Source: an uncultured Bdellovibrionales bacterium
Lineage (GTDB): Bacteria > Bdellovibrionota > Bdellovibrionia > Bdellovibrionales > UBA1609
Length of the DNA stretch: 64,000 nt
Reading direction: 5' to 3'
Assembly (NCBI GenBank): GCA_903833275.1
Contig: CAILEP010000020.1
Coordinates: 62,001 to 126,000 of the forward strand
The notes under the pieces are model-generated. The model was not told where the DNA came from. It was given only the letters and a program-made list of their open reading frames with translations, and ran no database searches. A program made the translations under genes and the position numbers. Shown here piece by piece: positions 1 through 64,000 of this stretch (positions within the stretch are counted from its first letter, which is position 1; each line of letters starts with the position of its first letter).

Positions 1-1079
1 GCTCGGGGTCATTTCAAAATATTGATAAAATTCTACGCGACCGCGAACAGGGCTCAAAAGAGAAAAAATTTTTTAATTTGCCGACGTACCTTCAAGAAGA
101 GTCGACCCCACGAATCAACTCGCAGCCAAAGCACCGCGCGTACTTAAAAATTTCAGAAGGTTGCAAAAAGCGTTGTGCCTTTTGTGCCATCCCGCTGATT
201 AGGGGCAATCTTCAGTCGAGAAAAATCACCGGTATTTTAGGCGAGGCAAAGTTGCTCGTCGCCGGCGGGGTCAAGGAGCTGTTGATTATTTCGCACGACT
301 TTACTGATTTCGGATGGGATTTGAAAAAAGCAGACGCGGGCGCAAAAGAGTCGCCGGTTGAGCTTTTAAGGGTGCTCTCGGAAGAGTCTGGGGCGCAGTG
401 GATTCGAGTTTTGTATTTGTATCCAGATGGGATCACCCCAGAAATGATTGAGCTAATTAAAACTCGCCAAAATTTGGTGAAATACTTCGATATGCCGCTT
501 CAGCACATTAACAATGAAATGCTGAAAAGCATGAACCGCCGAATGACTCACGAAGAAATATCGGTTGTACTGACGAACATTCGTCGCGAGATACCTGAAG
601 CCGTTATCCGAACGCAGTTTATCGTAGGCTTTCCGGGTGAAACAGAAGAGCAATTTCAAGAGCTTTTGGCCTTTGTAAAAGAGCAAGAATTTGATCGCGT
701 TGGTTGTTTTAAATACTCAATAGAAGAAGGCACGAAGGCGGGTTCGATGGCGGGTCAAATTTCGGAAGAAATCAAAGAGAGGCGCTTTCAGGCTTTGATG
801 GCGGCTCAACGAAAAATCAGTCGACGAAAACAGAAAGAATTAATTGGTCGCGTGTTGCCAGTTGTGGTTGAGGGTTTCAGCGATGAAACAGAACTTCTTT
901 TGCAGGGTCGAACTTCGCAACAGGCGCCTGAGATTGATGGAATGGTCTATATAAATGACGGTGTCGCAAAAACAGGTGAGATCGTTATGGTCGAAATTAC
1001 CGATGCGCACGATTACGATTTAGTGGGCAGAATATTGCCAACCCGAGCAAAAGAAATTACTCTTGAGGCAAGGGTTTAG
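1..1079 (+). CDS. rimO: Ribosomal protein S12 methylthiotransferase RimO, 5'-truncated by window edge
   Basis: Radical SAM motif KISEGCKKRCAFCAIP, MiaB/RimO-type body and C-terminal TRAM-like region; the frame stays open upstream of the listed TTG at 78 (..GSFQNIDKILRDREQGSKEKKFFN..) to the window start. Confidence 0.9.
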   Translation, partial: SGSFQNIDKILRDREQGSKEKKFFNLPTYLQEESTPRINSQPKHRAYLKISEGCKKRCAFCAIPLIRGNLQSRKITGILGEAKLLVAGGVKELLIISHDFTDFGWDLKKADAGAKESPVELLRVLSEESGAQWIRVLYLYPDGITPEMIELIKTRQNLVKYFDMPLQHINNEMLKSMNRRMTHEEISVVLTNIRREIPEAVIRTQFIVGFPGETEEQFQELLAFVKEQEFDRVGCFKYSIEEGTKAGSMAGQISEEIKERRFQALMAAQRKISRRKQKELIGRVLPVVVEGFSDETELLLQGRTSQQAPEIDGMVYINDGVAKTGEIVMVEITDAHDYDLVGRILPTRAKEITLEARV

Positions 1080-1097
1080 CAGCATCGGGAGGTCATC

Positions 1098-1175
1098 GTG
1101 AAGGTCAGCCCACTTTTGGCGGCGTTTGTTTTTTCGGCAGTTATTTTTTTTGTAATCAACGTAATATCTAGTTAA
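1098..1175 (+). CDS. Possible 25-aa single-pass hydrophobic peptide (VKVSPLLAAFVFSAVIFFVINVISS)
   Basis: GTG start preceded by GGGAGG; hydrophobic; directly downstream of rimO. Confidence 0.3.
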   Translation: MKVSPLLAAFVFSAVIFFVINVISS

Positions 1176-1193
1176 AAAAATAAAATTAACTAA

Positions 1194-1709
1194 TTAATTC
1201 GCGTAGTTATAAATATCTTTATAGTTGCGGCCGATTTCTTCTGAGTCGAGCCCATAACCAATTACGAAGCGGTCATCGATTGTTTTGCCAACATAATCCG
1301 GTTTTATCGGCAACTCTCGTCGCGCCGGCTTATCAAGTAGGGCAACGATTTTCAGACTTTTCGGGCCTCCGGCAAGTAAGCGACTTCGCAAAAAACTCAA
1401 CGTTCGTCCAGCATCGATAATTTCTTCGGCAATAATAATGTGCTTGTTGGTGATGTCGACGCTGATATCTTTCAGAATTCGAACGCCTTCACCTTTAGGT
1501 GATGTGAGGTGCACGAAATCAACAACGACCGGAAGGTGGATCTTGCGGACCAAGTCAGCCACGAAGAGGCAAGAGCCCTTTAATGGGCAAATTACTACGA
1601 TCTCTTGATTTGCATAATCTTTTTCAATTTTCTTCGCCAGAGATTGAACCATTTCTGCAATCTCATCAGCGGTAATGAACGGGACCATTTTGTCTTTCAT
1701 TTGTGCCAT
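1194..1709 (-). CDS. hpt: Hypoxanthine phosphoribosyltransferase
   Basis: PRPP motif region IIIAEEIIDAGRTL, VVICPLKGSCLFVADL; type I PRTase layout. Confidence 0.92.
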   Translation of the reverse strand: MAQMKDKMVPFITADEIAEMVQSLAKKIEKDYANQEIVVICPLKGSCLFVADLVRKIHLPVVVDFVHLTSPKGEGVRILKDISVDITNKHIIIAEEIIDAGRTLSFLRSRLLAGGPKSLKIVALLDKPARRELPIKPDYVGKTIDDRFVIGYGLDSEEIGRNYKDIYNYAN

Positions 1710-1720
1710 AAGAAACTCCG

Positions 1721-2464
1721 TTAGAGATCGAGTTGGGGGTTGTTTAGTGAAGTGACTTGAATAGATTGGGCGAGGCGCAAATAGTCGCGAGCCGCTTGAT
1801 TCTGTGGTTCGTAACGAAGGGCGGCTTCCCAGTTCTCAATCGCCTCAGGGATTTGCTGCGAATCGAAGTAGCATTTGCCGAGCTTCAGTCGAGCTGGGAC
1901 GAAGTGTGGATGCTCGCGAACAATAAGGCGAAGTTCTCTTATTGCGAGATTTAAGTTTTGAAGAACAATATAACATTCGGCAATGCTGACCGATATTTCA
2001 GGTCGGCGCATCGTCGTGAGCGCCAAGGCTTTCTTGAACTGCTCGAGGCCTTCGTCAACACGGTTGTGATGTAAATACATTTCGCCGAGTTCATCGTGTT
2101 TAGTGGCAAATTTCTCATTAAGGCTCGCGTCGCTGGTTGGCGATTTGGTATTTAGCATTGCGCGAGCTTCGTCAAAAACCTTTTGGCCTTCGTCGTAGCG
2201 GCCAAGATCGTTAAGAATTACGCTGAGCCCGATTGAAGAATCGGTAAACCCGGGGTCGATCTCGAGTGCGCGCTTAAAGGATCGGATGGCTTTATTAAAT
2301 TTACCTTGGTCGTAATAAACGGTGCCGAGCATGTGAAAAACTTCAGGGCGGCGTGAACTTTTCAAAACAAGCTGGTTAAGAATGGGTTCGGCTTCGGAAT
2401 ATTGGTTCGCCTTGAAGTGCTCTTCGGCGATTGAGAACAGCTCCTGCTCAGCTTCAAAATCCAT
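1721..2464 (-). CDS. TPR-repeat protein
   Basis: Repeated TPR motifs (AEPILNQLVLKSSRRPEVFHMLGTVYYDQGKFNKAIRSFKRALEIDPG). Confidence 0.85.
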   Translation of the reverse strand: MDFEAEQELFSIAEEHFKANQYSEAEPILNQLVLKSSRRPEVFHMLGTVYYDQGKFNKAIRSFKRALEIDPGFTDSSIGLSVILNDLGRYDEGQKVFDEARAMLNTKSPTSDASLNEKFATKHDELGEMYLHHNRVDEGLEQFKKALALTTMRRPEISVSIAECYIVLQNLNLAIRELRLIVREHPHFVPARLKLGKCYFDSQQIPEAIENWEAALRYEPQNQAARDYLRLAQSIQVTSLNNPQLDL

Positions 2465-3197
2465 CAGACAACTCCGAACGGGCTTTGGCGAGCTCTTTTG
2501 AGTTTGGGTAATCAGCCAAAAGTTTTTTAAAATAGGTCTTGGCGCGATCTAAATCTTTCATTTTGTAGGCCGAAATGGTGGCCCGGTAAAGGGCCGGCAG
2601 ATCGTAACCAAGATTGGGGTAGTTGTGCATGAGGTCTTCGTAGCGCCCCAGAGCGCTCTGCCATTTTTCGCGAATGAAATAAAAGTCAGCTACGTAATTG
2701 GCTTTATCGGCCAACATTTTCTGGGCCTTTGCGCGATACTCCGTGGCCTTGGGTACAAATTCGCTCGAAGAATAGGAGTGTATGAGCTGGTCAAAATAAT
2801 CGATAGCCGTTGTGGCGAGTGCCAAATCACGATCGATCGTGGGCGGCAACTGATTAAAAACGCTGAGGCCAAGGCGGTAAGTGACGTAGTCGGCGCGGGC
2901 GTGGTTTGGGTGAAATTCTTTAAATAATTTATAGGCGCCTTCGGCCTCGGGATAGTTTTCGCGAGAGAATTCGATGTCGGCGATCTTCAATTGGGATTCT
3001 GTTGCGAACCGACTGTAGGGGAACTTGTTTTTTACTTCGGAGTAGTAGGTAATCGCTTCTTCGTAGCGTTCTTCTTTTTCAAATTTTTGACCAAGAGCAA
3101 AAGCGCCTTCGGCGGTGTTTTTATCGAGCTTTTCGGTTGATGCACAGCCGGTGAATAAAAATGAGAAAATGATGAGGCAAGATAGGGTTTTTGACAT
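2454..3197 (-). CDS. bamD: Outer membrane assembly lipoprotein, BamD/YfiO-like
   Basis: Lipobox LFTGC, TPR-like YxxxxxxFPxS repeats, length about 247 aa. Confidence 0.85.
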   Translation of the reverse strand: MSKTLSCLIIFSFLFTGCASTEKLDKNTAEGAFALGQKFEKEERYEEAITYYSEVKNKFPYSRFATESQLKIADIEFSRENYPEAEGAYKLFKEFHPNHARADYVTYRLGLSVFNQLPPTIDRDLALATTAIDYFDQLIHSYSSSEFVPKATEYRAKAQKMLADKANYVADFYFIREKWQSALGRYEDLMHNYPNLGYDLPALYRATISAYKMKDLDRAKTYFKKLLADYPNSKELAKARSELSDGF

Positions 3198-3235
3198 AGG
3201 CGCAGTTTAAAATTCGCCCTACGACGATGTCAAAT

Positions 3236-4297
3236 TTAAACGGTGTAGTCGGTGAGATGCTTATAGATATTAACAAGGGTGACCTTTAGGGCTGCGGCCA
3301 CCGGAATCGAAATAATCATGCCGAGAACGCCCATAACCTCAGCACCAAGAATAACCACTAGAATCACTGATATAGGGTGAAGATTGACCACCCGCGCGAC
3401 AACGAGGGGGATGATGAAAAACACATCGATCAGTTGGGCCACCACGTAAACCAAAAGCACAAAAAGCAATTTGAGGCCGATGCCCGAATTAACAACGACG
3501 ATAAGGGCCGCCGGAGCTGCACCCACCAGTGGGCCGATATAGGGGATAAGATTAGTGATGGCAGCAAAGGCGGCGAGCAAAATGGCGAACGGAAAGCCGA
3601 TAGTCCACAGCCCGATAAGAACGACGGCACCAACGATGACAGACTCGAGAAGTCGCGCCCTTATAAAGTGTGCGATTTGATCGCTGATCTGGCTTTGAAG
3701 ACTCAAAATTAACTCAAAAATATTATTCGGTACAATTCTGAGAAGTTCGCGTGAAATTTGTCGGCCATCTTTAAGCATAAAAAAACCGAGAAGGGGCGAT
3801 AGCACAAGAACCGATGCTGAAGATGAGAGAAAACTGGGCAGGCCCTCAACAAGCTTTGTCGACTGTGAGGTGAGTAGCGTGCGCAGCTGCTCGCTGAGGT
3901 TAACGTGAAAAAGGCCGCTATCATTGGCATTGAGGGTCTGGGTGAGGCGGTCGGCAAGTTTTACGGCACCATCGACATAGCTCGGCAAACTTTGTTTCAG
4001 TGATTGAAACTGATCGATGAAAAAAGGCGAGATTGCCCAAATCGCAAGGCCGGCGCAGGTTGAGAATAAAACATAAACGATAAGTATAACGGCGAGACGA
4101 CTCAGGCCCGCGGACTCTAGGTAGGACACCGCCGGCGAAACAATATAAGTGCAAACAAGCGCAACGACGAAAGAGAGAAGTAAATTATTAATAACAAAGA
4201 GGCTGGTGAGGCCCAGAACGACGATCGAAATGAAAACGATAAGCTGAATCCAATGCTGACGACGTACGCGCGAATCGATATCAATTGCTTGAATCAT
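3236..4297 (-). CDS. AI-2E family transporter (PerM-like permease)
   Basis: Multiple TM segments; NLIPYIGPLVGAAPA and GxMIxIPVAAALKV typical of the family. Confidence 0.85.
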   Translation of the reverse strand: MIQAIDIDSRVRRQHWIQLIVFISIVVLGLTSLFVINNLLLSFVVALVCTYIVSPAVSYLESAGLSRLAVILIVYVLFSTCAGLAIWAISPFFIDQFQSLKQSLPSYVDGAVKLADRLTQTLNANDSGLFHVNLSEQLRTLLTSQSTKLVEGLPSFLSSSASVLVLSPLLGFFMLKDGRQISRELLRIVPNNIFELILSLQSQISDQIAHFIRARLLESVIVGAVVLIGLWTIGFPFAILLAAFAAITNLIPYIGPLVGAAPAALIVVVNSGIGLKLLFVLLVYVVAQLIDVFFIIPLVVARVVNLHPISVILVVILGAEVMGVLGMIISIPVAAALKVTLVNIYKHLTDYTV

Positions 4298-4832
4298 CTT
4301 GGGCCATTTCTTTGAGTTCTCGTTTTACTTCAGTAAAGCGCTCAGCTGTTTCTTTCAAGCGGCGGCCGAGAACTTCGCCTAAGCGAGTGAGAATCTTTAC
4401 GCCCGTTCGCGGGCTGCGCTCGATAATCTCAGCCAAATCAGGCTTGAAAAAACCCAAAAGGGCCACTTCATCAGTTGCGGTGGCGGTAGCTGTTCGGCGA
4501 CCGGTTTGCTCAACAAGCGCGATTTCGCCGAAAAAATCCCCTCGACCGAGGCGGGTGACAAAAACATTGCGCTGGCTTTCGTCCGCTGCGCGAAGGTCTT
4601 CAACGGTAATGTTTACGGTGCCCTTAACAATGATATACATGCCAACGCCGAGCTCGCCTTGGCGAAAAATAGATTCGCCTGGGCGATAGGCGCGGTAGTG
4701 CACAAGTGTTTTTATAAAAGCCATTTCGGCTTTGCTGAGCACTCGAAACAGATAGTTCTCATTTAGCACAAGATCAATTTCTGAGTCTTTTTGGCCGCGC
4801 CGAAAGAGGTTCTCCCAAAGATAATTTACCAT
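4281..4832 (-). CDS. Cyclic nucleotide-binding domain protein
   Basis: cNMP-binding fold: YRPGESIFRQGELGVGMYIIVKGTV...LGRGDFFGEIALVEQTGRRTATATA. Confidence 0.85.
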   Translation of the reverse strand: MVNYLWENLFRRGQKDSEIDLVLNENYLFRVLSKAEMAFIKTLVHYRAYRPGESIFRQGELGVGMYIIVKGTVNITVEDLRAADESQRNVFVTRLGRGDFFGEIALVEQTGRRTATATATDEVALLGFFKPDLAEIIERSPRTGVKILTRLGEVLGRRLKETAERFTEVKRELKEMAQDDSSN

Positions 4833-5677
4833 AGGCGCAACTTGCCAGTGTGTTGAAATAAAGCATCCGTCTTAACCCAGCCCGATTGGCCAGAGGTGAG
4901 GGTTACCTGAGCCCAGCCACTATGAACAGTTTCAATGATCACATCAAAGCCCTCCAAAATATCGAAAATGGCATTGTCCTCGAGGCTCGGGCCTGTTCGT
5001 AGCGAAGCCGTTGCGTCGATTACGGTGGCGTGAATTTCAAAAAGAGAAATGAATTTGCCGGCTGAAAGTGCGACAAAAATAAAAAGACCTGTGATGAGGG
5101 CAATGCCGACGGTCGGGGCGCGCGGCATTGGCAGCTCTTGGCGAAGTGAAACGCGCCGTGCAGCCAAATACCGAATCGTCAGAAAGCCACCGAGTGCCAA
5201 AAAAATCCAACTCAGTACGAGAAATTTATTAAGACTGGCGCGATCTAGAATGCGAGAGCGAAAAAGACTCCATGTTGAAAGGCTATCGGTCATATCGCGA
5301 GGCAGCTCTTGTGAAGAAAACTCGAGGGCTTGGGCCGCGGGGCGAAAATCAGGATCGATGAATAATGCCCTGCGCCAGAGGCCAACTGCTAAACCGCGTT
5401 TTTTTAACTTATACGATGCCAGCCCCCAGTTGTAATGAAGCGCGGCAAAGTCTTTACCATCAAGAAATTCTTTCTTAAATTTCTGGCCGGCCTCATCGTA
5501 TTTTTGTTCCTGGTAAAGTTTGATGCCTGACTGAAAGCCGTCTTCGCCAGAAGCAGAGACCGGGTCGCCGGCGAATGTAAAACTCTCGACCATAGCGCAC
5601 GGCAAGCCGAGTGAAAAAATCAAAAATGAAAAGTATAAAGCACGTTTCACAGAAAAGAATCTTAGCCTTGTTTTCAT
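4826..5677 (-). CDS. TPR + SH3-like domain membrane protein (BatE-like)
   Basis: Signal/TM, TPR segment, C-terminal bacterial SH3 (TASLRTGPSLEDNAIFDILEGFDVIIETVHSGWAQVTLTSGQSGWVK). Confidence 0.65.
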   Translation of the reverse strand: MKTRLRFFSVKRALYFSFLIFSLGLPCAMVESFTFAGDPVSASGEDGFQSGIKLYQEQKYDEAGQKFKKEFLDGKDFAALHYNWGLASYKLKKRGLAVGLWRRALFIDPDFRPAAQALEFSSQELPRDMTDSLSTWSLFRSRILDRASLNKFLVLSWIFLALGGFLTIRYLAARRVSLRQELPMPRAPTVGIALITGLFIFVALSAGKFISLFEIHATVIDATASLRTGPSLEDNAIFDILEGFDVIIETVHSGWAQVTLTSGQSGWVKTDALFQHTGKLRLW

Positions 5678-5721
5678 TCTAAGCGAAGAGTAAAATTTTT
5701 TAACAACACAAAGGGTAAATC

Positions 5722-7101
5722 ATGACAACGACCAAAGGCCAACAACTTGCCCAGTCGGCGAAACTTCGTTCGCATATCGACGAGGCAGTTAAAGAAGTAA
5801 TGTCTGCAGCGGCAAAAATTGAGGGCGTGCGCCCACCCGATCCAGACAAAATAGCAAAAGCGAAAGAATTGATGGATCAGATAGGGGTCGTACGTGGCCG
5901 CCCGCTTCATTATCCATACGTGGGCTCTGGGATTGGCCGGGGGGCATATGTTGAGCTTGAAGATGGCAGCGTCAAACTAGATTTAATAAACGGAATTGGC
6001 ATTCATATAATGGGACATAGTCATCCACGCGTGATGGCGGCTACGGCTAGAGGGGCTTTTTCTGATGTAGTTGTGCAGGGCAATCTTGAGCCCAACCGAG
6101 AGTACTTTGATTTTAGCAAAAAACTACTCGATATCGCCAGCCGGCAGAGCCGGCTGAAGCACGTATGGCTTTCAACTTGTGGCACGATGGCGAATGAAAA
6201 TGCGTTGAAAGCGTGTCGTCAAAAAAAATCTCCAGCGAGAATGATTATCGCAATGGATGCCGCATTTGCGGGCCGCTCGACATTAATGGCCGAACTCACA
6301 GATAATCCGAACTTTCGAGTAGGGCTGCCGCAGTATAACGAAGTGTTAAGGGTGCCGTGGTACGATCAGAAAACCAAAGGCAGTTCGGAAAGGTCTCTGG
6401 CGATTTTAAAAGAGCACGTGGCCAAACACGAGGGTAATATTTGCTGTTTTACTTTTGAGCCCATGCAGGGCGAGGGTGGCTACAATGTGGCCCCGCGCGA
6501 ATTTTTTATCCCGATGCTCGATTTTTGCAAAGAGAAGGGCATCCCGATTTGGGTAGATGAAGTTCAAACGTTTACTCGAACCGGCCAGTTTTTTGCCTAT
6601 GAGACGCTGGGTTTTGGCGATTACGTTGACGTCTGTACGATTGCGAAAACCGCCCAAAACGGCGCGACATTTTTCACTTCAGAATTTAATCCAAAGCCTG
6701 GTCTTATCGCTGGCACGTTCTCGGGGGCATCTGCCGCACTTTGTGCGGGCCTCGAAATTCTTGAGATGCTAGATAAAGAGAATTACATGGGCGACAGTGG
6801 CAAAATAATGAAAATACATCACGAGTTTATCGCCATGCTCAAGCGCCTAGGCCAAACAACTTGCAAGGGCCTTCTCGAAAGCCCAGAGGGGTTGGGGCTG
6901 ATGATTGCGGTGACCCCGTTTGGTGGCGTAAAAGAAAAGGTCGATAAGCTAACCCAGGTGCTTTTTAAGAATGGTTTAATTTGCTTCACTTGCGGCCGCG
7001 GCACCTATCGATTGCGTTTTTTGGTGCCAGCGGTAACCACAAGTGAGGACATTAAGGTTGCTGAGCAAATTCTTGAGAAATCAATTCTGGAGATGGCTTG
7101 A
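5722..7101 (+). CDS. Class III PLP-dependent aminotransferase (divergent; possible acyl-ornithine/omega-amino acid substrate)
   Basis: WVDEVQTFTRTGQFFAYE and AKTAQNGATFFTSE (putative PLP Lys); class III layout. Confidence 0.85.
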   Translation: MTTTKGQQLAQSAKLRSHIDEAVKEVMSAAAKIEGVRPPDPDKIAKAKELMDQIGVVRGRPLHYPYVGSGIGRGAYVELEDGSVKLDLINGIGIHIMGHSHPRVMAATARGAFSDVVVQGNLEPNREYFDFSKKLLDIASRQSRLKHVWLSTCGTMANENALKACRQKKSPARMIIAMDAAFAGRSTLMAELTDNPNFRVGLPQYNEVLRVPWYDQKTKGSSERSLAILKEHVAKHEGNICCFTFEPMQGEGGYNVAPREFFIPMLDFCKEKGIPIWVDEVQTFTRTGQFFAYETLGFGDYVDVCTIAKTAQNGATFFTSEFNPKPGLIAGTFSGASAALCAGLEILEMLDKENYMGDSGKIMKIHHEFIAMLKRLGQTTCKGLLESPEGLGLMIAVTPFGGVKEKVDKLTQVLFKNGLICFTCGRGTYRLRFLVPAVTTSEDIKVAEQILEKSILEMA

Positions 7102-8462
7102 GCCCCACGGAGCTGGCGCGGCAAATTATTGCCATCGATAGCTCTGTTTCTCATGGCACTCGCGATGTAGCTCAATTTGCATTGCAGGTTGCAAACAGTT
7201 GGGGCCTCGAAGCCGAAGTGATAGACGAGAATCTTTCGGGGGTTGCGCAGGCCACGATTTTAATTTCACCTAAGGGCCAAAATCGAAAAATTGAAAAGGT
7301 AAACTGCGGAGTGGCACTAACCTCGCGGCTCGATACCCCAGAGCCGGGCGACTACGGCCGTTGGATTAAGACCGGTGCTAACCCATTCAACGCAAGCATG
7401 TCGGGCGATGAAATTTTTGGCCTCGGCGCGGCTGACTGTAAGCTTGATTTTATTTGTAAATTAATTGCGCTCAAAGAGGCAGCACAGAACAAAACCGACC
7501 GCACAAAACCACTGGTCGTCGGCACTTTTGGTCGCGAAAGTGGGGCCGGGGCGATTCGTCTGTTGAGAAAAAAACAAATGAGCCCAAGGGCTGTTTTGGC
7601 CAGCGCCCCAACGAATTTGAGAATTGCCAATCGAGCCCCGGGTTTTGCAAAGGTTGAGATTTCGATTGCGCTCTCCGACGCCGAAAAAAAATATCTCGAG
7701 CAGCACAATCAGATTGAGGGCGGCCACTCGCAAAGCAAGATTTTTTCGCGGCAACGAGCAACCCTGGGGGCGTATTCAATTCATGATAATCCAATCATTA
7801 AAATGATTGATTACTTAAAGAACATGCCGAGTGGCATGGCTTTGCTTTCGGTAGATGGGGGCACGAGCGCCGAAGTCGCCCCCGAACTTGTAGAGCTCGA
7901 ACTCGATCTTCTTGATAGCATCGAGGGCGGGGTGACGACGAAGTTAATTCGAGTGAGCGAGGCCATTAAAAAAATGGCCACTGAATTAATGTCACTGCGT
8001 GATGACGGCTTTTCGCCGCCCCATTCGACGATAAATTTGGGTACGGTCAGAATGTTTTCTGAAGAAATAAAATTATCAGGAGTTTGCAGCCTTGTGCCGG
8101 CCGGAGATCGCGCGGTTTACGAGGGTTGGCTCGATCGGCTACGAAATGAGTGCGCGGGCGCTGGAGCTCAATTCAAGTTGCTCGATTTCAAACCGCCGAT
8201 GTTGGGCGCGGTTGACGGCGCGTTTATGAAGTTTTTAAAAGACAATGCTGGGCAAACGGGGTTGAGCGACGAACTCGTCGCGGCAAAGGTTTGCACAGAA
8301 GCTAACGTTTTTCATCGCCTCGGCATTGAAAGCGCTGTTTTTGGGCCGGGTCAGCCAGTTGAGCTAGACTCGAGTGCGCTCGAATGTGTGTCGGTATCGC
8401 AATTGACATTAGCAATCGAGTTTTATCGAAACGTAATTGAAAATTTTGAAAGACAATATTGA
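7098..8462 (+). CDS. M20-family metallohydrolase (acetylornithine deacetylase/ArgE-like)
   Basis: FGLGAADCKLDFICKLIALKEAA, overall M20 layout; start overlaps stop of upstream aminotransferase. Confidence 0.75.
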   Translation: MSPTELARQIIAIDSSVSHGTRDVAQFALQVANSWGLEAEVIDENLSGVAQATILISPKGQNRKIEKVNCGVALTSRLDTPEPGDYGRWIKTGANPFNASMSGDEIFGLGAADCKLDFICKLIALKEAAQNKTDRTKPLVVGTFGRESGAGAIRLLRKKQMSPRAVLASAPTNLRIANRAPGFAKVEISIALSDAEKKYLEQHNQIEGGHSQSKIFSRQRATLGAYSIHDNPIIKMIDYLKNMPSGMALLSVDGGTSAEVAPELVELELDLLDSIEGGVTTKLIRVSEAIKKMATELMSLRDDGFSPPHSTINLGTVRMFSEEIKLSGVCSLVPAGDRAVYEGWLDRLRNECAGAGAQFKLLDFKPPMLGAVDGAFMKFLKDNAGQTGLSDELVAAKVCTEANVFHRLGIESAVFGPGQPVELDSSALECVSVSQLTLAIEFYRNVIENFERQY

Positions 8463-8469
8463 GGTCCAA

Positions 8470-9990
8470 ATGAATTCGATGAAGAAAGAGCCACTAATCT
8501 ACAAGGGTAGTTATATTAATGGGGCCTTTGCGCCAGTTGAGGGTAGCGACGGCACCTGGCAAATTAAATCGCCGGCCGATTTAAAAGATACGGTTATTGA
8601 AATTAAATCCTCGTATCGACACGTGCCCGAGGCGTGTGCGGCGGCAAAAAAAGCATTCCCAAAATGGCGAGCGCTTTCGATTGATGCACGCAAAGAGTAT
8701 CTGCTTAAATTAAAAAAAGCGTTTCAAGACCGTGCTGAAGATATGGCGAAAGTCATTTCGCGCGAAACTGGTAAGCCACTTTGGGAGGCTAAGACTGAAG
8801 CCGCTGGTCTCGTTGGTAAAATTGATATCACGCTTGAACATTCGCTGAAGCGCATGGGCGAAGAGAAAGTATCGGGCGCCTTGCCGGGCGTTGACGGCTA
8901 CGTTCGATTCAAGCCCCGTGGGGTCATGGCCGTCATTGGGCCCTTTAACTTCCCGGCCCATTTGCCCAATGGTCATATCATCCCAGCGTTGGTCATGGGC
9001 AACACGATTGTTTTCAAGCCCTCAGATAAGACCCCGGCCGTGGGTCAGCTCTACGCAGAAATTGTTCATCAGGCGGGTCTGCCCGAAGGAGTTTTCAATT
9101 TGGTGCAGGGCCAGGGCGAAATCGGCCGAAGACTGGTTCAAAATGAAGATATCGATGGGGTTTTGTTTACGGGTTCTTACGAAGTCGGCTTAAAAATAAA
9201 ACAGGATACACTTGATCACTACTGGAAGATTTTGGCGCTCGAAATGGGCGGCAAGAATTCAACAGTGGTTTGGTCGGATGCCAATTTAGAGAAGGCCGTT
9301 TATGAAACTTTAATTGGCGCTTATATGACGACGGGCCAGCGCTGCAGCTGCACCAGCAAAGTTGTTTTGCATAAAAGCATCCGTGACAAATTTATCGAGA
9401 ACTTTCACGAAGCGGCAAAGAAGCTGACGATTGGACATTGGCAAGACAACCCATTTATGGGGCCGCTGATTGCGCAGGATTCGGTTGATAAATATTTAAG
9501 GTTTCAAGATATCGCAAAGCGCGAGGGCTCAGAGAGTCTTATGCGGGGTAAAGTGATGGAGCTTGCCCACGAGGGTTACTATGTGACCCCGTCGATCAAT
9601 ATTGTCGAAAAATTCAATCGCGATTCGGTTTATCAGAAAAGCGAAATTTTCGGCCCCAATGTTGCGATCTACACAGTTGATGATTTTGATGAGGCGCTTG
9701 ATATCGTGAATTCGGCGGGCTACGGCCTGGCAATGGCACTTTTTTCGAAAGATAGAAGTCTATTCGAGCGTTCGCTGCTTGAGGCAAAAGTGGGTTTACT
9801 TAACTATAATCGCACGACCAACGGGGCGAGTTCGAGGCTGCCGTTTGGCGGGATGGGCAAGTCAGGCAACGATCGGCCATCAGGCCATTTTGCAATTGAT
9901 TATTGTGGTATCCCGGTGGCGTCACTCGAAGACCCTACAGCATTTGATCAAAGTAAAATGCTTACGGGCATCACTTACAATTTTCGCTAA
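8470..9990 (+). CDS. Aldehyde dehydrogenase, AstD-like (succinylglutamate semialdehyde dehydrogenase-like)
   Basis: GPFNFPAHLPNGHIIPALVMGNTIVFKPSDKTP, LEMGGKNSTVVW, TTGQRCSCTSKVV; the listed ORF starts at 8437 but ATG at 8470 follows a plausible SD. Confidence 0.85.
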   Translation: MNSMKKEPLIYKGSYINGAFAPVEGSDGTWQIKSPADLKDTVIEIKSSYRHVPEACAAAKKAFPKWRALSIDARKEYLLKLKKAFQDRAEDMAKVISRETGKPLWEAKTEAAGLVGKIDITLEHSLKRMGEEKVSGALPGVDGYVRFKPRGVMAVIGPFNFPAHLPNGHIIPALVMGNTIVFKPSDKTPAVGQLYAEIVHQAGLPEGVFNLVQGQGEIGRRLVQNEDIDGVLFTGSYEVGLKIKQDTLDHYWKILALEMGGKNSTVVWSDANLEKAVYETLIGAYMTTGQRCSCTSKVVLHKSIRDKFIENFHEAAKKLTIGHWQDNPFMGPLIAQDSVDKYLRFQDIAKREGSESLMRGKVMELAHEGYYVTPSINIVEKFNRDSVYQKSEIFGPNVAIYTVDDFDEALDIVNSAGYGLAMALFSKDRSLFERSLLEAKVGLLNYNRTTNGASSRLPFGGMGKSGNDRPSGHFAIDYCGIPVASLEDPTAFDQSKMLTGITYNFR

Positions 9991-10001
9991 ACAGAGAACA
10001 T

Positions 10002-11111
10002 TTGGGGGCGGCATTGAAAAAAACCATAGTGACTTTTATTCTCGTGCTGATTGGCCTTTCGGGTGCCGTGGCGGCATTTATGGTAATTGCATTTCTAACG
10101 AGTGCCCCAAGCGCCCAACATAAAGAAACTATTTTTGAAATACCGAATGGCGTGGCGTTTCACCACATTGCGCACGAGCTAGAGTCGCGCGGGCTTGTTA
10201 CAAGCGCCCTTAAAATGGGGTTGTTCGCGAAGTTTACTGGGCAAGCAACCCACGTCAAAGTCGGCGAATATTTACTTTATCAAGACATGACGCCGACTGA
10301 GATTTTGCAGATCTTAACTTCAGGTAAAAGCATTGCCTACACGCTCGTCGTGCCAGAGGGGCAAAATATTTACGAAATTCGTGATTCGCTTAATAGACTG
10401 TGGCCGGCTCGTGGCGAAGAGTTTTTAAAAGTTGTTACAAATTCGACATTTATTCGCGAGCTGACGGGCATGAATATGATTTCGCTCGAGGGCTATCTAT
10501 TTCCGGATACCTATTCGATTACGAAATACACAGCAGTCGAAACGTTAGCGCGCAGAATGTACGATAAGTTTCAAGAAACAATTAAAGAAACGAATCAGAA
10601 CCCCAAAGTGAAGATGCCGCTGGGTGAGCAAGTCATCATGGCCAGCATTATTGAAAAAGAAACGGGTGCGCCTGAAGAGCGGCCGATGATCTCCTCAGTT
10701 TTTCACAACCGCCGACATAAGAAGATGCGTCTTCAGTCCGACCCAACCATTATTTACGGTATGATCATCGAAAGCCGTGGGGTTATCCCGGCCAATATCA
10801 CTCGCAGTGATATCACTCACCCAACGCCATTTAATACTTACACCGTCGCTGATCTGCCAATGGGGGCCATCTCAAACCCTGGCAAAGACGCACTTCGGGC
10901 GGCGCTGAATCCGATTGATTCAAGCTATTTGTTTTTTGTAAGCCGAAATAACGGTACTCATGTTTTTTCTGAATCGCTTGAAAATCACAATAAAGCCGTT
11001 ACGAAATTTCAGCTTGATGCTAAAGAACGTGAGGGTAAATCTTGGCGCGACCTTAAAAAGAGCCGAGCCGCAGGTAAAGATCAGCAAAAAACAGGGGCAA
11101 CTGCGAAATAG
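10002..11111 (+). CDS. mltG: Endolytic murein transglycosylase MltG
   Basis: YceG fold signatures: VPEGQNIYEI, LEGYLFPDTYSI, ASIIEKETGAPEERPMISSVFHNR, LQSDPTIIYG. Confidence 0.93.
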   Translation: MGAALKKTIVTFILVLIGLSGAVAAFMVIAFLTSAPSAQHKETIFEIPNGVAFHHIAHELESRGLVTSALKMGLFAKFTGQATHVKVGEYLLYQDMTPTEILQILTSGKSIAYTLVVPEGQNIYEIRDSLNRLWPARGEEFLKVVTNSTFIRELTGMNMISLEGYLFPDTYSITKYTAVETLARRMYDKFQETIKETNQNPKVKMPLGEQVIMASIIEKETGAPEERPMISSVFHNRRHKKMRLQSDPTIIYGMIIESRGVIPANITRSDITHPTPFNTYTVADLPMGAISNPGKDALRAALNPIDSSYLFFVSRNNGTHVFSESLENHNKAVTKFQLDAKEREGKSWRDLKKSRAAGKDQQKTGATAK

Positions 11112-11131
11112 TTGGCCCTGCATTAAAACAA

Positions 11132-11974
11132 TTAAATTTTAGACGGACGAGGGTGCACGGGTGTCACTGGTGAGGCATCACGCTTTTGTCGATCTACAGT
11201 TGTGATGCCTTTAAGGACAACCCGAATTTTTACTTCAGCCGTGCCTTGGGCTTTTGTGGCGTTTACGGTTACGGGTTTATGCATAACAGCAAGCAACTGA
11301 TAATCTTTCGTATCAGGGGTTGTGTTGAGATCATTAATGAACTGAGCAGAGTCAGCGAAATCAGAGAACTCATCAGTGGGCGAACCAGGCACCCAGGTCT
11401 TGTCGATATCTTTTTCAGGGACTGTAGGGCCAACAAGCCACAGCGGCGACCCAGCTTCAGGGCGGCCAATGCGAAAGTTAAGCGTGCGATGGCGAACTGA
11501 TGTTTCGCCTGTCGGGGCAACCAAAATATCCGACACAAATTTTATTGATTCACGAACGGTTTGCATGTCGACGTTAAAGCCAAGGCCCGATAGGCAGACA
11601 AGGTTTGCACTAAAAGCCCCGTTCTTGTCTTGGGTCTCAGAAATATGAACGATCACATCGTTTTCAATTTCATGATAATAAATGTCCGTGCTGACATGGG
11701 CATAATTACCGTCGACGGGTAAGGGCAATGCTTGCCCTCGCTTAAGTGGCATTTGTTTGTTGCCGCTTGGTGGCGTCACCGAAACGGGGTCGTAATTCTT
11801 GGGGCAGCGGGCAATTCTCGCGTTTGGGCTTGAAGAGCTTCCGCAAGCGGCCAGACCGAGCATTAAAGCAGCGAGAGTAAGACCCCCGAGAAACTGTTGT
11901 GTTTTGATGTTAGCCACGTGAATCCTCCAGCAACGAAAAATTGGATTATTTCCAAGAATTCGGTAAGTTAGCAA
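11132..11974 (-). CDS. Hypothetical lipoprotein
   Basis: Lipobox LGLAACGSSSSP; start may be internal. Confidence 0.7.
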   Translation of the reverse strand: MLTYRILGNNPIFRCWRIHVANIKTQQFLGGLTLAALMLGLAACGSSSSPNARIARCPKNYDPVSVTPPSGNKQMPLKRGQALPLPVDGNYAHVSTDIYYHEIENDVIVHISETQDKNGAFSANLVCLSGLGFNVDMQTVRESIKFVSDILVAPTGETSVRHRTLNFRIGRPEAGSPLWLVGPTVPEKDIDKTWVPGSPTDEFSDFADSAQFINDLNTTPDTKDYQLLAVMHKPVTVNATKAQGTAEVKIRVVLKGITTVDRQKRDASPVTPVHPRPSKI

Positions 11975-12006
11975 ACAATACGCAATGCGTCAAATAAATA
12001 GACCGT

Positions 12007-12462
12007 CTACTTTTCATAGGCCTCAAAATGCCCGCTGGCTCGATTGTAGTGATAGATATTGAGGTGGGGCACCAAAGAATCGTCATATGTAGGGGCAATT
12101 ATTTCAAAAATGTGGTCCCCGTCAAGGTCTTGAAGAGCCAAATTAGTCGCCCGGCCCTGAAACTGAAAAAAGGCGTCGCGCCGATCAGGCAGTCGAATTC
12201 GATCAACCAGGGGTTCGATGCCATTTTCTAAAGGGCCAAAAATCTCTAAAAAAATGCCCTCGTGAGTCAGTACTTTAGCAACGCGAACATCATAGTCGGG
12301 GGTCGCTCGGCCAAGAGCAACTGAAAGAATTTCTCTATCGGGGCCCGCAAAACTTTTGCGCCAACTCTTTCTTAGCGGCGAATAAAAGAACACCACCAGC
12401 GAAAAAATAAAAATCGCTAGAAAAATAAAACCGGAGATGCCGAAGCGGCGAAGTAAAGCCAT
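12007..12462 (-). CDS. Hypothetical membrane-anchored protein with FG-GAP-like LQDLDGDHIFEIIAP motif
   Basis: N-terminal TM and DxDGDxxxEI motif. Confidence 0.6.
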   Translation of the reverse strand: MALLRRFGISGFIFLAIFIFSLVVFFYSPLRKSWRKSFAGPDREILSVALGRATPDYDVRVAKVLTHEGIFLEIFGPLENGIEPLVDRIRLPDRRDAFFQFQGRATNLALQDLDGDHIFEIIAPTYDDSLVPHLNIYHYNRASGHFEAYEK

Positions 12463-12478
12463 ACAGTTCGCATCTTAA

Positions 12479-13217
12479 TCATTCTTTGCGGGGGCGTCGA
12501 GCGACAAAACTAAAGTTGCGCCCCACAGCCTTATCGCGGCGAAATGAGGAGTAGTCAGCCGAGGTGTAAGTATTAACTTTCACGTCAGCGATGTTCTGTC
12601 GTGGTATGCCGAAGGCCCCAAGTTGGGCTAACGCCACGGCCAATAGGTTAACGTAGGCCTTTTGATTGCTTGAATGCGGCAAAACAACGTCCGTTCGCAT
12701 CGCCGCGGTCAGATGTGAATATTGATCAAAATACGAATCATAAAGCTGCGAAAAATCTTGCGCCAGTTCGCGATCGACCTCAAAGTTTTCGGCGTGAATA
12801 TGGGGCCCAATGCAGACAGTGAGTTCGTCGCCGCGAAATGAATATTTTTTTTGAAGCTGCGTAAGCCCCTTCAATACAATCTCATTTTTGACTCCGCGCC
12901 AACCGGCGTGGACGGCGGCCACAAAGTTGGGTCCAGATATTAATATGGGTAGGCAGTCGGCGGTCGATACAATGAGCCCTAGGTTTTCGGACTGAGACCA
13001 TTGGGCATCGGCCTTTACGGATGGAGCCATTTGCCCAATGTGAACAGGCTTCGACTCAGCCCAATCGCTGCCGTGAACTTGTTGAGTACGAGAAAACTCA
13101 AGACCTGAAAAAAGTTGTCTTAGCTCAGTCTCGCCGCAGTGGCGTGTTCCGAAAAAATAAATTGAGGTTTTGTCTTCGGCTACAAGGCCAAGCGGTTTCG
13201 CGGCGGGCCCGAGCGCG
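12479..13217 (-). CDS. pgeF: Polyphenol oxidase/YfiH (PgeF) family, laccase domain
   Basis: STADCLPILI, AAVHAGWRGVKNEIV, CIGPHIHAENFEV; the listed ORF extends to 13489 but the part overlapping rluD has no family resemblance, so the true start is probably near 13190-13217. Confidence 0.85.
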
Positions 13218-14213
13218 CTAAACGGTGTCAAAGCCGACCTCGCGAATAAAATCGACGAACTCTGCTGGCCAGCCAGCTTTAAAATGATAGGTTTTTTTAT
13301 CAGCCGGGTGCGTGAACCCAAGCTCAGCTGCGTGAAGCATAAGATGCGGGATGGCTTTAACGAGCTCGCGAAGGTGTACAGACTTAATTGATTTACTGCG
13401 ATGCTCGGTACAGTAGAACGGGTCAGAAACAATGGGGTGTCCCAGCTCAGATAAGTGCACCCGAATTTGATGGGTGCGACCGGTTTCAAGTTTCAAGTGA
13501 ACGAGTGACAGCCCCGAGGGCAATTCTTTTACGACTTGGTAGTGGGTGATTGCTAGTTTGCCTTGGGGTTCGTTAGTCCCGGTGACAATTTCAGAGGCAA
13601 ATTTCTTTCGGTCAGTCGGGTGGCGTCGAATGTAGCTGGTGATCGTGCCGCGTTTTTTATGAAAAGTTCCGTAAACAACGGCCCAATAAACGCGGTGAAC
13701 AGTTTTGCGTTTGAATTGTTTTGCTAGTATTCGAAGTGCTGTATCTGTTTTTGCAACGACCACGAGGCCAGTCGTATCTTTGTCAATTCGGTGAACGAGG
13801 CCCGGTCGGCCGGCTTCAAAACCGGCCGCAAGTTCGTTCGTATGGTGCAGCAATGCATTCACAAGAGTGTCTTGCCGATGGCCCGCGGCGGGGTGAACCA
13901 CGAGGCCCGAAGGTTTATTGAGAACGATAACGGTTGAATCTTCGTGCACAATATCGAGTTTGAAATCGTAGGGCAAAAGTTCAGATGGCGCGTTGTCCGG
14001 CAAGACCACATGAAACACTTCACCCAAATTTGTCTTGTGTGAAGGTTTAATAATTTTTTCGTTTAAAGTAACAAACCCGCGGTCGATTAAGCTTGTGGCC
14101 TGCGATCGACTATCAATATCGGGGCTTGAGGCCAGAGCCTTATCGATTCTGATGCCAACAATTTCAGGTGAAATAGTGAAAGAAAATTCTTTCTTAATTT
14201 TTTCGAAAGTCAT
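13218..14213 (-). CDS. rluD: Ribosomal large subunit pseudouridine synthase RluD-like
   Basis: S4-like N-term, GLVHRIDKDTTGLVVVAKT, LETGRTHQIRVHL. Confidence 0.92.
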   Translation of the reverse strand: MTFEKIKKEFSFTISPEIVGIRIDKALASSPDIDSRSQATSLIDRGFVTLNEKIIKPSHKTNLGEVFHVVLPDNAPSELLPYDFKLDIVHEDSTVIVLNKPSGLVVHPAAGHRQDTLVNALLHHTNELAAGFEAGRPGLVHRIDKDTTGLVVVAKTDTALRILAKQFKRKTVHRVYWAVVYGTFHKKRGTITSYIRRHPTDRKKFASEIVTGTNEPQGKLAITHYQVVKELPSGLSLVHLKLETGRTHQIRVHLSELGHPIVSDPFYCTEHRSKSIKSVHLRELVKAIPHLMLHAAELGFTHPADKKTYHFKAGWPAEFVDFIREVGFDTV

Positions 14214-14230
14214 GACGGGCGCTTCACAGA

Positions 14231-14923
14231 TTACGATTCTTTCTTAAATCGGCTCATGTAGGATTGAGTAGCGGTGGTTTCGTTCAGGCCTAAAATACGG
14301 GCCATTTGCGCAACGAAACCGCGAACAAAAACGGCGGCAGGTAGAGCCTCATAATCATCGGCCTCAACTGCGGCCATATAACTGCGACTGATTCTGGTTT
14401 CTTTACTAAGCTGCTCAAGATTTATATTTTTATATTGTCGAACTTTTCTAATAAACGGCCCATCAATTACCGTTTGAGTTGAGATCTCTTGCTCAAGTTC
14501 GGGCTTCACTTCGTACACGCTCAAACGAGTCTTCGCGAAACCTTCGGGCACGCTTGAGGGTGTTGAATTTGATGTAAATGCTGGGGTCGAACTTGCCGGC
14601 GCTCGGCGTTCAGCTGCGACATTGTTTGAAGCGATCGGCCCTAGATCTGGCAAATTAACTTCAAGCGGTCGCTTGTCGCGATTGACGAGAAGCATGTCAT
14701 ATTCTTTACGTTTCGATTGATTGCCAAGAACCAAAAATGCCTCTTCAATTAATTTGCGCAACTCCGCCGCTTCTTCTTTTGAAAACATGGTGTAGAGCGC
14801 CGGGCTGTCAGAAGAATAAGCCTCTTTGGCGCGTTGATAGGCCACCACAATCTCGTGATGCTGCGCCGAGGTCGATACCTCGAGAACTTCATAATAGTTT
14901 TGTTCAGAAAGCCGTTGGTTCAT
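14231..14923 (-). CDS. Degenerate J-domain-like + RodZ-type helix-turn-helix protein
   Basis: YYEVLEVSTSAQHHEIVVAYQRAKEAY...EAFLVLGNQSKRKEYD resembles a J-domain without HPD; C-term IRKVRQYKNINLEQLSKETRISRSYMAAVEADDYEALPAAVFVRGFV is HTH_25-like. Confidence 0.75.
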   Translation of the reverse strand: MNQRLSEQNYYEVLEVSTSAQHHEIVVAYQRAKEAYSSDSPALYTMFSKEEAAELRKLIEEAFLVLGNQSKRKEYDMLLVNRDKRPLEVNLPDLGPIASNNVAAERRAPASSTPAFTSNSTPSSVPEGFAKTRLSVYEVKPELEQEISTQTVIDGPFIRKVRQYKNINLEQLSKETRISRSYMAAVEADDYEALPAAVFVRGFVAQMARILGLNETTATQSYMSRFKKES

Positions 14924-14930
14924 GGAGCAA

Positions 14931-15917
14931 TTATATTACAGCTTTTTTTAAATGTGGACTAGCAAGGTCACGAGCAATCGACAAAATCTGCGAGTAAAGG
15001 TTGCTGTGGGGGAATTCAAGAATCAATGGTCGGCGCTTTCTGAGCGCATGCCACACGGCGTTGTCGTATTCAAGGTGGCCAAGAAAGTTCGTGTGTAGGC
15101 CAAAATACTTTTTGCTTACAGCGGCAATAGACTGGCCGAGCTGTACTTCTTTGGTTGATCGAGTCTGATTGATCACAATATCAAAGCTCAAGCGGCGCAT
15201 AATGTTTTTCAGCTCTTGGCCCTTGTTTGGCTCCAGGCGAATGATTTGATTGAAAAGATCTGACGGCACTCGAATTTCGTTCTCTTGAGCATTTTGCATA
15301 AGGCCCGCAACAACGGCATCAAGCTGAAGTTGGCGTTCGTAGCGCTTAATTTTTCTAAAAAAGGCCGCGCGCATAAAGCGATAGGCATTTTCAATACTTG
15401 TGGGGTCTGGGGTAAGGGCCACAATATGGCGTTCAGCCATTAAAAAGAGGTCAAGGGTTGAGGTGTGGGTGCCGGCGCTGAGATCCAAAATCGTAAAATC
15501 GGCTTCGAGGCCGTAGATGGCGCCCATCAGGCGACTCTGGTCGTAGACCGAAATATTGGCAAGCTCTTGGTGATCATTGCTGCCTGAAATAAACCTGAGT
15601 TTTGGAAACTGTGTGGCAACGGCGCAATCGACAAAGTTGTCCATTTTGCCAGTAAGAAAATTGTGAAAATTAACTTTTGGTGGCTCTTCACCAAGGCAGG
15701 TATGAAGATTTGGTGCGCCAAGATCGCAGTCGATGATGACGGTGTTGAAGCCCATGTTTGCCAAAAAAATACCGAGATTCGAGCTAAGAAAAGATTTTCC
15801 GATGCCACCTTTGCCGCCGCCAACAACAACAATAATAGACCCTGGTTGGGCCGAGCCACGAATTGGATTATTTAGCGTCGTTAGGTTCACAGCATCTCTT
15901 TCGAAAAACTTGCGCAA
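14931..15917 (-). CDS. MinD/ParA-family ATPase (FlhG-like)
   Basis: Deviant Walker A GGKGGIGKSFLSSNLG; VIIDCDLGAPNLH. Confidence 0.88.
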   Translation of the reverse strand: MRKFFERDAVNLTTLNNPIRGSAQPGSIIVVVGGGKGGIGKSFLSSNLGIFLANMGFNTVIIDCDLGAPNLHTCLGEEPPKVNFHNFLTGKMDNFVDCAVATQFPKLRFISGSNDHQELANISVYDQSRLMGAIYGLEADFTILDLSAGTHTSTLDLFLMAERHIVALTPDPTSIENAYRFMRAAFFRKIKRYERQLQLDAVVAGLMQNAQENEIRVPSDLFNQIIRLEPNKGQELKNIMRRLSFDIVINQTRSTKEVQLGQSIAAVSKKYFGLHTNFLGHLEYDNAVWHALRKRRPLILEFPHSNLYSQILSIARDLASPHLKKAVI

Positions 15918-16634
15918 TTACGAAGGCGTTAAGAGCCCTCTCTTGAGCTTCTCTTCGGCTTCGGACGCGCGAATATAAAGAGGAATTGTGTGAATCCAAT
16001 CAGTTAGGGTGGGATTGCTCATAAAAAATGCAGAATTGACAAAATCAGAGGCCATCGGAATATCGCGAACATTACTCTGCCGCAGGCATTTCGCCAAAAA
16101 TTCAGGCGAAAAGCGAGCCGAAAGTCGAGTCGTAGCATCGCCGATAACTAAGTGGGCATCGTTTAGCTTCAATTCAAGACTTTCGGCGGTGAGGGCTGCA
16201 GGTTTTTCGAGCTCGAAAACTTGGGCCCGACCTTCGACTAGTTTTTGCTCGTAAGTGGCGGCATAGACAATATCGCGAAATCCAAACTGAACAACCGAGA
16301 GGCGGCCGACATGGTTTTGTAAGCTTGGTTGAAGGGCTAACAGTTCGAGTGAGTTCAGGCAATAAACCTTAGCGCTGTTTGCAAAGGCGAGGGCTCGGGC
16401 GAAATTAACAGCTACGCGCACGCCAGTGAAGCTGCCGGGGCCAACTCCGACAGCAACGCGCTGAACGGCAGTGGCCAAGATCTTATGTTCGTTCAAAAGC
16501 TGACTGAAACAATCGGTGAGAAACTCGCTATGAGAGCCATCGCGTGACCAGGTCTTCTCGCCAAGTAATTTATTATTAGCAAAGAGGGCCACGCTGCCGG
16601 TGGCGGTTGAGGTCTCAACGGCCACCGAAATCAT
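15918..16634 (-). CDS. tsaB: tRNA threonylcarbamoyladenosine biosynthesis protein TsaB
   Basis: VAVGVGPGSFTGVRVAVNFARALAFA. Confidence 0.9.
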   Translation of the reverse strand: MISVAVETSTATGSVALFANNKLLGEKTWSRDGSHSEFLTDCFSQLLNEHKILATAVQRVAVGVGPGSFTGVRVAVNFARALAFANSAKVYCLNSLELLALQPSLQNHVGRLSVVQFGFRDIVYAATYEQKLVEGRAQVFELEKPAALTAESLELKLNDAHLVIGDATTRLSARFSPEFLAKCLRQSNVRDIPMASDFVNSAFFMSNPTLTDWIHTIPLYIRASEAEEKLKRGLLTPS

Positions 16635-16637
16635 AAT

Positions 16638-18392
16638 TTACCAAGACGAGATAAGATGTGTGATGTCATTAAACAGAGCAAATATCATAAGACTTAAAAG
16701 AAGAACAAGCCCAACCTGTTGAGCGATCTCCATTTTGCGAAAACTGATCGGGGCGCCTTTAATCGCTTCAATGGTAAAGAACAACAAGTGGCCTCCGTCT
16801 AGAACGGGGATCGGCAATAGATTGAGAATAAAAAGATTTATCGAAATAACGGCCATCATCTTTAAGAAAGACACAAGGCCGACCTCAAATGATTTGCTCG
16901 CGACGCGACCGATGGTGATAACGCCACCAATGTTTTTTGCCGAAACTTCATTTTGAATAAGCCGCAAAAAGCTGATGGCGATCAATTTCGTCCACTCGTA
17001 AGATTGGGCGATTCCATAAGAAAAAGCCACGAACGGGTTTGAAAATTTCTGAAGATAAACCGACTGTGGCGCCATTAAAATCGCTGGGCGTACGCCGATG
17101 GCAAATCGCTTCTCCATCGCGCCTTGATCAGTCGGTAGCTCAAAAAGCTCAGGGGTTACGTTTACATCTCTTTGAATGCCACCGTGCACGACGGTAAGAC
17201 TGATCTGCTTCTGCTCGGGTTGAAAAGATTTAACTTTATCGAGAACGTCCTGCCAGGTGACGATGTTCACGCCATTTATTTTCGTGACTTCATCGCCAGC
17301 GGCCATGCCTACGCGAGCGGCGGGCGAATTGGGGTTGACGCTAATTAAAAATAGATCTGAACGCACTAAACCAAAGCGCGAAAGCAAGCTAGAGGGTTGC
17401 GAGTCAGACTTTAAGTCCAGCTTAGGCTCAGCCGGCGCGATGGGCTCGAGTTGATTTGCCAGTGCGGCGCGATCGAGTTTAATTTCGCGTGTGGGCGTGT
17501 CTGTCAGGTGCTCGGTTTTTTCAGAAAAAGCACGCACGGTCAGCGTCCAAACTTTTTTATCGGAGCCAACAGAATCTGCAAATGCGCGTTCAACATCGCG
17601 CCAATAAGAAACAGTTTTGCCGTCAATCGCTTCGATAATATCAAGAGTTTGAAGGCCAGATTTAGCGGCGACGCTTTGCGGGTTTGGCACGCCGAGCATT
17701 GTTGAAACGGCGTCGAGAGTCAGGCCTTCAATTTTGCCGACTTGGCGGTTGGTCGAAAACAGAAACTCATTTCGTTTAAGCGCGGGTGTTGCGACCACCT
17801 CTTCAGTTTTGCCTGATGCCTCGCGCTGAACGGTGAAGTGCAAAGTTTTTGTCGGGTTGTCTTCGATTAGATCCTTTACTTCTTTCCATTGCGTAACAGG
17901 GGCGCCGTCCACTTTCAAAACGGTATCCCCCGAGCGAAAGCCGTCGGAGTAGGCCACGGTATCTGTAGTAATATCACCGATCTTTGTACCGGGCATTTCT
18001 TCGCCGAGCATTGCGATAGCGCCGAAAATAAATATAGCAAAAATTAAATTCATAAGAGGGCCGGCGACAACGATTGCGATTCGGGCACCGACGGGTTTGT
18101 GTAAAAAAGAATACGGTTGTTGATCGACAGGTATTGTGACCGTAGGGTCATCGCCGTACATTTTCACATAACCGCCCATCGGTATTAACGAAAGGCAATA
18201 GTTGGTGTCGCCGCGTTTTACGGTGAAAAGCTTCTTGCCGAAACCAAGGCTAAAGGTTTCAACGCGTACCCCGAAAAATATCGCGACTAAAAAATGGCCC
18301 ATTTCATGAACAAAAATGAGCAGACCCAAGAGTAGAAAAAACGGCCCAACCGACGATAGGGCCTTGTGCAACAACTGTATTAGAATATCCAT
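16638..18392 (-). CDS. rseP: Site-2 protease RseP with PDZ domains
   Basis: FVHEMGHFLVA (HExxH), PVLDGGH, PDZ segments, TM segments. Confidence 0.93.
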   Translation of the reverse strand: MDILIQLLHKALSSVGPFFLLLGLLIFVHEMGHFLVAIFFGVRVETFSLGFGKKLFTVKRGDTNYCLSLIPMGGYVKMYGDDPTVTIPVDQQPYSFLHKPVGARIAIVVAGPLMNLIFAIFIFGAIAMLGEEMPGTKIGDITTDTVAYSDGFRSGDTVLKVDGAPVTQWKEVKDLIEDNPTKTLHFTVQREASGKTEEVVATPALKRNEFLFSTNRQVGKIEGLTLDAVSTMLGVPNPQSVAAKSGLQTLDIIEAIDGKTVSYWRDVERAFADSVGSDKKVWTLTVRAFSEKTEHLTDTPTREIKLDRAALANQLEPIAPAEPKLDLKSDSQPSSLLSRFGLVRSDLFLISVNPNSPAARVGMAAGDEVTKINGVNIVTWQDVLDKVKSFQPEQKQISLTVVHGGIQRDVNVTPELFELPTDQGAMEKRFAIGVRPAILMAPQSVYLQKFSNPFVAFSYGIAQSYEWTKLIAISFLRLIQNEVSAKNIGGVITIGRVASKSFEVGLVSFLKMMAVISINLFILNLLPIPVLDGGHLLFFTIEAIKGAPISFRKMEIAQQVGLVLLLSLMIFALFNDITHLISSW

Positions 18393-18513
18393 GGTGATTA
18401 CATCCTCGAATCTAGTTGTACTATTCTAAAGATCTTTCGAAAAGACCGCCAGTCAAAGAACGGTCGCGGTGTCATTTTGGTAGGGTCGAGTATTGTGATC
18501 TGCGAGTGTGCGT

Positions 18514-19338
18514 TTAGTGAGTATTCTGAAAATACTCGGCGACCGCGTATATAAGCGGGGCGGCGAAATAAACTCCGTCCAGTCGGTCGAGAACCCCACC
18601 ATGGCCTGGCATAATGCGCCCCGAGTCTTTTACATCTGCGACGCGTTTGATCAATGATTCGAACAGATCGCCATTTTGGGCGAGAACTCCGGCCAGGGCG
18701 CCAGCGACAATAAGCACGACCATCGGCGTATTTTGAAGTGAAAAATGTTGAACAAGAGCTGAGGCGGTAACAGACCCGAGAAGACCAGCTATTGCGCCGG
18801 CGCGAGTTTTGTTTGGCGACAAGGCGGGCATTAGTTTTTCGCGGCCGAACCAGCTGCCGCCAAAATAGGCGAAAATATCACCAGAGAAAACACAGGTGAC
18901 GAGCAATAGAAACCAAAGATGGCCGTTATCAAGACGCAAAATAGTTAGGGCAAATGATGGCAGCATTGCGCAGTAAACAAAGCCAAGTGCCGAAAGCGAA
19001 ATGGCGCGCAAAAGACCGTCGTTGTCTGTTCGGCTGCGCATGATCCAAAGAGTGCCGGCAAAATAAGCTGAAATTAGAATGCCCCAAGAGGCGGCGAGCA
19101 TCCAATTCGAAAAGACTGTTATAAAAAGCAAAAGCGAGCACACAAGTAAAAACCAAAACCGTAAAAGATAGGGCATTTGAAAGTGGCGAAATAATATTTT
19201 CTGGTATTCAAATGCGCCGATAATACAGAGAGTAAACCCCGCCCAGATCACGCCACTGCTTTTAAAGAAATAGGTGATCGCAAAAAATAACGCGAGTGCC
19301 ACGAGGGCCGAAATAATTCGTGTCGGTAGTGCCTTCAT
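18514..19338 (-). CDS. cdsA: Phosphatidate cytidylyltransferase
   Basis: Multi-TM; CdsA signature SGRIMPGHGGVLDRLDGVYFAAP. Confidence 0.93.
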   Translation of the reverse strand: MKALPTRIISALVALALFFAITYFFKSSGVIWAGFTLCIIGAFEYQKILFRHFQMPYLLRFWFLLVCSLLLFITVFSNWMLAASWGILISAYFAGTLWIMRSRTDNDGLLRAISLSALGFVYCAMLPSFALTILRLDNGHLWFLLLVTCVFSGDIFAYFGGSWFGREKLMPALSPNKTRAGAIAGLLGSVTASALVQHFSLQNTPMVVLIVAGALAGVLAQNGDLFESLIKRVADVKDSGRIMPGHGGVLDRLDGVYFAAPLIYAVAEYFQNTH

Positions 19339-20078
19339 AGGGTGGCTACGGTATGGGCGGGCGTTAGTGGGGCTGCAACTGAAACTCGACCAAAGCGACG
19401 TTCGCGTTGTGAAAAAATATTCATCGCATATTTAAAATCATCTGAGGTAAATTCGGGCCAAAATTTATTAAAAACTAAAATTTCAGAATAGGCGGCTTGC
19501 CACAAAAAGAAATTTGAAAGCCGCTCTTCGCCGCTGGTTCGAATTATAAGATCGGGGTCGGGCAAAAACGAAGATTCTAGTTGGTTGGCAAAAAGGCTTT
19601 CGTCAATATTTTCAACCTTGAGCTCGCCGGCAGATACCTTTTCTGCCAACTCGCGGGCGGCTCGAATAATTTCTTGGCGCCCGCCGTAACTAAGCGCAAA
19701 AACCAGGTTGAGCCCATTGTTGCCTGCGGTCATCGCCACCGTCTGCTCGACAATATCACGAACCGGGGCGGGCATGCGCGAGAGTTCGCCGATGGTTCGA
19801 AAGCGGATATTGTTTTTCATAAGATTTTTTTGTTCGCGCAAAATTTGATGTGCGAGAAGGCGCATTAAAAAGCGAACCTCGGTCTCGGGGCGACTCCAAT
19901 TTTCGGTGCTAAATGCAAAAAGCGTAAGGTTTTTTAGGCCAGCGGTGGCAGCAGAGGTAATAATTTTTTTTGCGGCGCGGGCGCCAGCCAGATGCCCATA
20001 GGTTCTCGGGCGATTGCGCATCTGCGCCCAACGCCCGTTGCCATCCATAATAATTGCGACATGGCGTGGGGTATCCAT
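19335..20078 (-). CDS. uppS: Isoprenyl (undecaprenyl) diphosphate synthase
   Basis: VAIIMDGNGRWA, LTLFAFSTENWSRP, PDPDLIIRTSGEERLSNFFLWQAAYSE. Confidence 0.95.
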   Translation of the reverse strand: MDTPRHVAIIMDGNGRWAQMRNRPRTYGHLAGARAAKKIITSAATAGLKNLTLFAFSTENWSRPETEVRFLMRLLAHQILREQKNLMKNNIRFRTIGELSRMPAPVRDIVEQTVAMTAGNNGLNLVFALSYGGRQEIIRAARELAEKVSAGELKVENIDESLFANQLESSFLPDPDLIIRTSGEERLSNFFLWQAAYSEILVFNKFWPEFTSDDFKYAMNIFSQRERRFGRVSVAAPLTPAHTVATL

Positions 20079-20079
20079 C

Positions 20080-20637
20080 TTACAGAGTCATCAACTCTTT
20101 TTCTTTGTCGGTGCCGATCTGGTCCACCTTCTTGATATAGTCGTCCGTCAGCTTCTGAACCTGTTCGTTCACTTTTTTATTTTCGTCTTCGCTGATCGCT
20201 TTGCCTTTAAGGGCGTCTTTTGTCGCATCGTTGGCTTCGCGACGGGCCATTCGAATGGCGACGCGAGCATCTTCAACAATTTTTTTAATATTTTTAACAA
20301 GATCTTTTCGGCGTTGCTCTGTGAGCTCGGGCAATTTCAGTCGAATCACTTTTCCGTCACTTTGTGGGGTCATGCCGATATCGCTCTTAATAATGCCCTG
20401 TTCAATTTCTTTTATCAGACCGATTTCCCATGGTGCGATCATAAAAGACCGCGCATCTGGGCAAGACACCGACGCCACCTGATTGATGGGCGCGGGCTGG
20501 CCATAATAGTTTACGCGAACGTTATCGAGCATGCTCACTTGCGCTCGCCCCGTACGAACTTTTTTAAGTTCGTTGGCAAGAGCCGTTACGGCCGCCTTCA
20601 TTGCGTTTTCAGTTTTTGCTTTAAGTTGTTCGGTCAT
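20080..20637 (-). CDS. frr: Ribosome recycling factor
   Basis: LKKVRTGRAQVSMLDNVRVNYYGQPAPINQVASVSCPDARSFMIAPWE. Confidence 0.96.
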   Translation of the reverse strand: MTEQLKAKTENAMKAAVTALANELKKVRTGRAQVSMLDNVRVNYYGQPAPINQVASVSCPDARSFMIAPWEIGLIKEIEQGIIKSDIGMTPQSDGKVIRLKLPELTEQRRKDLVKNIKKIVEDARVAIRMARREANDATKDALKGKAISEDENKKVNEQVQKLTDDYIKKVDQIGTDKEKELMTL

Positions 20638-20654
20638 TTGAGAGCCTCCGGGAT

Positions 20655-21371
<717 letters not shown>

Positions 21372-22022
21372 TTACCCCTTTAAAGTTTTGGCAACTTCGT
21401 CTGCAAAATTTTCTGAACGTTTTTCGAGGCCTTCGCCGAGCTCAAAGCGAACAAAGCGACGGATCACAATGTTTTCGCCGATTTTAGCGATCGTCTCTTT
21501 TAGGTATTGCTCAATAGTTTGATCAGAATTTTTCACAAACTTTTGGTCAAGAAGACAAATTTCAGCAGCCCATTTCTTGATTTGGCCATCGACAATTTTT
21601 TCAAGCATTTCAGGCTTCTTGCCTTCTTCTTTTGCTTTAGCCAAAAGGATGCGTTTTTCGTTTTCGCGAACTTCTGGGGTAATCTCGTCAATTTTTACAT
21701 ACTTTGGTGACATCGCTGCGATATGCATCGCGATATCCGCCACAAACTGCTGAAAGCCTTCATTGCGGGCGACAAAATCAGTCTCGGCGTTGATCTCTAC
21801 CAAAACGCCAACGCGGCCACCAGAATGAATGTAAGAATGCACCATACCTTCGGCGGCAAGACGACCGGCTTTTTTATCAGCCTTGGCGATGCCTTTTGTT
21901 CTGAGCCACTCAATGGCTTTATCAAAATCGCCTTTAGTTTCTTCAAGGGCCTTTTTGCAATCCATCATGCCTGCGCTTGTTCGGTCGCGAAGCTCGCGTA
22001 CTGCCGTTGCTGTAACTGTCAT
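21372..22022 (-). CDS. tsf: Translation elongation factor Ts
   Basis: [36 protein letters not shown]. Confidence 0.96.
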
Positions 22023-22129
22023 AAAAAACCTTTCGATAAAAAAATAATTAATTTTAAAAGAATCATTTAGCGAAACATAAATAGAAACGTCTAAAGAGGC
22101 AGGCAGCCTAAGCTGCCCGCAAAAAATTC

Positions 22130-23056
22130 TTAGCTTTCAGTTTCAGTGGTTTCAGGAGTTGTGTCGGTTGATTCAAGCTCCATTTCGATTTCAACTTCGT
22201 CGGCAGTACCAGCCGCAACAAGTTTACGGCCTTTTGCAACTTTGAATACGGCAGGGCCGGCTTCAGTTTGCTGTGCTCCGCGACTGCTGGGGCGCTCAGT
22301 GCGCTCTGGGCGTACTTCGCGTTCTACAACCGGCTCGCTGGCGCGTTTGTCGGCCATATTTTTCATCTCTTCTTGCCACATTTTTGCGCCTTCATTGTAG
22401 GCGTCGGCAACCATGTCAGAAAAAAGTTTGATCGAACGAATGGCATCATCATTGCCCGGGATCGGGTAATCAATTGCCTCGGGGTCTGTGTTAGTATCTG
22501 CGATGCCCACAACTTGAATGCCAAGGCGTTTTGCTTCAGCAACCGCGATGTGTTCTTTGTTAAGGTCGATTACAAACATTGCCGACGGCATGTCTTTCAT
22601 GTCGCGAATACCGCTAAGGTAATCGTTCAGTTTTACATATTCTTTTTCCATTTTTGAGCGTTCTTTTTTCGAAAAGAAATCAAGTTCGCCTTTTTCGCGC
22701 ATTTGATCAATTTTGCGAAGACGCAAAATGCTCGCCTGGATTGTTTGAAAGTTAGTCAACATGCCACCAAGCCAACGCTTAGTTACATGGTACTGACCAC
22801 ATTTTGCAGCGGCTTCGAGAATGGGCTCGACAGCTTGCTTTTTTGTTCCAACAAAAATCAGCTTGCCGCCTTTAGCTGCAACCGAACGAATAAAATCGGC
22901 GGCGTGCTTGGCGTGAACAACTGTTTTCTGTAGGTCGATGATGTGAATCCCGCCCCGTGACGTAAAAACGTACGGTTTCATTTTCGGGTTCCATCTTTGG
23001 GTTTGATGTCCGAAGTGAACTCCGGCATCAAGCATTTCTTTAATGGCTACTGCCAT
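22130..23056 (-). CDS. rpsB: 30S ribosomal protein S2 with long acidic C-terminal extension
   Basis: MLDAGVHFGHQTQRWNPKMKPYVFTSRGGIHIIDLQKT; CGQYHVTKRWLGGMLTNFQTI. Confidence 0.96.
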   Translation of the reverse strand: MAVAIKEMLDAGVHFGHQTQRWNPKMKPYVFTSRGGIHIIDLQKTVVHAKHAADFIRSVAAKGGKLIFVGTKKQAVEPILEAAAKCGQYHVTKRWLGGMLTNFQTIQASILRLRKIDQMREKGELDFFSKKERSKMEKEYVKLNDYLSGIRDMKDMPSAMFVIDLNKEHIAVAEAKRLGIQVVGIADTNTDPEAIDYPIPGNDDAIRSIKLFSDMVADAYNEGAKMWQEEMKNMADKRASEPVVEREVRPERTERPSSRGAQQTEAGPAVFKVAKGRKLVAAGTADEVEIEMELESTDTTPETTETES

Positions 23057-23201
23057 AATATACCTCTCTGGTTATGCCACCTCTTTGCGGGAACCTCGAA
23101 AAACCGAAGCACCAGAAAGTCACAAAGAGTGCGAATTTTAGTGGTTTGTAGGTAACATGAAGCGTCTTACGCGGCAACAAAGATCTCGGCCGGGCGCGGG
23201 G

Positions 23202-24359
23202 TTAGCTCAAAAGTGACGGTTGGGTTTCGTCTGTATTTGAGGACGGCTTTTCAGCCAGTCTTGCCGAGTGGCCATCGAGCGCCCAAGAAGCCGCTTCGAC
23301 GCATTGCATAAATCCGAGTGAGTTCGCACCGAGCGATGGGTAAATCAGCAAATTGGAGGCGACTTCGTGCAGATCTTTTTGATCGAAAGTCCACTGCAAA
23401 TCTGAATGGGCAAAAGGCGAAATGGTGATGATCTCAAGTGGTTTTTCTTCGATATTCGGAAACGCTTTGCGCACTAATTTTCGAACATTCTTAATTTCGG
23501 CCGCTACGAATTCTGAGTCTTCGATCAGCTCGGACGAAATATAGGTCTCCCACATTGATTTGTACTGCACGCCAGTTGGTGAACTTTGCAAAAAGAACTG
23601 ACCGGCGCAGGGGCTATGATCCGCCTGATTTGGGGTCAAAATAAAAACATTTTCGTCAGTCGACACGGCTTGGGTGTGAGTGAACTCAAGCGAGATTCTT
23701 GAAAAATAATGGCACTTGGCCAGTCGCGTACGAGTTCGCGTGCCCAACACTTCGTGGGGCAAAACCGGCAACCATTCGTGGGGTGCGGTCAGAAAAATAA
23801 ATGAATCAGCAGCGAGATCTTGGTGGCCATTGATAGTGATTTTTTCGAGTGAGTTGTGATTAAAATGCAACCCCGTGACCTCGGCGTAAGAGATCCATTT
23901 AAATTGGATTTGTGACAGAAGCTTCGAAATAATTTCGCTTTCAGTCAGCGACAGGCGCAGGCGCGACGAGTGATTAAAATGGGTCAGCGAGTGTGTCGCG
24001 GTCGACTTGCTATCACCAAAGCCAACAAATGGGTGCAATTCGTGATCGATAAATGTCTGAGGTGCCAAATTAACTTCGCTCAATTCAATGCCCGAAAATT
24101 GGGGGTCTAAAGCGGCGATTGCTTCTGAAATTTCTCTGATGCCGTGGCGAAATTGCGAGGTGTCTCTGTAAAACGGGACTCCCAAGCGCTGAAAACGATC
24201 GGCCGCGCGCGGCTGATTGTCAGTATCAACGAGGGTGACCGCAAAGCCCTGTTTTTCGAGGGCATGGGCGACGATGAAGCCAGAAAGATTGTCGGTCACG
24301 ATGACCACTGATTTTTTTTGCATGGGGTATAGAATCGGCGAGCGAGCTAGACCTGTCAA
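23202..24359 (-). CDS. FAD/NAD(P)-oxidoreductase-like protein with degenerate Rossmann motif
   Basis: VVIVTDNLSGFIVAHALEKQGFAVTLVDTDNQP; a better start may be the internal MQKKSVVIV. Confidence 0.55.
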   Translation of the reverse strand: MTGLARSPILYPMQKKSVVIVTDNLSGFIVAHALEKQGFAVTLVDTDNQPRAADRFQRLGVPFYRDTSQFRHGIREISEAIAALDPQFSGIELSEVNLAPQTFIDHELHPFVGFGDSKSTATHSLTHFNHSSRLRLSLTESEIISKLLSQIQFKWISYAEVTGLHFNHNSLEKITINGHQDLAADSFIFLTAPHEWLPVLPHEVLGTRTRTRLAKCHYFSRISLEFTHTQAVSTDENVFILTPNQADHSPCAGQFFLQSSPTGVQYKSMWETYISSELIEDSEFVAAEIKNVRKLVRKAFPNIEEKPLEIITISPFAHSDLQWTFDQKDLHEVASNLLIYPSLGANSLGFMQCVEAASWALDGHSARLAEKPSSNTDETQPSLLS

Positions 24360-25432
24360 TTTTGATTTAAATAATTAAGCGGAACAAACGTTAAATCAAG
24401 CGGGTACGTGTAAGCCTTGTAGCTCTTGAGGTTGGGGCGGCCAGCCTCAATGTAGGCGCGATCTATTAGCTTAGACATTAACGCAACTGAGCGCGCCAAC
24501 TGCTGAACAATAAGCGGGCGAAATGCTGGGCAGGCGTCAGCATAAGGCTTTCTTTTGGCATAGTTCTTTACCGGCTTGCCTGATTTATCTGTTGAAATAG
24601 ACGATCTTTCGAGAACTTCATCGAGATCGGTAACCTGTGTTTTTTCGCCAAACGAAGCCACGCTCACGGCTTTGATAAGATCGACCATCGTGCCCATCTC
24701 GACCATTTTGATTTTATTGGGCAACTCAGTGGCCTCACGCTGTTCGCGAATCGTTTTTGCGGCGGTCGCGACATCTTGCGCGAGGCTCGAATCAAAAAAC
24801 GAAACACATTCGGTTTCGTAAAAAGAATGAATGCCGCCGTGGCCGGTCTGCCACCCATCGTAATCTGTTGTATTGTGAAAGGGCATGCTGGCGTCGCCAA
24901 CAAAGTGGCCCATTAAGCCTAAATTCGTTAAAAAGGTAAAAACGCTCTTATTATAGACGTCATTGGGGTCTTGGGCGTGGTCGCTATCTGGCGGGGCCGT
25001 GGTGGCTAAATTTTTGCCGGCCGTCACTGCTGAATTATAAAACTGCTGCGCGCGCCACCAGAGGGTGCCGAGTTGATCGGCTTTTTTACTTAAGGGGTCA
25101 GCGCTTTTTAGCAGCGACAAGTAGGCGCTGACATCGGTTGGGGCCTGATCGACCGTGATGCCGCCATCTTCGGAGTTCATAAAATGGGCGGCGTTGCCCG
25201 ATTCTGCGATGGGGCCGAGGCTCCTCCAGCTAATATCAGGTAAATTGCAAACGTGGCCAAGGGTGTCGCCGCGTTTTAATAGAAATTTTTGAAGTTCGGG
25301 TTCTGAAACAAGGCGGGTAGAGATTTCGCAAATCATGTGGTGGCCGCGTTCGCCCCAGGCCAATGCGACTGTCGAATGTAAAGCCGAAAACGTAAACGAT
25401 AGCAGCAGTGCGAGCGCTAATTTATTTTTCAT
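24356..25432 (-). CDS. Secreted S1/P1-type (phospholipase C/P1) nuclease
   Basis: Signal peptide, mature N-terminus WGERGHHMICEIS, LMGHFVGDASMPFHNTTDYDG..GGIHSFYE. Confidence 0.8.
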   Translation of the reverse strand: MKNKLALALLLSFTFSALHSTVALAWGERGHHMICEISTRLVSEPELQKFLLKRGDTLGHVCNLPDISWRSLGPIAESGNAAHFMNSEDGGITVDQAPTDVSAYLSLLKSADPLSKKADQLGTLWWRAQQFYNSAVTAGKNLATTAPPDSDHAQDPNDVYNKSVFTFLTNLGLMGHFVGDASMPFHNTTDYDGWQTGHGGIHSFYETECVSFFDSSLAQDVATAAKTIREQREATELPNKIKMVEMGTMVDLIKAVSVASFGEKTQVTDLDEVLERSSISTDKSGKPVKNYAKRKPYADACPAFRPLIVQQLARSVALMSKLIDRAYIEAGRPNLKSYKAYTYPLDLTFVPLNYLNQN

Positions 25433-25522
25433 AAGCCAGACCCCCTTTGGTGGAGTGGGTATAGCACGCTCGAGCGAAAAAATTCAAATTTTTAGCGAGC
25501 GGAATCTAGCGTTGAATCAAAT

Positions 25523-26377
25523 TCAATCGGCGATAACCCTGGCGACCATAGTCAGGCAGGCGCGGGCGACGGGCTTTAAACTCGGGTGCCGATTGAGAAA
25601 TTGGGCAAGCGGGCGAGAATTTTTATAATAAAAAACAATAAAGGCGCGCCCAAGAGGGCGAGTGCGCAAATACGAATCGCGCCAAGTTCGTAGTGCACGC
25701 ACTTGCGGGTGTTCGGGGTAGTCGAAAGCGGCGGTGGCGATAAAGCATCGGCCGGCGCCCATTTTTGAAAGCCGCATAAACTCTTTTACAAGATCAGGAT
25801 TTTTAGCAGAAGCGGCGAAGGCCTGCGCCTTTTTTGCAAGGTCAGGCAAAATCGGAGAAAACGGAACGAACTCAGCAAGCTTGCGGGCGGCGAGGGCCAT
25901 TCGTTCGCGGTACTGGGGGTTGGTGTCGTAGATTCTAAGAAGATCCCAATAAGTAGTGGCGATGACGGTCAACTCTTTCGAGCGTGATGATTTACCAAAA
26001 ACCCCGGGGTTGAGTTGGCCAGGCTTAAGATCAAATGAAATTTCTAGAACGCGCAGATATTTTTCATAACTGATGGCGGCTTCTGAATAAGCTTTTTGGA
26101 TCATCATTTGTCGAGCATGTTTGACGAGATTGACTCGGCTCTTCCAGAGCATGTGGCGATTTTTTTCTTTGGCCTGTTGCTCGAGTCGAAGTTTTACGCC
26201 CTGAGATACGGCGCCAGTTAGCGCGGCGTAACAGCTTGAGCAAACCTGGCTTGGCAGCGGGCCGCCCTCTGTGTCTTTTTGCAAAGCGAGGCGCATGCCG
26301 GCGTCGACATTGATAAGACTGCCCGCCGGGCTACCGCAGCGGGGGCAGGTCGCCATATTCATGCTTTCATCGCTCAT
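25523..26377 (-). CDS. Zinc-ribbon protein with CFI-box-like C-terminal region
   Basis: CPRCGSP...CSSCYA; RCFIATAAFDYPEHPQVRALRTWRDSYLRTRPLGRAFIVFYYKNSRPLA. Confidence 0.7.
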   Translation of the reverse strand: MSDESMNMATCPRCGSPAGSLINVDAGMRLALQKDTEGGPLPSQVCSSCYAALTGAVSQGVKLRLEQQAKEKNRHMLWKSRVNLVKHARQMMIQKAYSEAAISYEKYLRVLEISFDLKPGQLNPGVFGKSSRSKELTVIATTYWDLLRIYDTNPQYRERMALAARKLAEFVPFSPILPDLAKKAQAFAASAKNPDLVKEFMRLSKMGAGRCFIATAAFDYPEHPQVRALRTWRDSYLRTRPLGRAFIVFYYKNSRPLAQFLNRHPSLKPVARACLTMVARVIAD

Positions 26378-26407
26378 GCTGTTAATTCTACTAAAAATTT
26401 TTTTGAG

Positions 26408-28447
26408 TTACAGCAAATTGATCGGATCAATATCGACCTGAACTTTGGTCGAAGACGGCATCCAGTCACCATCACCAATCAATTGGCGGCAAAAGGGGCT
26501 TAATATGGGCTGTGGGCCCGATTTTAAAAGTATATGAAATCGAAATTTACCTCGAACTTTGGCCAATGGCGCTTCAGCTGGCCCCAATATTTCGATCTGA
26601 CCATAGTGGGGGTTTTGCTTTTTTAACACTTCTGCGCGATGTGCAAGTTTGTCAGCGGTGTCGGAGGCCTTTGTTGAAGTCACATCGGTAATTCGAAGTG
26701 CAGCCAGTCGCCCATAGGGCGGATAGCGAAATTCTTTGCGCAAATTTAATTCAAATTCTGCAAACGCAGCAAAGTTGCCATTTCTTGCGAAATTTATGCT
26801 GGCAAATTCGGGATTATAAGTTTGCAGAATAACGCGGCCACCGATGAGGCTGTGCCGACCGGCGCGACCGCTGACTTGTGTGAGCAACTGAAAACTGCGC
26901 TCGACCGAACGAAAATCAGGCATATTAAAGCCGACATCTGCGAGCACGAGGCCGACCAGATTCAGTTTTGGAAAATCAAGCCCCTTCGCAATCATTTGAG
27001 TGCCAATTAAAATATCGATCTCGTGATTCTCCATTCGGTAAATTAAATCATCAAGAGACTCGCGCGAATGCACTTCGTCGCGATCGGCACGCGCCAAGCG
27101 CGCTTCGGGGTACATTTCGTGAATGTCGTTTTCAACTTGTTCGGTGCCGATACCAACGGAGCGAGGCTCGCCCTCTTTGCAGCTCGGGCAGGATTCAGAA
27201 ATAAGTTCGTGATAGTCGCAGTAGTGACAAACCAAATTGCGTTGCCCGTGAAGGGTTAGAGAAATCGAGCAATTGGGGCACCGAAAAACGTGACCGCAAT
27301 CGGGGCAAAGTGTCGTTTGGGCAATGCCTCGGCGATTTAAAAAAAGCGCGACCTGTTCGCGGTCGGCCAGAGATTTATCAATTTCTTCTTTTAGGCGGCT
27401 GGTCATCCAAAAGGGTAACACAGTGGAGCCGGTGATCGAACGATGGCGCTGTTCTTTTTGCAGTTGGCGCTCGTTGCGCAAATCGACCACTTCAATCTGA
27501 GGTAGAGGTCGTTCGGCAACGCGTTTGTGCAAAGTGTGAAACTTGTATTTACCAGTTTGGGCGTGCTGCCATGTCTCGAGGCTTGGCGTGGCCGAGCCCA
27601 AGACGATTGGGATGTTATACATTTTTGCTAGAACAATGGCGGCGTCGCGGGCGTTGTAGCGTAATTTTTCTTCTTGCTTGTAACTCGGCTCGTGCTCTTC
27701 GTCGACGACGATAATGCCCAGATTTGGTATCGGGCAAAAGAGTGCCGAGCGCGCCCCAATCAAAATCTTTTTTTCACCGTCAACAATCGACCACCACTGG
27801 CTGGTGCGTTCACGATCAGTGAGGTGTGAGTGCAAAACGGCGATTTGGCTGCCGAAGCGGGCTGAAAATCGTTGAAGCAATTGCGGTGTCAGAGAAATTT
27901 CAGGGACAAGCACAAGGCCGGTTTGGCCGCGTTCAAGAACCTTTTCGAGAAGGTGCAAGTAAACTTCGGTTTTGCCGGAGCCTGTGACCCCGTAAAGTAA
28001 GTGGGCGTGAAAGCCAATGTCGCGCGCGATGCTGTCGACCGCCGTTCTTTGTTCGTCGGTCAGCAGCGGTGGGCCGGCATAAGCGACTTCAGCAACGACC
28101 GGTGACTTTTTGCTTTTACGAGACGAAGTTTTGGTTTCGAGGGGTGGGAAGGCGAGCGCCGAAATTTGCCCAATTGGGTAAACGTAATAATCGGCAAGCC
28201 ACTCGAGCCAACGTAAAAACGTAAGGGGCAGCGTGGGGCGAAGTTCATTGCGCGAAGTGATCGGTTTAATCTCAAACTTTGCCGAACTGGCATCTTCGGC
28301 GTCTGACAATATAACGGCAGCGGCCTTGCGGCGACCAAGCGGCACCCAAACAGATTCGCCGCGCTCGAAGTTCTCGGTGGTCTTATAGGTGAGCGCCATT
28401 GGCAGCGGGGCCTCAACGGCGAGCTTTAGAAAACGCTCTACGCTCAC
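26408..28447 (-). CDS. priA: Primosomal protein N' (helicase PriA)
   Basis: LLYGVTGSGKTEVYLHLLEKVL, VVDEEHEPSYKQ, Cys-rich zinc region CPDCGHVFRCPNCS. Confidence 0.95.
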   Translation of the reverse strand: MSVERFLKLAVEAPLPMALTYKTTENFERGESVWVPLGRRKAAAVILSDAEDASSAKFEIKPITSRNELRPTLPLTFLRWLEWLADYYVYPIGQISALAFPPLETKTSSRKSKKSPVVAEVAYAGPPLLTDEQRTAVDSIARDIGFHAHLLYGVTGSGKTEVYLHLLEKVLERGQTGLVLVPEISLTPQLLQRFSARFGSQIAVLHSHLTDRERTSQWWSIVDGEKKILIGARSALFCPIPNLGIIVVDEEHEPSYKQEEKLRYNARDAAIVLAKMYNIPIVLGSATPSLETWQHAQTGKYKFHTLHKRVAERPLPQIEVVDLRNERQLQKEQRHRSITGSTVLPFWMTSRLKEEIDKSLADREQVALFLNRRGIAQTTLCPDCGHVFRCPNCSISLTLHGQRNLVCHYCDYHELISESCPSCKEGEPRSVGIGTEQVENDIHEMYPEARLARADRDEVHSRESLDDLIYRMENHEIDILIGTQMIAKGLDFPKLNLVGLVLADVGFNMPDFRSVERSFQLLTQVSGRAGRHSLIGGRVILQTYNPEFASINFARNGNFAAFAEFELNLRKEFRYPPYGRLAALRITDVTSTKASDTADKLAHRAEVLKKQNPHYGQIEILGPAEAPLAKVRGKFRFHILLKSGPQPILSPFCRQLIGDGDWMPSSTKVQVDIDPINLL

Positions 28448-28450
28448 GCG

Positions 28451-29317
28451 TTACCTCATGTGTGTATAAAAATCGCGAATGCTGGCTTCATCGGGCAACA
28501 GGCGGGCCAGGCCAGGGTCTTTGCCAAAGTTGAGTTCGGCCGGGTCAAAGTGTGATTTGTTTTTGTTATCGGGCCCGAGATTAACTACGTTGTTGACGGT
28601 CACCTTGGCCTGTCGGCCCGGCCAAGTAATTTGCAAATCACGCGCGAGCCAAAGATCATGAAAATTTTTGTAATTTTGCGCGCTAATCTCGGTCTGTGAT
28701 TTAAACCGAATTCTTCGTACGAAAAAATGATCTTGTTCGACCCATAGGCCGGGCAAGAGCTCGCTCGAGTTCGGCGGGGTCGGCGTGCCTAAGGCGTAAG
28801 AAACGGTGCCATCAACGCGCGAAAGGCGAACAAAGGGTTCAGGGTCTTGAGTTGGCTTTTTTTGGGTGTATTTAAAGGGCTCGCTTTTGAGCGAAATTGA
28901 GGGGGCAAGGCCACGGGCCACGGCTAAAGATTTCGCGTTTTTAGAAAGTCGAAAATGCAGAAATGGTTCAAACCAATCTTCGGGCGCGTGTTCTGATTTT
29001 TTGACACCATTTTCGTCGACAAAGTAACGATGACCATCGCGATAAATATAAGTGAGGTGAATTTGATTCTGTAATTGTTTGCGGCCGGTCACCACAAGCC
29101 GCATCGAGTTTTCGCCCATCACCGTCCACTTTTCGTTAACAATGTAGGGCTCGTCGCCATGTTGAAAAGCCACATCTTGGTCGATTTGATAAACCCCATG
29201 ACCGTGGCTATCGGCCGTGCGCGAGAGAATCATCCAGTAGGGCGGAATGTAGGCGTAGGCCATTGCGCTAACGAACAAAGGGCCTAGAAAAGAGAAGAGT
29301 ACAAATGAGTGCTTCAT
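28451..29317 (-). CDS. Hypothetical secreted protein
   Basis: Signal-like N-term FLGPLFVSAMAYA; no family recognised. Confidence 0.6.
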   Translation of the reverse strand: MKHSFVLFSFLGPLFVSAMAYAYIPPYWMILSRTADSHGHGVYQIDQDVAFQHGDEPYIVNEKWTVMGENSMRLVVTGRKQLQNQIHLTYIYRDGHRYFVDENGVKKSEHAPEDWFEPFLHFRLSKNAKSLAVARGLAPSISLKSEPFKYTQKKPTQDPEPFVRLSRVDGTVSYALGTPTPPNSSELLPGLWVEQDHFFVRRIRFKSQTEISAQNYKNFHDLWLARDLQITWPGRQAKVTVNNVVNLGPDNKNKSHFDPAELNFGKDPGLARLLPDEASIRDFYTHMR

Positions 29318-30195
29318 AGTTTGGCCGCCAATTCTTTTAGATAAGCTTTAAGCTGAGGGCCGAGATCTTCGCGCATGAGGGCAAATTCGATGTTGGCCTG
29401 TAAATATCCGAGTTTGTCGCCGGCATCATAGCGATTGGCTTTAAAATAAGCGCCAATCATACCTTCAGATTTTGCAATTGCCGCCATAGCATCGGTCAGT
29501 TGAATTTCGCCATTTTTGCCGGGCTTTGCGTTTTTAAGTGAGTCGAAAATTTTCGAGGTAAAAACATAGCGCCCGGGTAGAGCGTTTCGACTTGGAGCTA
29601 AGTGGCGCGCAGGCTTTTCGACGACATCCGTGATTTTAAAATAGCCAGCTGCGGTTTTCTCGCCGGCGATGATGCCGTACTTTTCGACTTCGGCTGCCGC
29701 GACTTCCATTATGGCAACGGTCGAGAGGCCGGTTTCTGAAAATATTTGCGAAAGTTGGGCGATGACTGTGGGCTCATCTTTTTCGGTGTGCATAATTTCA
29801 TCGCCGAGTAAGACGGCGAAATCTTCGTCACCGATCACCGGGTGACCGCAATAAACGGCGTGACCGAGGCCAAGGGCCTCTTTTTGTCGAATGCTAATAA
29901 TATTGGCCATATCGCGAATGCGAACGATGCGCTCGAGAAGATCTTTTCGGCCCGATTTCAAAAGTTGGTCTTCAACTTCATAAGAGCGGTCAAAAAAGTC
30001 TTCGATGGCATGTTTGCCGCGCCCGGCGACAAGAATGATGTCTTCGATGCCTGCGCGAACCGCTTCTTCAATAACGTAAAGAAGGATTGGCTGATCGACA
30101 ACGGGCAGCATTTCTTTTGGAATCGTTTTTGTGGCTGGTAAAAACCGCGTGCCAAGCCCCGCGGCGGGTATCAGCGCCTTGCGTACTTTTCTCAT
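29314..30195 (-). CDS. galU: UTP-glucose-1-phosphate uridylyltransferase
   Basis: KALIPAAGLGTRFLPATKTIPKEMLPVVDQPI. Confidence 0.95.
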   Translation of the reverse strand: MRKVRKALIPAAGLGTRFLPATKTIPKEMLPVVDQPILLYVIEEAVRAGIEDIILVAGRGKHAIEDFFDRSYEVEDQLLKSGRKDLLERIVRIRDMANIISIRQKEALGLGHAVYCGHPVIGDEDFAVLLGDEIMHTEKDEPTVIAQLSQIFSETGLSTVAIMEVAAAEVEKYGIIAGEKTAAGYFKITDVVEKPARHLAPSRNALPGRYVFTSKIFDSLKNAKPGKNGEIQLTDAMAAIAKSEGMIGAYFKANRYDAGDKLGYLQANIEFALMREDLGPQLKAYLKELAAKL

Positions 30196-30216
30196 CAGGT
30201 AAAGGTTTAACGGTTT

Positions 30217-31413
30217 TTAATTGCGAGTGCAAATACTGACATAGTGCGGGCAATTATTTGGTTGGGCAGCGTTGCAGACGGCGCCGGTGTAATTAACCGC
30301 TCCGACCGCGCTAGAGCCATTACAATAGCCCACGACCGTGCTTGTGCTTAAGGGGTAAACGCATTTGTTGACATAATCGATGCCCCAGGTAGCGGCGGGT
30401 AAAATGGCGCGAATGCTGGCGGCTGCACTTATCTGGGCCGCCGTAACCGGATTGTTTGCGGTACAGGTGATGCCGTGCCCGAGGTCATTGAATCCGTTTA
30501 CCACAGTGAAAACAAGACTGGGGTCGCAAGCCCAAGTGTGGCCGTCAGCGGCTTGAGTCGAAAGATCGTATTCGCTAACGGCAGTCACTGCGCGTGCAAT
30601 GCCAGAGGTGTGGCCCGACGCAAGGCCAAAGGTGAATTTGTAGCCCGTGCCATAAATACTGTTGAGCGAACCTGCGGTTGGGGCCACGGCTGAATTAAAT
30701 GAGCCCACCGGAGCATAATTGAGAGACAAATAGCCAGGGCCGCCGGTGCCAACTTGCGCTCGAATATTGCTCGCCTCAAGTTCAGAGTCGGTAAATTGAA
30801 TTGATCCGAAAAAGTTTTGCTGAGTTCCGGCGACGGTAAAGTTGTTATGCCAATCGGTGCCAAAAGCTCCAGAAAAAAGTGTGTTGAGAATTTCAGTTTG
30901 GCTGAGGGAGCCAACAAACTGCGAAGCATAAAAAGTATTTATCGAACCACTTGGCGGGCCGTAAACCACTTGAAAGCCATAAACTTTGCCGGTCGAATCG
31001 GCGGCAGTGGGGCTGCGCACAGAAAGCTGGGCATAAATATTATTGTTCACGGTGCTTTGTTGAATGGCGGCGATTTTGTCAGAGACATTTAGGTTGCGGG
31101 CGGCATTTGCAAAGTTTTGATTGATCTGAACGCCCGAAGTGGTGCCGAGAGAGCCGGCCCTAAAGGTAAAATAGTTATTTGGGATTGCGGTGTCGACGTA
31201 ACCAGAGCACGACATGTAAGCAAGAGTATCAACGGCCGTGTTGTAGGCGAAGCCAGCTGTACTGGCCACAGAAGATACGCTGTCTGAGCCGCTGGGGGCT
31301 TGCGAGCAGTTTTCGAATAGAATTGGAACTGAAAAGGTCATGAGAACGATGGCCGACACGAGAGCCGCACGTTTTCGGCGCTCTTTTGAAAATTGGCTAA
31401 GTGAAAGTGCCAT
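30217..31413 (-). CDS. Hypothetical secreted protein/lipoprotein
   Basis: N-terminal TM then PILFENCSQAPSGSDS; Ser/Thr/Asn-rich body. Confidence 0.6.
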   Translation of the reverse strand: MALSLSQFSKERRKRAALVSAIVLMTFSVPILFENCSQAPSGSDSVSSVASTAGFAYNTAVDTLAYMSCSGYVDTAIPNNYFTFRAGSLGTTSGVQINQNFANAARNLNVSDKIAAIQQSTVNNNIYAQLSVRSPTAADSTGKVYGFQVVYGPPSGSINTFYASQFVGSLSQTEILNTLFSGAFGTDWHNNFTVAGTQQNFFGSIQFTDSELEASNIRAQVGTGGPGYLSLNYAPVGSFNSAVAPTAGSLNSIYGTGYKFTFGLASGHTSGIARAVTAVSEYDLSTQAADGHTWACDPSLVFTVVNGFNDLGHGITCTANNPVTAAQISAAASIRAILPAATWGIDYVNKCVYPLSTSTVVGYCNGSSAVGAVNYTGAVCNAAQPNNCPHYVSICTRN

Positions 31414-31508
31414 TAACCCCCCTAATAGACCTGCGATAAGTCGAAAGACTCGCTCTGATACATATCGGCTGTTTCTTGCCTCAACTTGAGTCGAGTTAAA
31501 GGTAATTT

Positions 31509-32456
31509 TTAGCCCAATTTCAATAGCTTCGCGAGGGCCGTCACGACAGCGGGGTCGTGGCCTCTATCGAGGGTAAGAGAGTGCAGAGCCATAGCTGGGG
31601 GCAGGGCGATTGCGTTGCGACCGCCACTAATATGCGAAGCGAAGGCGTCGGCGACATGAAGGATTCTTGCGGGCAACACGATTTTGTCGCCCTTAAGATT
31701 GAGTGGGTAGCCAAGGCCATCGAAGCCTTCATGGTGCTGAAGGACTGTGGCAATAATTATGGGCGGCATGCCATTTATCTTGCGCAAAAAATCAGCGCCT
31801 TTGTTTGGGTGCATGCGGATTTTCTTAATCTCGTTTTTGTCGATATTCATCGCATGTTCGTCATGGTTGAGGCTAAGAAGAGAGATCCCGATGTCATGTA
31901 TTAAGGCTGCGTAGCCGGTGGCATAAATGAGATCTAAATTATTGGGGTCATAGGCTCGCGCGATTAGTGTCGAAAATATTGAAGTCGTCACTTGGTGGCG
32001 ATAGATGGCGTCTTGTTTGCGGGCTAACTTGAGCAGGTTCGGGAACACTGAGGGTTGCCGCTTTGCTAGGTCGACGTAAGACGAAATGACCGTCGAAAGT
32101 GTTTTGTGCGATTCGGTATTAAGAACGTTTTGTGAAAAAACATCGGTTAAAACTGAAGAGGTAACCTCATCCAGTACCTGTTCGGCATCGCTGTCATAGA
32201 CACCATTTGATTTGGCGATTTGATCAAGGACTCCACTAGCGGCGCCAATAAAGGCCCGCTGGTGTTCTTGGGGGATATAGAAATGTTCGGTGCCTTTTAG
32301 GATGTAAGCGCTCAACCGTTCAAGCTCGAGAATGTCGCCAGCGGCAAAGATTTTTGCGTATTTAGTCGCGCCCAGCTTTACATAAACATCGAAGCCAAGT
32401 GGGCCACTTAGTTTTTGAAAACTGAACGTTCGTGCTGGAAAGTACGGGCGGTCCAT
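31509..32456 (-). CDS. HD-GYP domain protein (putative c-di-GMP phosphodiesterase or binding protein)
   Basis: LIHDIGISLL (HD) and HHEGFDGLGYP (GYP). Confidence 0.85.
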   Translation of the reverse strand: MDRPYFPARTFSFQKLSGPLGFDVYVKLGATKYAKIFAAGDILELERLSAYILKGTEHFYIPQEHQRAFIGAASGVLDQIAKSNGVYDSDAEQVLDEVTSSVLTDVFSQNVLNTESHKTLSTVISSYVDLAKRQPSVFPNLLKLARKQDAIYRHQVTTSIFSTLIARAYDPNNLDLIYATGYAALIHDIGISLLSLNHDEHAMNIDKNEIKKIRMHPNKGADFLRKINGMPPIIIATVLQHHEGFDGLGYPLNLKGDKIVLPARILHVADAFASHISGGRNAIALPPAMALHSLTLDRGHDPAVVTALAKLLKLG

Positions 32457-32557
32457 CCTGGCTTATCGGACACAATTTGCAGTGTGTAGATGCCCTGATT
32501 TGAGATTCTTGTCGCGACGAGTTTGCGCGACTTGGGGTGTACGATAAAGAGACGAGC

Positions 32558-33748
32558 TCAGTCTTGGCGTGCCACTTCGAAGCGCTGATTGAAAGAGTAG
32601 CCGCGAATGAGATTGAGTGGGTTGAGGTACTCGCCCATTTTTTTAATCGCAAAATGCAGATGAGGGCGAGTGCAATAGCCGGTGCAGCCGATGCGCCCGA
32701 GCACAATGCCGGGCTCCACTTTTTCGCCCACTTTTAGCGAGCTTACCGAGCTGAGGTGATCGTAATAGGCCTCGTAATTATTGGCATGTCGAACGACGAT
32801 AAAATTGCCGGCGGCGCGATTGCGACCAAAGCGAATAATTTCGCCTGGGGCGACAGAATAAACGGGCTCACCTGACGTGAGTTCAAAATCGACCCCGAGA
32901 TGGGCCCGGCGAAATTTTTTAATTGGGTGAAAGCGGTGGGGCTGATAGAGGCTCGAAATTTTAATGTAATCAACCGGAGCAAAAAACATTCGATTCTTAT
33001 ATTCGGTCGAATCGGCAGTGTAGGTTCCACCATGTTTAAGGGGTCTGAAATCGCGAACGACACTATGACCCAGAATCTCGAGTTCGGCGTGCGTGACCTC
33101 GCCAAATTTCACAAATTGGCCTTGATCATAGAGCTTTTGCACGGTCAGAGAAAAAGCGGCATTTTTTTGCAAGACGCGAGCGAGATTGTAGTCGAGTAAA
33201 AAAGCATCCATAAAGCGATAGGCGACGAGCTCATCGCCAACGGCCTGTGAAATATTCTCAACAACCGAGCCGCGAACGTGCCCCGAAGCTGAGACCAACT
33301 TAACATCATATTTAATCGACTCTTGGCGGCCACCGACCTCTGTTTTAGTCCGCCAAAAGGAGTAGGCCTGTGGGTGATCACGATCGAAAAATTTGAGTTC
33401 GGTTCGGCCGGCTTTTGTGTCTTGGGTGACGCGGTAAAGCTCACCCGGGGTTAATACGAAATCGCGCGGCATTTTTGACTGAATAAAAACCTGATTGCGC
33501 TGCGAATCTGAATAACCATAATTTTTAAGCAATGAAAATACCGAATCGGCGGCGCCAATTTTAACTTGTGTTACGGTCACAGAAGAGATTGGCTTAGCCG
33601 CGGGGGCTTTCGGTGAAGCCTTGATCTTCGCGGCGGTCGATGCAACATTAGAGGCCAAGGCCGGCGTCGCAATTAATGCAGAAGCCAAAGCGGTCGAAGA
33701 GATTAAGGGCAGAAATTTGAAAACGAGACGTGCTGGTACAAACATCAA
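32558..33748 (-). CDS. M23 (LytM) family peptidoglycan endopeptidase
   Basis: HLGVDFELTSGEPVYSVAPGEI, GNFIVVRHANNYEAYYDHLS, RPHLHFAIKK. Confidence 0.9.
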   Translation of the reverse strand: MMFVPARLVFKFLPLISSTALASALIATPALASNVASTAAKIKASPKAPAAKPISSVTVTQVKIGAADSVFSLLKNYGYSDSQRNQVFIQSKMPRDFVLTPGELYRVTQDTKAGRTELKFFDRDHPQAYSFWRTKTEVGGRQESIKYDVKLVSASGHVRGSVVENISQAVGDELVAYRFMDAFLLDYNLARVLQKNAAFSLTVQKLYDQGQFVKFGEVTHAELEILGHSVVRDFRPLKHGGTYTADSTEYKNRMFFAPVDYIKISSLYQPHRFHPIKKFRRAHLGVDFELTSGEPVYSVAPGEIIRFGRNRAAGNFIVVRHANNYEAYYDHLSSVSSLKVGEKVEPGIVLGRIGCTGYCTRPHLHFAIKKMGEYLNPLNLIRGYSFNQRFEVARQD

Positions 33749-33750
33749 TA

Positions 33751-34628
33751 ATTCTCTCTTTAAAATTTTATCAATCGCTGTATTTTTTAGCGTAAACTAC
33801 TTTTCTATCGATAGCCATGCTCAATATTTGACGGGGCCAGTGGCGCAGAGCCAGGGCGGGGCGGGGCGTGCAGCGGTTGAGGACGGCGAACAATTTATCC
33901 ACAATCCAGCGACGGTTGTTCAGAGCTCAGTGATGTCCTCATCGCTTCTCTATTATGACGGATATAACGCGCGAAACGAGCACGATAATGTTTATGGCAT
34001 TAGCGTCACCGACAACAGCGACGATCTTCTGCTTTCGGGTGCTTATATTTACGCCCATCAAACAAGATCATTCGCCACTCGCAATGATCTCGTCGAAGAG
34101 TATCACCAGCTGTCGATGGGCCAATTTCTATTTAAGCATTTTTCATTGGGCGCATCGCTGATCTACTTAACTTCAGAAATTAGCAGCGTGGGCAAATACG
34201 AACAGATCAACGGGCACCTTGGGGCATTTTATAATCCGGCGCCCGATATTGCTTTGGCCTTTGTGGCGTACAATGTGGCGGGGCGAACGAAAGGTGTGCC
34301 GGCTGAAGTTGAGCAGGGCAATAAACTAGCGCTGGGGGTCGTTTGGGTCGCTGACCCCCTTTTACGGGTGCGCTTTGATGTCAGCCAAATGCAGGTGCAA
34401 AACCCTGATCGTCAGTTTGAGTACCAATTGGGCCTTGAAAGCAAAACCTCAGACTATTTTCTGTTTCGGGGTGGGGTCGATCAAGACGACTGGGCGCAAC
34501 GAAAATATTGGTCAATGGGGGTCGGTTTTGACGGCCCTAGGGCCAAAATCGACTACTTTTATCGTAAGAACTTCGAGTTTGGGTCGGCCGCACTGCACGG
34601 CGTTGACATACGGGTGCCGTTTTGGTAA
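33751..34628 (+). CDS. Putative outer-membrane beta-barrel-type protein
   Basis: Signal-like NSLFKILSIAVFFSVNYFSIDSHAQ; alternating beta-strand-like sequence ending in ...RVPFW; the exact start is uncertain, and the listed start at 33621 overlaps the divergent M23 gene. Confidence 0.55.
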
Positions 34629-34677
34629 CCCAACCAGTTCAATTTCAGAGTTTTTAGCATTATTTAAGGAGCCTCTC

Positions 34678-34812
34678 ATGGCATCAAAAACACAAGTGAC
34701 CGAAAGAATTCGTCGCAGTAAACGGCCCCGCAAAGGTGTTGAGCGCAAGCGTAAGATCCGTGCGGCTGGTTCGACTCCGTCTTATGCGAAACTTTTCGGC
34801 GACAAAGAGTAG
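34678..34812 (+). CDS. 44-aa highly basic small protein MASKTQVTERIRRSKRPRKGVERKRKIRAAGSTPSYAKLFGDKE
   Basis: Internal ATG with strong SD (TTTAAGGAGCCTCTCATG) inside the longer listed frame 34375..34812. Confidence 0.75.
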   Translation: MASKTQVTERIRRSKRPRKGVERKRKIRAAGSTPSYAKLFGDKE

Positions 34813-34814
34813 TT

Positions 34815-35921
34815 CTACTTCATAGACGTTCTTAGGCGGCCATTATCTGAAATGGCCGGGCCCTTCAGACTAAATTCAAAGTTATGCACAGTGAAGCCTT
34901 CTTGGCCGGGCACAAATTTGTACTTCGAAAACGCATCGACCGCAGCTTTATCTAAAGAGGCGACTCCGGTTGATTTTGTTAACTTAATGTCTGAAATACT
35001 GCCATTTTTATTAACGAAATAAACTAACTGACCGGCGCCTTGAGCTTTTTGAAAGCGCATATCTCGCGTGTACGATGGCGGTTTGTTGCCAGGCACTTGC
35101 TTGAGGCCGGTGTAAGTCTGTACCACTTGAACTCCGCTGGCGGCGCTGGCGGCGGCGATAGTGCTCGCGGCATTGCCGTTTTGCGAGCCCGAGTTTGCTG
35201 CGGCCGTTTCGGCGCCCGAAGATTTTACGACTGGTGCCGGAAGTTGAGCCGGCTCAGCGGCCTTCGGGGCCTCTTCTTTGGCAGCGGCTTTTTCAACTTG
35301 AACTTGTTTTGCAGATTTATCGTCAGCAAAGGCCGCGTCGGTTGCGGCGACAGCGGGCACGTCATCTTCTGCCACGGCCTCTTCTTTTACCGGGGCTTCG
35401 TTTTTAGCTATAACTTGTTCTTGAGCGGCCACCGGCGCGGGCTTTTCTTGTGGAGCAGGGGCTTGGGCCACAGCAGGTGCTTCGGCTGTCGTTTGGGCCA
35501 CCGCAACTGGGCTCTCATTGGCGGTCAGGTCTTCGGATTTAACTGTTTTCTCGAGTGGAGTTTCGGTGTTTTCTGCAGGCATCGGCTGTTGCGGCTCAAG
35601 TGAAGTTTTTGCTGCGGGGGCCGTTTTCGCAACTCTATTTTTTTGCGAAGCTCGAGATTTTGCTGCTATCTTTTTTGTCACTGGGGCGGCTACGGGTTCG
35701 GCCTTTATCGGAGCAGCCGCTGGCTGCTCAAGCGCAGGGGTGATTGTCTTTGCGCTATTATCAACAGTGAAATCAACCGTTGTGCGTTTATCACCATTAA
35801 TGTCGCCGCCTTTAGTGCCGAGAAAGCTTGGGCCTAGTGCGATAAGCGCAATCACTGCGCCGTGTAGAATCATTGAAACGACAAAACTCAATTGTGAACG
35901 AAAACTGCTTTTGCTTTCCAT
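34815..35921 (-). CDS. TonB-family energy transducer
   Basis: N-terminal TM, Pro/Ala/Lys/Glu-rich linker, C-terminal TonB-like GQLVYFVNKNGSISDIKLTKSTGVASLDKAAVDAFSKYKFVP. Confidence 0.85.
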   Translation of the reverse strand: MESKSSFRSQLSFVVSMILHGAVIALIALGPSFLGTKGGDINGDKRTTVDFTVDNSAKTITPALEQPAAAPIKAEPVAAPVTKKIAAKSRASQKNRVAKTAPAAKTSLEPQQPMPAENTETPLEKTVKSEDLTANESPVAVAQTTAEAPAVAQAPAPQEKPAPVAAQEQVIAKNEAPVKEEAVAEDDVPAVAATDAAFADDKSAKQVQVEKAAAKEEAPKAAEPAQLPAPVVKSSGAETAAANSGSQNGNAASTIAAASAASGVQVVQTYTGLKQVPGNKPPSYTRDMRFQKAQGAGQLVYFVNKNGSISDIKLTKSTGVASLDKAAVDAFSKYKFVPGQEGFTVHNFEFSLKGPAISDNGRLRTSMK

Positions 35922-36140
35922 TAAAGTAAGCTCCTTTATAAATTCGGGTCAGAACACAGGTCTTAACAGTACAATATCGAGGCCATTCAAGGGGGCCGGC
36001 GAGGGCCGCCCTATTGCTTCTCAGGGCAGGGGCCCCTTGGGCCACTTGAAAAAAAGAAAGTTAAGTGCCGAAAATAGGCGGTTTTCACTCGACGTAGTCG
36101 AAAACTTCAGCAAGAATTTTTGCTACCTGAGGGGGTAAAC

Positions 36141-37022
36141 ATGTTTAAAAAACTATTCGCAGTTTCGATTTTCTTGGCGGTGACAAGCGCCACAGTAACT
36201 AGCCAAGCGTTCGCGTTTCCGATGCCAGGGCACGGTAAATATTCAGCTCAAAAATTTCGTCCAGAGATGTTGTTACAGTTTTCAGAAAAACAATTCGACT
36301 TCGAAGGCATCGCAGAGCTTTCAGATTGCTCAGGCAGTTTATTTCGTTTCGAAAACAGCGTCGATTCTGATAGCGCGATGATTTTGACAAACGGCCATTG
36401 TTTCGAAGCCGGTATGCCAGCCCCGGGGCAATTTGTTTATCATCAACAGAGTGATCGTACGTTTAATTTGTTGAAGTCAAACCTCGAAGCGGCGGGTACG
36501 GTAACGGCCGTTGAAGCGACGTACTCAACAATGACCACAACCGATATTACGATCTACAAGTTGAGCCAAACCTATGCGCAGATTAAAGCTCAAATGGGCG
36601 TTTCGCCGCTGACTTTGGCCTCAAAACATCCATCAGAAAAAGACAGCATTGAAGTGCTTTCGGGCTACTGGCATCGCGGCTACGCTTGTGCCATCGACAC
36701 ATTTGTAAATGAGCTTCGTGAGGCCGGCTGGGTTATGAATGATTCGATGAGATATTCGCAGCCTGGTTGCGAAACCATCGGTGGCACTTCTGGCTCGCCT
36801 GTTGTTTTGAGTGGCACCCGCACGATAATCGGCGTCAATAACACCGGCAACGACAACGGCGAAAAATGCACCATGGATAACCCATGTGAAGTCGATCAGA
36901 AGGGCAACATTTTTTATAAACAGGGTCTTTCTTACGGCCAAGAGACATACGAAATTTACACTTGTCTAAATGCCAATCGCGAAATCGATTTATCAGTTAA
37001 AGGCTGCCAGCTACCACACTAG
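36141..37022 (+). CDS. Secreted trypsin-like serine protease
   Basis: Signal peptide; LTNGHCFEAG (His), TDITIYKL (Asp), GGTSGSPVVL (Ser); ATG at 36141 after GAGGGGG. Confidence 0.82.
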   Translation: MFKKLFAVSIFLAVTSATVTSQAFAFPMPGHGKYSAQKFRPEMLLQFSEKQFDFEGIAELSDCSGSLFRFENSVDSDSAMILTNGHCFEAGMPAPGQFVYHQQSDRTFNLLKSNLEAAGTVTAVEATYSTMTTTDITIYKLSQTYAQIKAQMGVSPLTLASKHPSEKDSIEVLSGYWHRGYACAIDTFVNELREAGWVMNDSMRYSQPGCETIGGTSGSPVVLSGTRTIIGVNNTGNDNGEKCTMDNPCEVDQKGNIFYKQGLSYGQETYEIYTCLNANREIDLSVKGCQLPH

Positions 37023-37080
37023 GTAGCGGCAAAGTGGCGCTACTGAATATTGGGTAGCGCTTTTAGAGCGCTACTGAATA

Positions 37081-38199
37081 TTAGGTAGCGCGCAGATCCT
37101 GCGGCACTTCGCCTTCTTGAATGGCACGGGCCACGCGAAGGTGTTCAGGGTGCCCGATAATTTTGGTGGCCTCTGCAAACGGCAGGGGCGCCGCCTGGGC
37201 CAAAACTTCTTTTTTAAGAGCAGCAACGCGAGCAAGAGATTCGTCTACCTGAGTAGACGAAACTCTTTTTTCGGCAATGGCTTTATTGACCGCGTCGATC
37301 GCAATCGGGGGGCTAGTGAAGTCGTTGCAATAAAGAAGAATGTCGCAACCGGCCTGCAGCGCAAGAACCGGAATTTCGGCTTTCGGGTAATTGTTGGCCA
37401 AGGCCTTCATATCGAGATCATCGGTTATCACAAGCCCGCGATAGCGCAGGTCTTCGCGTAGAAGTTTTTTAATAAAAATAGGAGAAAGCGTCACCGGGTA
37501 GGTCGGGTCGATATTTTTAAATTTAATATGAGCGGTCATCACGAGATCCATGCGGGCCCGAAAGGCTTTTTTAAATGGTATCAACTCGCGGCCTTCGAGA
37601 GTCTTCATGTCGACTTCTTCGATCGGCAAATCTAAATGGCTATCGATAATCGTATTGCCATGCCCGGGGAAGTGCTTCGCGCACGGTAAAACCCCGGCCT
37701 TGATGTAGCCGCGCACAAGAGCAGAGGCAATTTTAGCAACGTATTCAGGGTCAGAGCCCAATGATCGATCGCCGATTAAAACATTTTTCGGGTTCGAGAG
37801 CACATCGATGCACGGGGCGAAATCAAGATTGATGCCCACGGCGCGAAGTTCAGCGCCCATCATATTTGCAAATTTAAAAGCCATGGCGGTTGAATCGAGG
37901 GCGGCCAATTTGCCGAGCGACGGCCACTGAGTGAACGGGGCTTTTAGGCGGTGAACGCGCCCGCCCTCCATATCGATGGCGATAAAAAGCGGCGCCTTTG
38001 ACGGCAGTTTTGTATGAAGGTTGTATATGTCTGAGCAGAGTTTGTGAAGCTCAGCCGGGGTTTTTAAATTGCGAGCGAAAAGCGTAACCCCGCCAATGTC
38101 ATTTTTGATTATAAAATCAGCTTCATGTTTCTTGAGTTCGGTGCCCTCAAGACCAATAAATAAAAGTTGGCCAATATGTTTACTCACGAGATACCTCAC
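37081..38199 (-). CDS. nagZ: Beta-N-acetylhexosaminidase NagZ-like (GH3)
   Basis: FIAIDMEGGRVHRL, CAKHFPGHGNTIIDSHLDLP, VITDDLDMKAL. Confidence 0.92.
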   Translation of the reverse strand: MRYLVSKHIGQLLFIGLEGTELKKHEADFIIKNDIGGVTLFARNLKTPAELHKLCSDIYNLHTKLPSKAPLFIAIDMEGGRVHRLKAPFTQWPSLGKLAALDSTAMAFKFANMMGAELRAVGINLDFAPCIDVLSNPKNVLIGDRSLGSDPEYVAKIASALVRGYIKAGVLPCAKHFPGHGNTIIDSHLDLPIEEVDMKTLEGRELIPFKKAFRARMDLVMTAHIKFKNIDPTYPVTLSPIFIKKLLREDLRYRGLVITDDLDMKALANNYPKAEIPVLALQAGCDILLYCNDFTSPPIAIDAVNKAIAEKRVSSTQVDESLARVAALKKEVLAQAAPLPFAEATKIIGHPEHLRVARAIQEGEVPQDLRAT

Positions 38200-38262
38200 C
38201 CACAGACGTTCCGCATTGGTATTTTATCAACAAGCTATTTGATCACGATTTGTTAAAAGCTG

Positions 38263-39216
38263 TCACTGGCCTTTGGGCTTGGTTTTTGGCGGAGTCATCG
38301 GTGGCGAGATCATCGTTGGCATTTGGCCGGCATTTGCTGGTTTCGCGCTGTCGGTGGTGATCATTTGAGTCGGGGTCGCAACAGTCGAGCGCCCGGGTTC
38401 AGCCACTACGGTTGCGCGATTCATTTTATTATTTTTACCTTCAGGCAGGCCCTTAAATAAAGTCGAAATTTGCTTTTCGTTAAAAGGCAATGAGCCCACG
38501 GCTTCAGCGCGAGTCGCGACCATTTCGGTGCTGGCATTTTGCTCGGGCGAAAGCGTGCCAAGTGGCTCGCCATTGTTGGCAACTAGACCAACGAACGAGA
38601 CGCCTTTGTAGTTAAAATCAATTTTGAAGGCATCAATATTTTTTACTTTTTGTTCGGCGGCGATATTGGCGGTGCCTTCGTGAAAGGCGGGGTCTTCTTC
38701 TGACAGTGCAAAGAAATTATAGTTTTTGCCAGTAGATAAGCCATTCTTCAAGATCACGTAGTTTAGAAACGTCGAAAGAAAACCGTTGGGCTTTACCGCC
38801 AAGGTGACTTTTTTAGAGCGCCCGTTCTCGATGATGGTCGCGGTCATTTTTTTATTTTTAAAAACCGCATCAACGAGTTTTGGTTTGCCGTCGGCCAGCG
38901 CGGTGTATTGATAAGAAATCGGTTCGAAGTTGAGGTCAGAATAAGCCAGAAGACTTTCGGTGGTCGAGCCGCTGGGCGTTTTCACAAAGCAGTAATAGGT
39001 CGAGATCATTTCTTTTTTGGTGTCGTGAACCTCGAAGCGTTGAATGACGAAGCCGCTATGTTTGTTACCTAAGAAAAATTTGTAGTAAGCCTCAAAGGCG
39101 GGGCCGTCGGCGTGGGCGGAAGTCGGGAGTGTCAGGATCGAAAGGGCGAGGCTCATAAAAATGACCGACGAAGCTGCCCAAAGGGCTGTGAGTTTCGAGC
39201 CAAATTGTATATTCAT
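38263..39216 (-). CDS. Hypothetical secreted protein (DUF3108-like)
   Basis: Signal peptide; FEAYYKFFLGNKHSGFVIQRFEV...PISYQYTALADGKPKLVDAVFKNKKMTATI. Confidence 0.55.
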   Translation of the reverse strand: MNIQFGSKLTALWAASSVIFMSLALSILTLPTSAHADGPAFEAYYKFFLGNKHSGFVIQRFEVHDTKKEMISTYYCFVKTPSGSTTESLLAYSDLNFEPISYQYTALADGKPKLVDAVFKNKKMTATIIENGRSKKVTLAVKPNGFLSTFLNYVILKNGLSTGKNYNFFALSEEDPAFHEGTANIAAEQKVKNIDAFKIDFNYKGVSFVGLVANNGEPLGTLSPEQNASTEMVATRAEAVGSLPFNEKQISTLFKGLPEGKNNKMNRATVVAEPGRSTVATPTQMITTDSAKPANAGQMPTMISPPMTPPKTKPKGQ

Positions 39217-39303
39217 CGCGCACCCTTTGGTAAAATCGTGACAAGAGTTATGACAGTCAATCGGCCGCTTCGGCGACCGCTCATCAAAAGAGTTTGCGAC
39301 ACT

Positions 39304-41391
39304 ATGGCGAGCTTGTCAAAATTCAATCGGGCGTTAAAACGCGAAGGCGATCAGCGTGGGCGCCATAGCGTGCGCAATCAACGTGGCCAGATGGCGATCT
39401 TTGTCGCGCTCATCTTTCAAGTTCTATTTCTGTTTTTTGCCATGGCGATTAACATTGGGCTCGCGGTGCACGATAAAATTAATCTGCAGAACGCAACAGA
39501 TCTAGCGGCGTATTACGCGGCTGAGAAGCAAGCTGAAATGCTCAACGTAATCGCCCACACCAACTATCAAATTCGCCAGGCCTATAAATTATTAAATTTT
39601 CGATACTATTATCTCGGCACTATGGGTTACCAAGATCACCCGAGCGGGGCACCAACGGTTTATTCAGAAGGCTCAACTTACGGCGCCATCACCTCGAATG
39701 GGCCAGACCCGCTTTCGATCTGCATTGCGTACTCGCCAACTTGGGTCAATGTGCAAGGCGATAACCTTTGCAAAGGCCCACATACAAATGTACCGAACGT
39801 GCCGATACCGCCGGTGATCGCGCCGTTCATACCGGCCAATTTGATCTTTCAACAGATGGCGATCAAGGGGCAGGCCCATATTGCAAAGACATGCAATACC
39901 TTTGCGACGTTCAATTGGTGGTACGCTTCATCGATTTTGATGTCATATGCTCTCGATCAAGAAAATCGCAAAAAAGTGATACGTGCAATCGCCGCAAACC
40001 TGAGTCTGAAAATGGATGGCAACCAAGGCGACATGCTCGATCTCGATGGTTATAGCATTTATCAAGGTGCTAAAAAAACTTTTGAAAAAAACCTCACCGA
40101 TTCAAATTTGAGATCCCACCCCAAGTTTGAATTAAAAAATCCGCTTGAAGGCAAATCGCAAAAAGATTGGTTGCCCGAAATTGAAGTTTATTTTTCTGTT
40201 GTTTACGATGATGTCGTGGGTACAAGTAATAGCTGTACGGCCGTTGCAAGGCTCGTTTCTGATCAGCCACAGCATTACGACGTGGCCTTTTTGCAAGGGG
40301 TCTTTCCGGGCTCATTGCCAGCCGAGTGGGATCTGCTGCATAACTATGTCGTAGCCCTTCGATCTTTTGGCGTCGGCGACCCGCGACGTCTATCACTCGG
40401 GGTTGAGAAAAACCCTTGGTATTGGGTCTACGTTGCCGCGAAAGCGACTTCGACCCCCACTCAGATGTTTTCGCCAACTTCGCGCTCGACGCCATTTGTG
40501 GCGCGCGCCTACGCACAGCCGTTTGGTGGCCGCGTCGGGCCCTGGTACGGCAAACTTTGGCCCAATGGCAATTCAGAATCAAGCGGGCCGCAGTTGCAAG
40601 AAAGAGCACCACCAAGATTGGGCGCGGGTGGCGCGATAAGAGCTAGTCAGGTGCGCCAGATCTTGCCAGGGTATTCGCGCTATCCGGGCGACATTTACGG
40701 TGAGACCGCTTCAAACTATTTGCAGTCTTTAGCTAATTTATTTAACCCGGTCAGCAATCAGGGTGGGGTCGCTTCAAACTTTACCGATTACGCGAGTATA
40801 TTTAGTACGTTTTATGGTGGGCCGCACGATTCGTTGGCATATCGCAATCAGGTGACGGCACCGTTTCGACCGTTTGAGCTCGCGGCCGTAGCGCCCGATT
40901 TATTTGATATCACCTACTATTCGATTCAGCCAAATTTCGGTAAAAAATATTTGCCGGCACTTGAGTTTAACGCCGATCGTTTGGGCATTCCAAAGACTTC
41001 GATCTACGGCGATCTTGGCCAGCGAACTCACGACCCTTCGCTCTGGGATTTTTCGGTAAAAGATCAGATGAAAACGACAATCGATCTTTTGCACAAGGCC
41101 AACGAGTTTTGGTACGTACGAAAGCGCGAACACTTGCTGACCTCTTGGGTGGGTGGGCCGAACTACGCCGACTATTTTAGCTTTCCGGTTGATCGGTTCG
41201 GCCATTGCAATTCGACGGATGATAGCTTTCAGCCTTCGACCCCGGCGGCCCCGGGCGGTTGTGTTGATGGCGGCGGGCGAACTGGGTACTCAGTCAAAAT
41301 TATATCGCCAGAAATGCTCACTAAATCTTTGCCATTAGGCGGAGCTGGGCAAAACGGCACGATCGCAAATGCGATACCGGCCGATTGGTAA
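39304..41391 (+). CDS. TadE/TadG-like Flp pilus/secretion-associated protein
   Basis: NQRGQMAIFVALIFQVLFLFFAMAINIGLAVHDKINLQNATDLAAYYAA TM segment; ATG at 39304 preferred over the listed start 39112. Confidence 0.65.
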   Translation: MASLSKFNRALKREGDQRGRHSVRNQRGQMAIFVALIFQVLFLFFAMAINIGLAVHDKINLQNATDLAAYYAAEKQAEMLNVIAHTNYQIRQAYKLLNFRYYYLGTMGYQDHPSGAPTVYSEGSTYGAITSNGPDPLSICIAYSPTWVNVQGDNLCKGPHTNVPNVPIPPVIAPFIPANLIFQQMAIKGQAHIAKTCNTFATFNWWYASSILMSYALDQENRKKVIRAIAANLSLKMDGNQGDMLDLDGYSIYQGAKKTFEKNLTDSNLRSHPKFELKNPLEGKSQKDWLPEIEVYFSVVYDDVVGTSNSCTAVARLVSDQPQHYDVAFLQGVFPGSLPAEWDLLHNYVVALRSFGVGDPRRLSLGVEKNPWYWVYVAAKATSTPTQMFSPTSRSTPFVARAYAQPFGGRVGPWYGKLWPNGNSESSGPQLQERAPPRLGAGGAIRASQVRQILPGYSRYPGDIYGETASNYLQSLANLFNPVSNQGGVASNFTDYASIFSTFYGGPHDSLAYRNQVTAPFRPFELAAVAPDLFDITYYSIQPNFGKKYLPALEFNADRLGIPKTSIYGDLGQRTHDPSLWDFSVKDQMKTTIDLLHKANEFWYVRKREHLLTSWVGGPNYADYFSFPVDRFGHCNSTDDSFQPSTPAAPGGCVDGGGRTGYSVKIISPEMLTKSLPLGGAGQNGTIANAIPADW

Positions 41392-41675
41392 ATTTCAAAA
41401 TTTGCGTTAGCAATTGATTCGGCGAAGGCTTCGACCATCGTTTTGCCAGATGTCTCACCGGATGTTTTGCCCGACTTTTTGCTCGAATTTTTACCTAGAA
41501 CAAAGTCTAGTTTTACCCCCGCAGCCTTAAGAAATCTCGACCAAAGCCGATCTAGACCCAAGACGAAAGTCATTAATCGTGCGCGGCGCGGTGAGTGTCT
41601 TAGCTGTAGGTGCACCGAAGGTTTTCTGAGGGTTCACCGCCGGTTCGTTGAAGGTTCTCTAAACGGGGGGTTTGC

Positions 41676-41795
41676 ATGAAAAAACTATTTTTGGTCGGGG
41701 TCATCTTTTATCTACTCTCGCTCACGGCGTGCTCAGATCTTTGGATCAAGCCAAGCGATAGAGGCCCGGCAAATCACGTTTTCGAACGTCCGTAA
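41676..41795 (+). CDS. 39-aa small lipoprotein MKKLFLVGVIFYLLSLTACSDLWIKPSDRGPANHVFERP
   Basis: ATG after GGGGGG; lipobox LTAC; below the ORF-track length cutoff. Confidence 0.6.
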   Translation: MKKLFLVGVIFYLLSLTACSDLWIKPSDRGPANHVFERP

Positions 41796-42011
41796 TTTTA
41801 GACTTATATATTCAGCTTTCGTTCGTCTCAGTTTTTTCTCGGACGATTTATTCCAAGTTATGAGATTTTGCTTTTTTAAAAAAACTAATGCGTACGCGGC
41901 TTGAGTGCAGCGTACTTATGCCGTCCGAATAAATTAAAAATACAGTGGCATGAGTCTTGCGATAACCCCTTCTGTGCGACCTCAATTTCGAGGCGGCAAA
42001 CGAAGGTGTTT

Positions 42012-42563
42012 ATGCGCGAGGGTGAGTTACTAGACATAATTGACGATCATAATCAGGTGATTGGCTATGCGCCGAAGGCCGACGTCTATCGCTTGAGGCT
42101 GTCGCATCGGGTGGTGCACACGTTGGTTGTCGACCCAAGCGGGCGTCTCTGCGTAATTAAGCGGGCACGTCAGACAAGCGATTCGCCGAGTGACTATTTT
42201 TATTCGTCACCGGCAGCGGGGCACGTACGGGCCGGTGAGCCCGTTGAGCAAGCGGCACTTCGCGAACTTGAACATCAAACGGGTCTCAAGGGCCCAATTG
42301 CTCATGTTGCTGGTTTTGATTTCAAACATAGTTTTACGATTCGCATCGAATTGTTTTTGAAAATACTCCGCCCCGCCGTCGACAAAATTAATCTAAATGT
42401 GTCGGAGTTTTCGCCTGGCCAATTCTATTCTTCGCAAGAGCTCTCGGCGCTAGCGGGGCCGATAATGTGCCCACAGCTTGAGCGATGCCTGTACGAGCTT
42501 CGTTGTGTCGAAAATCATGATACGGTAGAAGGGGGCCTTCGCCGCGCCCCCGGAGAGATTTAG
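42012..42563 (+). CDS. Nudix-like hydrolase with degenerate Nudix box
   Basis: GHVRAGEPVEQAALRELEHQTGL aligns with Gx5Ex7REUxEExGU but EE is replaced by HQ. Confidence 0.75.
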   Translation: MREGELLDIIDDHNQVIGYAPKADVYRLRLSHRVVHTLVVDPSGRLCVIKRARQTSDSPSDYFYSSPAAGHVRAGEPVEQAALRELEHQTGLKGPIAHVAGFDFKHSFTIRIELFLKILRPAVDKINLNVSEFSPGQFYSSQELSALAGPIMCPQLERCLYELRCVENHDTVEGGLRRAPGEI

Positions 42564-42769
42564 CCAATTTTGGGCCCAGTGTTGAACTCTTTGTCGGCAG
42601 GCAAATGGTTATTTAGATGTCGGCGTTCAGAAGTGGTTCGGTGGGCGCCTAACCACCTAGAACCTCGCATGATTTTGATGTAAAAAATAGTCAGACTCTT
42701 CGAAAAATTGAGTTCTATTGGCCTCAATTTTGCTCTTGTGGTAACTGATTTTCTTCACAGGAGCCCCCC

Positions 42770-43612
42770 ATGACGCCACAAAATTTTAAGCAGCAGAAAA
42801 CACGATCGCCATTTAGCTTATCGGCGATTGCCGCAGCCGTTCTTGTCGCCGCTCAAGTGCTGAGTTCAAGCGCGATGGCTTGGGGGATTATGGGTGATAG
42901 AGGGTTGGCTGGCCGTCGAGCTTCTTATTTTGGTCAATATTTGAAACTAAATAAACAAATAAATTTTTGTATCAATAATGAAGACCCAAAGGACTTCGAT
43001 TCAAATTCAATTGAATTGCAAGTTCGAATGGCACTTTCTCTTTGGCTTCAGGCCGCAAACTTTGGCAAAAGCGAAGTGAGGATTTCAAGAATTGGTTGTG
43101 GCGGCGACGACTTTAATTTGAAGATCGACATTTCGCCAGACTCGGGCTGCCCTAGCGGGGCATGTGAAAAAGCTTTGCAGTTTGAGACTGGTAAATTCTA
43201 TCAAAGAGTTAAGATAGATCCGAAATTTGAATTTGTTTCTACAAATGGCACCAACGCGTACACTTTGGATTTTAAAGAAGTGGTGACCGATCTTGGCAAA
43301 GCTCTGGGGCGTGTAAATTTCGGTCTTTTGCAGGCCGTTAGCTACGTGAGTTTTGAAAATCACTTAACATCGGCCGATGTTGCGCAGCTGGTGGATACGG
43401 CCCCAGATGTTATTTTTGCTTCGACTTACCCCACGTTAATTCACGAACTGGGACATGCCTTTGGCCTTTGCGACACCTACGCCGGGGCGACTAATTGTGA
43501 GCAGTTCTCTGTGCCATTGGCGAGTCAACCCCCAAGCGTGATGTCTAGCGACGGGTATTTCTATTTAACAACGGATGACATCGCGGGCATTCGTGCCTTT
43601 ATGGCGAAGTAA
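42770..43612 (+). CDS. Secreted zinc metalloprotease (HExxHxxGxxD type)
   Basis: Signal peptide to AMAWG; IHELGHAFGLCDTY. Confidence 0.8.
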   Translation: MTPQNFKQQKTRSPFSLSAIAAAVLVAAQVLSSSAMAWGIMGDRGLAGRRASYFGQYLKLNKQINFCINNEDPKDFDSNSIELQVRMALSLWLQAANFGKSEVRISRIGCGGDDFNLKIDISPDSGCPSGACEKALQFETGKFYQRVKIDPKFEFVSTNGTNAYTLDFKEVVTDLGKALGRVNFGLLQAVSYVSFENHLTSADVAQLVDTAPDVIFASTYPTLIHELGHAFGLCDTYAGATNCEQFSVPLASQPPSVMSSDGYFYLTTDDIAGIRAFMAK

Positions 43613-43719
43613 AACGTTAAAATAAATTCTAAGTGTCTCATTTTGAGAAAGTCGGACAATAGTCGAATAATTACGACTTTGGTCTAAAGTGAGACTGTCA
43701 AAGTGCCGATTAGTCTTGC

Positions 43720-45327
43720 ATGGATAAAGATCAATTTCGATTAGGGTTTTTATTTGTTCTCGGATTAATAACGGTGGCGTTTATCACACCCGCTGAGGCG
43801 GCGTGCCCGAGCGGCTATCAGTCCGGCGTTGACATGGCGAACACCCCGATTTGTTGGGTGGCAGCGACCGACGGTAAATGCCCCTCGCCAGTTGACACAG
43901 TTGATTCTAAAGGTTTTTGTAATCATGCAGATCCCAGTGGCGGAACCACCAACAACTCCAATTTAAACTCGGCGTACGGTGCTTCGAACTCGGCGGGTCG
44001 TCTGCCAGCGGGCGCGTGTATTTCTAATTATATCGGCAGCGATCGTGCGGCATTTTATGGCAGCTTTCGATCTAAATCTGATGTTGAAATTTTAGCTGAA
44101 CTTAAAGCGCAAGATTGTGGGCAGGCTGCGACTTTGGCTGACAAATGTTGCGGCAACCCGGCGAGCTGTATTACCAGCGACCCGAGCACCGATGCTGAAG
44201 CACAAGACAGCACCTGGGCGGGGCAGGCATTTCAATTTTTAGCGTCAGCGGCGGTGTCTGTTCCGGCTGGTTCGATCACCGACGCTTGCGGCCGAATGAA
44301 AGATGCGGCTTATGCGATGACGGCTTTACAAACCTTTATGTCGGGCAAATGCAGTTTGAAGGTGAACGCCTGTAAGTCGGCTTGCACTTCGAAGCTGACC
44401 CAAGCGCGAAGTGATTATCAAAAACTTGATAAGGTCGAATTGCGCGGGCAATGCGCGGTTGATCTTGAAACCATCGGCAGCGTAAAAGACGCTCTCGATT
44501 CGTTAAATAATCTTTGTATTAGCTCGGCCAATGCCAACGTCGCGGTTCGACAGCAAGTGGTGGCGTCGCAAATGTCGGGTAAGTTCGCGGCCATGTGCCA
44601 AGATCAAGCGAACAATCAGCAGAATGCTTTTGCTAACCCTGATTGCACGCAGCCGGCGCAGGCGGTGACTCCGTTTTGCCAATATCAGTGCAATCGCCCA
44701 GGTGCGGCTCAAGACCCCAATTGTTCGGCGCTGTTGTCAGCAATGAGAAACAATCCAGGTTATGGGGCCGGCGGAGTGCCAGACGGGTCGAATTCAAATG
44801 CAAATTCTTTGTACGGCGGGTTGCCGACTTCGCCAGAAAACCCGCAGCTTGCGATACCGCCAACAACAGATGCTTCGTCGAAGGGTCTCGCTAAAACTGA
44901 AGGCGGCGGCGCGAGTGGCGGCCTTGGTGGAGGCGGTGGCGGTGGCGGCGGCAGTTCGGGCGGCCCAGCTGGTAAAGCGGGCGGCGGCTATGACACAAGT
45001 ATTTTACGCGGCATCGCCTCGGGCAATGGCTACTCGGCCGGCCCACACATGGCCTCGGGTTCAAACGGCGGTTTCAGCGGCTACGGCGGCGGCACCAACA
45101 ATGTTCTCGGTAAGCCACTCAATCTTAAAAATTATTTACCCGGCGGCAAAGACGGCGCGCCGAGAGGCCCCTTTCGCGGCCTCGCTTCGAAAGCCGCCGA
45201 CATCGGCCCAGCTCACGACGACATCTTCGAAAAAATCTCAAATCGCTTTTACGTCGTTTGTCTACGTGACGGATTATACGACTGCGACACCCTCAAGAAA
45301 ATGAAACGCGGAGTCGGAGGTAACTAA
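43720..45327 (+). CDS. Secreted Cys-rich, Gly-rich hypothetical protein A
   Basis: Signal peptide, about 35 Cys, polyGly linker, C-terminal DDIFEKISNRFYVV. Confidence 0.75.
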   Translation: MDKDQFRLGFLFVLGLITVAFITPAEAACPSGYQSGVDMANTPICWVAATDGKCPSPVDTVDSKGFCNHADPSGGTTNNSNLNSAYGASNSAGRLPAGACISNYIGSDRAAFYGSFRSKSDVEILAELKAQDCGQAATLADKCCGNPASCITSDPSTDAEAQDSTWAGQAFQFLASAAVSVPAGSITDACGRMKDAAYAMTALQTFMSGKCSLKVNACKSACTSKLTQARSDYQKLDKVELRGQCAVDLETIGSVKDALDSLNNLCISSANANVAVRQQVVASQMSGKFAAMCQDQANNQQNAFANPDCTQPAQAVTPFCQYQCNRPGAAQDPNCSALLSAMRNNPGYGAGGVPDGSNSNANSLYGGLPTSPENPQLAIPPTTDASSKGLAKTEGGGASGGLGGGGGGGGGSSGGPAGKAGGGYDTSILRGIASGNGYSAGPHMASGSNGGFSGYGGGTNNVLGKPLNLKNYLPGGKDGAPRGPFRGLASKAADIGPAHDDIFEKISNRFYVVCLRDGLYDCDTLKKMKRGVGGN

Positions 45328-46268
45328 TGAGCAGCTCGCAATTTTACCGCTCGGTGTTTGCCACCCGAATTTTATTGGCCATTTCAATTGTAGTTCTCAC
45401 TTCAAGCAACGGCTGGGCGCAGGGCGGATCAGCCTCTGCCGGCCTTACGCAAGTTGCAGGCGGTATTAGTGTCGTAGCAAGTGGCGCTGGGGCTTATTAT
45501 ACCTGTACGGCATGTCATACCTGCAAGGCGGCCGCGTGTACGATGACTTGCGTAATGTGCGCCAGCTTGGTGGCCAACACCGCAACTAGTGCGGCGGGCA
45601 TGGCAGGCGCCGGAAGTACCCAGGGAGATTTAAGTAACGGGGCAGGGCTATGTACACCAGGTGACACAAGTTGTGCTGGTGGTTATGGGCCAAATCCGAC
45701 GCCAAGCACACCAGGCGCTGGCGGTTTCGGCGGTGGGCCAAATGGCAATTGTGCTCCAGCCGACCTTGTTTGTTTGGGCAACATCGCCTCGTCAAATGGT
45801 TACAAATATAACCCAGCTGATAATTCAATTTCGACTCCGAAGGGTAAATTCCCGGCGAGTGCTTTGGCTTCTGGTCAATCGATGGCGGCGGCAGGGATTA
45901 TCGGAAAAGACGAAGTTGGTAAAGCCGATGCATTGATAAAGGCCATAAACGATAAAATGAAAGTCTCATCCGTCGGAGTTGCTGGCGGTGGTGGCGGCGG
46001 TGGTTCGGGTGGCGGCGTTAAATATGAATATACAAATGATACTCCGTTGGGCGGGATGCAAAAGCCGAAGGGCCCGACAACAGCGGGTTTGACTCGCACA
46101 CTTGCCAGTGGAGAATTAATCGGCTCGCAAGTTGATGATATTTTTGAAATGATCACGCGCAAGTATCAAGAAAAATCAAAAGAGAATATTTTTGTCGGCC
46201 AACAACCGGGGTCAGTGCCAGCGCCGGCCCCACGCGCGGGTCAGCAGCCGCCGTCGCCGCGTCGCTAG
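45327..46268 (+). CDS. Secreted Cys-cluster, Gly-rich hypothetical protein B
   Basis: Signal peptide, CTACHTCKAAACTMTCVMC cluster, polyGly linker, C-terminal VDDIFEMITRKYQEK; start overlaps stop of protein A (TAATG). Confidence 0.75.
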   Translation: MSSSQFYRSVFATRILLAISIVVLTSSNGWAQGGSASAGLTQVAGGISVVASGAGAYYTCTACHTCKAAACTMTCVMCASLVANTATSAAGMAGAGSTQGDLSNGAGLCTPGDTSCAGGYGPNPTPSTPGAGGFGGGPNGNCAPADLVCLGNIASSNGYKYNPADNSISTPKGKFPASALASGQSMAAAGIIGKDEVGKADALIKAINDKMKVSSVGVAGGGGGGGSGGGVKYEYTNDTPLGGMQKPKGPTTAGLTRTLASGELIGSQVDDIFEMITRKYQEKSKENIFVGQQPGSVPAPAPRAGQQPPSPRR

Positions 46269-46298
46269 CTAAGAGCGCCTTTCCTAAAACTGAAAATA

Positions 46299-47336
46299 TT
46301 AAACAATTAATTGTCGGCGTAGCGAAGTCATCTCGTTGATGTGCACTCCTGGTGCGATGACGGATGATTCGATTAAGCCCTGCATAACACGCGAGTCGGC
46401 GCCGAGAACGGCGAAGTCGCGCACTTCAACATTGGCGTCGACGTAGCTTTCGGGGCCCATCAGTAAAAACGAACCCGGGTTGAGTGCGCCATTAAAGACC
46501 GAGCCTTTTGAAACCCATTGTGCTTCGCCGATGCGCTCATAGGTAAAGCCGAAGCGGGCGAAGACGTTATTGAGGCGACGGCCGAAAACAGAATCTTGGC
46601 CAAGCTCAATCAGCGCTCGTTGCGTCGACTCGAGATAGCTGTTGAGATCTGTGGTCTCAAGCCAGAGAAGGCTCGGGTCGTGATAGGCGAAAACCTTCTC
46701 GCCTCTGATCATGGCGGGCTCGAGGCAATGATTGAAAATATGAAACGGCAAGCTGTGGGCCGGCATGTATTTAAACACGCGCTCTGAGAAAATAAAAACG
46801 CCGGTAAAATGTTGGGCCTTTTCTTTGCGATTAGGGTCGGTGCCGCCAAGCTTTGTCACAAGCCCATCGGCGTTGGCCCAGACCCCGCCAAGCGTGAGGC
46901 CCGCGGCCGGGTGATCTGTGGTCAGTAAAGTTGCGAGCGCGCCCGATTGGCGATGAAAATCAATAAGCGGTTTCAGGCCGTAATCGTGATTGAATAGAAT
47001 AATTTCGTCGCCGTTAATAACTAGAAAATTTTCGCCAGTGAGTTGGGCGGCGTTATTTTTTATACCGCCGCCGCTTCCGAGAATTTTTGTTTCGTTCGAA
47101 AAATGCAGATTGTATTTGCCGCCCGAGGCTTTAGTAAGCCCGCGCACTGCCGACTCTACGGTCTGTGGCAAGTGATGCGTGTTAATAACTAAATTTTCGA
47201 GACCGAGGCTTTCGAGATAAACCAGCGAGTACGCCAATTGCGGTAGATTTAAAAAAGGCAACGCGGGTTTTGCGACCCTGTCGGTGGTGGGGCGAAAGCG
47301 GGTGCCGAGGCCAGCACAAAGCAGTTCAGCGTTCAT
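46299..47336 (-). CDS. NDP-sugar nucleotidyltransferase (MurU-like with C-terminal extension)
   Basis: LLCAGLGTRFRPTTDRVAKPALPF; LVINGDEI; C-term LbH-like segment. Confidence 0.75.
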   Translation of the reverse strand: MNAELLCAGLGTRFRPTTDRVAKPALPFLNLPQLAYSLVYLESLGLENLVINTHHLPQTVESAVRGLTKASGGKYNLHFSNETKILGSGGGIKNNAAQLTGENFLVINGDEIILFNHDYGLKPLIDFHRQSGALATLLTTDHPAAGLTLGGVWANADGLVTKLGGTDPNRKEKAQHFTGVFIFSERVFKYMPAHSLPFHIFNHCLEPAMIRGEKVFAYHDPSLLWLETTDLNSYLESTQRALIELGQDSVFGRRLNNVFARFGFTYERIGEAQWVSKGSVFNGALNPGSFLLMGPESYVDANVEVRDFAVLGADSRVMQGLIESSVIAPGVHINEMTSLRRQLIV

Positions 47337-47353
47337 TGCACTCTCGAAGCGTG

Positions 47354-48436
47354 TTAGCGCAAAGCGGTCGGGTTGAGATAATCGAGTTCAGTTAAACCAT
47401 GGTCTTTAATAATCGAAAGAAATATTTTGTACTTCGGGTAAGCCTCAAGGGTCGCCGCCACTTTTCGCACCGTCGGCTGCAAATATTTGAGGTAGCGCAA
47501 ATCTTCGCGCGTGTTATAGAAGCTTGCAAAACTGCCGCAGGCTTTAAAGCAACGCTGAATTGTTTGCACCCGCATAATTTCGTGAAAATGATCGCGCGAC
47601 ATTGGCTTCGCTCTGTATTGCTTCGATTGTTGCAAATAATAATCGAGTATTTCGCCTCTAACTACGTCGTTTAAGTCGACATACGAATCGTGCACAAGAG
47701 ACACCAGGTCATACTGCACCGAGCCCATGCGTGCGTCTTGAAAGTCGATAACGCGAATTTTATTATTCTTAAGCATTAGATTTCGCGAGTGATAATCACG
47801 ATGGCAGATAAATTTCTCTTCGCGATCAAGGGTTGAGCAAATATCAGTAAAAATATCATCGAGCTCTTTGCGCACGCCTGTGGCCAACTGAATTCGACTG
47901 AACTTTTCGATGAGGTGCTCGCGGCCGTAGTTCATCTCCCACAAAAGTTTTTCGGTGTTGAAGAAAACCTTAAAGGCGACGCACGGGGCATTCGAATCTT
48001 GGGTCGCGGGGTAATGGATCTTAATGATTTCGTCGATCGCAAGTTTGTAGTAGGGCAAGGCTTGGGTTTGGTTTTGATTCTCCCAAAACTTACGTTCGAG
48101 GGTAAGATCGCCTAAGTCTTCGAGAAGAACCAGGCCAAGCTCAGGGGCTTGGGCGACGACCTTCGGCACGTGCACGCCGTGTTTTTCAAAGTGAGCGCGC
48201 ACATTTAAGAACGGGTAATTGCCGTCGTCCGTGAAGGGCTCCCAGACCATGAGAACGTATGATTGCTCGCCTGAGGCGCTGTCGTGCACGGCGCGATAGT
48301 AGCGCCGCGAACTCGCATCACCTGCCAATTGCATGATCGAAATATTTTCGGCTGTCTTGCCCGGCAAATCGGTGCCTAAAGCTTTAGCGAGAAAAGTATG
48401 AGTGGCCGCGGGCAAGTCTTTATTTTGTGGTGCCAT
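47354..48436 (-). CDS. Aminoglycoside phosphotransferase-family sugar kinase (AmgK-like)
   Basis: GDASSRRYYR, LLEDLGDLTLE, FICHRDYHSRNLMLKNNKIRVIDFQDARMG. Confidence 0.8.
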   Translation of the reverse strand: MAPQNKDLPAATHTFLAKALGTDLPGKTAENISIMQLAGDASSRRYYRAVHDSASGEQSYVLMVWEPFTDDGNYPFLNVRAHFEKHGVHVPKVVAQAPELGLVLLEDLGDLTLERKFWENQNQTQALPYYKLAIDEIIKIHYPATQDSNAPCVAFKVFFNTEKLLWEMNYGREHLIEKFSRIQLATGVRKELDDIFTDICSTLDREEKFICHRDYHSRNLMLKNNKIRVIDFQDARMGSVQYDLVSLVHDSYVDLNDVVRGEILDYYLQQSKQYRAKPMSRDHFHEIMRVQTIQRCFKACGSFASFYNTREDLRYLKYLQPTVRKVAATLEAYPKYKIFLSIIKDHGLTELDYLNPTALR

Positions 48437-48525
48437 TCGTCAATGTTTACAGATTTTTAGCTACTTGTGAACTGGCTTTGAGTTTGGGTCTAGCTAGAAG
48501 TTAGCTAGGCCCCGTTCGCGGCTAT

Positions 48526-49479
48526 TTAGGTTAGGTTGCGGCCGGTGAGACTATCGTAGAAGAACTCGAGCAAGTTTTCTTTTTTGTAGATCTCGAAGGG
48601 CTGAGTCATGGCCAGAAACCCGACCGAAAGATAGGGCCAAAGTTCAGGTAAAATCTTATGCGTGCGCTTAAGTTCACTGACCGTCATCAGTGTGCCGGCC
48701 ACGATTTGTGGGCCGTCTTTGTCGCGAGCCGAGGTGTAAAACGTCACCAAAGCGCGCTGTTGGTCAAAGGTCAGCGTCGTAATGTCGGCGACAAAAACCG
48801 TAAGCGGGCCGAGGCTTTTGAAAGAGTCGGCTGAATCAAGTGCCGCGGGTGAAAGATCACGAAACGGCAAAAACGCAAAGCGACCTGAGCGACTGTGAAT
48901 TTCAAGCGCCATCTTAAAAATATCTTCTGAGCTTCGGCTCTCGATTAAAAACGAAAAATTAAGCGGCCGAGTGGTCGGTCTCTTCGGTAACGGAAAAGGG
49001 TTGTCTTGGTAGTCGCGAAAGCGAACCACATTGTCCGGTCGTATCGGCGTCGGGGCCGAGACAGCAGATTGGATACCGGCCGCCGCGCCTTTGTTTTCAG
49101 TTTGCTCCCGCAGATTTTGCTCGAGCTCTTGCAAAAGTTCGACGTGGTCGCTGTTAGTCAAGCGACTCTCGATCACCATTCTAATAACGGAGTGCAAATA
49201 GCTAAGAGTACGGTGGGTGATTTCGTCACGGTTCGGGATGCGAGCCGCTCCCGCCAAGTCGCCGCTAACAAAAACCGGAAAGAAAACCCAGTCGCCAGCC
49301 GAAACTGGTTCGCCTTTGCGAAGGTCGGTATAGAACGTCTCAGAGCTTGAGCCGTGGTCATGGGTGATAGCATCGATGGGCTCGTAGTCGAGCTTACAGC
49401 CGAACTGTTTTTCAACAACGCCTGAAAGGCGAGCGACTGTTTTTTCGACAGACTGAGTATTTTGTTCTCTCTGATTCAT
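48526..49479 (-). CDS. Hypothetical protein with apparent degenerate sigma-54-activator-like AAA+ region
   Basis: By-eye alignment to AAA+ of the adjacent regulator; Walker A absent. Confidence 0.5.
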   Translation of the reverse strand: MNQREQNTQSVEKTVARLSGVVEKQFGCKLDYEPIDAITHDHGSSSETFYTDLRKGEPVSAGDWVFFPVFVSGDLAGAARIPNRDEITHRTLSYLHSVIRMVIESRLTNSDHVELLQELEQNLREQTENKGAAAGIQSAVSAPTPIRPDNVVRFRDYQDNPFPLPKRPTTRPLNFSFLIESRSSEDIFKMALEIHSRSGRFAFLPFRDLSPAALDSADSFKSLGPLTVFVADITTLTFDQQRALVTFYTSARDKDGPQIVAGTLMTVSELKRTHKILPELWPYLSVGFLAMTQPFEIYKKENLLEFFYDSLTGRNLT

Positions 49480-49614
49480 GCTTTTGTTTCTCTCTTTCGA
49501 GAGCTCTTAATACAAAAGCCGTGCCGAGTTTGCGAAAAATAATCGACTAAATTTCAGACAGAAATTATTTGCAAAAGACCAACGTAAGTAGCTGTAATTG
49601 CAATGGTATTTTAA

Positions 49615-49642
49615 AGCGAAAAAAGGGTAGAATTATCTACCC
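49615..49642 (-). terminator. Rho-independent terminator for the sigma-54 activator gene
   Basis: Minus-strand GGGTAG-ATAATT-CTACCC followed by TTTTTT. Confidence 0.6.
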
Positions 49643-49712
49643 AAATTAATTTCACGGTTGCGCTAGGGCTGACCCCTAGCGAACTCTTTGTCGTTCGCGA
49701 AAGAATTATAAT

Positions 49713-51338
49713 TTACTTCAGCATTTTGCGTTTATCGAGCCCATACTTTTCGACTTTCATAATCAAGCCCGCGCGGCTGATGCCCAGTTCTTTTGCGAGT
49801 TTTGATTTGTTCCAGCCAGTGCGGCGAAGGCCTTCGCGAATCAGATCGCGCTCGAGGTCTTCGAGGGCATCTTTTAGTTTGCCGTGAAGTCGGGCGCCCT
49901 GAACTTTATTCTTGTCAGAGAGCTCCATTATTTTTGGCGATAGCATTTCAGCTGTGATTTTGGTCTCTGTGCCGGCCAACACCACCACGCGCTCGATCTC
50001 GTTTTGCAATTCGCGCACGTTACCGGGCCAAGCGTAATCATAGAGTTTTTCTAGCGCACGCTTAGTCAAAACTTTCTTGCCGTGCTGTTCGCCTGTGCGG
50101 TTCAAAAAGAACTCTGTCAAAATTGGAATATCTTCTTTGCGCTCTCGTAAAGGCGGCACAAAAATATTAATAACGTTCAAACGATAGTATAAATCTTCAC
50201 GAAACAAACCTTGGTCAACCATCTCTTTCAAGTTTTTGTTGGTGGCGGCAACAACTCGTACATTCACTCGACGTGGTTCAACTGAACCCACCGGTATAAA
50301 CGTACCTTCTTGCAGCACGCGTAGAAGTTTTACCTGCATAGTCGGCGAAGTGTCGCCGATCTCGTCGAGAAAGAAAGTCCCTTTATCAGCCATTTCAAAA
50401 AGACCTTTTTTGTCTTTTACGGCGCCGGTAAATGAACCCTTCACGTGACCAAAGAGTTCTGATTCGAGAAGGTTGTCGTTAAAGGCCGAGCAGTTTTGAA
50501 TAATAAATGATTTGTCTTTTCGAGGAGAATTGTAATGGATCGCTCGGGCAATCAATTCTTTGCCCGTTCCGTTTTCACCCTGAATTAGGCAAGTTGATTC
50601 GGCCAGTTTGATTTTGTCGAGCATGCTATAGAGGTTCTGCATGGGCTTCGACTTACCAATCATGTTGTCATATTTGTAACGACTGCCGAGCTCTTTGTTC
50701 AGCTCGCGAATGCGATTCTCTCTCGAGGTTATTTCAAGGTGAAGAGTCACGATTTCTTGAGCCACGAGTTCTATCAATTCGATAAAATGTTCGCGATCTT
50801 GATCTTCGATGCCGGTAATTTTTGCGAGCGCGGCCTGAATGGCGTCGTTGTTGGCGCCAAAAGCGGCGAGACGTTCGCGAACTTCATTGATTCGCTGGGG
50901 GGCTTCAGAGTCTTTCAAGAAACCGAGAGCAACCACGTGGCCCATAAATTCATTTTCGATCACGATTGGTAAAATGGCAATATCGAAGCCAGACATATCC
51001 CACTTTTTAACGAGGTAGCGGCTGTTTGAGGCGCGAAGGGTTTCCATCGACTTGCTGACAACTTCAGAGAGATTCTCTGAGCCGGCTTCTTTACTTAGAA
51101 AAAGTTTAACGGCTGGGTTTACGAAGTGCGCCGCTTTCATTTCTGGGCCGCGAACAAAGCCGCGTTCGTCTGTGAAGATAATGTCGACATTCCACCAAGA
51201 GGCGAGAATCTGTTTTAACTTCTTAATGACATGTATGTGTTCGAATTCATCCCAATTAATCATGCGCTTTAACCTCTGTCTAAAAATTCGTTGACAGTCC
51301 AATTGCCTTATTAGACTTATCGTCAAATTTCTAGACAA
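49713..51338 (-). CDS. Sigma-54-dependent Fis-family transcriptional activator
   Basis: GENGTGKELIARAIH, GSFTGAVKDKKGLFEMADKGTFFLDEIGD, C-terminal HTH SKLAKELGISRAGLIMKVEKY. Confidence 0.93.
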   Translation of the reverse strand: MSRNLTISLIRQLDCQRIFRQRLKRMINWDEFEHIHVIKKLKQILASWWNVDIIFTDERGFVRGPEMKAAHFVNPAVKLFLSKEAGSENLSEVVSKSMETLRASNSRYLVKKWDMSGFDIAILPIVIENEFMGHVVALGFLKDSEAPQRINEVRERLAAFGANNDAIQAALAKITGIEDQDREHFIELIELVAQEIVTLHLEITSRENRIRELNKELGSRYKYDNMIGKSKPMQNLYSMLDKIKLAESTCLIQGENGTGKELIARAIHYNSPRKDKSFIIQNCSAFNDNLLESELFGHVKGSFTGAVKDKKGLFEMADKGTFFLDEIGDTSPTMQVKLLRVLQEGTFIPVGSVEPRRVNVRVVAATNKNLKEMVDQGLFREDLYYRLNVINIFVPPLRERKEDIPILTEFFLNRTGEQHGKKVLTKRALEKLYDYAWPGNVRELQNEIERVVVLAGTETKITAEMLSPKIMELSDKNKVQGARLHGKLKDALEDLERDLIREGLRRTGWNKSKLAKELGISRAGLIMKVEKYGLDKRKMLK

Positions 51339-51339
51339 C

Positions 51340-54195
51340 TTAAGGCAGGTATTTTTTTAGATACTGCCCAGTTAAGCTCTTAGAGTTATTCATGATTTCT
51401 TCTGGAGTACCAGCCCCAACCACGACCCCACCGCGCTTACCAGCCTCTGGGCCAAGGTCTATAATGTAGTCAGAGGCGTGTATCAATTCGAGATTGTGCT
51501 CGATGAGCAACACACTTCCGCCCGCATCGACCAGGCGATTGAGAATTTTAATCAGCAGCTGAATTTCGCGAAAATGAAGACCGGTGCTAGGTTCGTCTAA
51601 TATATAGAGCGTCGAATTTTGCTGGCTCATCGAGATTTCACGCGCGACTTTTAGGCGCTGGCTCTCGCCGCCGCTGAGCGAGCGGGCACTTTGGCCCAGG
51701 GTGATGTATTCGAGGCCGACTTCTTTTAGCAGAGAGAGCGGGCGGCGAATGTTTGGGTAGTTGACGTAGAAGTCCATGGCCTCGACGACCGTCATGTTGA
51801 GAATCTCATGAATATTTTTATGGCGATAGGTGATTTCAAGAACTTCGGGGCGAAATTTTTTACCGTCGCAGGTGTCGCAAGGTATTTCGAGATCGTCCAT
51901 AAACATCATGTCGATAATTTCAATGCCGAGGCCTTTGCAAACCGGGCAGCGGCCGCCGTCGATATTGAGGCTGAATGTACTCGCGGTGTAGCCAAGTTGC
52001 TGCGCCTCGTTCGATGACGCCATCACGGTGCGAATGGCGTCGTAGATCTTCATGTAGGTGACGGGGTTGCTGCGGGCCGTGGTGCCGATCGGTGATTGAT
52101 CGATGAAGAGCACATTCTTTACGTGTTCGCCGCCTTTAAGTTCGTCGTGCTCGAGAGTTGGCAAAAATTCGAGGCCGAGTTGGCGCGCCAATATCGGATA
52201 GAGAGTATTTGAGATAAGGCTCGATTTGCCAGAGCCGCTGACGCCTGTAACAGTCACGATTCTATTCAGCGGGATTTTAACATCAATATCTTTGAGGTTG
52301 TGGCCGCGGCAGCCCTTGAGATCGAGAACATATTTGTATTTATTGATATCGACCGGCCGGGGGTCTCGCTGGGGCACCCATTTGCGACCCGGTTTTAAAT
52401 AAGGGGCCGTTGTTGACTTCGGGCTATCGTAAAAATCATTGCGAGTGCCGGCAAAAATAATTTCGCCGCCCAAATGCCCCGAGCCGGGGCCCATTTCGAG
52501 AACATGAGTCGCGTTGTTAATAACGTCGTGATCGTGCTCAACGACAACAAGAGTGTTGCCCAGTTGGTTGAGGCCATGAAGCACCTGAATCAAACGATCG
52601 TTGTCGCGCGGGTGCAACCCAATGGTCGGCTCGTCGAGAACATAGAGCGTTTGCGAAAGGCCGACACCGAGCTGATTAGATAAATTCATGCGCTGGTATT
52701 CGCCGCCAGAAAGAGTTTTGGTCGGCCGATCAAGGGTCAAATAACCGATGCCGACGTCGCCTAAAAATTTGAGGCGCGCGGCCACTTGGCGAAACGGTTC
52801 GGCACAGATTTCTTTTTCAGCCGGAGAAAGCTCGAGTTTATTAACAAACTTCAAAAGATCTTCAGCTGTCAGCGCGCAGAGGTCGGCGATTGTTTTGCCA
52901 CCGACAAAAACTTGCAAAGCTTCGGCCTTCAGGCGCGCGCCTTTGCAATCGGGGCAAAGAAAGGGGCTTTTGTGGCGGGCCAGAAAAACCCGCACATGCA
53001 TTTTGTATTTCTTGGTTTCGAGATATTCGAAAAGCCCCTCAACGCCCCAAAATTCGTCGCTCTTATGCCAAAGCATATCGCGCTCTTTTTTGCTAAGCTC
53101 GCGCCACGGCGTGTGAATATCGATGCCTTTTTTCTTACAGAAACTAATGAGGTGGCGTTTGTCGCGCGCCGCAGACGGCATTGCGAAGGGCTTGATGGCC
53201 CCTTCAGCAATTGAAATCGCCGGGTTCGGTATAACTTTCGCTTCGTCGATTAAAAGAATATTGCCGAAGCCTTTGCAAGTGGCGCAAGCCCCGACCGGAG
53301 AATTAAAACTAAAAAGACTCGAATGGATATCCGGAAACTGGTAGCCGCAAACGCTGCACGAAACTTCTTCGCTAATCAAAAGACGGTCACCGTCAGTGGT
53401 GAGGGCTTCGGCCCGACCGAAATTGAGATGAGAATTGTACTTGAGCGAAAGATGATAGGCCTGCGTGACCGAATCAGTGAGGCGCGAGCGCTCGGCGGCG
53501 TCAAAAACCACGCGATCGATAACAACGTAGAATTCGTCCTTCGGCAATTTTGTTTTTGCTGAAAGCTCAATGATCTCGCCGACCGGCACAATAGAATAGC
53601 TGCCGCTTTCTTCGCGCACGACCTTCGGTTTCTTTTTCGATTTTTTCGGGGCAACATAAATTCGCAAAACTCCGTCTTGCAGCAGGCTCGCGAGTAGTTT
53701 TTTGTCAGCCAGCGTTCGGTTTTTACCAGTGTAAATGGGCGCGAGTAAAAAGCCGCGCTTGCCGCCGAAATGTTTCAAAATTTTACCAATAGCATGCGAC
53801 GGAGAATCTTTTTCGAGAACAACATCGTGGGTCGGGCAAAAGGCGCGACCGACTTTCTCATATAGCAATCGCAAGAAATCGACAATCTCGGTCGAAGTGC
53901 CAACACTCGAACGTGACGACTTAACGCTATTTTTTTGTTCTAGCGAAATCGCCGGCGGGATATTCTCGATGCCTTCAATGTCGGGCTTCGGGGCTTTTGC
54001 TAAAAACTGTTTGGTGTAATTTGAAAGGCTCTCGATATAGCGTCGCTGGCCTTCGGCATAGAGGGTTTCAAAGGCGAGCGAACTTTTGCCCGAGCCACTT
54101 GGGCCACAGATCACAGTAAACGAGCCGATCGGGATTCTCACCTCGATCGACTTGAGATTGTTCTGTTTGACGCCCCAAAGGTGGATGTTTTTCAT
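51340..54195 (-). CDS. uvrA: Excinuclease ABC subunit A
   Basis: GPSGSGKSSLAFETLYAEGQRRYIESLS; two ABC signatures LSGGEYQR and LSGGESQR. Confidence 0.96.
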   Translation of the reverse strand: MKNIHLWGVKQNNLKSIEVRIPIGSFTVICGPSGSGKSSLAFETLYAEGQRRYIESLSNYTKQFLAKAPKPDIEGIENIPPAISLEQKNSVKSSRSSVGTSTEIVDFLRLLYEKVGRAFCPTHDVVLEKDSPSHAIGKILKHFGGKRGFLLAPIYTGKNRTLADKKLLASLLQDGVLRIYVAPKKSKKKPKVVREESGSYSIVPVGEIIELSAKTKLPKDEFYVVIDRVVFDAAERSRLTDSVTQAYHLSLKYNSHLNFGRAEALTTDGDRLLISEEVSCSVCGYQFPDIHSSLFSFNSPVGACATCKGFGNILLIDEAKVIPNPAISIAEGAIKPFAMPSAARDKRHLISFCKKKGIDIHTPWRELSKKERDMLWHKSDEFWGVEGLFEYLETKKYKMHVRVFLARHKSPFLCPDCKGARLKAEALQVFVGGKTIADLCALTAEDLLKFVNKLELSPAEKEICAEPFRQVAARLKFLGDVGIGYLTLDRPTKTLSGGEYQRMNLSNQLGVGLSQTLYVLDEPTIGLHPRDNDRLIQVLHGLNQLGNTLVVVEHDHDVINNATHVLEMGPGSGHLGGEIIFAGTRNDFYDSPKSTTAPYLKPGRKWVPQRDPRPVDINKYKYVLDLKGCRGHNLKDIDVKIPLNRIVTVTGVSGSGKSSLISNTLYPILARQLGLEFLPTLEHDELKGGEHVKNVLFIDQSPIGTTARSNPVTYMKIYDAIRTVMASSNEAQQLGYTASTFSLNIDGGRCPVCKGLGIEIIDMMFMDDLEIPCDTCDGKKFRPEVLEITYRHKNIHEILNMTVVEAMDFYVNYPNIRRPLSLLKEVGLEYITLGQSARSLSGGESQRLKVAREISMSQQNSTLYILDEPSTGLHFREIQLLIKILNRLVDAGGSVLLIEHNLELIHASDYIIDLGPEAGKRGGVVVGAGTPEEIMNNSKSLTGQYLKKYLP

Positions 54196-54210
54196 GATTC
54201 TAACGCCATA

Positions 54211-57081
54211 TTATTGAGACAAATCGTCTTTATAGAAATCTTGGCTTTCTTGCGCGCCGCTTGTTGGCTCATCTTGAGTGTCTTTTGGCTCGGTACCGTT
54301 AATAAAAGCCTGTTTGATGACAACCTTCGATGACGGCGAAGCTAATTTGCCCGAGTCGTTGTCGATGCTTGAAAAAGTGATACCGTCAGGCACCGGAAAG
54401 TTTTTTACCGGTACACCGTCGTGAGCAAATTTCATATACTCAACCCAAATTGGCAAAGCCGAGCGGCCGCCAACTTCGCCGCGGCCAAGGGTATTTTCTT
54501 GGTCGTAACCGACCCAAACGCCGGTCGCGATGTCGGTCGTATAGCCCAAAAACCAAGCGTCGTAATATTGATTGGTGGTGCCGGTTTTACCAGCCACGGG
54601 TCGGCCGAGAGATTTTGCCCCTGCGCCGGTGCCGCCGGGTTCGTCGACGACGCCTTGAAGCAGACTTGTCATAACGTAAGCGGTTTGAGGGCGAATCAGT
54701 TGATCGGGGTCTTTAAAATAAATCGGCGGCTCTTTCGAAGCATCGCGCGCAACGGGCACGGGCGAAGCTCCGGGTGAAGCTGCAGCTGTGGCGGCGGGGT
54801 CTGCATTCGGGTCAGCTTGGGTCGCGGCCTGAGCGGCGGCGGCATTTGCAGCGTTCGCCGTTGCAACAGCAGCCGCGGCGGCCTTTGGGTCGTAGACGTA
54901 GGGTTGGCCGGCTTCTATTAACTTTTGATAAGCGAGAACATTTTGGCGTCGGCGCTCGAACTCTTCTTCGTTTTTAGTGAGCTGATCGGTAAAGCGTTCG
55001 TCCATGTAGACGGTGCCAAGAATCTCTTTGCCCGAGGCGTCTTCAACTTTGTGCACAAGAACGGGGCGCGAACGATGGCCCAAGCGGCCGATTTGCGCAA
55101 ACATCTTGGTCATTTCGTAAAGCGTGATACTGCTTGAGCCAAGTGCCAAGGTAAAATCAAGATTGAGCGGGCTGAAAATGCCCATGCGACGAGCGTAATC
55201 AACGGCCGTGCTGACCCCGACTTTTTCGAGAACCTTAACACTCGGCACATTAAGTGAACGAATCAGGGCATTGCGAAATAAAATATCGCCGACAAATTTA
55301 TTCGAGTGGTTTGTGGGCTTCCATTTTTTAACGACGGTGTCTTCGTCATCTGCGTCGTCGCCTTTCGCCTCTTGCTCTTCTTCGTAGACAATCGGCGCAT
55401 CAAGAATCGGCGTAGCAGCGGTGTAGTCTTTATCAAGAGCCGCCGTGTAGACGATCGTTTTAAACGACGAGCCGGTTTGTCGAGCGGTTTGGATTGTGCG
55501 ATTTAATTTTGAGCGGTTGTAATCGTAACCACCGACCATCGCAATGATTTCATCGGTTTTTTGATCAACAGATAAAAGCGCGGCTTCAGTCTTTGGCTCT
55601 TGCTCTAGCTCAACCAGCGCAAAATCTTTGAACTCAGGCAAACCCTCGGGGCGCTTGTAATCTTTCTTTTGCTCTTTTTTGTTATCTTTCAAAATGTCGT
55701 TTATGCGCGACGAAGAAAACGCGCCGTCTACGACCTTCACCATAATGACGTCGCCTTTTTTTAAAACTTCGCTTGGTTTCTTAACATCGTCTTGAGCCCA
55801 GCGCGCATCTTTTGTCGGGTCAGGTTTACGCGCCCACTTCATCGATTGAAAATCAATTAAGCCCTTTGATTCGGCAAAGCGAACATAAGTCAGGCCCCAC
55901 TCGTCATCTACGCGCGTGACCACGGCCTTAACAATTTCACCATGCGGAATATAATCAGCCAGAGCCGGCAATGGTTTTTTAGTGGCGTCGACTCCGTTTA
56001 AATTGAGCGGGGCGAGTGGTGGGTATTTGCCGTCAGGCCCCATCACTTTAAAGGCCGCTTGCTTTTCAATAAGATCATTGCGGGTTTCGAGAAGAATCAT
56101 CGCAATTTTTTCGGCGTCGTCGATATTCTCGTCGGGCCCGCGATAGCCCTGGCGCTTGTCGAGATCGCGTAAGCCGGCTTGCACTTGCTTTTGGGCTTCA
56201 ACTTGCTTTGGTAAATCAAGACCCGTGTAGATTTTTAGGCCCTTATCGAGAACTTCTTCTTCGCCAATTTTGCCGATTAACATTTGGCGAACAGTTTCGA
56301 GATAGTACGGCGCGAGCTCCCAATAATTTTTACGAATATAAATTTTGATCGGGGTGGCCGCGGCCTTCTCGGCTTCTTGCGGGGTGATCAGTTTATCTTC
56401 TGACATTCGCCGCAGGACGTAGTGCTGACGCTCTTTAGCGCGCTCAGGGTTGCGAATCGGGTTTAATTCAGATGGCGCCTTCGGGATAACGGCCAAAAGT
56501 GCTGCCTCTGGTAAAGTGATATCTTTCAGGCTCTTATTAAAATAAGTTTCGCAGGCCACGGCGATACCGTAAGAGTTTTGGCCCAAAAATATTTGATTTA
56601 AATAGAGATAGAGAATCTCTTCTTTTGTAAGATGAGACTCCATACGATACGAAAGTAAAACCTCTTTGATTTTTCGAGAATAGGTTTTCTCGCGCGACAA
56701 CAAAAGTGAGCGCGCAACCTGCTGGGTGATAGTCGAGGCGCCCTGCACTTTTTCGCCGGCCTTAATATTGACCAAAAAAGCGCGCAAGGTTGCGAGATAG
56801 TTAATGCCACTGTGTTCGAAAAACGTTGAATCTTCAGCGGCCAGAAATGCGTTCACCACGACCTTGGGGATATCTTTAAACGGGGTCAGCACTCTTTTTT
56901 CGCGAGCAAATTCACCGATTTTGGCGCCTGAGCGGTCATAGACTTGGGTTACTAGCAGCGGCTCGTAATCTTTCACCGTGATTAAGTTCGGCAATTGCGA
57001 GTGCAAAAGCATTACATAGGCGGTGAGCGCGGCCGATATTAAGAAGACTGAGGCTAAGGAGATAATAATAATTTTTTTCAT
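54211..57081 (-). CDS. Penicillin-binding protein 1A family (bifunctional transglycosylase/transpeptidase)
   Basis: GT51 AAEDSTFFEHSGI, GASTITQQVARSL; TP motif TGSSFKTIVY, KTGTTNQYYDAWF. Confidence 0.94.
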   Translation of the reverse strand: MKKIIIISLASVFLISAALTAYVMLLHSQLPNLITVKDYEPLLVTQVYDRSGAKIGEFAREKRVLTPFKDIPKVVVNAFLAAEDSTFFEHSGINYLATLRAFLVNIKAGEKVQGASTITQQVARSLLLSREKTYSRKIKEVLLSYRMESHLTKEEILYLYLNQIFLGQNSYGIAVACETYFNKSLKDITLPEAALLAVIPKAPSELNPIRNPERAKERQHYVLRRMSEDKLITPQEAEKAAATPIKIYIRKNYWELAPYYLETVRQMLIGKIGEEEVLDKGLKIYTGLDLPKQVEAQKQVQAGLRDLDKRQGYRGPDENIDDAEKIAMILLETRNDLIEKQAAFKVMGPDGKYPPLAPLNLNGVDATKKPLPALADYIPHGEIVKAVVTRVDDEWGLTYVRFAESKGLIDFQSMKWARKPDPTKDARWAQDDVKKPSEVLKKGDVIMVKVVDGAFSSSRINDILKDNKKEQKKDYKRPEGLPEFKDFALVELEQEPKTEAALLSVDQKTDEIIAMVGGYDYNRSKLNRTIQTARQTGSSFKTIVYTAALDKDYTAATPILDAPIVYEEEQEAKGDDADDEDTVVKKWKPTNHSNKFVGDILFRNALIRSLNVPSVKVLEKVGVSTAVDYARRMGIFSPLNLDFTLALGSSSITLYEMTKMFAQIGRLGHRSRPVLVHKVEDASGKEILGTVYMDERFTDQLTKNEEEFERRRQNVLAYQKLIEAGQPYVYDPKAAAAAVATANAANAAAAQAATQADPNADPAATAAASPGASPVPVARDASKEPPIYFKDPDQLIRPQTAYVMTSLLQGVVDEPGGTGAGAKSLGRPVAGKTGTTNQYYDAWFLGYTTDIATGVWVGYDQENTLGRGEVGGRSALPIWVEYMKFAHDGVPVKNFPVPDGITFSSIDNDSGKLASPSSKVVIKQAFINGTEPKDTQDEPTSGAQESQDFYKDDLSQ

Positions 57082-57181
57082 ATGTTTGAACCCGACACAT
57101 TACCATATTGCGAGGGCCGATGTATGTGCCTACAAGCCGCGTCAAAGGCCGTGACAATTGTTTTAGGCTGGGCGACCGTAT

Positions 57182-57253
57182 GTTGAGGCGTCATTTGAGA
57201 CGTAGTTCGAGATATCGTTTGAGATATGGGTCGAGGCGAATATTGAGGTCGGG
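57182..57253. repeat. Six degenerate 12-bp tandem units (consensus approx. NTYGAGRYRNNN)
   Basis: GTTGAGGCGTCA/TTTGAGACGTAG/TTCGAGATATCG/TTTGAGATATGG/GTCGAGGCGAAT/ATTGAGGTCGGG read directly. Confidence 0.7.
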
Positions 57254-57260
57254 AGGCGTC

Positions 57261-57803
57261 ATGAAGTTACTTAATATACTCATCAGTTTTTGGTTGGCCG
57301 TGCCGGCGCAAGTCACACTTCTGCCACACGCAAGTGCGGCGACTTCAAGTGTCGCAGCACCAAGTGCCGCCGAGGCGGCCTCGAGCGCGCAAACCGCCGA
57401 GCGCACCATGGGTCTAATCGGCACTTATCATAACTTGTTGGGCCTTTTGCAAGTCGACGCGTCTCCAGAAGATCGCGCCTATATTGACGAGCTTTTAAAG
57501 ACCCCAGACGCGAAGTTACCCAAAACTCATTACGGGCCCACACAATTTACAATCGAAGGGCAAAAATACACAGTTGATTACTCTCAAATGCGCTCTCGCG
57601 GGGCACTCAAGATCGACGGCCACGAATTTCTTTTTGAACCAAACGCCGGCCTTAAGGGCAACATGAATCGTTTGGCTGAATTTTTTCAAAAAAATGGTCT
57701 GCGATTAAATGCCCAAGCCGAACCTAAAAAATCATCTGACCACGGGTTCAATGTGTTTCGGTCGCGTTTGTTGGGGGCGTCGGATTGGGGGGCGGATTAC
57801 TAG
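57261..57803 (+). CDS. Hypothetical secreted protein
   Basis: ATG at 57261 with GGGAGG SD; signal peptide to HASA; listed start at 57108 unlikely. Confidence 0.65.
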   Translation: MKLLNILISFWLAVPAQVTLLPHASAATSSVAAPSAAEAASSAQTAERTMGLIGTYHNLLGLLQVDASPEDRAYIDELLKTPDAKLPKTHYGPTQFTIEGQKYTVDYSQMRSRGALKIDGHEFLFEPNAGLKGNMNRLAEFFQKNGLRLNAQAEPKKSSDHGFNVFRSRLLGASDWGADY

Positions 57804-59505
57804 TGTCTGTAATTTCGGCCTCGCGGCCTACTTTCTTCACGTCACCAAGTACAGTTCCACACGACGCACCCTGAGTCTTACTAGGTAGACAACACGTTTT
57901 CGCATAATTAATTTCAGAGTCGATATAGTTTTGCCAATTAGTCGAAAGGCTGGCGGCTTTGTCATTCGGGACACCGTTTGATAGGTCTTCAGCCGTTTTA
58001 AATAGCGTAAGATTCGAGGCCTCTTGTTTTTGTGCGGCCGCCAATTCAAGTTCAAGCTGTGCAATAAGCCCGTCGGCCCCAGCGGCATCAGCACCTTTCG
58101 ATGTTTTGCTATTGTCGCTAAACATTTGAGCCGCGCAGTTCATATTGTTCGAGACACTTTGAGAGCAAGGATTTTGGGCACTCTTGCCAAGAAGGGCATT
58201 CAGCTCTGGATATTTGGAGTTGATACTATTTTGCGTATCGGCCTGTGCTTTTGCGATACTTGTTTGGGCTTTCTTAATTATATTGGTCTGTTTTACTTGT
58301 TGGGCATTTTGAGCAGCCGCGCCAAAATTATCATCCATTAATTTCTTTTGATCGCGTTGAATCGCCTCGATTCTATGCTTTATATCCGAGTCGTGCTTTG
58401 CGAAGGCCCTATTAATACTATCCGTCGCGTTTTTGTGTGCAGTGTCCGTCATGCAGCCTTGATAGCCCGGATATTCAGGGTGCCCTGGCCAGCCGTAATA
58501 AGCAACGTTGGTATTTTTGTCTCGGCGAGCTGGCCCCACCGTGCCGAGCAACTGGCCAAAACTTCCGCCAGAAAGAGTAGATGTTGAGAGGTGTGCATTT
58601 CGATCCGCTAAATAAGCCTGAAGGCCGGCAAGGCCTTTTTGATAACAGTCGTTTTCTAAACTATGAAGTTGGTTGAGTTTGTCGTTGTTGGCTTGGCTAT
58701 CGTCTTCAATTTGTTTAGTGATAGCATCGTTCATTTGGTTGTATAAAGCGGTGGCCTTTTTTTGAGCATCTGCAAATTTGGCCTTTTCGTCATTGATGGC
58801 TTCTTCGGTGTTTTGATTTATTTCTTGGGTCTTTGATTCGAGCTCTTTTTTGGCGGTCTCTATTTCGGCTTGAATTTCTTTGGCTCGCTGTTTTTTATCA
58901 CTTAATTTTACTTTTAAAGCGTCGACTTTGTCTTTTGATTTTTCTTCTGACTCTTTAAGCTTATCAAGTTTGGCGCCGGCCAAATTCGGGCATATTGCAA
59001 GAGCGTCAGTTTTTTTCCGAGTTTCCTTGTCAGTTTTAATGGGCTTGCCATTTGAATCGAGGACTGAGGCCTCTGGAATGTCGTCTGTGATTTTGTTGCA
59101 ATAATTGGCGTCAGTATCAGCTTTGCCCTTGCACGCACAAGTCATGGCGACATTGAAGCAATCTGAAGTTATTGAGGTGCAACTTTCTTTGTAGTCTTTT
59201 TTAGCCGTATAAATTGCCGTTTGAAGGGTAGCGCATATGTCGTTTGAAGAATTTTTGGCGTCAGCACTGGTCAGCATTTTGATGCAATTTGCGATTTCTT
59301 CATCTGAGCCGCCCGAATGTATTCTGGCACATGTTTGCGCGGCACTTTCGCTATTGTTATCCGAGTTTGTGGCGTGCCCAATTCCTGCGCTAAAGCTGAA
59401 AACAAGCATCAGTAAAAGTTGAACTCTCTTCGACATAACTTCCCCCGCGAAAAGGGCGCAAAAGCCTTGGGCCTGCGCCACCTTGTACCACTTAATAAGC
59501 AACAC
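57748..59505 (-). CDS. Secreted coiled-coil, Cys-containing hypothetical protein
   Basis: Signal peptide; heptad-rich KLKESEEKSKDKVDALKVKLSDKKQRAKEIQAEIETAKKELESK; likely start near MSKRVQLLLM. Confidence 0.65.
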   Translation of the reverse strand: MLLIKWYKVAQAQGFCALFAGEVMSKRVQLLLMLVFSFSAGIGHATNSDNNSESAAQTCARIHSGGSDEEIANCIKMLTSADAKNSSNDICATLQTAIYTAKKDYKESCTSITSDCFNVAMTCACKGKADTDANYCNKITDDIPEASVLDSNGKPIKTDKETRKKTDALAICPNLAGAKLDKLKESEEKSKDKVDALKVKLSDKKQRAKEIQAEIETAKKELESKTQEINQNTEEAINDEKAKFADAQKKATALYNQMNDAITKQIEDDSQANNDKLNQLHSLENDCYQKGLAGLQAYLADRNAHLSTSTLSGGSFGQLLGTVGPARRDKNTNVAYYGWPGHPEYPGYQGCMTDTAHKNATDSINRAFAKHDSDIKHRIEAIQRDQKKLMDDNFGAAAQNAQQVKQTNIIKKAQTSIAKAQADTQNSINSKYPELNALLGKSAQNPCSQSVSNNMNCAAQMFSDNSKTSKGADAAGADGLIAQLELELAAAQKQEASNLTLFKTAEDLSNGVPNDKAASLSTNWQNYIDSEINYAKTCCLPSKTQGASCGTVLGDVKKVGREAEITDTSNPPPNPTPPTNATETH

Positions 59506-59550
59506 CGGTGCCAGCCCAGGTTCACTTATAGCGTAGCTCTTAAATTATAT

Positions 59551-59840
59551 CTGATCCGGGGCCTTAAGAAACGTACAACTGTCGAGAGACTGGGCGAAGG
59601 TTTGAGGTCCGGCCTCGCGGTGGCGAGTTGGCCGACGGGCTTTCGGTCGAGCGGCGACACCCGTTTGGGCCCTCCAGAACCTGTAAAGCTATAGCTTGGC
59701 AGATCCTGGAGGGGCTGAAGATGCCAAGAGCGCTTAGAAAGCGAGATCCGGGGTCGGACTTATCGGACTTATCGGACGTATTGGCAAACGATTGGCCAAG
59801 GGTCAGGTGACCGTCTCGATTTGAGACGGCCCGCCCTGGC
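59551..59840. repeat. Structured non-coding repeat-like element (nested inverted repeats + 3x9-bp tandem repeat)
   Basis: CCCTCCAG/CTGGAGGG, AAGCTATAGCTT palindrome, CTTGGCA/TGCCAAG, (TCGGACTTA)x2+TCGGAC, CCGTCTC-GATTT-GAGACGG, flanking GATCCGGGG copies. Confidence 0.55.
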
Positions 59841-59890
59841 CTTAGTTGAACGATATTGTTATCGATCAACATATAGTTTAACATAACGAA

Positions 59891-60118
59891 ATGGGCGTAA
59901 AAGTTTCATCGAAATATCAAGTCGTAATCCCGGAAAGCGTACGGGCCTTGGTTGATTTAAAGCCGGGGCACGAAGTTGAGGTATTGGTAAAGGGTGGCAT
60001 TCTTTATTTAGTGCCAGTTTTGCCGCTGAAAGAGCTGCAAAAAAAATCTAAAATTGTTTTGGCGCAGGCGGATCTGAAAACGCTTCGAGAAAAAAAGGAT
60101 CGAACCGTTGGTAGTTGA
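59891..60118 (+). CDS. AbrB/MazE-type antitoxin (VapB-like)
   Basis: VSSKYQVVIPESVRALVDLKPGHEVEVLVKGGILYLVPV. Confidence 0.88.
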   Translation: MGVKVSSKYQVVIPESVRALVDLKPGHEVEVLVKGGILYLVPVLPLKELQKKSKIVLAQADLKTLREKKDRTVGS

Positions 60119-60473
60119 CAGCTCGATTTGGGTAGAGTTTTTCTCAGACGGCCCGCTTGCCGAAACCTGCTTTAAGAAAATAAAGAATGGCGAGGTGTAT
60201 GTTCCGGCGATCGTCATTTATGAGGTCTATCGCAAATTTGTCGAAAAGGGCTTCACTGAGCTGGCGATGCAGATCGTGGCTTATTTGGCGAAAAGTAAAG
60301 TTATTGAGATTGACCAAGCGGTCGCTCTTGCGGCGGCCGATATCTCGATTGAGCATAAACTGCCTATGGCCGATAGTCTGGTTTATGCTTGCGCGCAATT
60401 AAACGGCCAGGTTCTGCTCACCCTAGATCATGATTTTTTGGGATTGCCACAGGTCGAACTTCTGCGAAAATAG
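60108..60473 (+). CDS. PIN-domain toxin (VapC-like ribonuclease)
   Basis: MVVDSSIWVEFF, VIYEVYRKF, MADSLVYACA, LLTLDHDFLGLPQV; overlaps antitoxin. Confidence 0.9.
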   Translation: MVVDSSIWVEFFSDGPLAETCFKKIKNGEVYVPAIVIYEVYRKFVEKGFTELAMQIVAYLAKSKVIEIDQAVALAAADISIEHKLPMADSLVYACAQLNGQVLLTLDHDFLGLPQVELLRK

Positions 60474-60479
60474 AGAACC

Positions 60480-61484
60480 ATGAAAATACAAATTTTTCTG
60501 ACTTCAAAAACGGCAGCAACGGCAACATTAACGGCAACACTAATCTCAACATTGGTGGCGGCGGTAATTTCTCTTGGTGCGTGTAGTACGCTGAGCCCGA
60601 CCCCCTACACCGAGCGAGGCCCCGATGGTTTCGGGTTTAAAGTCGATAGTCTCGAGAGCGGGGTTATGGTTGCGAAATTTTCGGGCAATCGAGACACTTC
60701 AGCGACGAAGGCGTATGCCTTTGCGGCGCTAGGGGCCTACGACTATTGCGCGAAATCAAATCAACTGGCGCAGGTCAATGACCCGGTCGACGAATCGAAA
60801 GAAGTGAATTACACGCAAGTGTATTCGACGACAAATTACTATATGACCCCGCGGGGGCATTATGTGCCGTACACGACGACGGGGTCGTATCCGGCGACCG
60901 AGAAATTTCCGCGTTTTGCGGCGCCGTTTCGGTGTAAGGCTCAGCGCCACTCCTTGAGTGGTTCGCCGCGCGTGCAAGAGATTGGCCGCGAATTGGTAAG
61001 CCCAATCACCAAAGACTTCAAAGGCGGGGTGCTACTTGCGTTTGAAAAAACCGCTGACGCTCGGGGCCTTCAAGATGACGATCTGATTGTAAATGTCGCA
61101 GGCGTTCGAGTTGAAAAGGCGAGTGAACTTTTTGATGCGATTGATGCGGCCAAAGTGGGCGCGATAGAATTTCGAGTGATTCGCGCTGGCGGGCTCACGA
61201 CGGCAAAATCTGAAATTAGCGACATAACAAATCAGCTGCGTGAAACCGAGATGAAACAAATCAATCAGCTCTGTACCTCGATCGGCATTGAGATTGACAT
61301 GCTAGCCGGCAGTGCGGGTTACCAGCGCGCAAAAGAAGCGGTTGAAAAAGAGTCGGGGCAAAAGCCGACAGCCGCGGCAAAGGCCGAAAGCTCAATGTCA
61401 GAAATTGAAAAATTTGATCTTAAAACTTCGAAAGATTTGTGTCGGCGGCTAAGAGAATTGCCTATCTTACGAGCGCCCAAATAA
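60480..61484 (+). CDS. Lipoprotein with PDZ-like region (CC0125/CC1285-type lipoprotein-like)
   Basis: Lipobox LGACST; LQDDDLIVNVAGVRVEKASELFDAI. Confidence 0.6.
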   Translation: MKIQIFLTSKTAATATLTATLISTLVAAVISLGACSTLSPTPYTERGPDGFGFKVDSLESGVMVAKFSGNRDTSATKAYAFAALGAYDYCAKSNQLAQVNDPVDESKEVNYTQVYSTTNYYMTPRGHYVPYTTTGSYPATEKFPRFAAPFRCKAQRHSLSGSPRVQEIGRELVSPITKDFKGGVLLAFEKTADARGLQDDDLIVNVAGVRVEKASELFDAIDAAKVGAIEFRVIRAGGLTTAKSEISDITNQLRETEMKQINQLCTSIGIEIDMLAGSAGYQRAKEAVEKESGQKPTAAAKAESSMSEIEKFDLKTSKDLCRRLRELPILRAPK

Positions 61485-61490
61485 AAAAAC

Positions 61491-61648
61491 CTTCTGTGAT
61501 CAGCGATGACTCATGAACCCGTGGTCGCTAGGTGGTAGGCCATTTAACAACTTTAGGCTTCTCACTACGAGGTGAGCTTGCACACCATTGTCAGGGACAG
61601 CCCCCTAAATTACGTCTATAGGGTTCACATTTCATGTGATCACAGAAG
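61491..61648 (+). ncRNA. Candidate structured RNA (6S-like topology)
   Basis: 12-bp perfect closing inverted repeat CTTCTGTGATCA/TGATCACAGAAG enclosing TGAACCC/GGGTTCA, TTTAGG/CCTAAA and CTCAC/GTGAG; no supported ORF; strand assumed. Confidence 0.4.
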
Positions 61649-61752
61649 CGTCATATTTATACTACACGCATTTTTGCTTCGCTAGATACAACGCAAATAA
61701 TGTGCCGAAAGGTTATTTTGAAAATCTAGACCGTCGCATAGCGTCTCTAAAC

Positions 61753-61770
61753 GGGGCGCGCAAGCGCCCC
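61753..61770. terminator. Perfect GC-rich hairpin GGGGCGC-GCAA-GCGCCCC (GNRA loop), possible terminator at the convergent gene ends
   Basis: Seven-bp perfect stem touching the stop codon of the minus-strand gene; weak T-run. Confidence 0.4.
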
Positions 61771-62660
61771 TACTTTGACTGAGGCTGTGCGGGCGCCGCA
61801 GCGGGCGACTGGCTGTCACGTCGATCTTTTACGTGATCATAGGTTTCGCTTCTGATTGCAGAAGATGACGGAAAGAGCTCTTTTTGCACGAAATCAGGCG
61901 CTACTTTTTCTGTTTCGTTTTTCGAGCAGCGTTTCACGGCTTTACAGATTGTTAACGAATTAACAAGTTGGGTGACTTTATCCTGAACATAGGCGCCCAT
62001 TACGGTGCGGTCGTACTGCTTTTCGATTTCGTTCAAATTATCGTCATTGTTTTTGAAGCGATAGGGCAACTCGTCATATTTCTGGCCAAGCTTTGCCGTG
62101 ATAATGGCTCCGCGGAGCAAATCAAGGCGCGCATTCGCGGCGTCTTTTTTGCCAGCGACCGCGCGCTCGGCCGCGAGCAAGCCTTCGTGGGCTTTTTCAG
62201 CTTGGTCTTTGTGCGCTTGAACCCCGTCAAATAGGGCGCGGGCTTGATCACGTTTTTTTTCTGCAGCACTTAATTGGGCGCGAAGAGTCGAGTCGCCACT
62301 CCAGAAATTGTGATAATTGCTTGAGCCATCAACCGCAGACTGAAGGCCGGTCACCTCAGCTTGCGCTTTTTGCACGGCAATAGAGTATTCGTTTAGCAAT
62401 TTTGTAGCCTGTGCATCGTCTTTTTCATATTGGGTTTTCGCATCATTTGCATTTTTAAAAGCCAAATCAATTTGAGCCTGAGATTCGCTCAGCGAGGCGG
62501 GCAAGGCGGGCTGGCTCAGCCCGAGGGCGTTGTACCTTTTATTCATATCGTCGCGATCAGCGTGGGCTGAAAGACCAAATGAGAAAGTGAGAAGCGAAGT
62601 TAAGATAAGCGAGTTCATAATATCCTTTCGATAAGTTACGCATCGGCGACAGTGAAACAA
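61770..62660 (-). CDS. Secreted coiled-coil hypothetical protein
   Basis: Signal peptide to AHAD; Ala/Lys/Glu-rich heptads; likely start at internal MNSLILTSLL. Confidence 0.65.
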   Translation of the reverse strand: MFHCRRCVTYRKDIMNSLILTSLLTFSFGLSAHADRDDMNKRYNALGLSQPALPASLSESQAQIDLAFKNANDAKTQYEKDDAQATKLLNEYSIAVQKAQAEVTGLQSAVDGSSNYHNFWSGDSTLRAQLSAAEKKRDQARALFDGVQAHKDQAEKAHEGLLAAERAVAGKKDAANARLDLLRGAIITAKLGQKYDELPYRFKNNDDNLNEIEKQYDRTVMGAYVQDKVTQLVNSLTICKAVKRCSKNETEKVAPDFVQKELFPSSSAIRSETYDHVKDRRDSQSPAAAPAQPQSK

Positions 62661-62806
62661 AGACTACCCATTTAGGTTACCGAAAGTTAGGCACAGGCCG
62701 CAACGGGCGCGCTGATAAAACTTCAAAAATTGCCCTTCTGGCAGGACATTCGTCTGGGTGTCATTTGCCCCCTAAGGGCCAGAGCTTGGGGTGCCGATAA
62801 ATAAAT

Positions 62807-63028
62807 ATGACCTATCAGCAAATTGATTTTATATTTCCGTTTATCGTCTTGGGTTACGGTTCGTTGATGACTTTTGTGCTCAATATTCGCCCGCTGGCGG
62901 AGCTGGCCGAGCGACGCCTGCCGCCGCAATTACTACAGCAAATGAACGTACATCGGACTTTTGCGGTCATTTCGCTCGTCATTGGCGCCTTATGGTCGCT
63001 GCAGAATATCTGGTTTAAGAATCTATAG
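62807..63028 (+). CDS. Small two-TM hypothetical membrane protein
   Basis: IDFIFPFIVLGYGSLMTFVLNI and TFAVISLVIGALWSLQNIWF. Confidence 0.6.
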   Translation: MTYQQIDFIFPFIVLGYGSLMTFVLNIRPLAELAERRLPPQLLQQMNVHRTFAVISLVIGALWSLQNIWFKNL

Positions 63029-63101
63029 CCTTTCGCGACCAAATGATTGACCGTATGCCTCTGCTCGCCTAGTTTTGCCGGCTGGAGCACAAAAACACCA
63101 A

Positions 63102-64000
63102 ATGAGCGACGATCAATCCCAATTTAGTTTTGACTCGGCCGTTGAGCGCGACGAAGTGGCCGAAGAGATTTTTGACGAGCCGACGGTTTATTCAGTTGGC
63201 GAGTTAAATTCGGTTATTCGCCAAATGCTTGAAGGTGAATTCGGCGAAGTTTGGGTGCGTGGTGAAATTTCGAATTTTAAGCCGCACACTTCGGGCCATT
63301 ATTATTTCAGTCTTAAAGACGACCGCGCCCAAGTAAGCGCCGTGATGTTTCGAGGGTTTAATTCTAAATTAAAATTTAAACCCGAGAACGGCCTCGAAGT
63401 TATTGTGCGCGGCAAAATTACGGTTTATGAACCGCGCGGCAATTATCAAGTCTATTGTGAATTTATGGAGCCCGTCGGCGCCGGGGCTTTGCAAAAAGCA
63501 TTCGAACAATTGAAAGCAAAGCTTCAGGCTGAAGGTTTATTTGAACAGGCTCGCAAGCGACCGTTGCCGCCTTACCCAAGACACATCGGGATTGTGACCT
63601 CGCCAACCGGTGCGGCCATTCAAGATATTTTAAATGTTTTGCGTCGGCGCTATCGATCGGCGCGGGTAACATTGGCGCCCGCTGTTGTTCAGGGTGATTC
63701 GGCCGCAGATTCGATTGTGGCGGCGATTCAATTGATAAATCGCGTGAAAGATATCGATGTGTTGATCGTCGGTCGCGGTGGTGGCTCTATCGAAGACATG
63801 TGGTGCTTTAACGAAGAGCGTGTGGCGCGCGCTATTGTGGCGTCGAGAATCCCGGTTGTGTCGGCGGTTGGGCATGAAATTGATTTCACCATCGCCGACT
63901 TCGTTGCCGATTTGCGAGCGCCGACCCCATCGGCTGCGGCTGAGCTTGTTGCAAAAAGTGCCGGAGAGTTGATTGATAAAATTCAATCGCAGAAGGCGCG
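63102..64000 (+). CDS. xseA: Exodeoxyribonuclease VII large subunit, 3'-truncated by window edge
   Basis: Translated by hand from ATG 63102: [54 protein letters not shown]...[57 protein letters not shown]; absent from the ORF track because it runs off the window. Confidence 0.95.

Follow-up and report, generated by a model that had tools for sequence, protein, structure and literature searches.

Within the window, the 64,000-nucleotide stretch of Bdellovibrionales DNA analysed here, two adjacent genes, A and B, encode exported proteins that look largely dissimilar and yet appear to carry common short motifs. This raises the question of which of these motifs are truly shared, and what a shared element would do on two such different proteins. 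The locus and its flanks, with export of both proteins judged from sequence, are laid out as follows.

37081..38199, minus strand: NagZ-like glycoside hydrolase family 3 gene, left of T (PF00933, E 1.1e-79)
39304..41391, plus strand: gene T, predicted large TadG-like minor pilin with a TadE/G-type N-terminal helix and a long C-terminal domain (PF13400); start position uncertain, ORF opening at 39112
42770..43612, plus strand: gene M, zincin-type metalloprotease (HELGHAFGLCD), directly upstream of A; sub-threshold Pfam metallopeptidase matches
43720..45327, plus strand: gene A, 535 aa putative secreted protein; ORF call, orthologues aligned
45327..46268, plus strand: gene B, 313 aa putative secreted protein; ORF call, overlapping A by one base
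46299..47336, minus strand: MurU-like sugar nucleotidyltransferase, right of B (PF00483; MurU the best NCBIfam model, below cut-off, E 6.7e-23)
47354..48436, minus strand: AmgK-like kinase, right of B (PF01636; AmgK model E 1.1e-34, below cut-off)

The stop codon of A (TAA, 45325-45327) and the start codon of B (ATG, 45327-45329) have one base in common, and the ORFs and the stop and start coordinates agree with the TAATG overlap at 45327 described in the first-pass annotation. T lies about 2.3 kb upstream of A, with a Nudix gene and M between them in this genome. The peptidoglycan-recycling-like flanks of T, A and B (NagZ-, MurU- and AmgK-like, and also NamZ-like in the relative genome G072, L280) recur in many genomes.

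Two shared motifs had been proposed, IASxNGY and a C-terminal DDIFE, and they fared very differently. Separate profiles of the two C-terminal ends, one drawn from the A alignment and one from the B alignment, match each other with an hhalign probability of 94.3, an E of 1e-7 and a score of 37.6, against 10.7 for the best of 30 column-shuffled profiles. Homology between A and B is claimed solely from these separate tail profiles and the shuffle control, because an iterated A profile absorbed B sequences. The C-terminal tail of A and B, about 40 residues long, is thus one homologous module, which bears out the C-terminal half of the proposal. The literal DDIFE is rare (1 A and 3 B of 164 proteins), and the consensus is broader, roughly [IV]G, 3-5 residues, [DNS][DNS][IL][FW]xx[IVM]xx[RK][YF]. 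The tail helix looks amphipathic and has no hydrophobic membrane stretch. Just ahead of this helix, both types have a short [LV]A[GS] element, which many A-type proteins show as RGLAG or RGLAS and many B-type proteins as AGL or AGM, and which could belong to the dock or be a site of processing.

IASxNGY is present in both window proteins as annotated, yet it occurs in 2/101 A-type and 1/63 B-type proteins, where the class label is whichever of two overlapping profiles scored better. In the predicted models it falls in a disordered Gly linker in A and in a confidently folded small domain in B, that is, in non-homologous parts, and we rejected it as an element of the shared module in favor of chance occurrence. 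No homology links the N-terminal half of A to that of B (hhalign probability 0.23), so the dissimilarity outside the motifs holds. Of the proposed common module for docking, sorting or assembly, the tail therefore survives, as a homologous and phylum-wide element on non-homologous bodies, and the IASxNGY part is lost. The claim of a common layout stands for the signal peptides (judged by eye), the Gly-rich linker, the Cys-rich character of A and a 6-Cys segment in B, and again fails for IASxNGY.

Protein A can be divided into five regions, all on the plus strand.

43720..43803, plus strand: signal peptide, residues 1-28 (by eye; AlphaFold helix 4-21)
43804..44034, plus strand: variable N-terminal Cys-rich region with a small beta domain, residues 29-105 (predicted strands 33-69)
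44047..44724, plus strand: Cys-rich helical bundle region, residues 110-335 (12 near-invariant Cys)
44764..45114, plus strand: disordered Gly-rich linker with GIASGNGY, residues 349-465 (pLDDT below 50)
45175..45309, plus strand: conserved C-terminal tail, about residues 486-530, with a helix at 502-516 (tail profile match)

In an alignment of 37 orthologues, 12 cysteines of A are invariant or nearly so, and AlphaFold predicts a long helical bundle at 119-303 with a pLDDT mostly of 70-95. The tail profile, which contains A's own sequence, matches at window 45172-45288 (C20:107172-107288) with an E of 4.7e-13. Copies of A in the window's own genome are only about 50% identical at the DNA level over the first 300 bp, against about 85% over the remainder, which marks the N-terminal region as the variable part.

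A is multicopy in this genome (G000), with further copies on contigs C4 (L010 6148-7866), C15 (L011 3-605) and C32 (L012 2-178). Several of these lie at or near contig ends, suggesting that near-identical copies have broken the assembly, and the C15 and C32 fragments may be two ends of one copy. Two other pieces look like A-gene remnants: an orphan tail on C32 (L012 1951-2007), comprising the final 19 residues of A (95% identity), and a 97 aa ORF on C8 (L013 6010-6303) that covers A in its C-terminal part only. The C4 copy is adjoined by two tandem flagellin-like genes (L010 3385-5638), and the same small contig carries a YD-repeat-like ORF at 220-1698.

An M-type metalloprotease stands directly upstream of A copies at four places (window 42770-43612; L011 689-2506; L010 7949-8251; L074 5541-6422) and is doubled in tandem on C15. 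Among the loci fetched, M relatives beside A copies elsewhere were confined to C4, C15 and the same-genus genome G004. M was accordingly dropped as an obligate partner of A; it is a genus-level companion outside the conserved module described below, and it could process A.

B begins with an ordinary-looking signal peptide, again judged by eye, and is present as a single copy in the window's own genome. Three further regions were delimited.

45432..45638, plus strand: hydrophobic Ala/Gly-rich helical hairpin with a Cys at the turn, residues 36-104 (helices 36-62 and 69-104)
45765..45959, plus strand: compact alpha/beta domain with NIASSNGY, residues 147-211 (pLDDT mostly 86-95)
46068..46199, plus strand: conserved C-terminal tail, about residues 248-291, with a helix at 272-285 (tail profile match)

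The hydrophobic hairpin has its turn cysteine in nearly all of 40 orthologues, and its hydropathy is borderline, with medians of 1.2-1.4. B also contains the 6-Cys segment and a disordered linker ahead of the tail helix. Its tail matches the profile, which contains B's own sequence, at window 46068-46196 with an E of 4.5e-16.

Searches for known relatives agree with the first-pass view that no named family can be recognized. Neither A nor B matches any Pfam or NCBIfam model (E 0.1 and 1), and their orthologues give no consistent Pfam or NCBIfam match and no pilin match. A sequence search of the PDB returned nothing real, the A-profile matches being mostly to engineered Gly-rich linkers. The structural models are of modest confidence (mean pLDDT about 64, pTM 0.43); a PDB fold search gave nothing significant for A (best Foldseek E 0.14, TM 0.16-0.19) and zero matches for B. 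We found no paper describing the family in the open-access literature. A and B represent an undescribed family of exported proteins that is conserved in most Bdellovibrionota sampled.

The extent of this conservation was assessed in 148 related genomes. Single-sequence searches recovered A in 53 and B in 56 of them, and the 45-position tail profile recovered the tail in 132, with most profile matches falling in open frames whose length suits an A- or B-type protein. T was found in 140/148 and the Tad secretin RcpA in 143/148; since both are near-universal, their co-occurrence is weak evidence. A scan with a T profile of one genome per species (85,488 species) left 78 loci, kept from the best 80 of 121 matches. 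The titles of these kept loci name Bdellovibrionota (Bdellovibrionales, Bdellovibrionaceae, Oligoflexia and others) with the exception of one Proteobacteria and one "bacterium", a phylum restriction that is provisional because the species scan rests on two short patterns. Many carriers are uncultured and have no known predatory lifestyle.

T itself is, as judged from its N-terminal features, a large TadG-like minor pilin. It matches PF13400 with an E of 2.5e-9 and 37.7 bits against a cut-off of 22.3, and so has the Tad/TadE-type N-terminal hydrophobic helix. In 21 orthologues, G4 and Q5 are invariant, with the Gly at the predicted prepilin-type cleavage position before the helix. No TadE or TadF partner genes were seen beside T.

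Gene order was counted at those named T loci, 56 in all, whose downstream sequence runs to 4.5 kb or more. A followed by B was found at 29 of them, B followed by A at 2, only one of the two at 4 and neither at 21, so that A and/or B stands directly downstream of T at 35/56 usable named loci and both do at 31. The A-B gap has a median of 10 bp. T-A-B is a conserved module ending in A and B. The recurrence in pairs near a constant pilus gene for which the first-pass annotation had suggested looking is thus seen at the majority of T loci and is missing at the 21 with neither gene. In one genus, two or three A-type genes also stand in tandem with neither T nor B present.

The relative genome G072 (3,782,950 bases), which we take to be Bdellovibrio bacteriovorus HD100, links the module to published genetics. 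Its Tad locus at 101-106.3 kb contains, as assigned by sequence, TadZ, RcpA, CpaB, a TadE-like gene and Flp1; T-A-B lies at 131.9-136.7 kb, about 25 kb away from this locus and its TadE-like gene, placing A and B outside the Tad operon itself. The two are closer in two other genomes, where T is about 10 kb from RcpA and close to TadA and TadB genes. Elsewhere in G072, at a distance from T and B, three A-type genes stand in tandem (488.1-492.6 kb; L281 4114-8574).

A substitution in bd0149, c.767G>T (G256V), has been found in biofilm-forming host-independent strains (PMC11323537). Read from its natural ATG, the G072 A has Gly256 with the codon GGT, which fits this change, whereas residue 256 of T and of B, read from their first start codons, does not, and T was rejected as Bd0149 by this check. 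The gene to the right of B also fits at residue 256, and it presumably encodes the exo-muramidase NamZ. Bd0152 has been described as a muramidase (PMC11656739). Taking the residue-256 fit of A together with this NamZ-like right neighbor, A appears to be Bd0149, and B is most likely Bd0150, as indicated by gene order and the Bd0149 and Bd0152 anchors.

A transposon mutant of Bd0150 showed no prey attachment, killing or rounding and resembled a mutant of tadC (Bd0470); it is not one of the five mutants that were complemented (Duncan 2019, PMC6561027). If B is Bd0150, the insertion is unlikely to be polar on A or T, since B ends the run and the next gene is convergent. In that study Bd0150, most likely the B orthologue by gene order, is listed only as hypothetical and of unknown function, with no link to a family, to T or to the tail.

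We propose that A and B are Sec-exported, disulfide-rich accessory proteins that their tails dock at the tip of the Tad pilus, with the variable N-terminus of A facing the prey. Docking, passage through the secretin and prey contact are what we infer here, and we give the proposal an even chance of being correct. Both proteins would be exported by Sec and form disulfides in the periplasm. The tail helix would then dock them onto T or its tip complex, so that pilus growth would carry them out by way of the Tad secretin. A flexible tether may be provided by the Gly-rich linker, while the helical bundle of A would hold out the variable N-terminal domain, rich in Cys, to make contact with the prey surface; the contribution of B would be its compact domain and its hydrophobic hairpin. 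In B. bacteriovorus, losing B (most likely Bd0150) would block attachment and all later steps.

Several lines of evidence support this pilus-tip reading: the tail homology with its shuffle control and wide retention, the T-A-B order with short gaps, the pilin N-terminus of T, the proximity of the module to Tad genes in G072 and the two other genomes, the resemblance of the Bd0150 and tadC mutants, the N-terminal variability of A and the precedent of a TadEFG-like tip in Myxococcus. It is weakened by the T loci that have no adjacent A or B, by tandem A genes without T and by the position of A and B outside the Tad operon. The assignment to Bd0150 by inference, an uncomplemented mutant, the lack of a fold match and the many carriers not known to be predators weaken it further.

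The same observations are open to other explanations. The best placed is that the tail acts independently of Tad as an outer-membrane or cell-surface sorting or anchoring signal, with A and B being surface adhesins and their operon with T regulatory or historical. Its C-terminal placement is typical for sorting signals, A-type genes often stand alone or in tandem away from T, adjacent A or B is absent at 21/56 T loci, and any adhesin would suit an attachment defect. Against this, the linkage to T has been kept over deep divergence, and no NCBIfam model matched A or B. NCBIfam includes models of known C-terminal sorting domains, and no curated Pfam or NCBIfam model of known sorting tails (PEP-CTERM, GlyGly-CTERM, type 9 secretion) matches either protein. 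We regard this explanation as rather unlikely.

A and B could instead be structural proteins of the predator's own envelope or matrix that take no direct part in contacting prey, and the defect of the mutant would then be indirect. The phylum-wide distribution, including many lineages without known predation, would suit such a role, as would the Gly-rich low-complexity linkers, which are common among structural proteins, and the Bd0149 substitution in biofilm-forming host-independent strains (PMC11323537). The Bd0150 mutant, however, falls in the same class as tadC, and the link to a pilin-like gene is conserved, making this account improbable.

Similarly improbable, and ranked just behind it, is a membrane-active complex at the prey contact site that A and B would form or help to insert, A through its long helical bundle and B through its hairpin. 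The hairpin is hydrophobic with its turn cysteine nearly always kept, the top fold matches of A, although non-significant, are to ClyA-type helical cytolysins, and the Bd0150 mutant loses killing. These fold matches have the look of generic helices, however, the hydropathy of B is merely borderline, and the mutant fails already at attachment. A was rejected as a ClyA-type helical pore-forming protein, its top match at E 0.14 being read as generic helix similarity. Finally, chance similarity between unrelated neighboring genes, though it holds for IASxNGY, is refuted for the tail by a score of 37.6 against at most 10.7 in 30 shuffles and by its presence in 132/148 genomes, and is hardly credible for the pair as a whole.

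Returning to the pilus-tip reading, its closest precedent is the Kil/Tad system of Myxococcus xanthus, in which, according to the parts of the report drawn on here, KilLMN tip complexes are made of TadE/F/G-like minor pilins (PMC12075869). The shared features there are a large TadG-like pilin with a big distal domain (KilN there, T here), disulfide richness, several paralogous sets with variable ends and a role in predation. For B. bacteriovorus, a structural analogue of KilLMN is reported, with no locus tags given in the main text, and T may correspond to it. Kil tips are made of pilins, in contrast to A and B, which have ordinary signal peptides (by eye), a C-terminal tail and no pilin-type N-terminal helix or prepilin site; A and B were rejected as Kil tip pilins on these grounds. 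The same parts of that report describe no non-pilin accessory proteins like A and B for Kil tips, of which A and B could be passengers.

The report also brings in, in those parts, TcpF docked by TcpB, and PilY1, which resemble the arrangement proposed for A and B in being secreted non-pilin cargo on a minor-pilin tip (via PMC12075869). They differ in belonging to type IVa/IVb pili of other classes, we found no sequence relation, and the putative docking tail of A and B is new relative to what is described there. Closer in location are the TAD operon bd0109-bd0119 and its Flp pilins (PMC5430801), in the same genome G072 and about 25 kb from T-A-B; T-A-B is outside this operon, and TadE and TadG go unmentioned in the text of that paper. 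Flp1, Flp2 and Flp4 are required for predation in B. bacteriovorus, yet the flp mutants still adhere (PMC5430801), whereas the Bd0150 and tadC mutants do not attach (Duncan 2019, PMC6561027).

The A/B family is probably a variant of pilus-tip equipment. More broadly, it may define a new class of Tad-pilus passengers across Bdellovibrionota, non-pilin and disulfide-rich, loaded onto a TadG-like tip pilin by a transferable tail and equipped with interchangeable N-terminal domains for prey recognition, a generalization that we put forward tentatively and consider doubtful as it stands. It has long been asked how Bdellovibrio recognizes and seizes its prey on first contact, and several genes essential for this step, Bd0150 included, are still annotated as hypothetical. 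On the present evidence, Bd0150 most likely belongs to a conserved module that includes a TadG-like minor pilin, and the published mutant suggests that this gene is needed for prey attachment and killing. The variable N-terminal domain of A is, in turn, a candidate for prey specificity.
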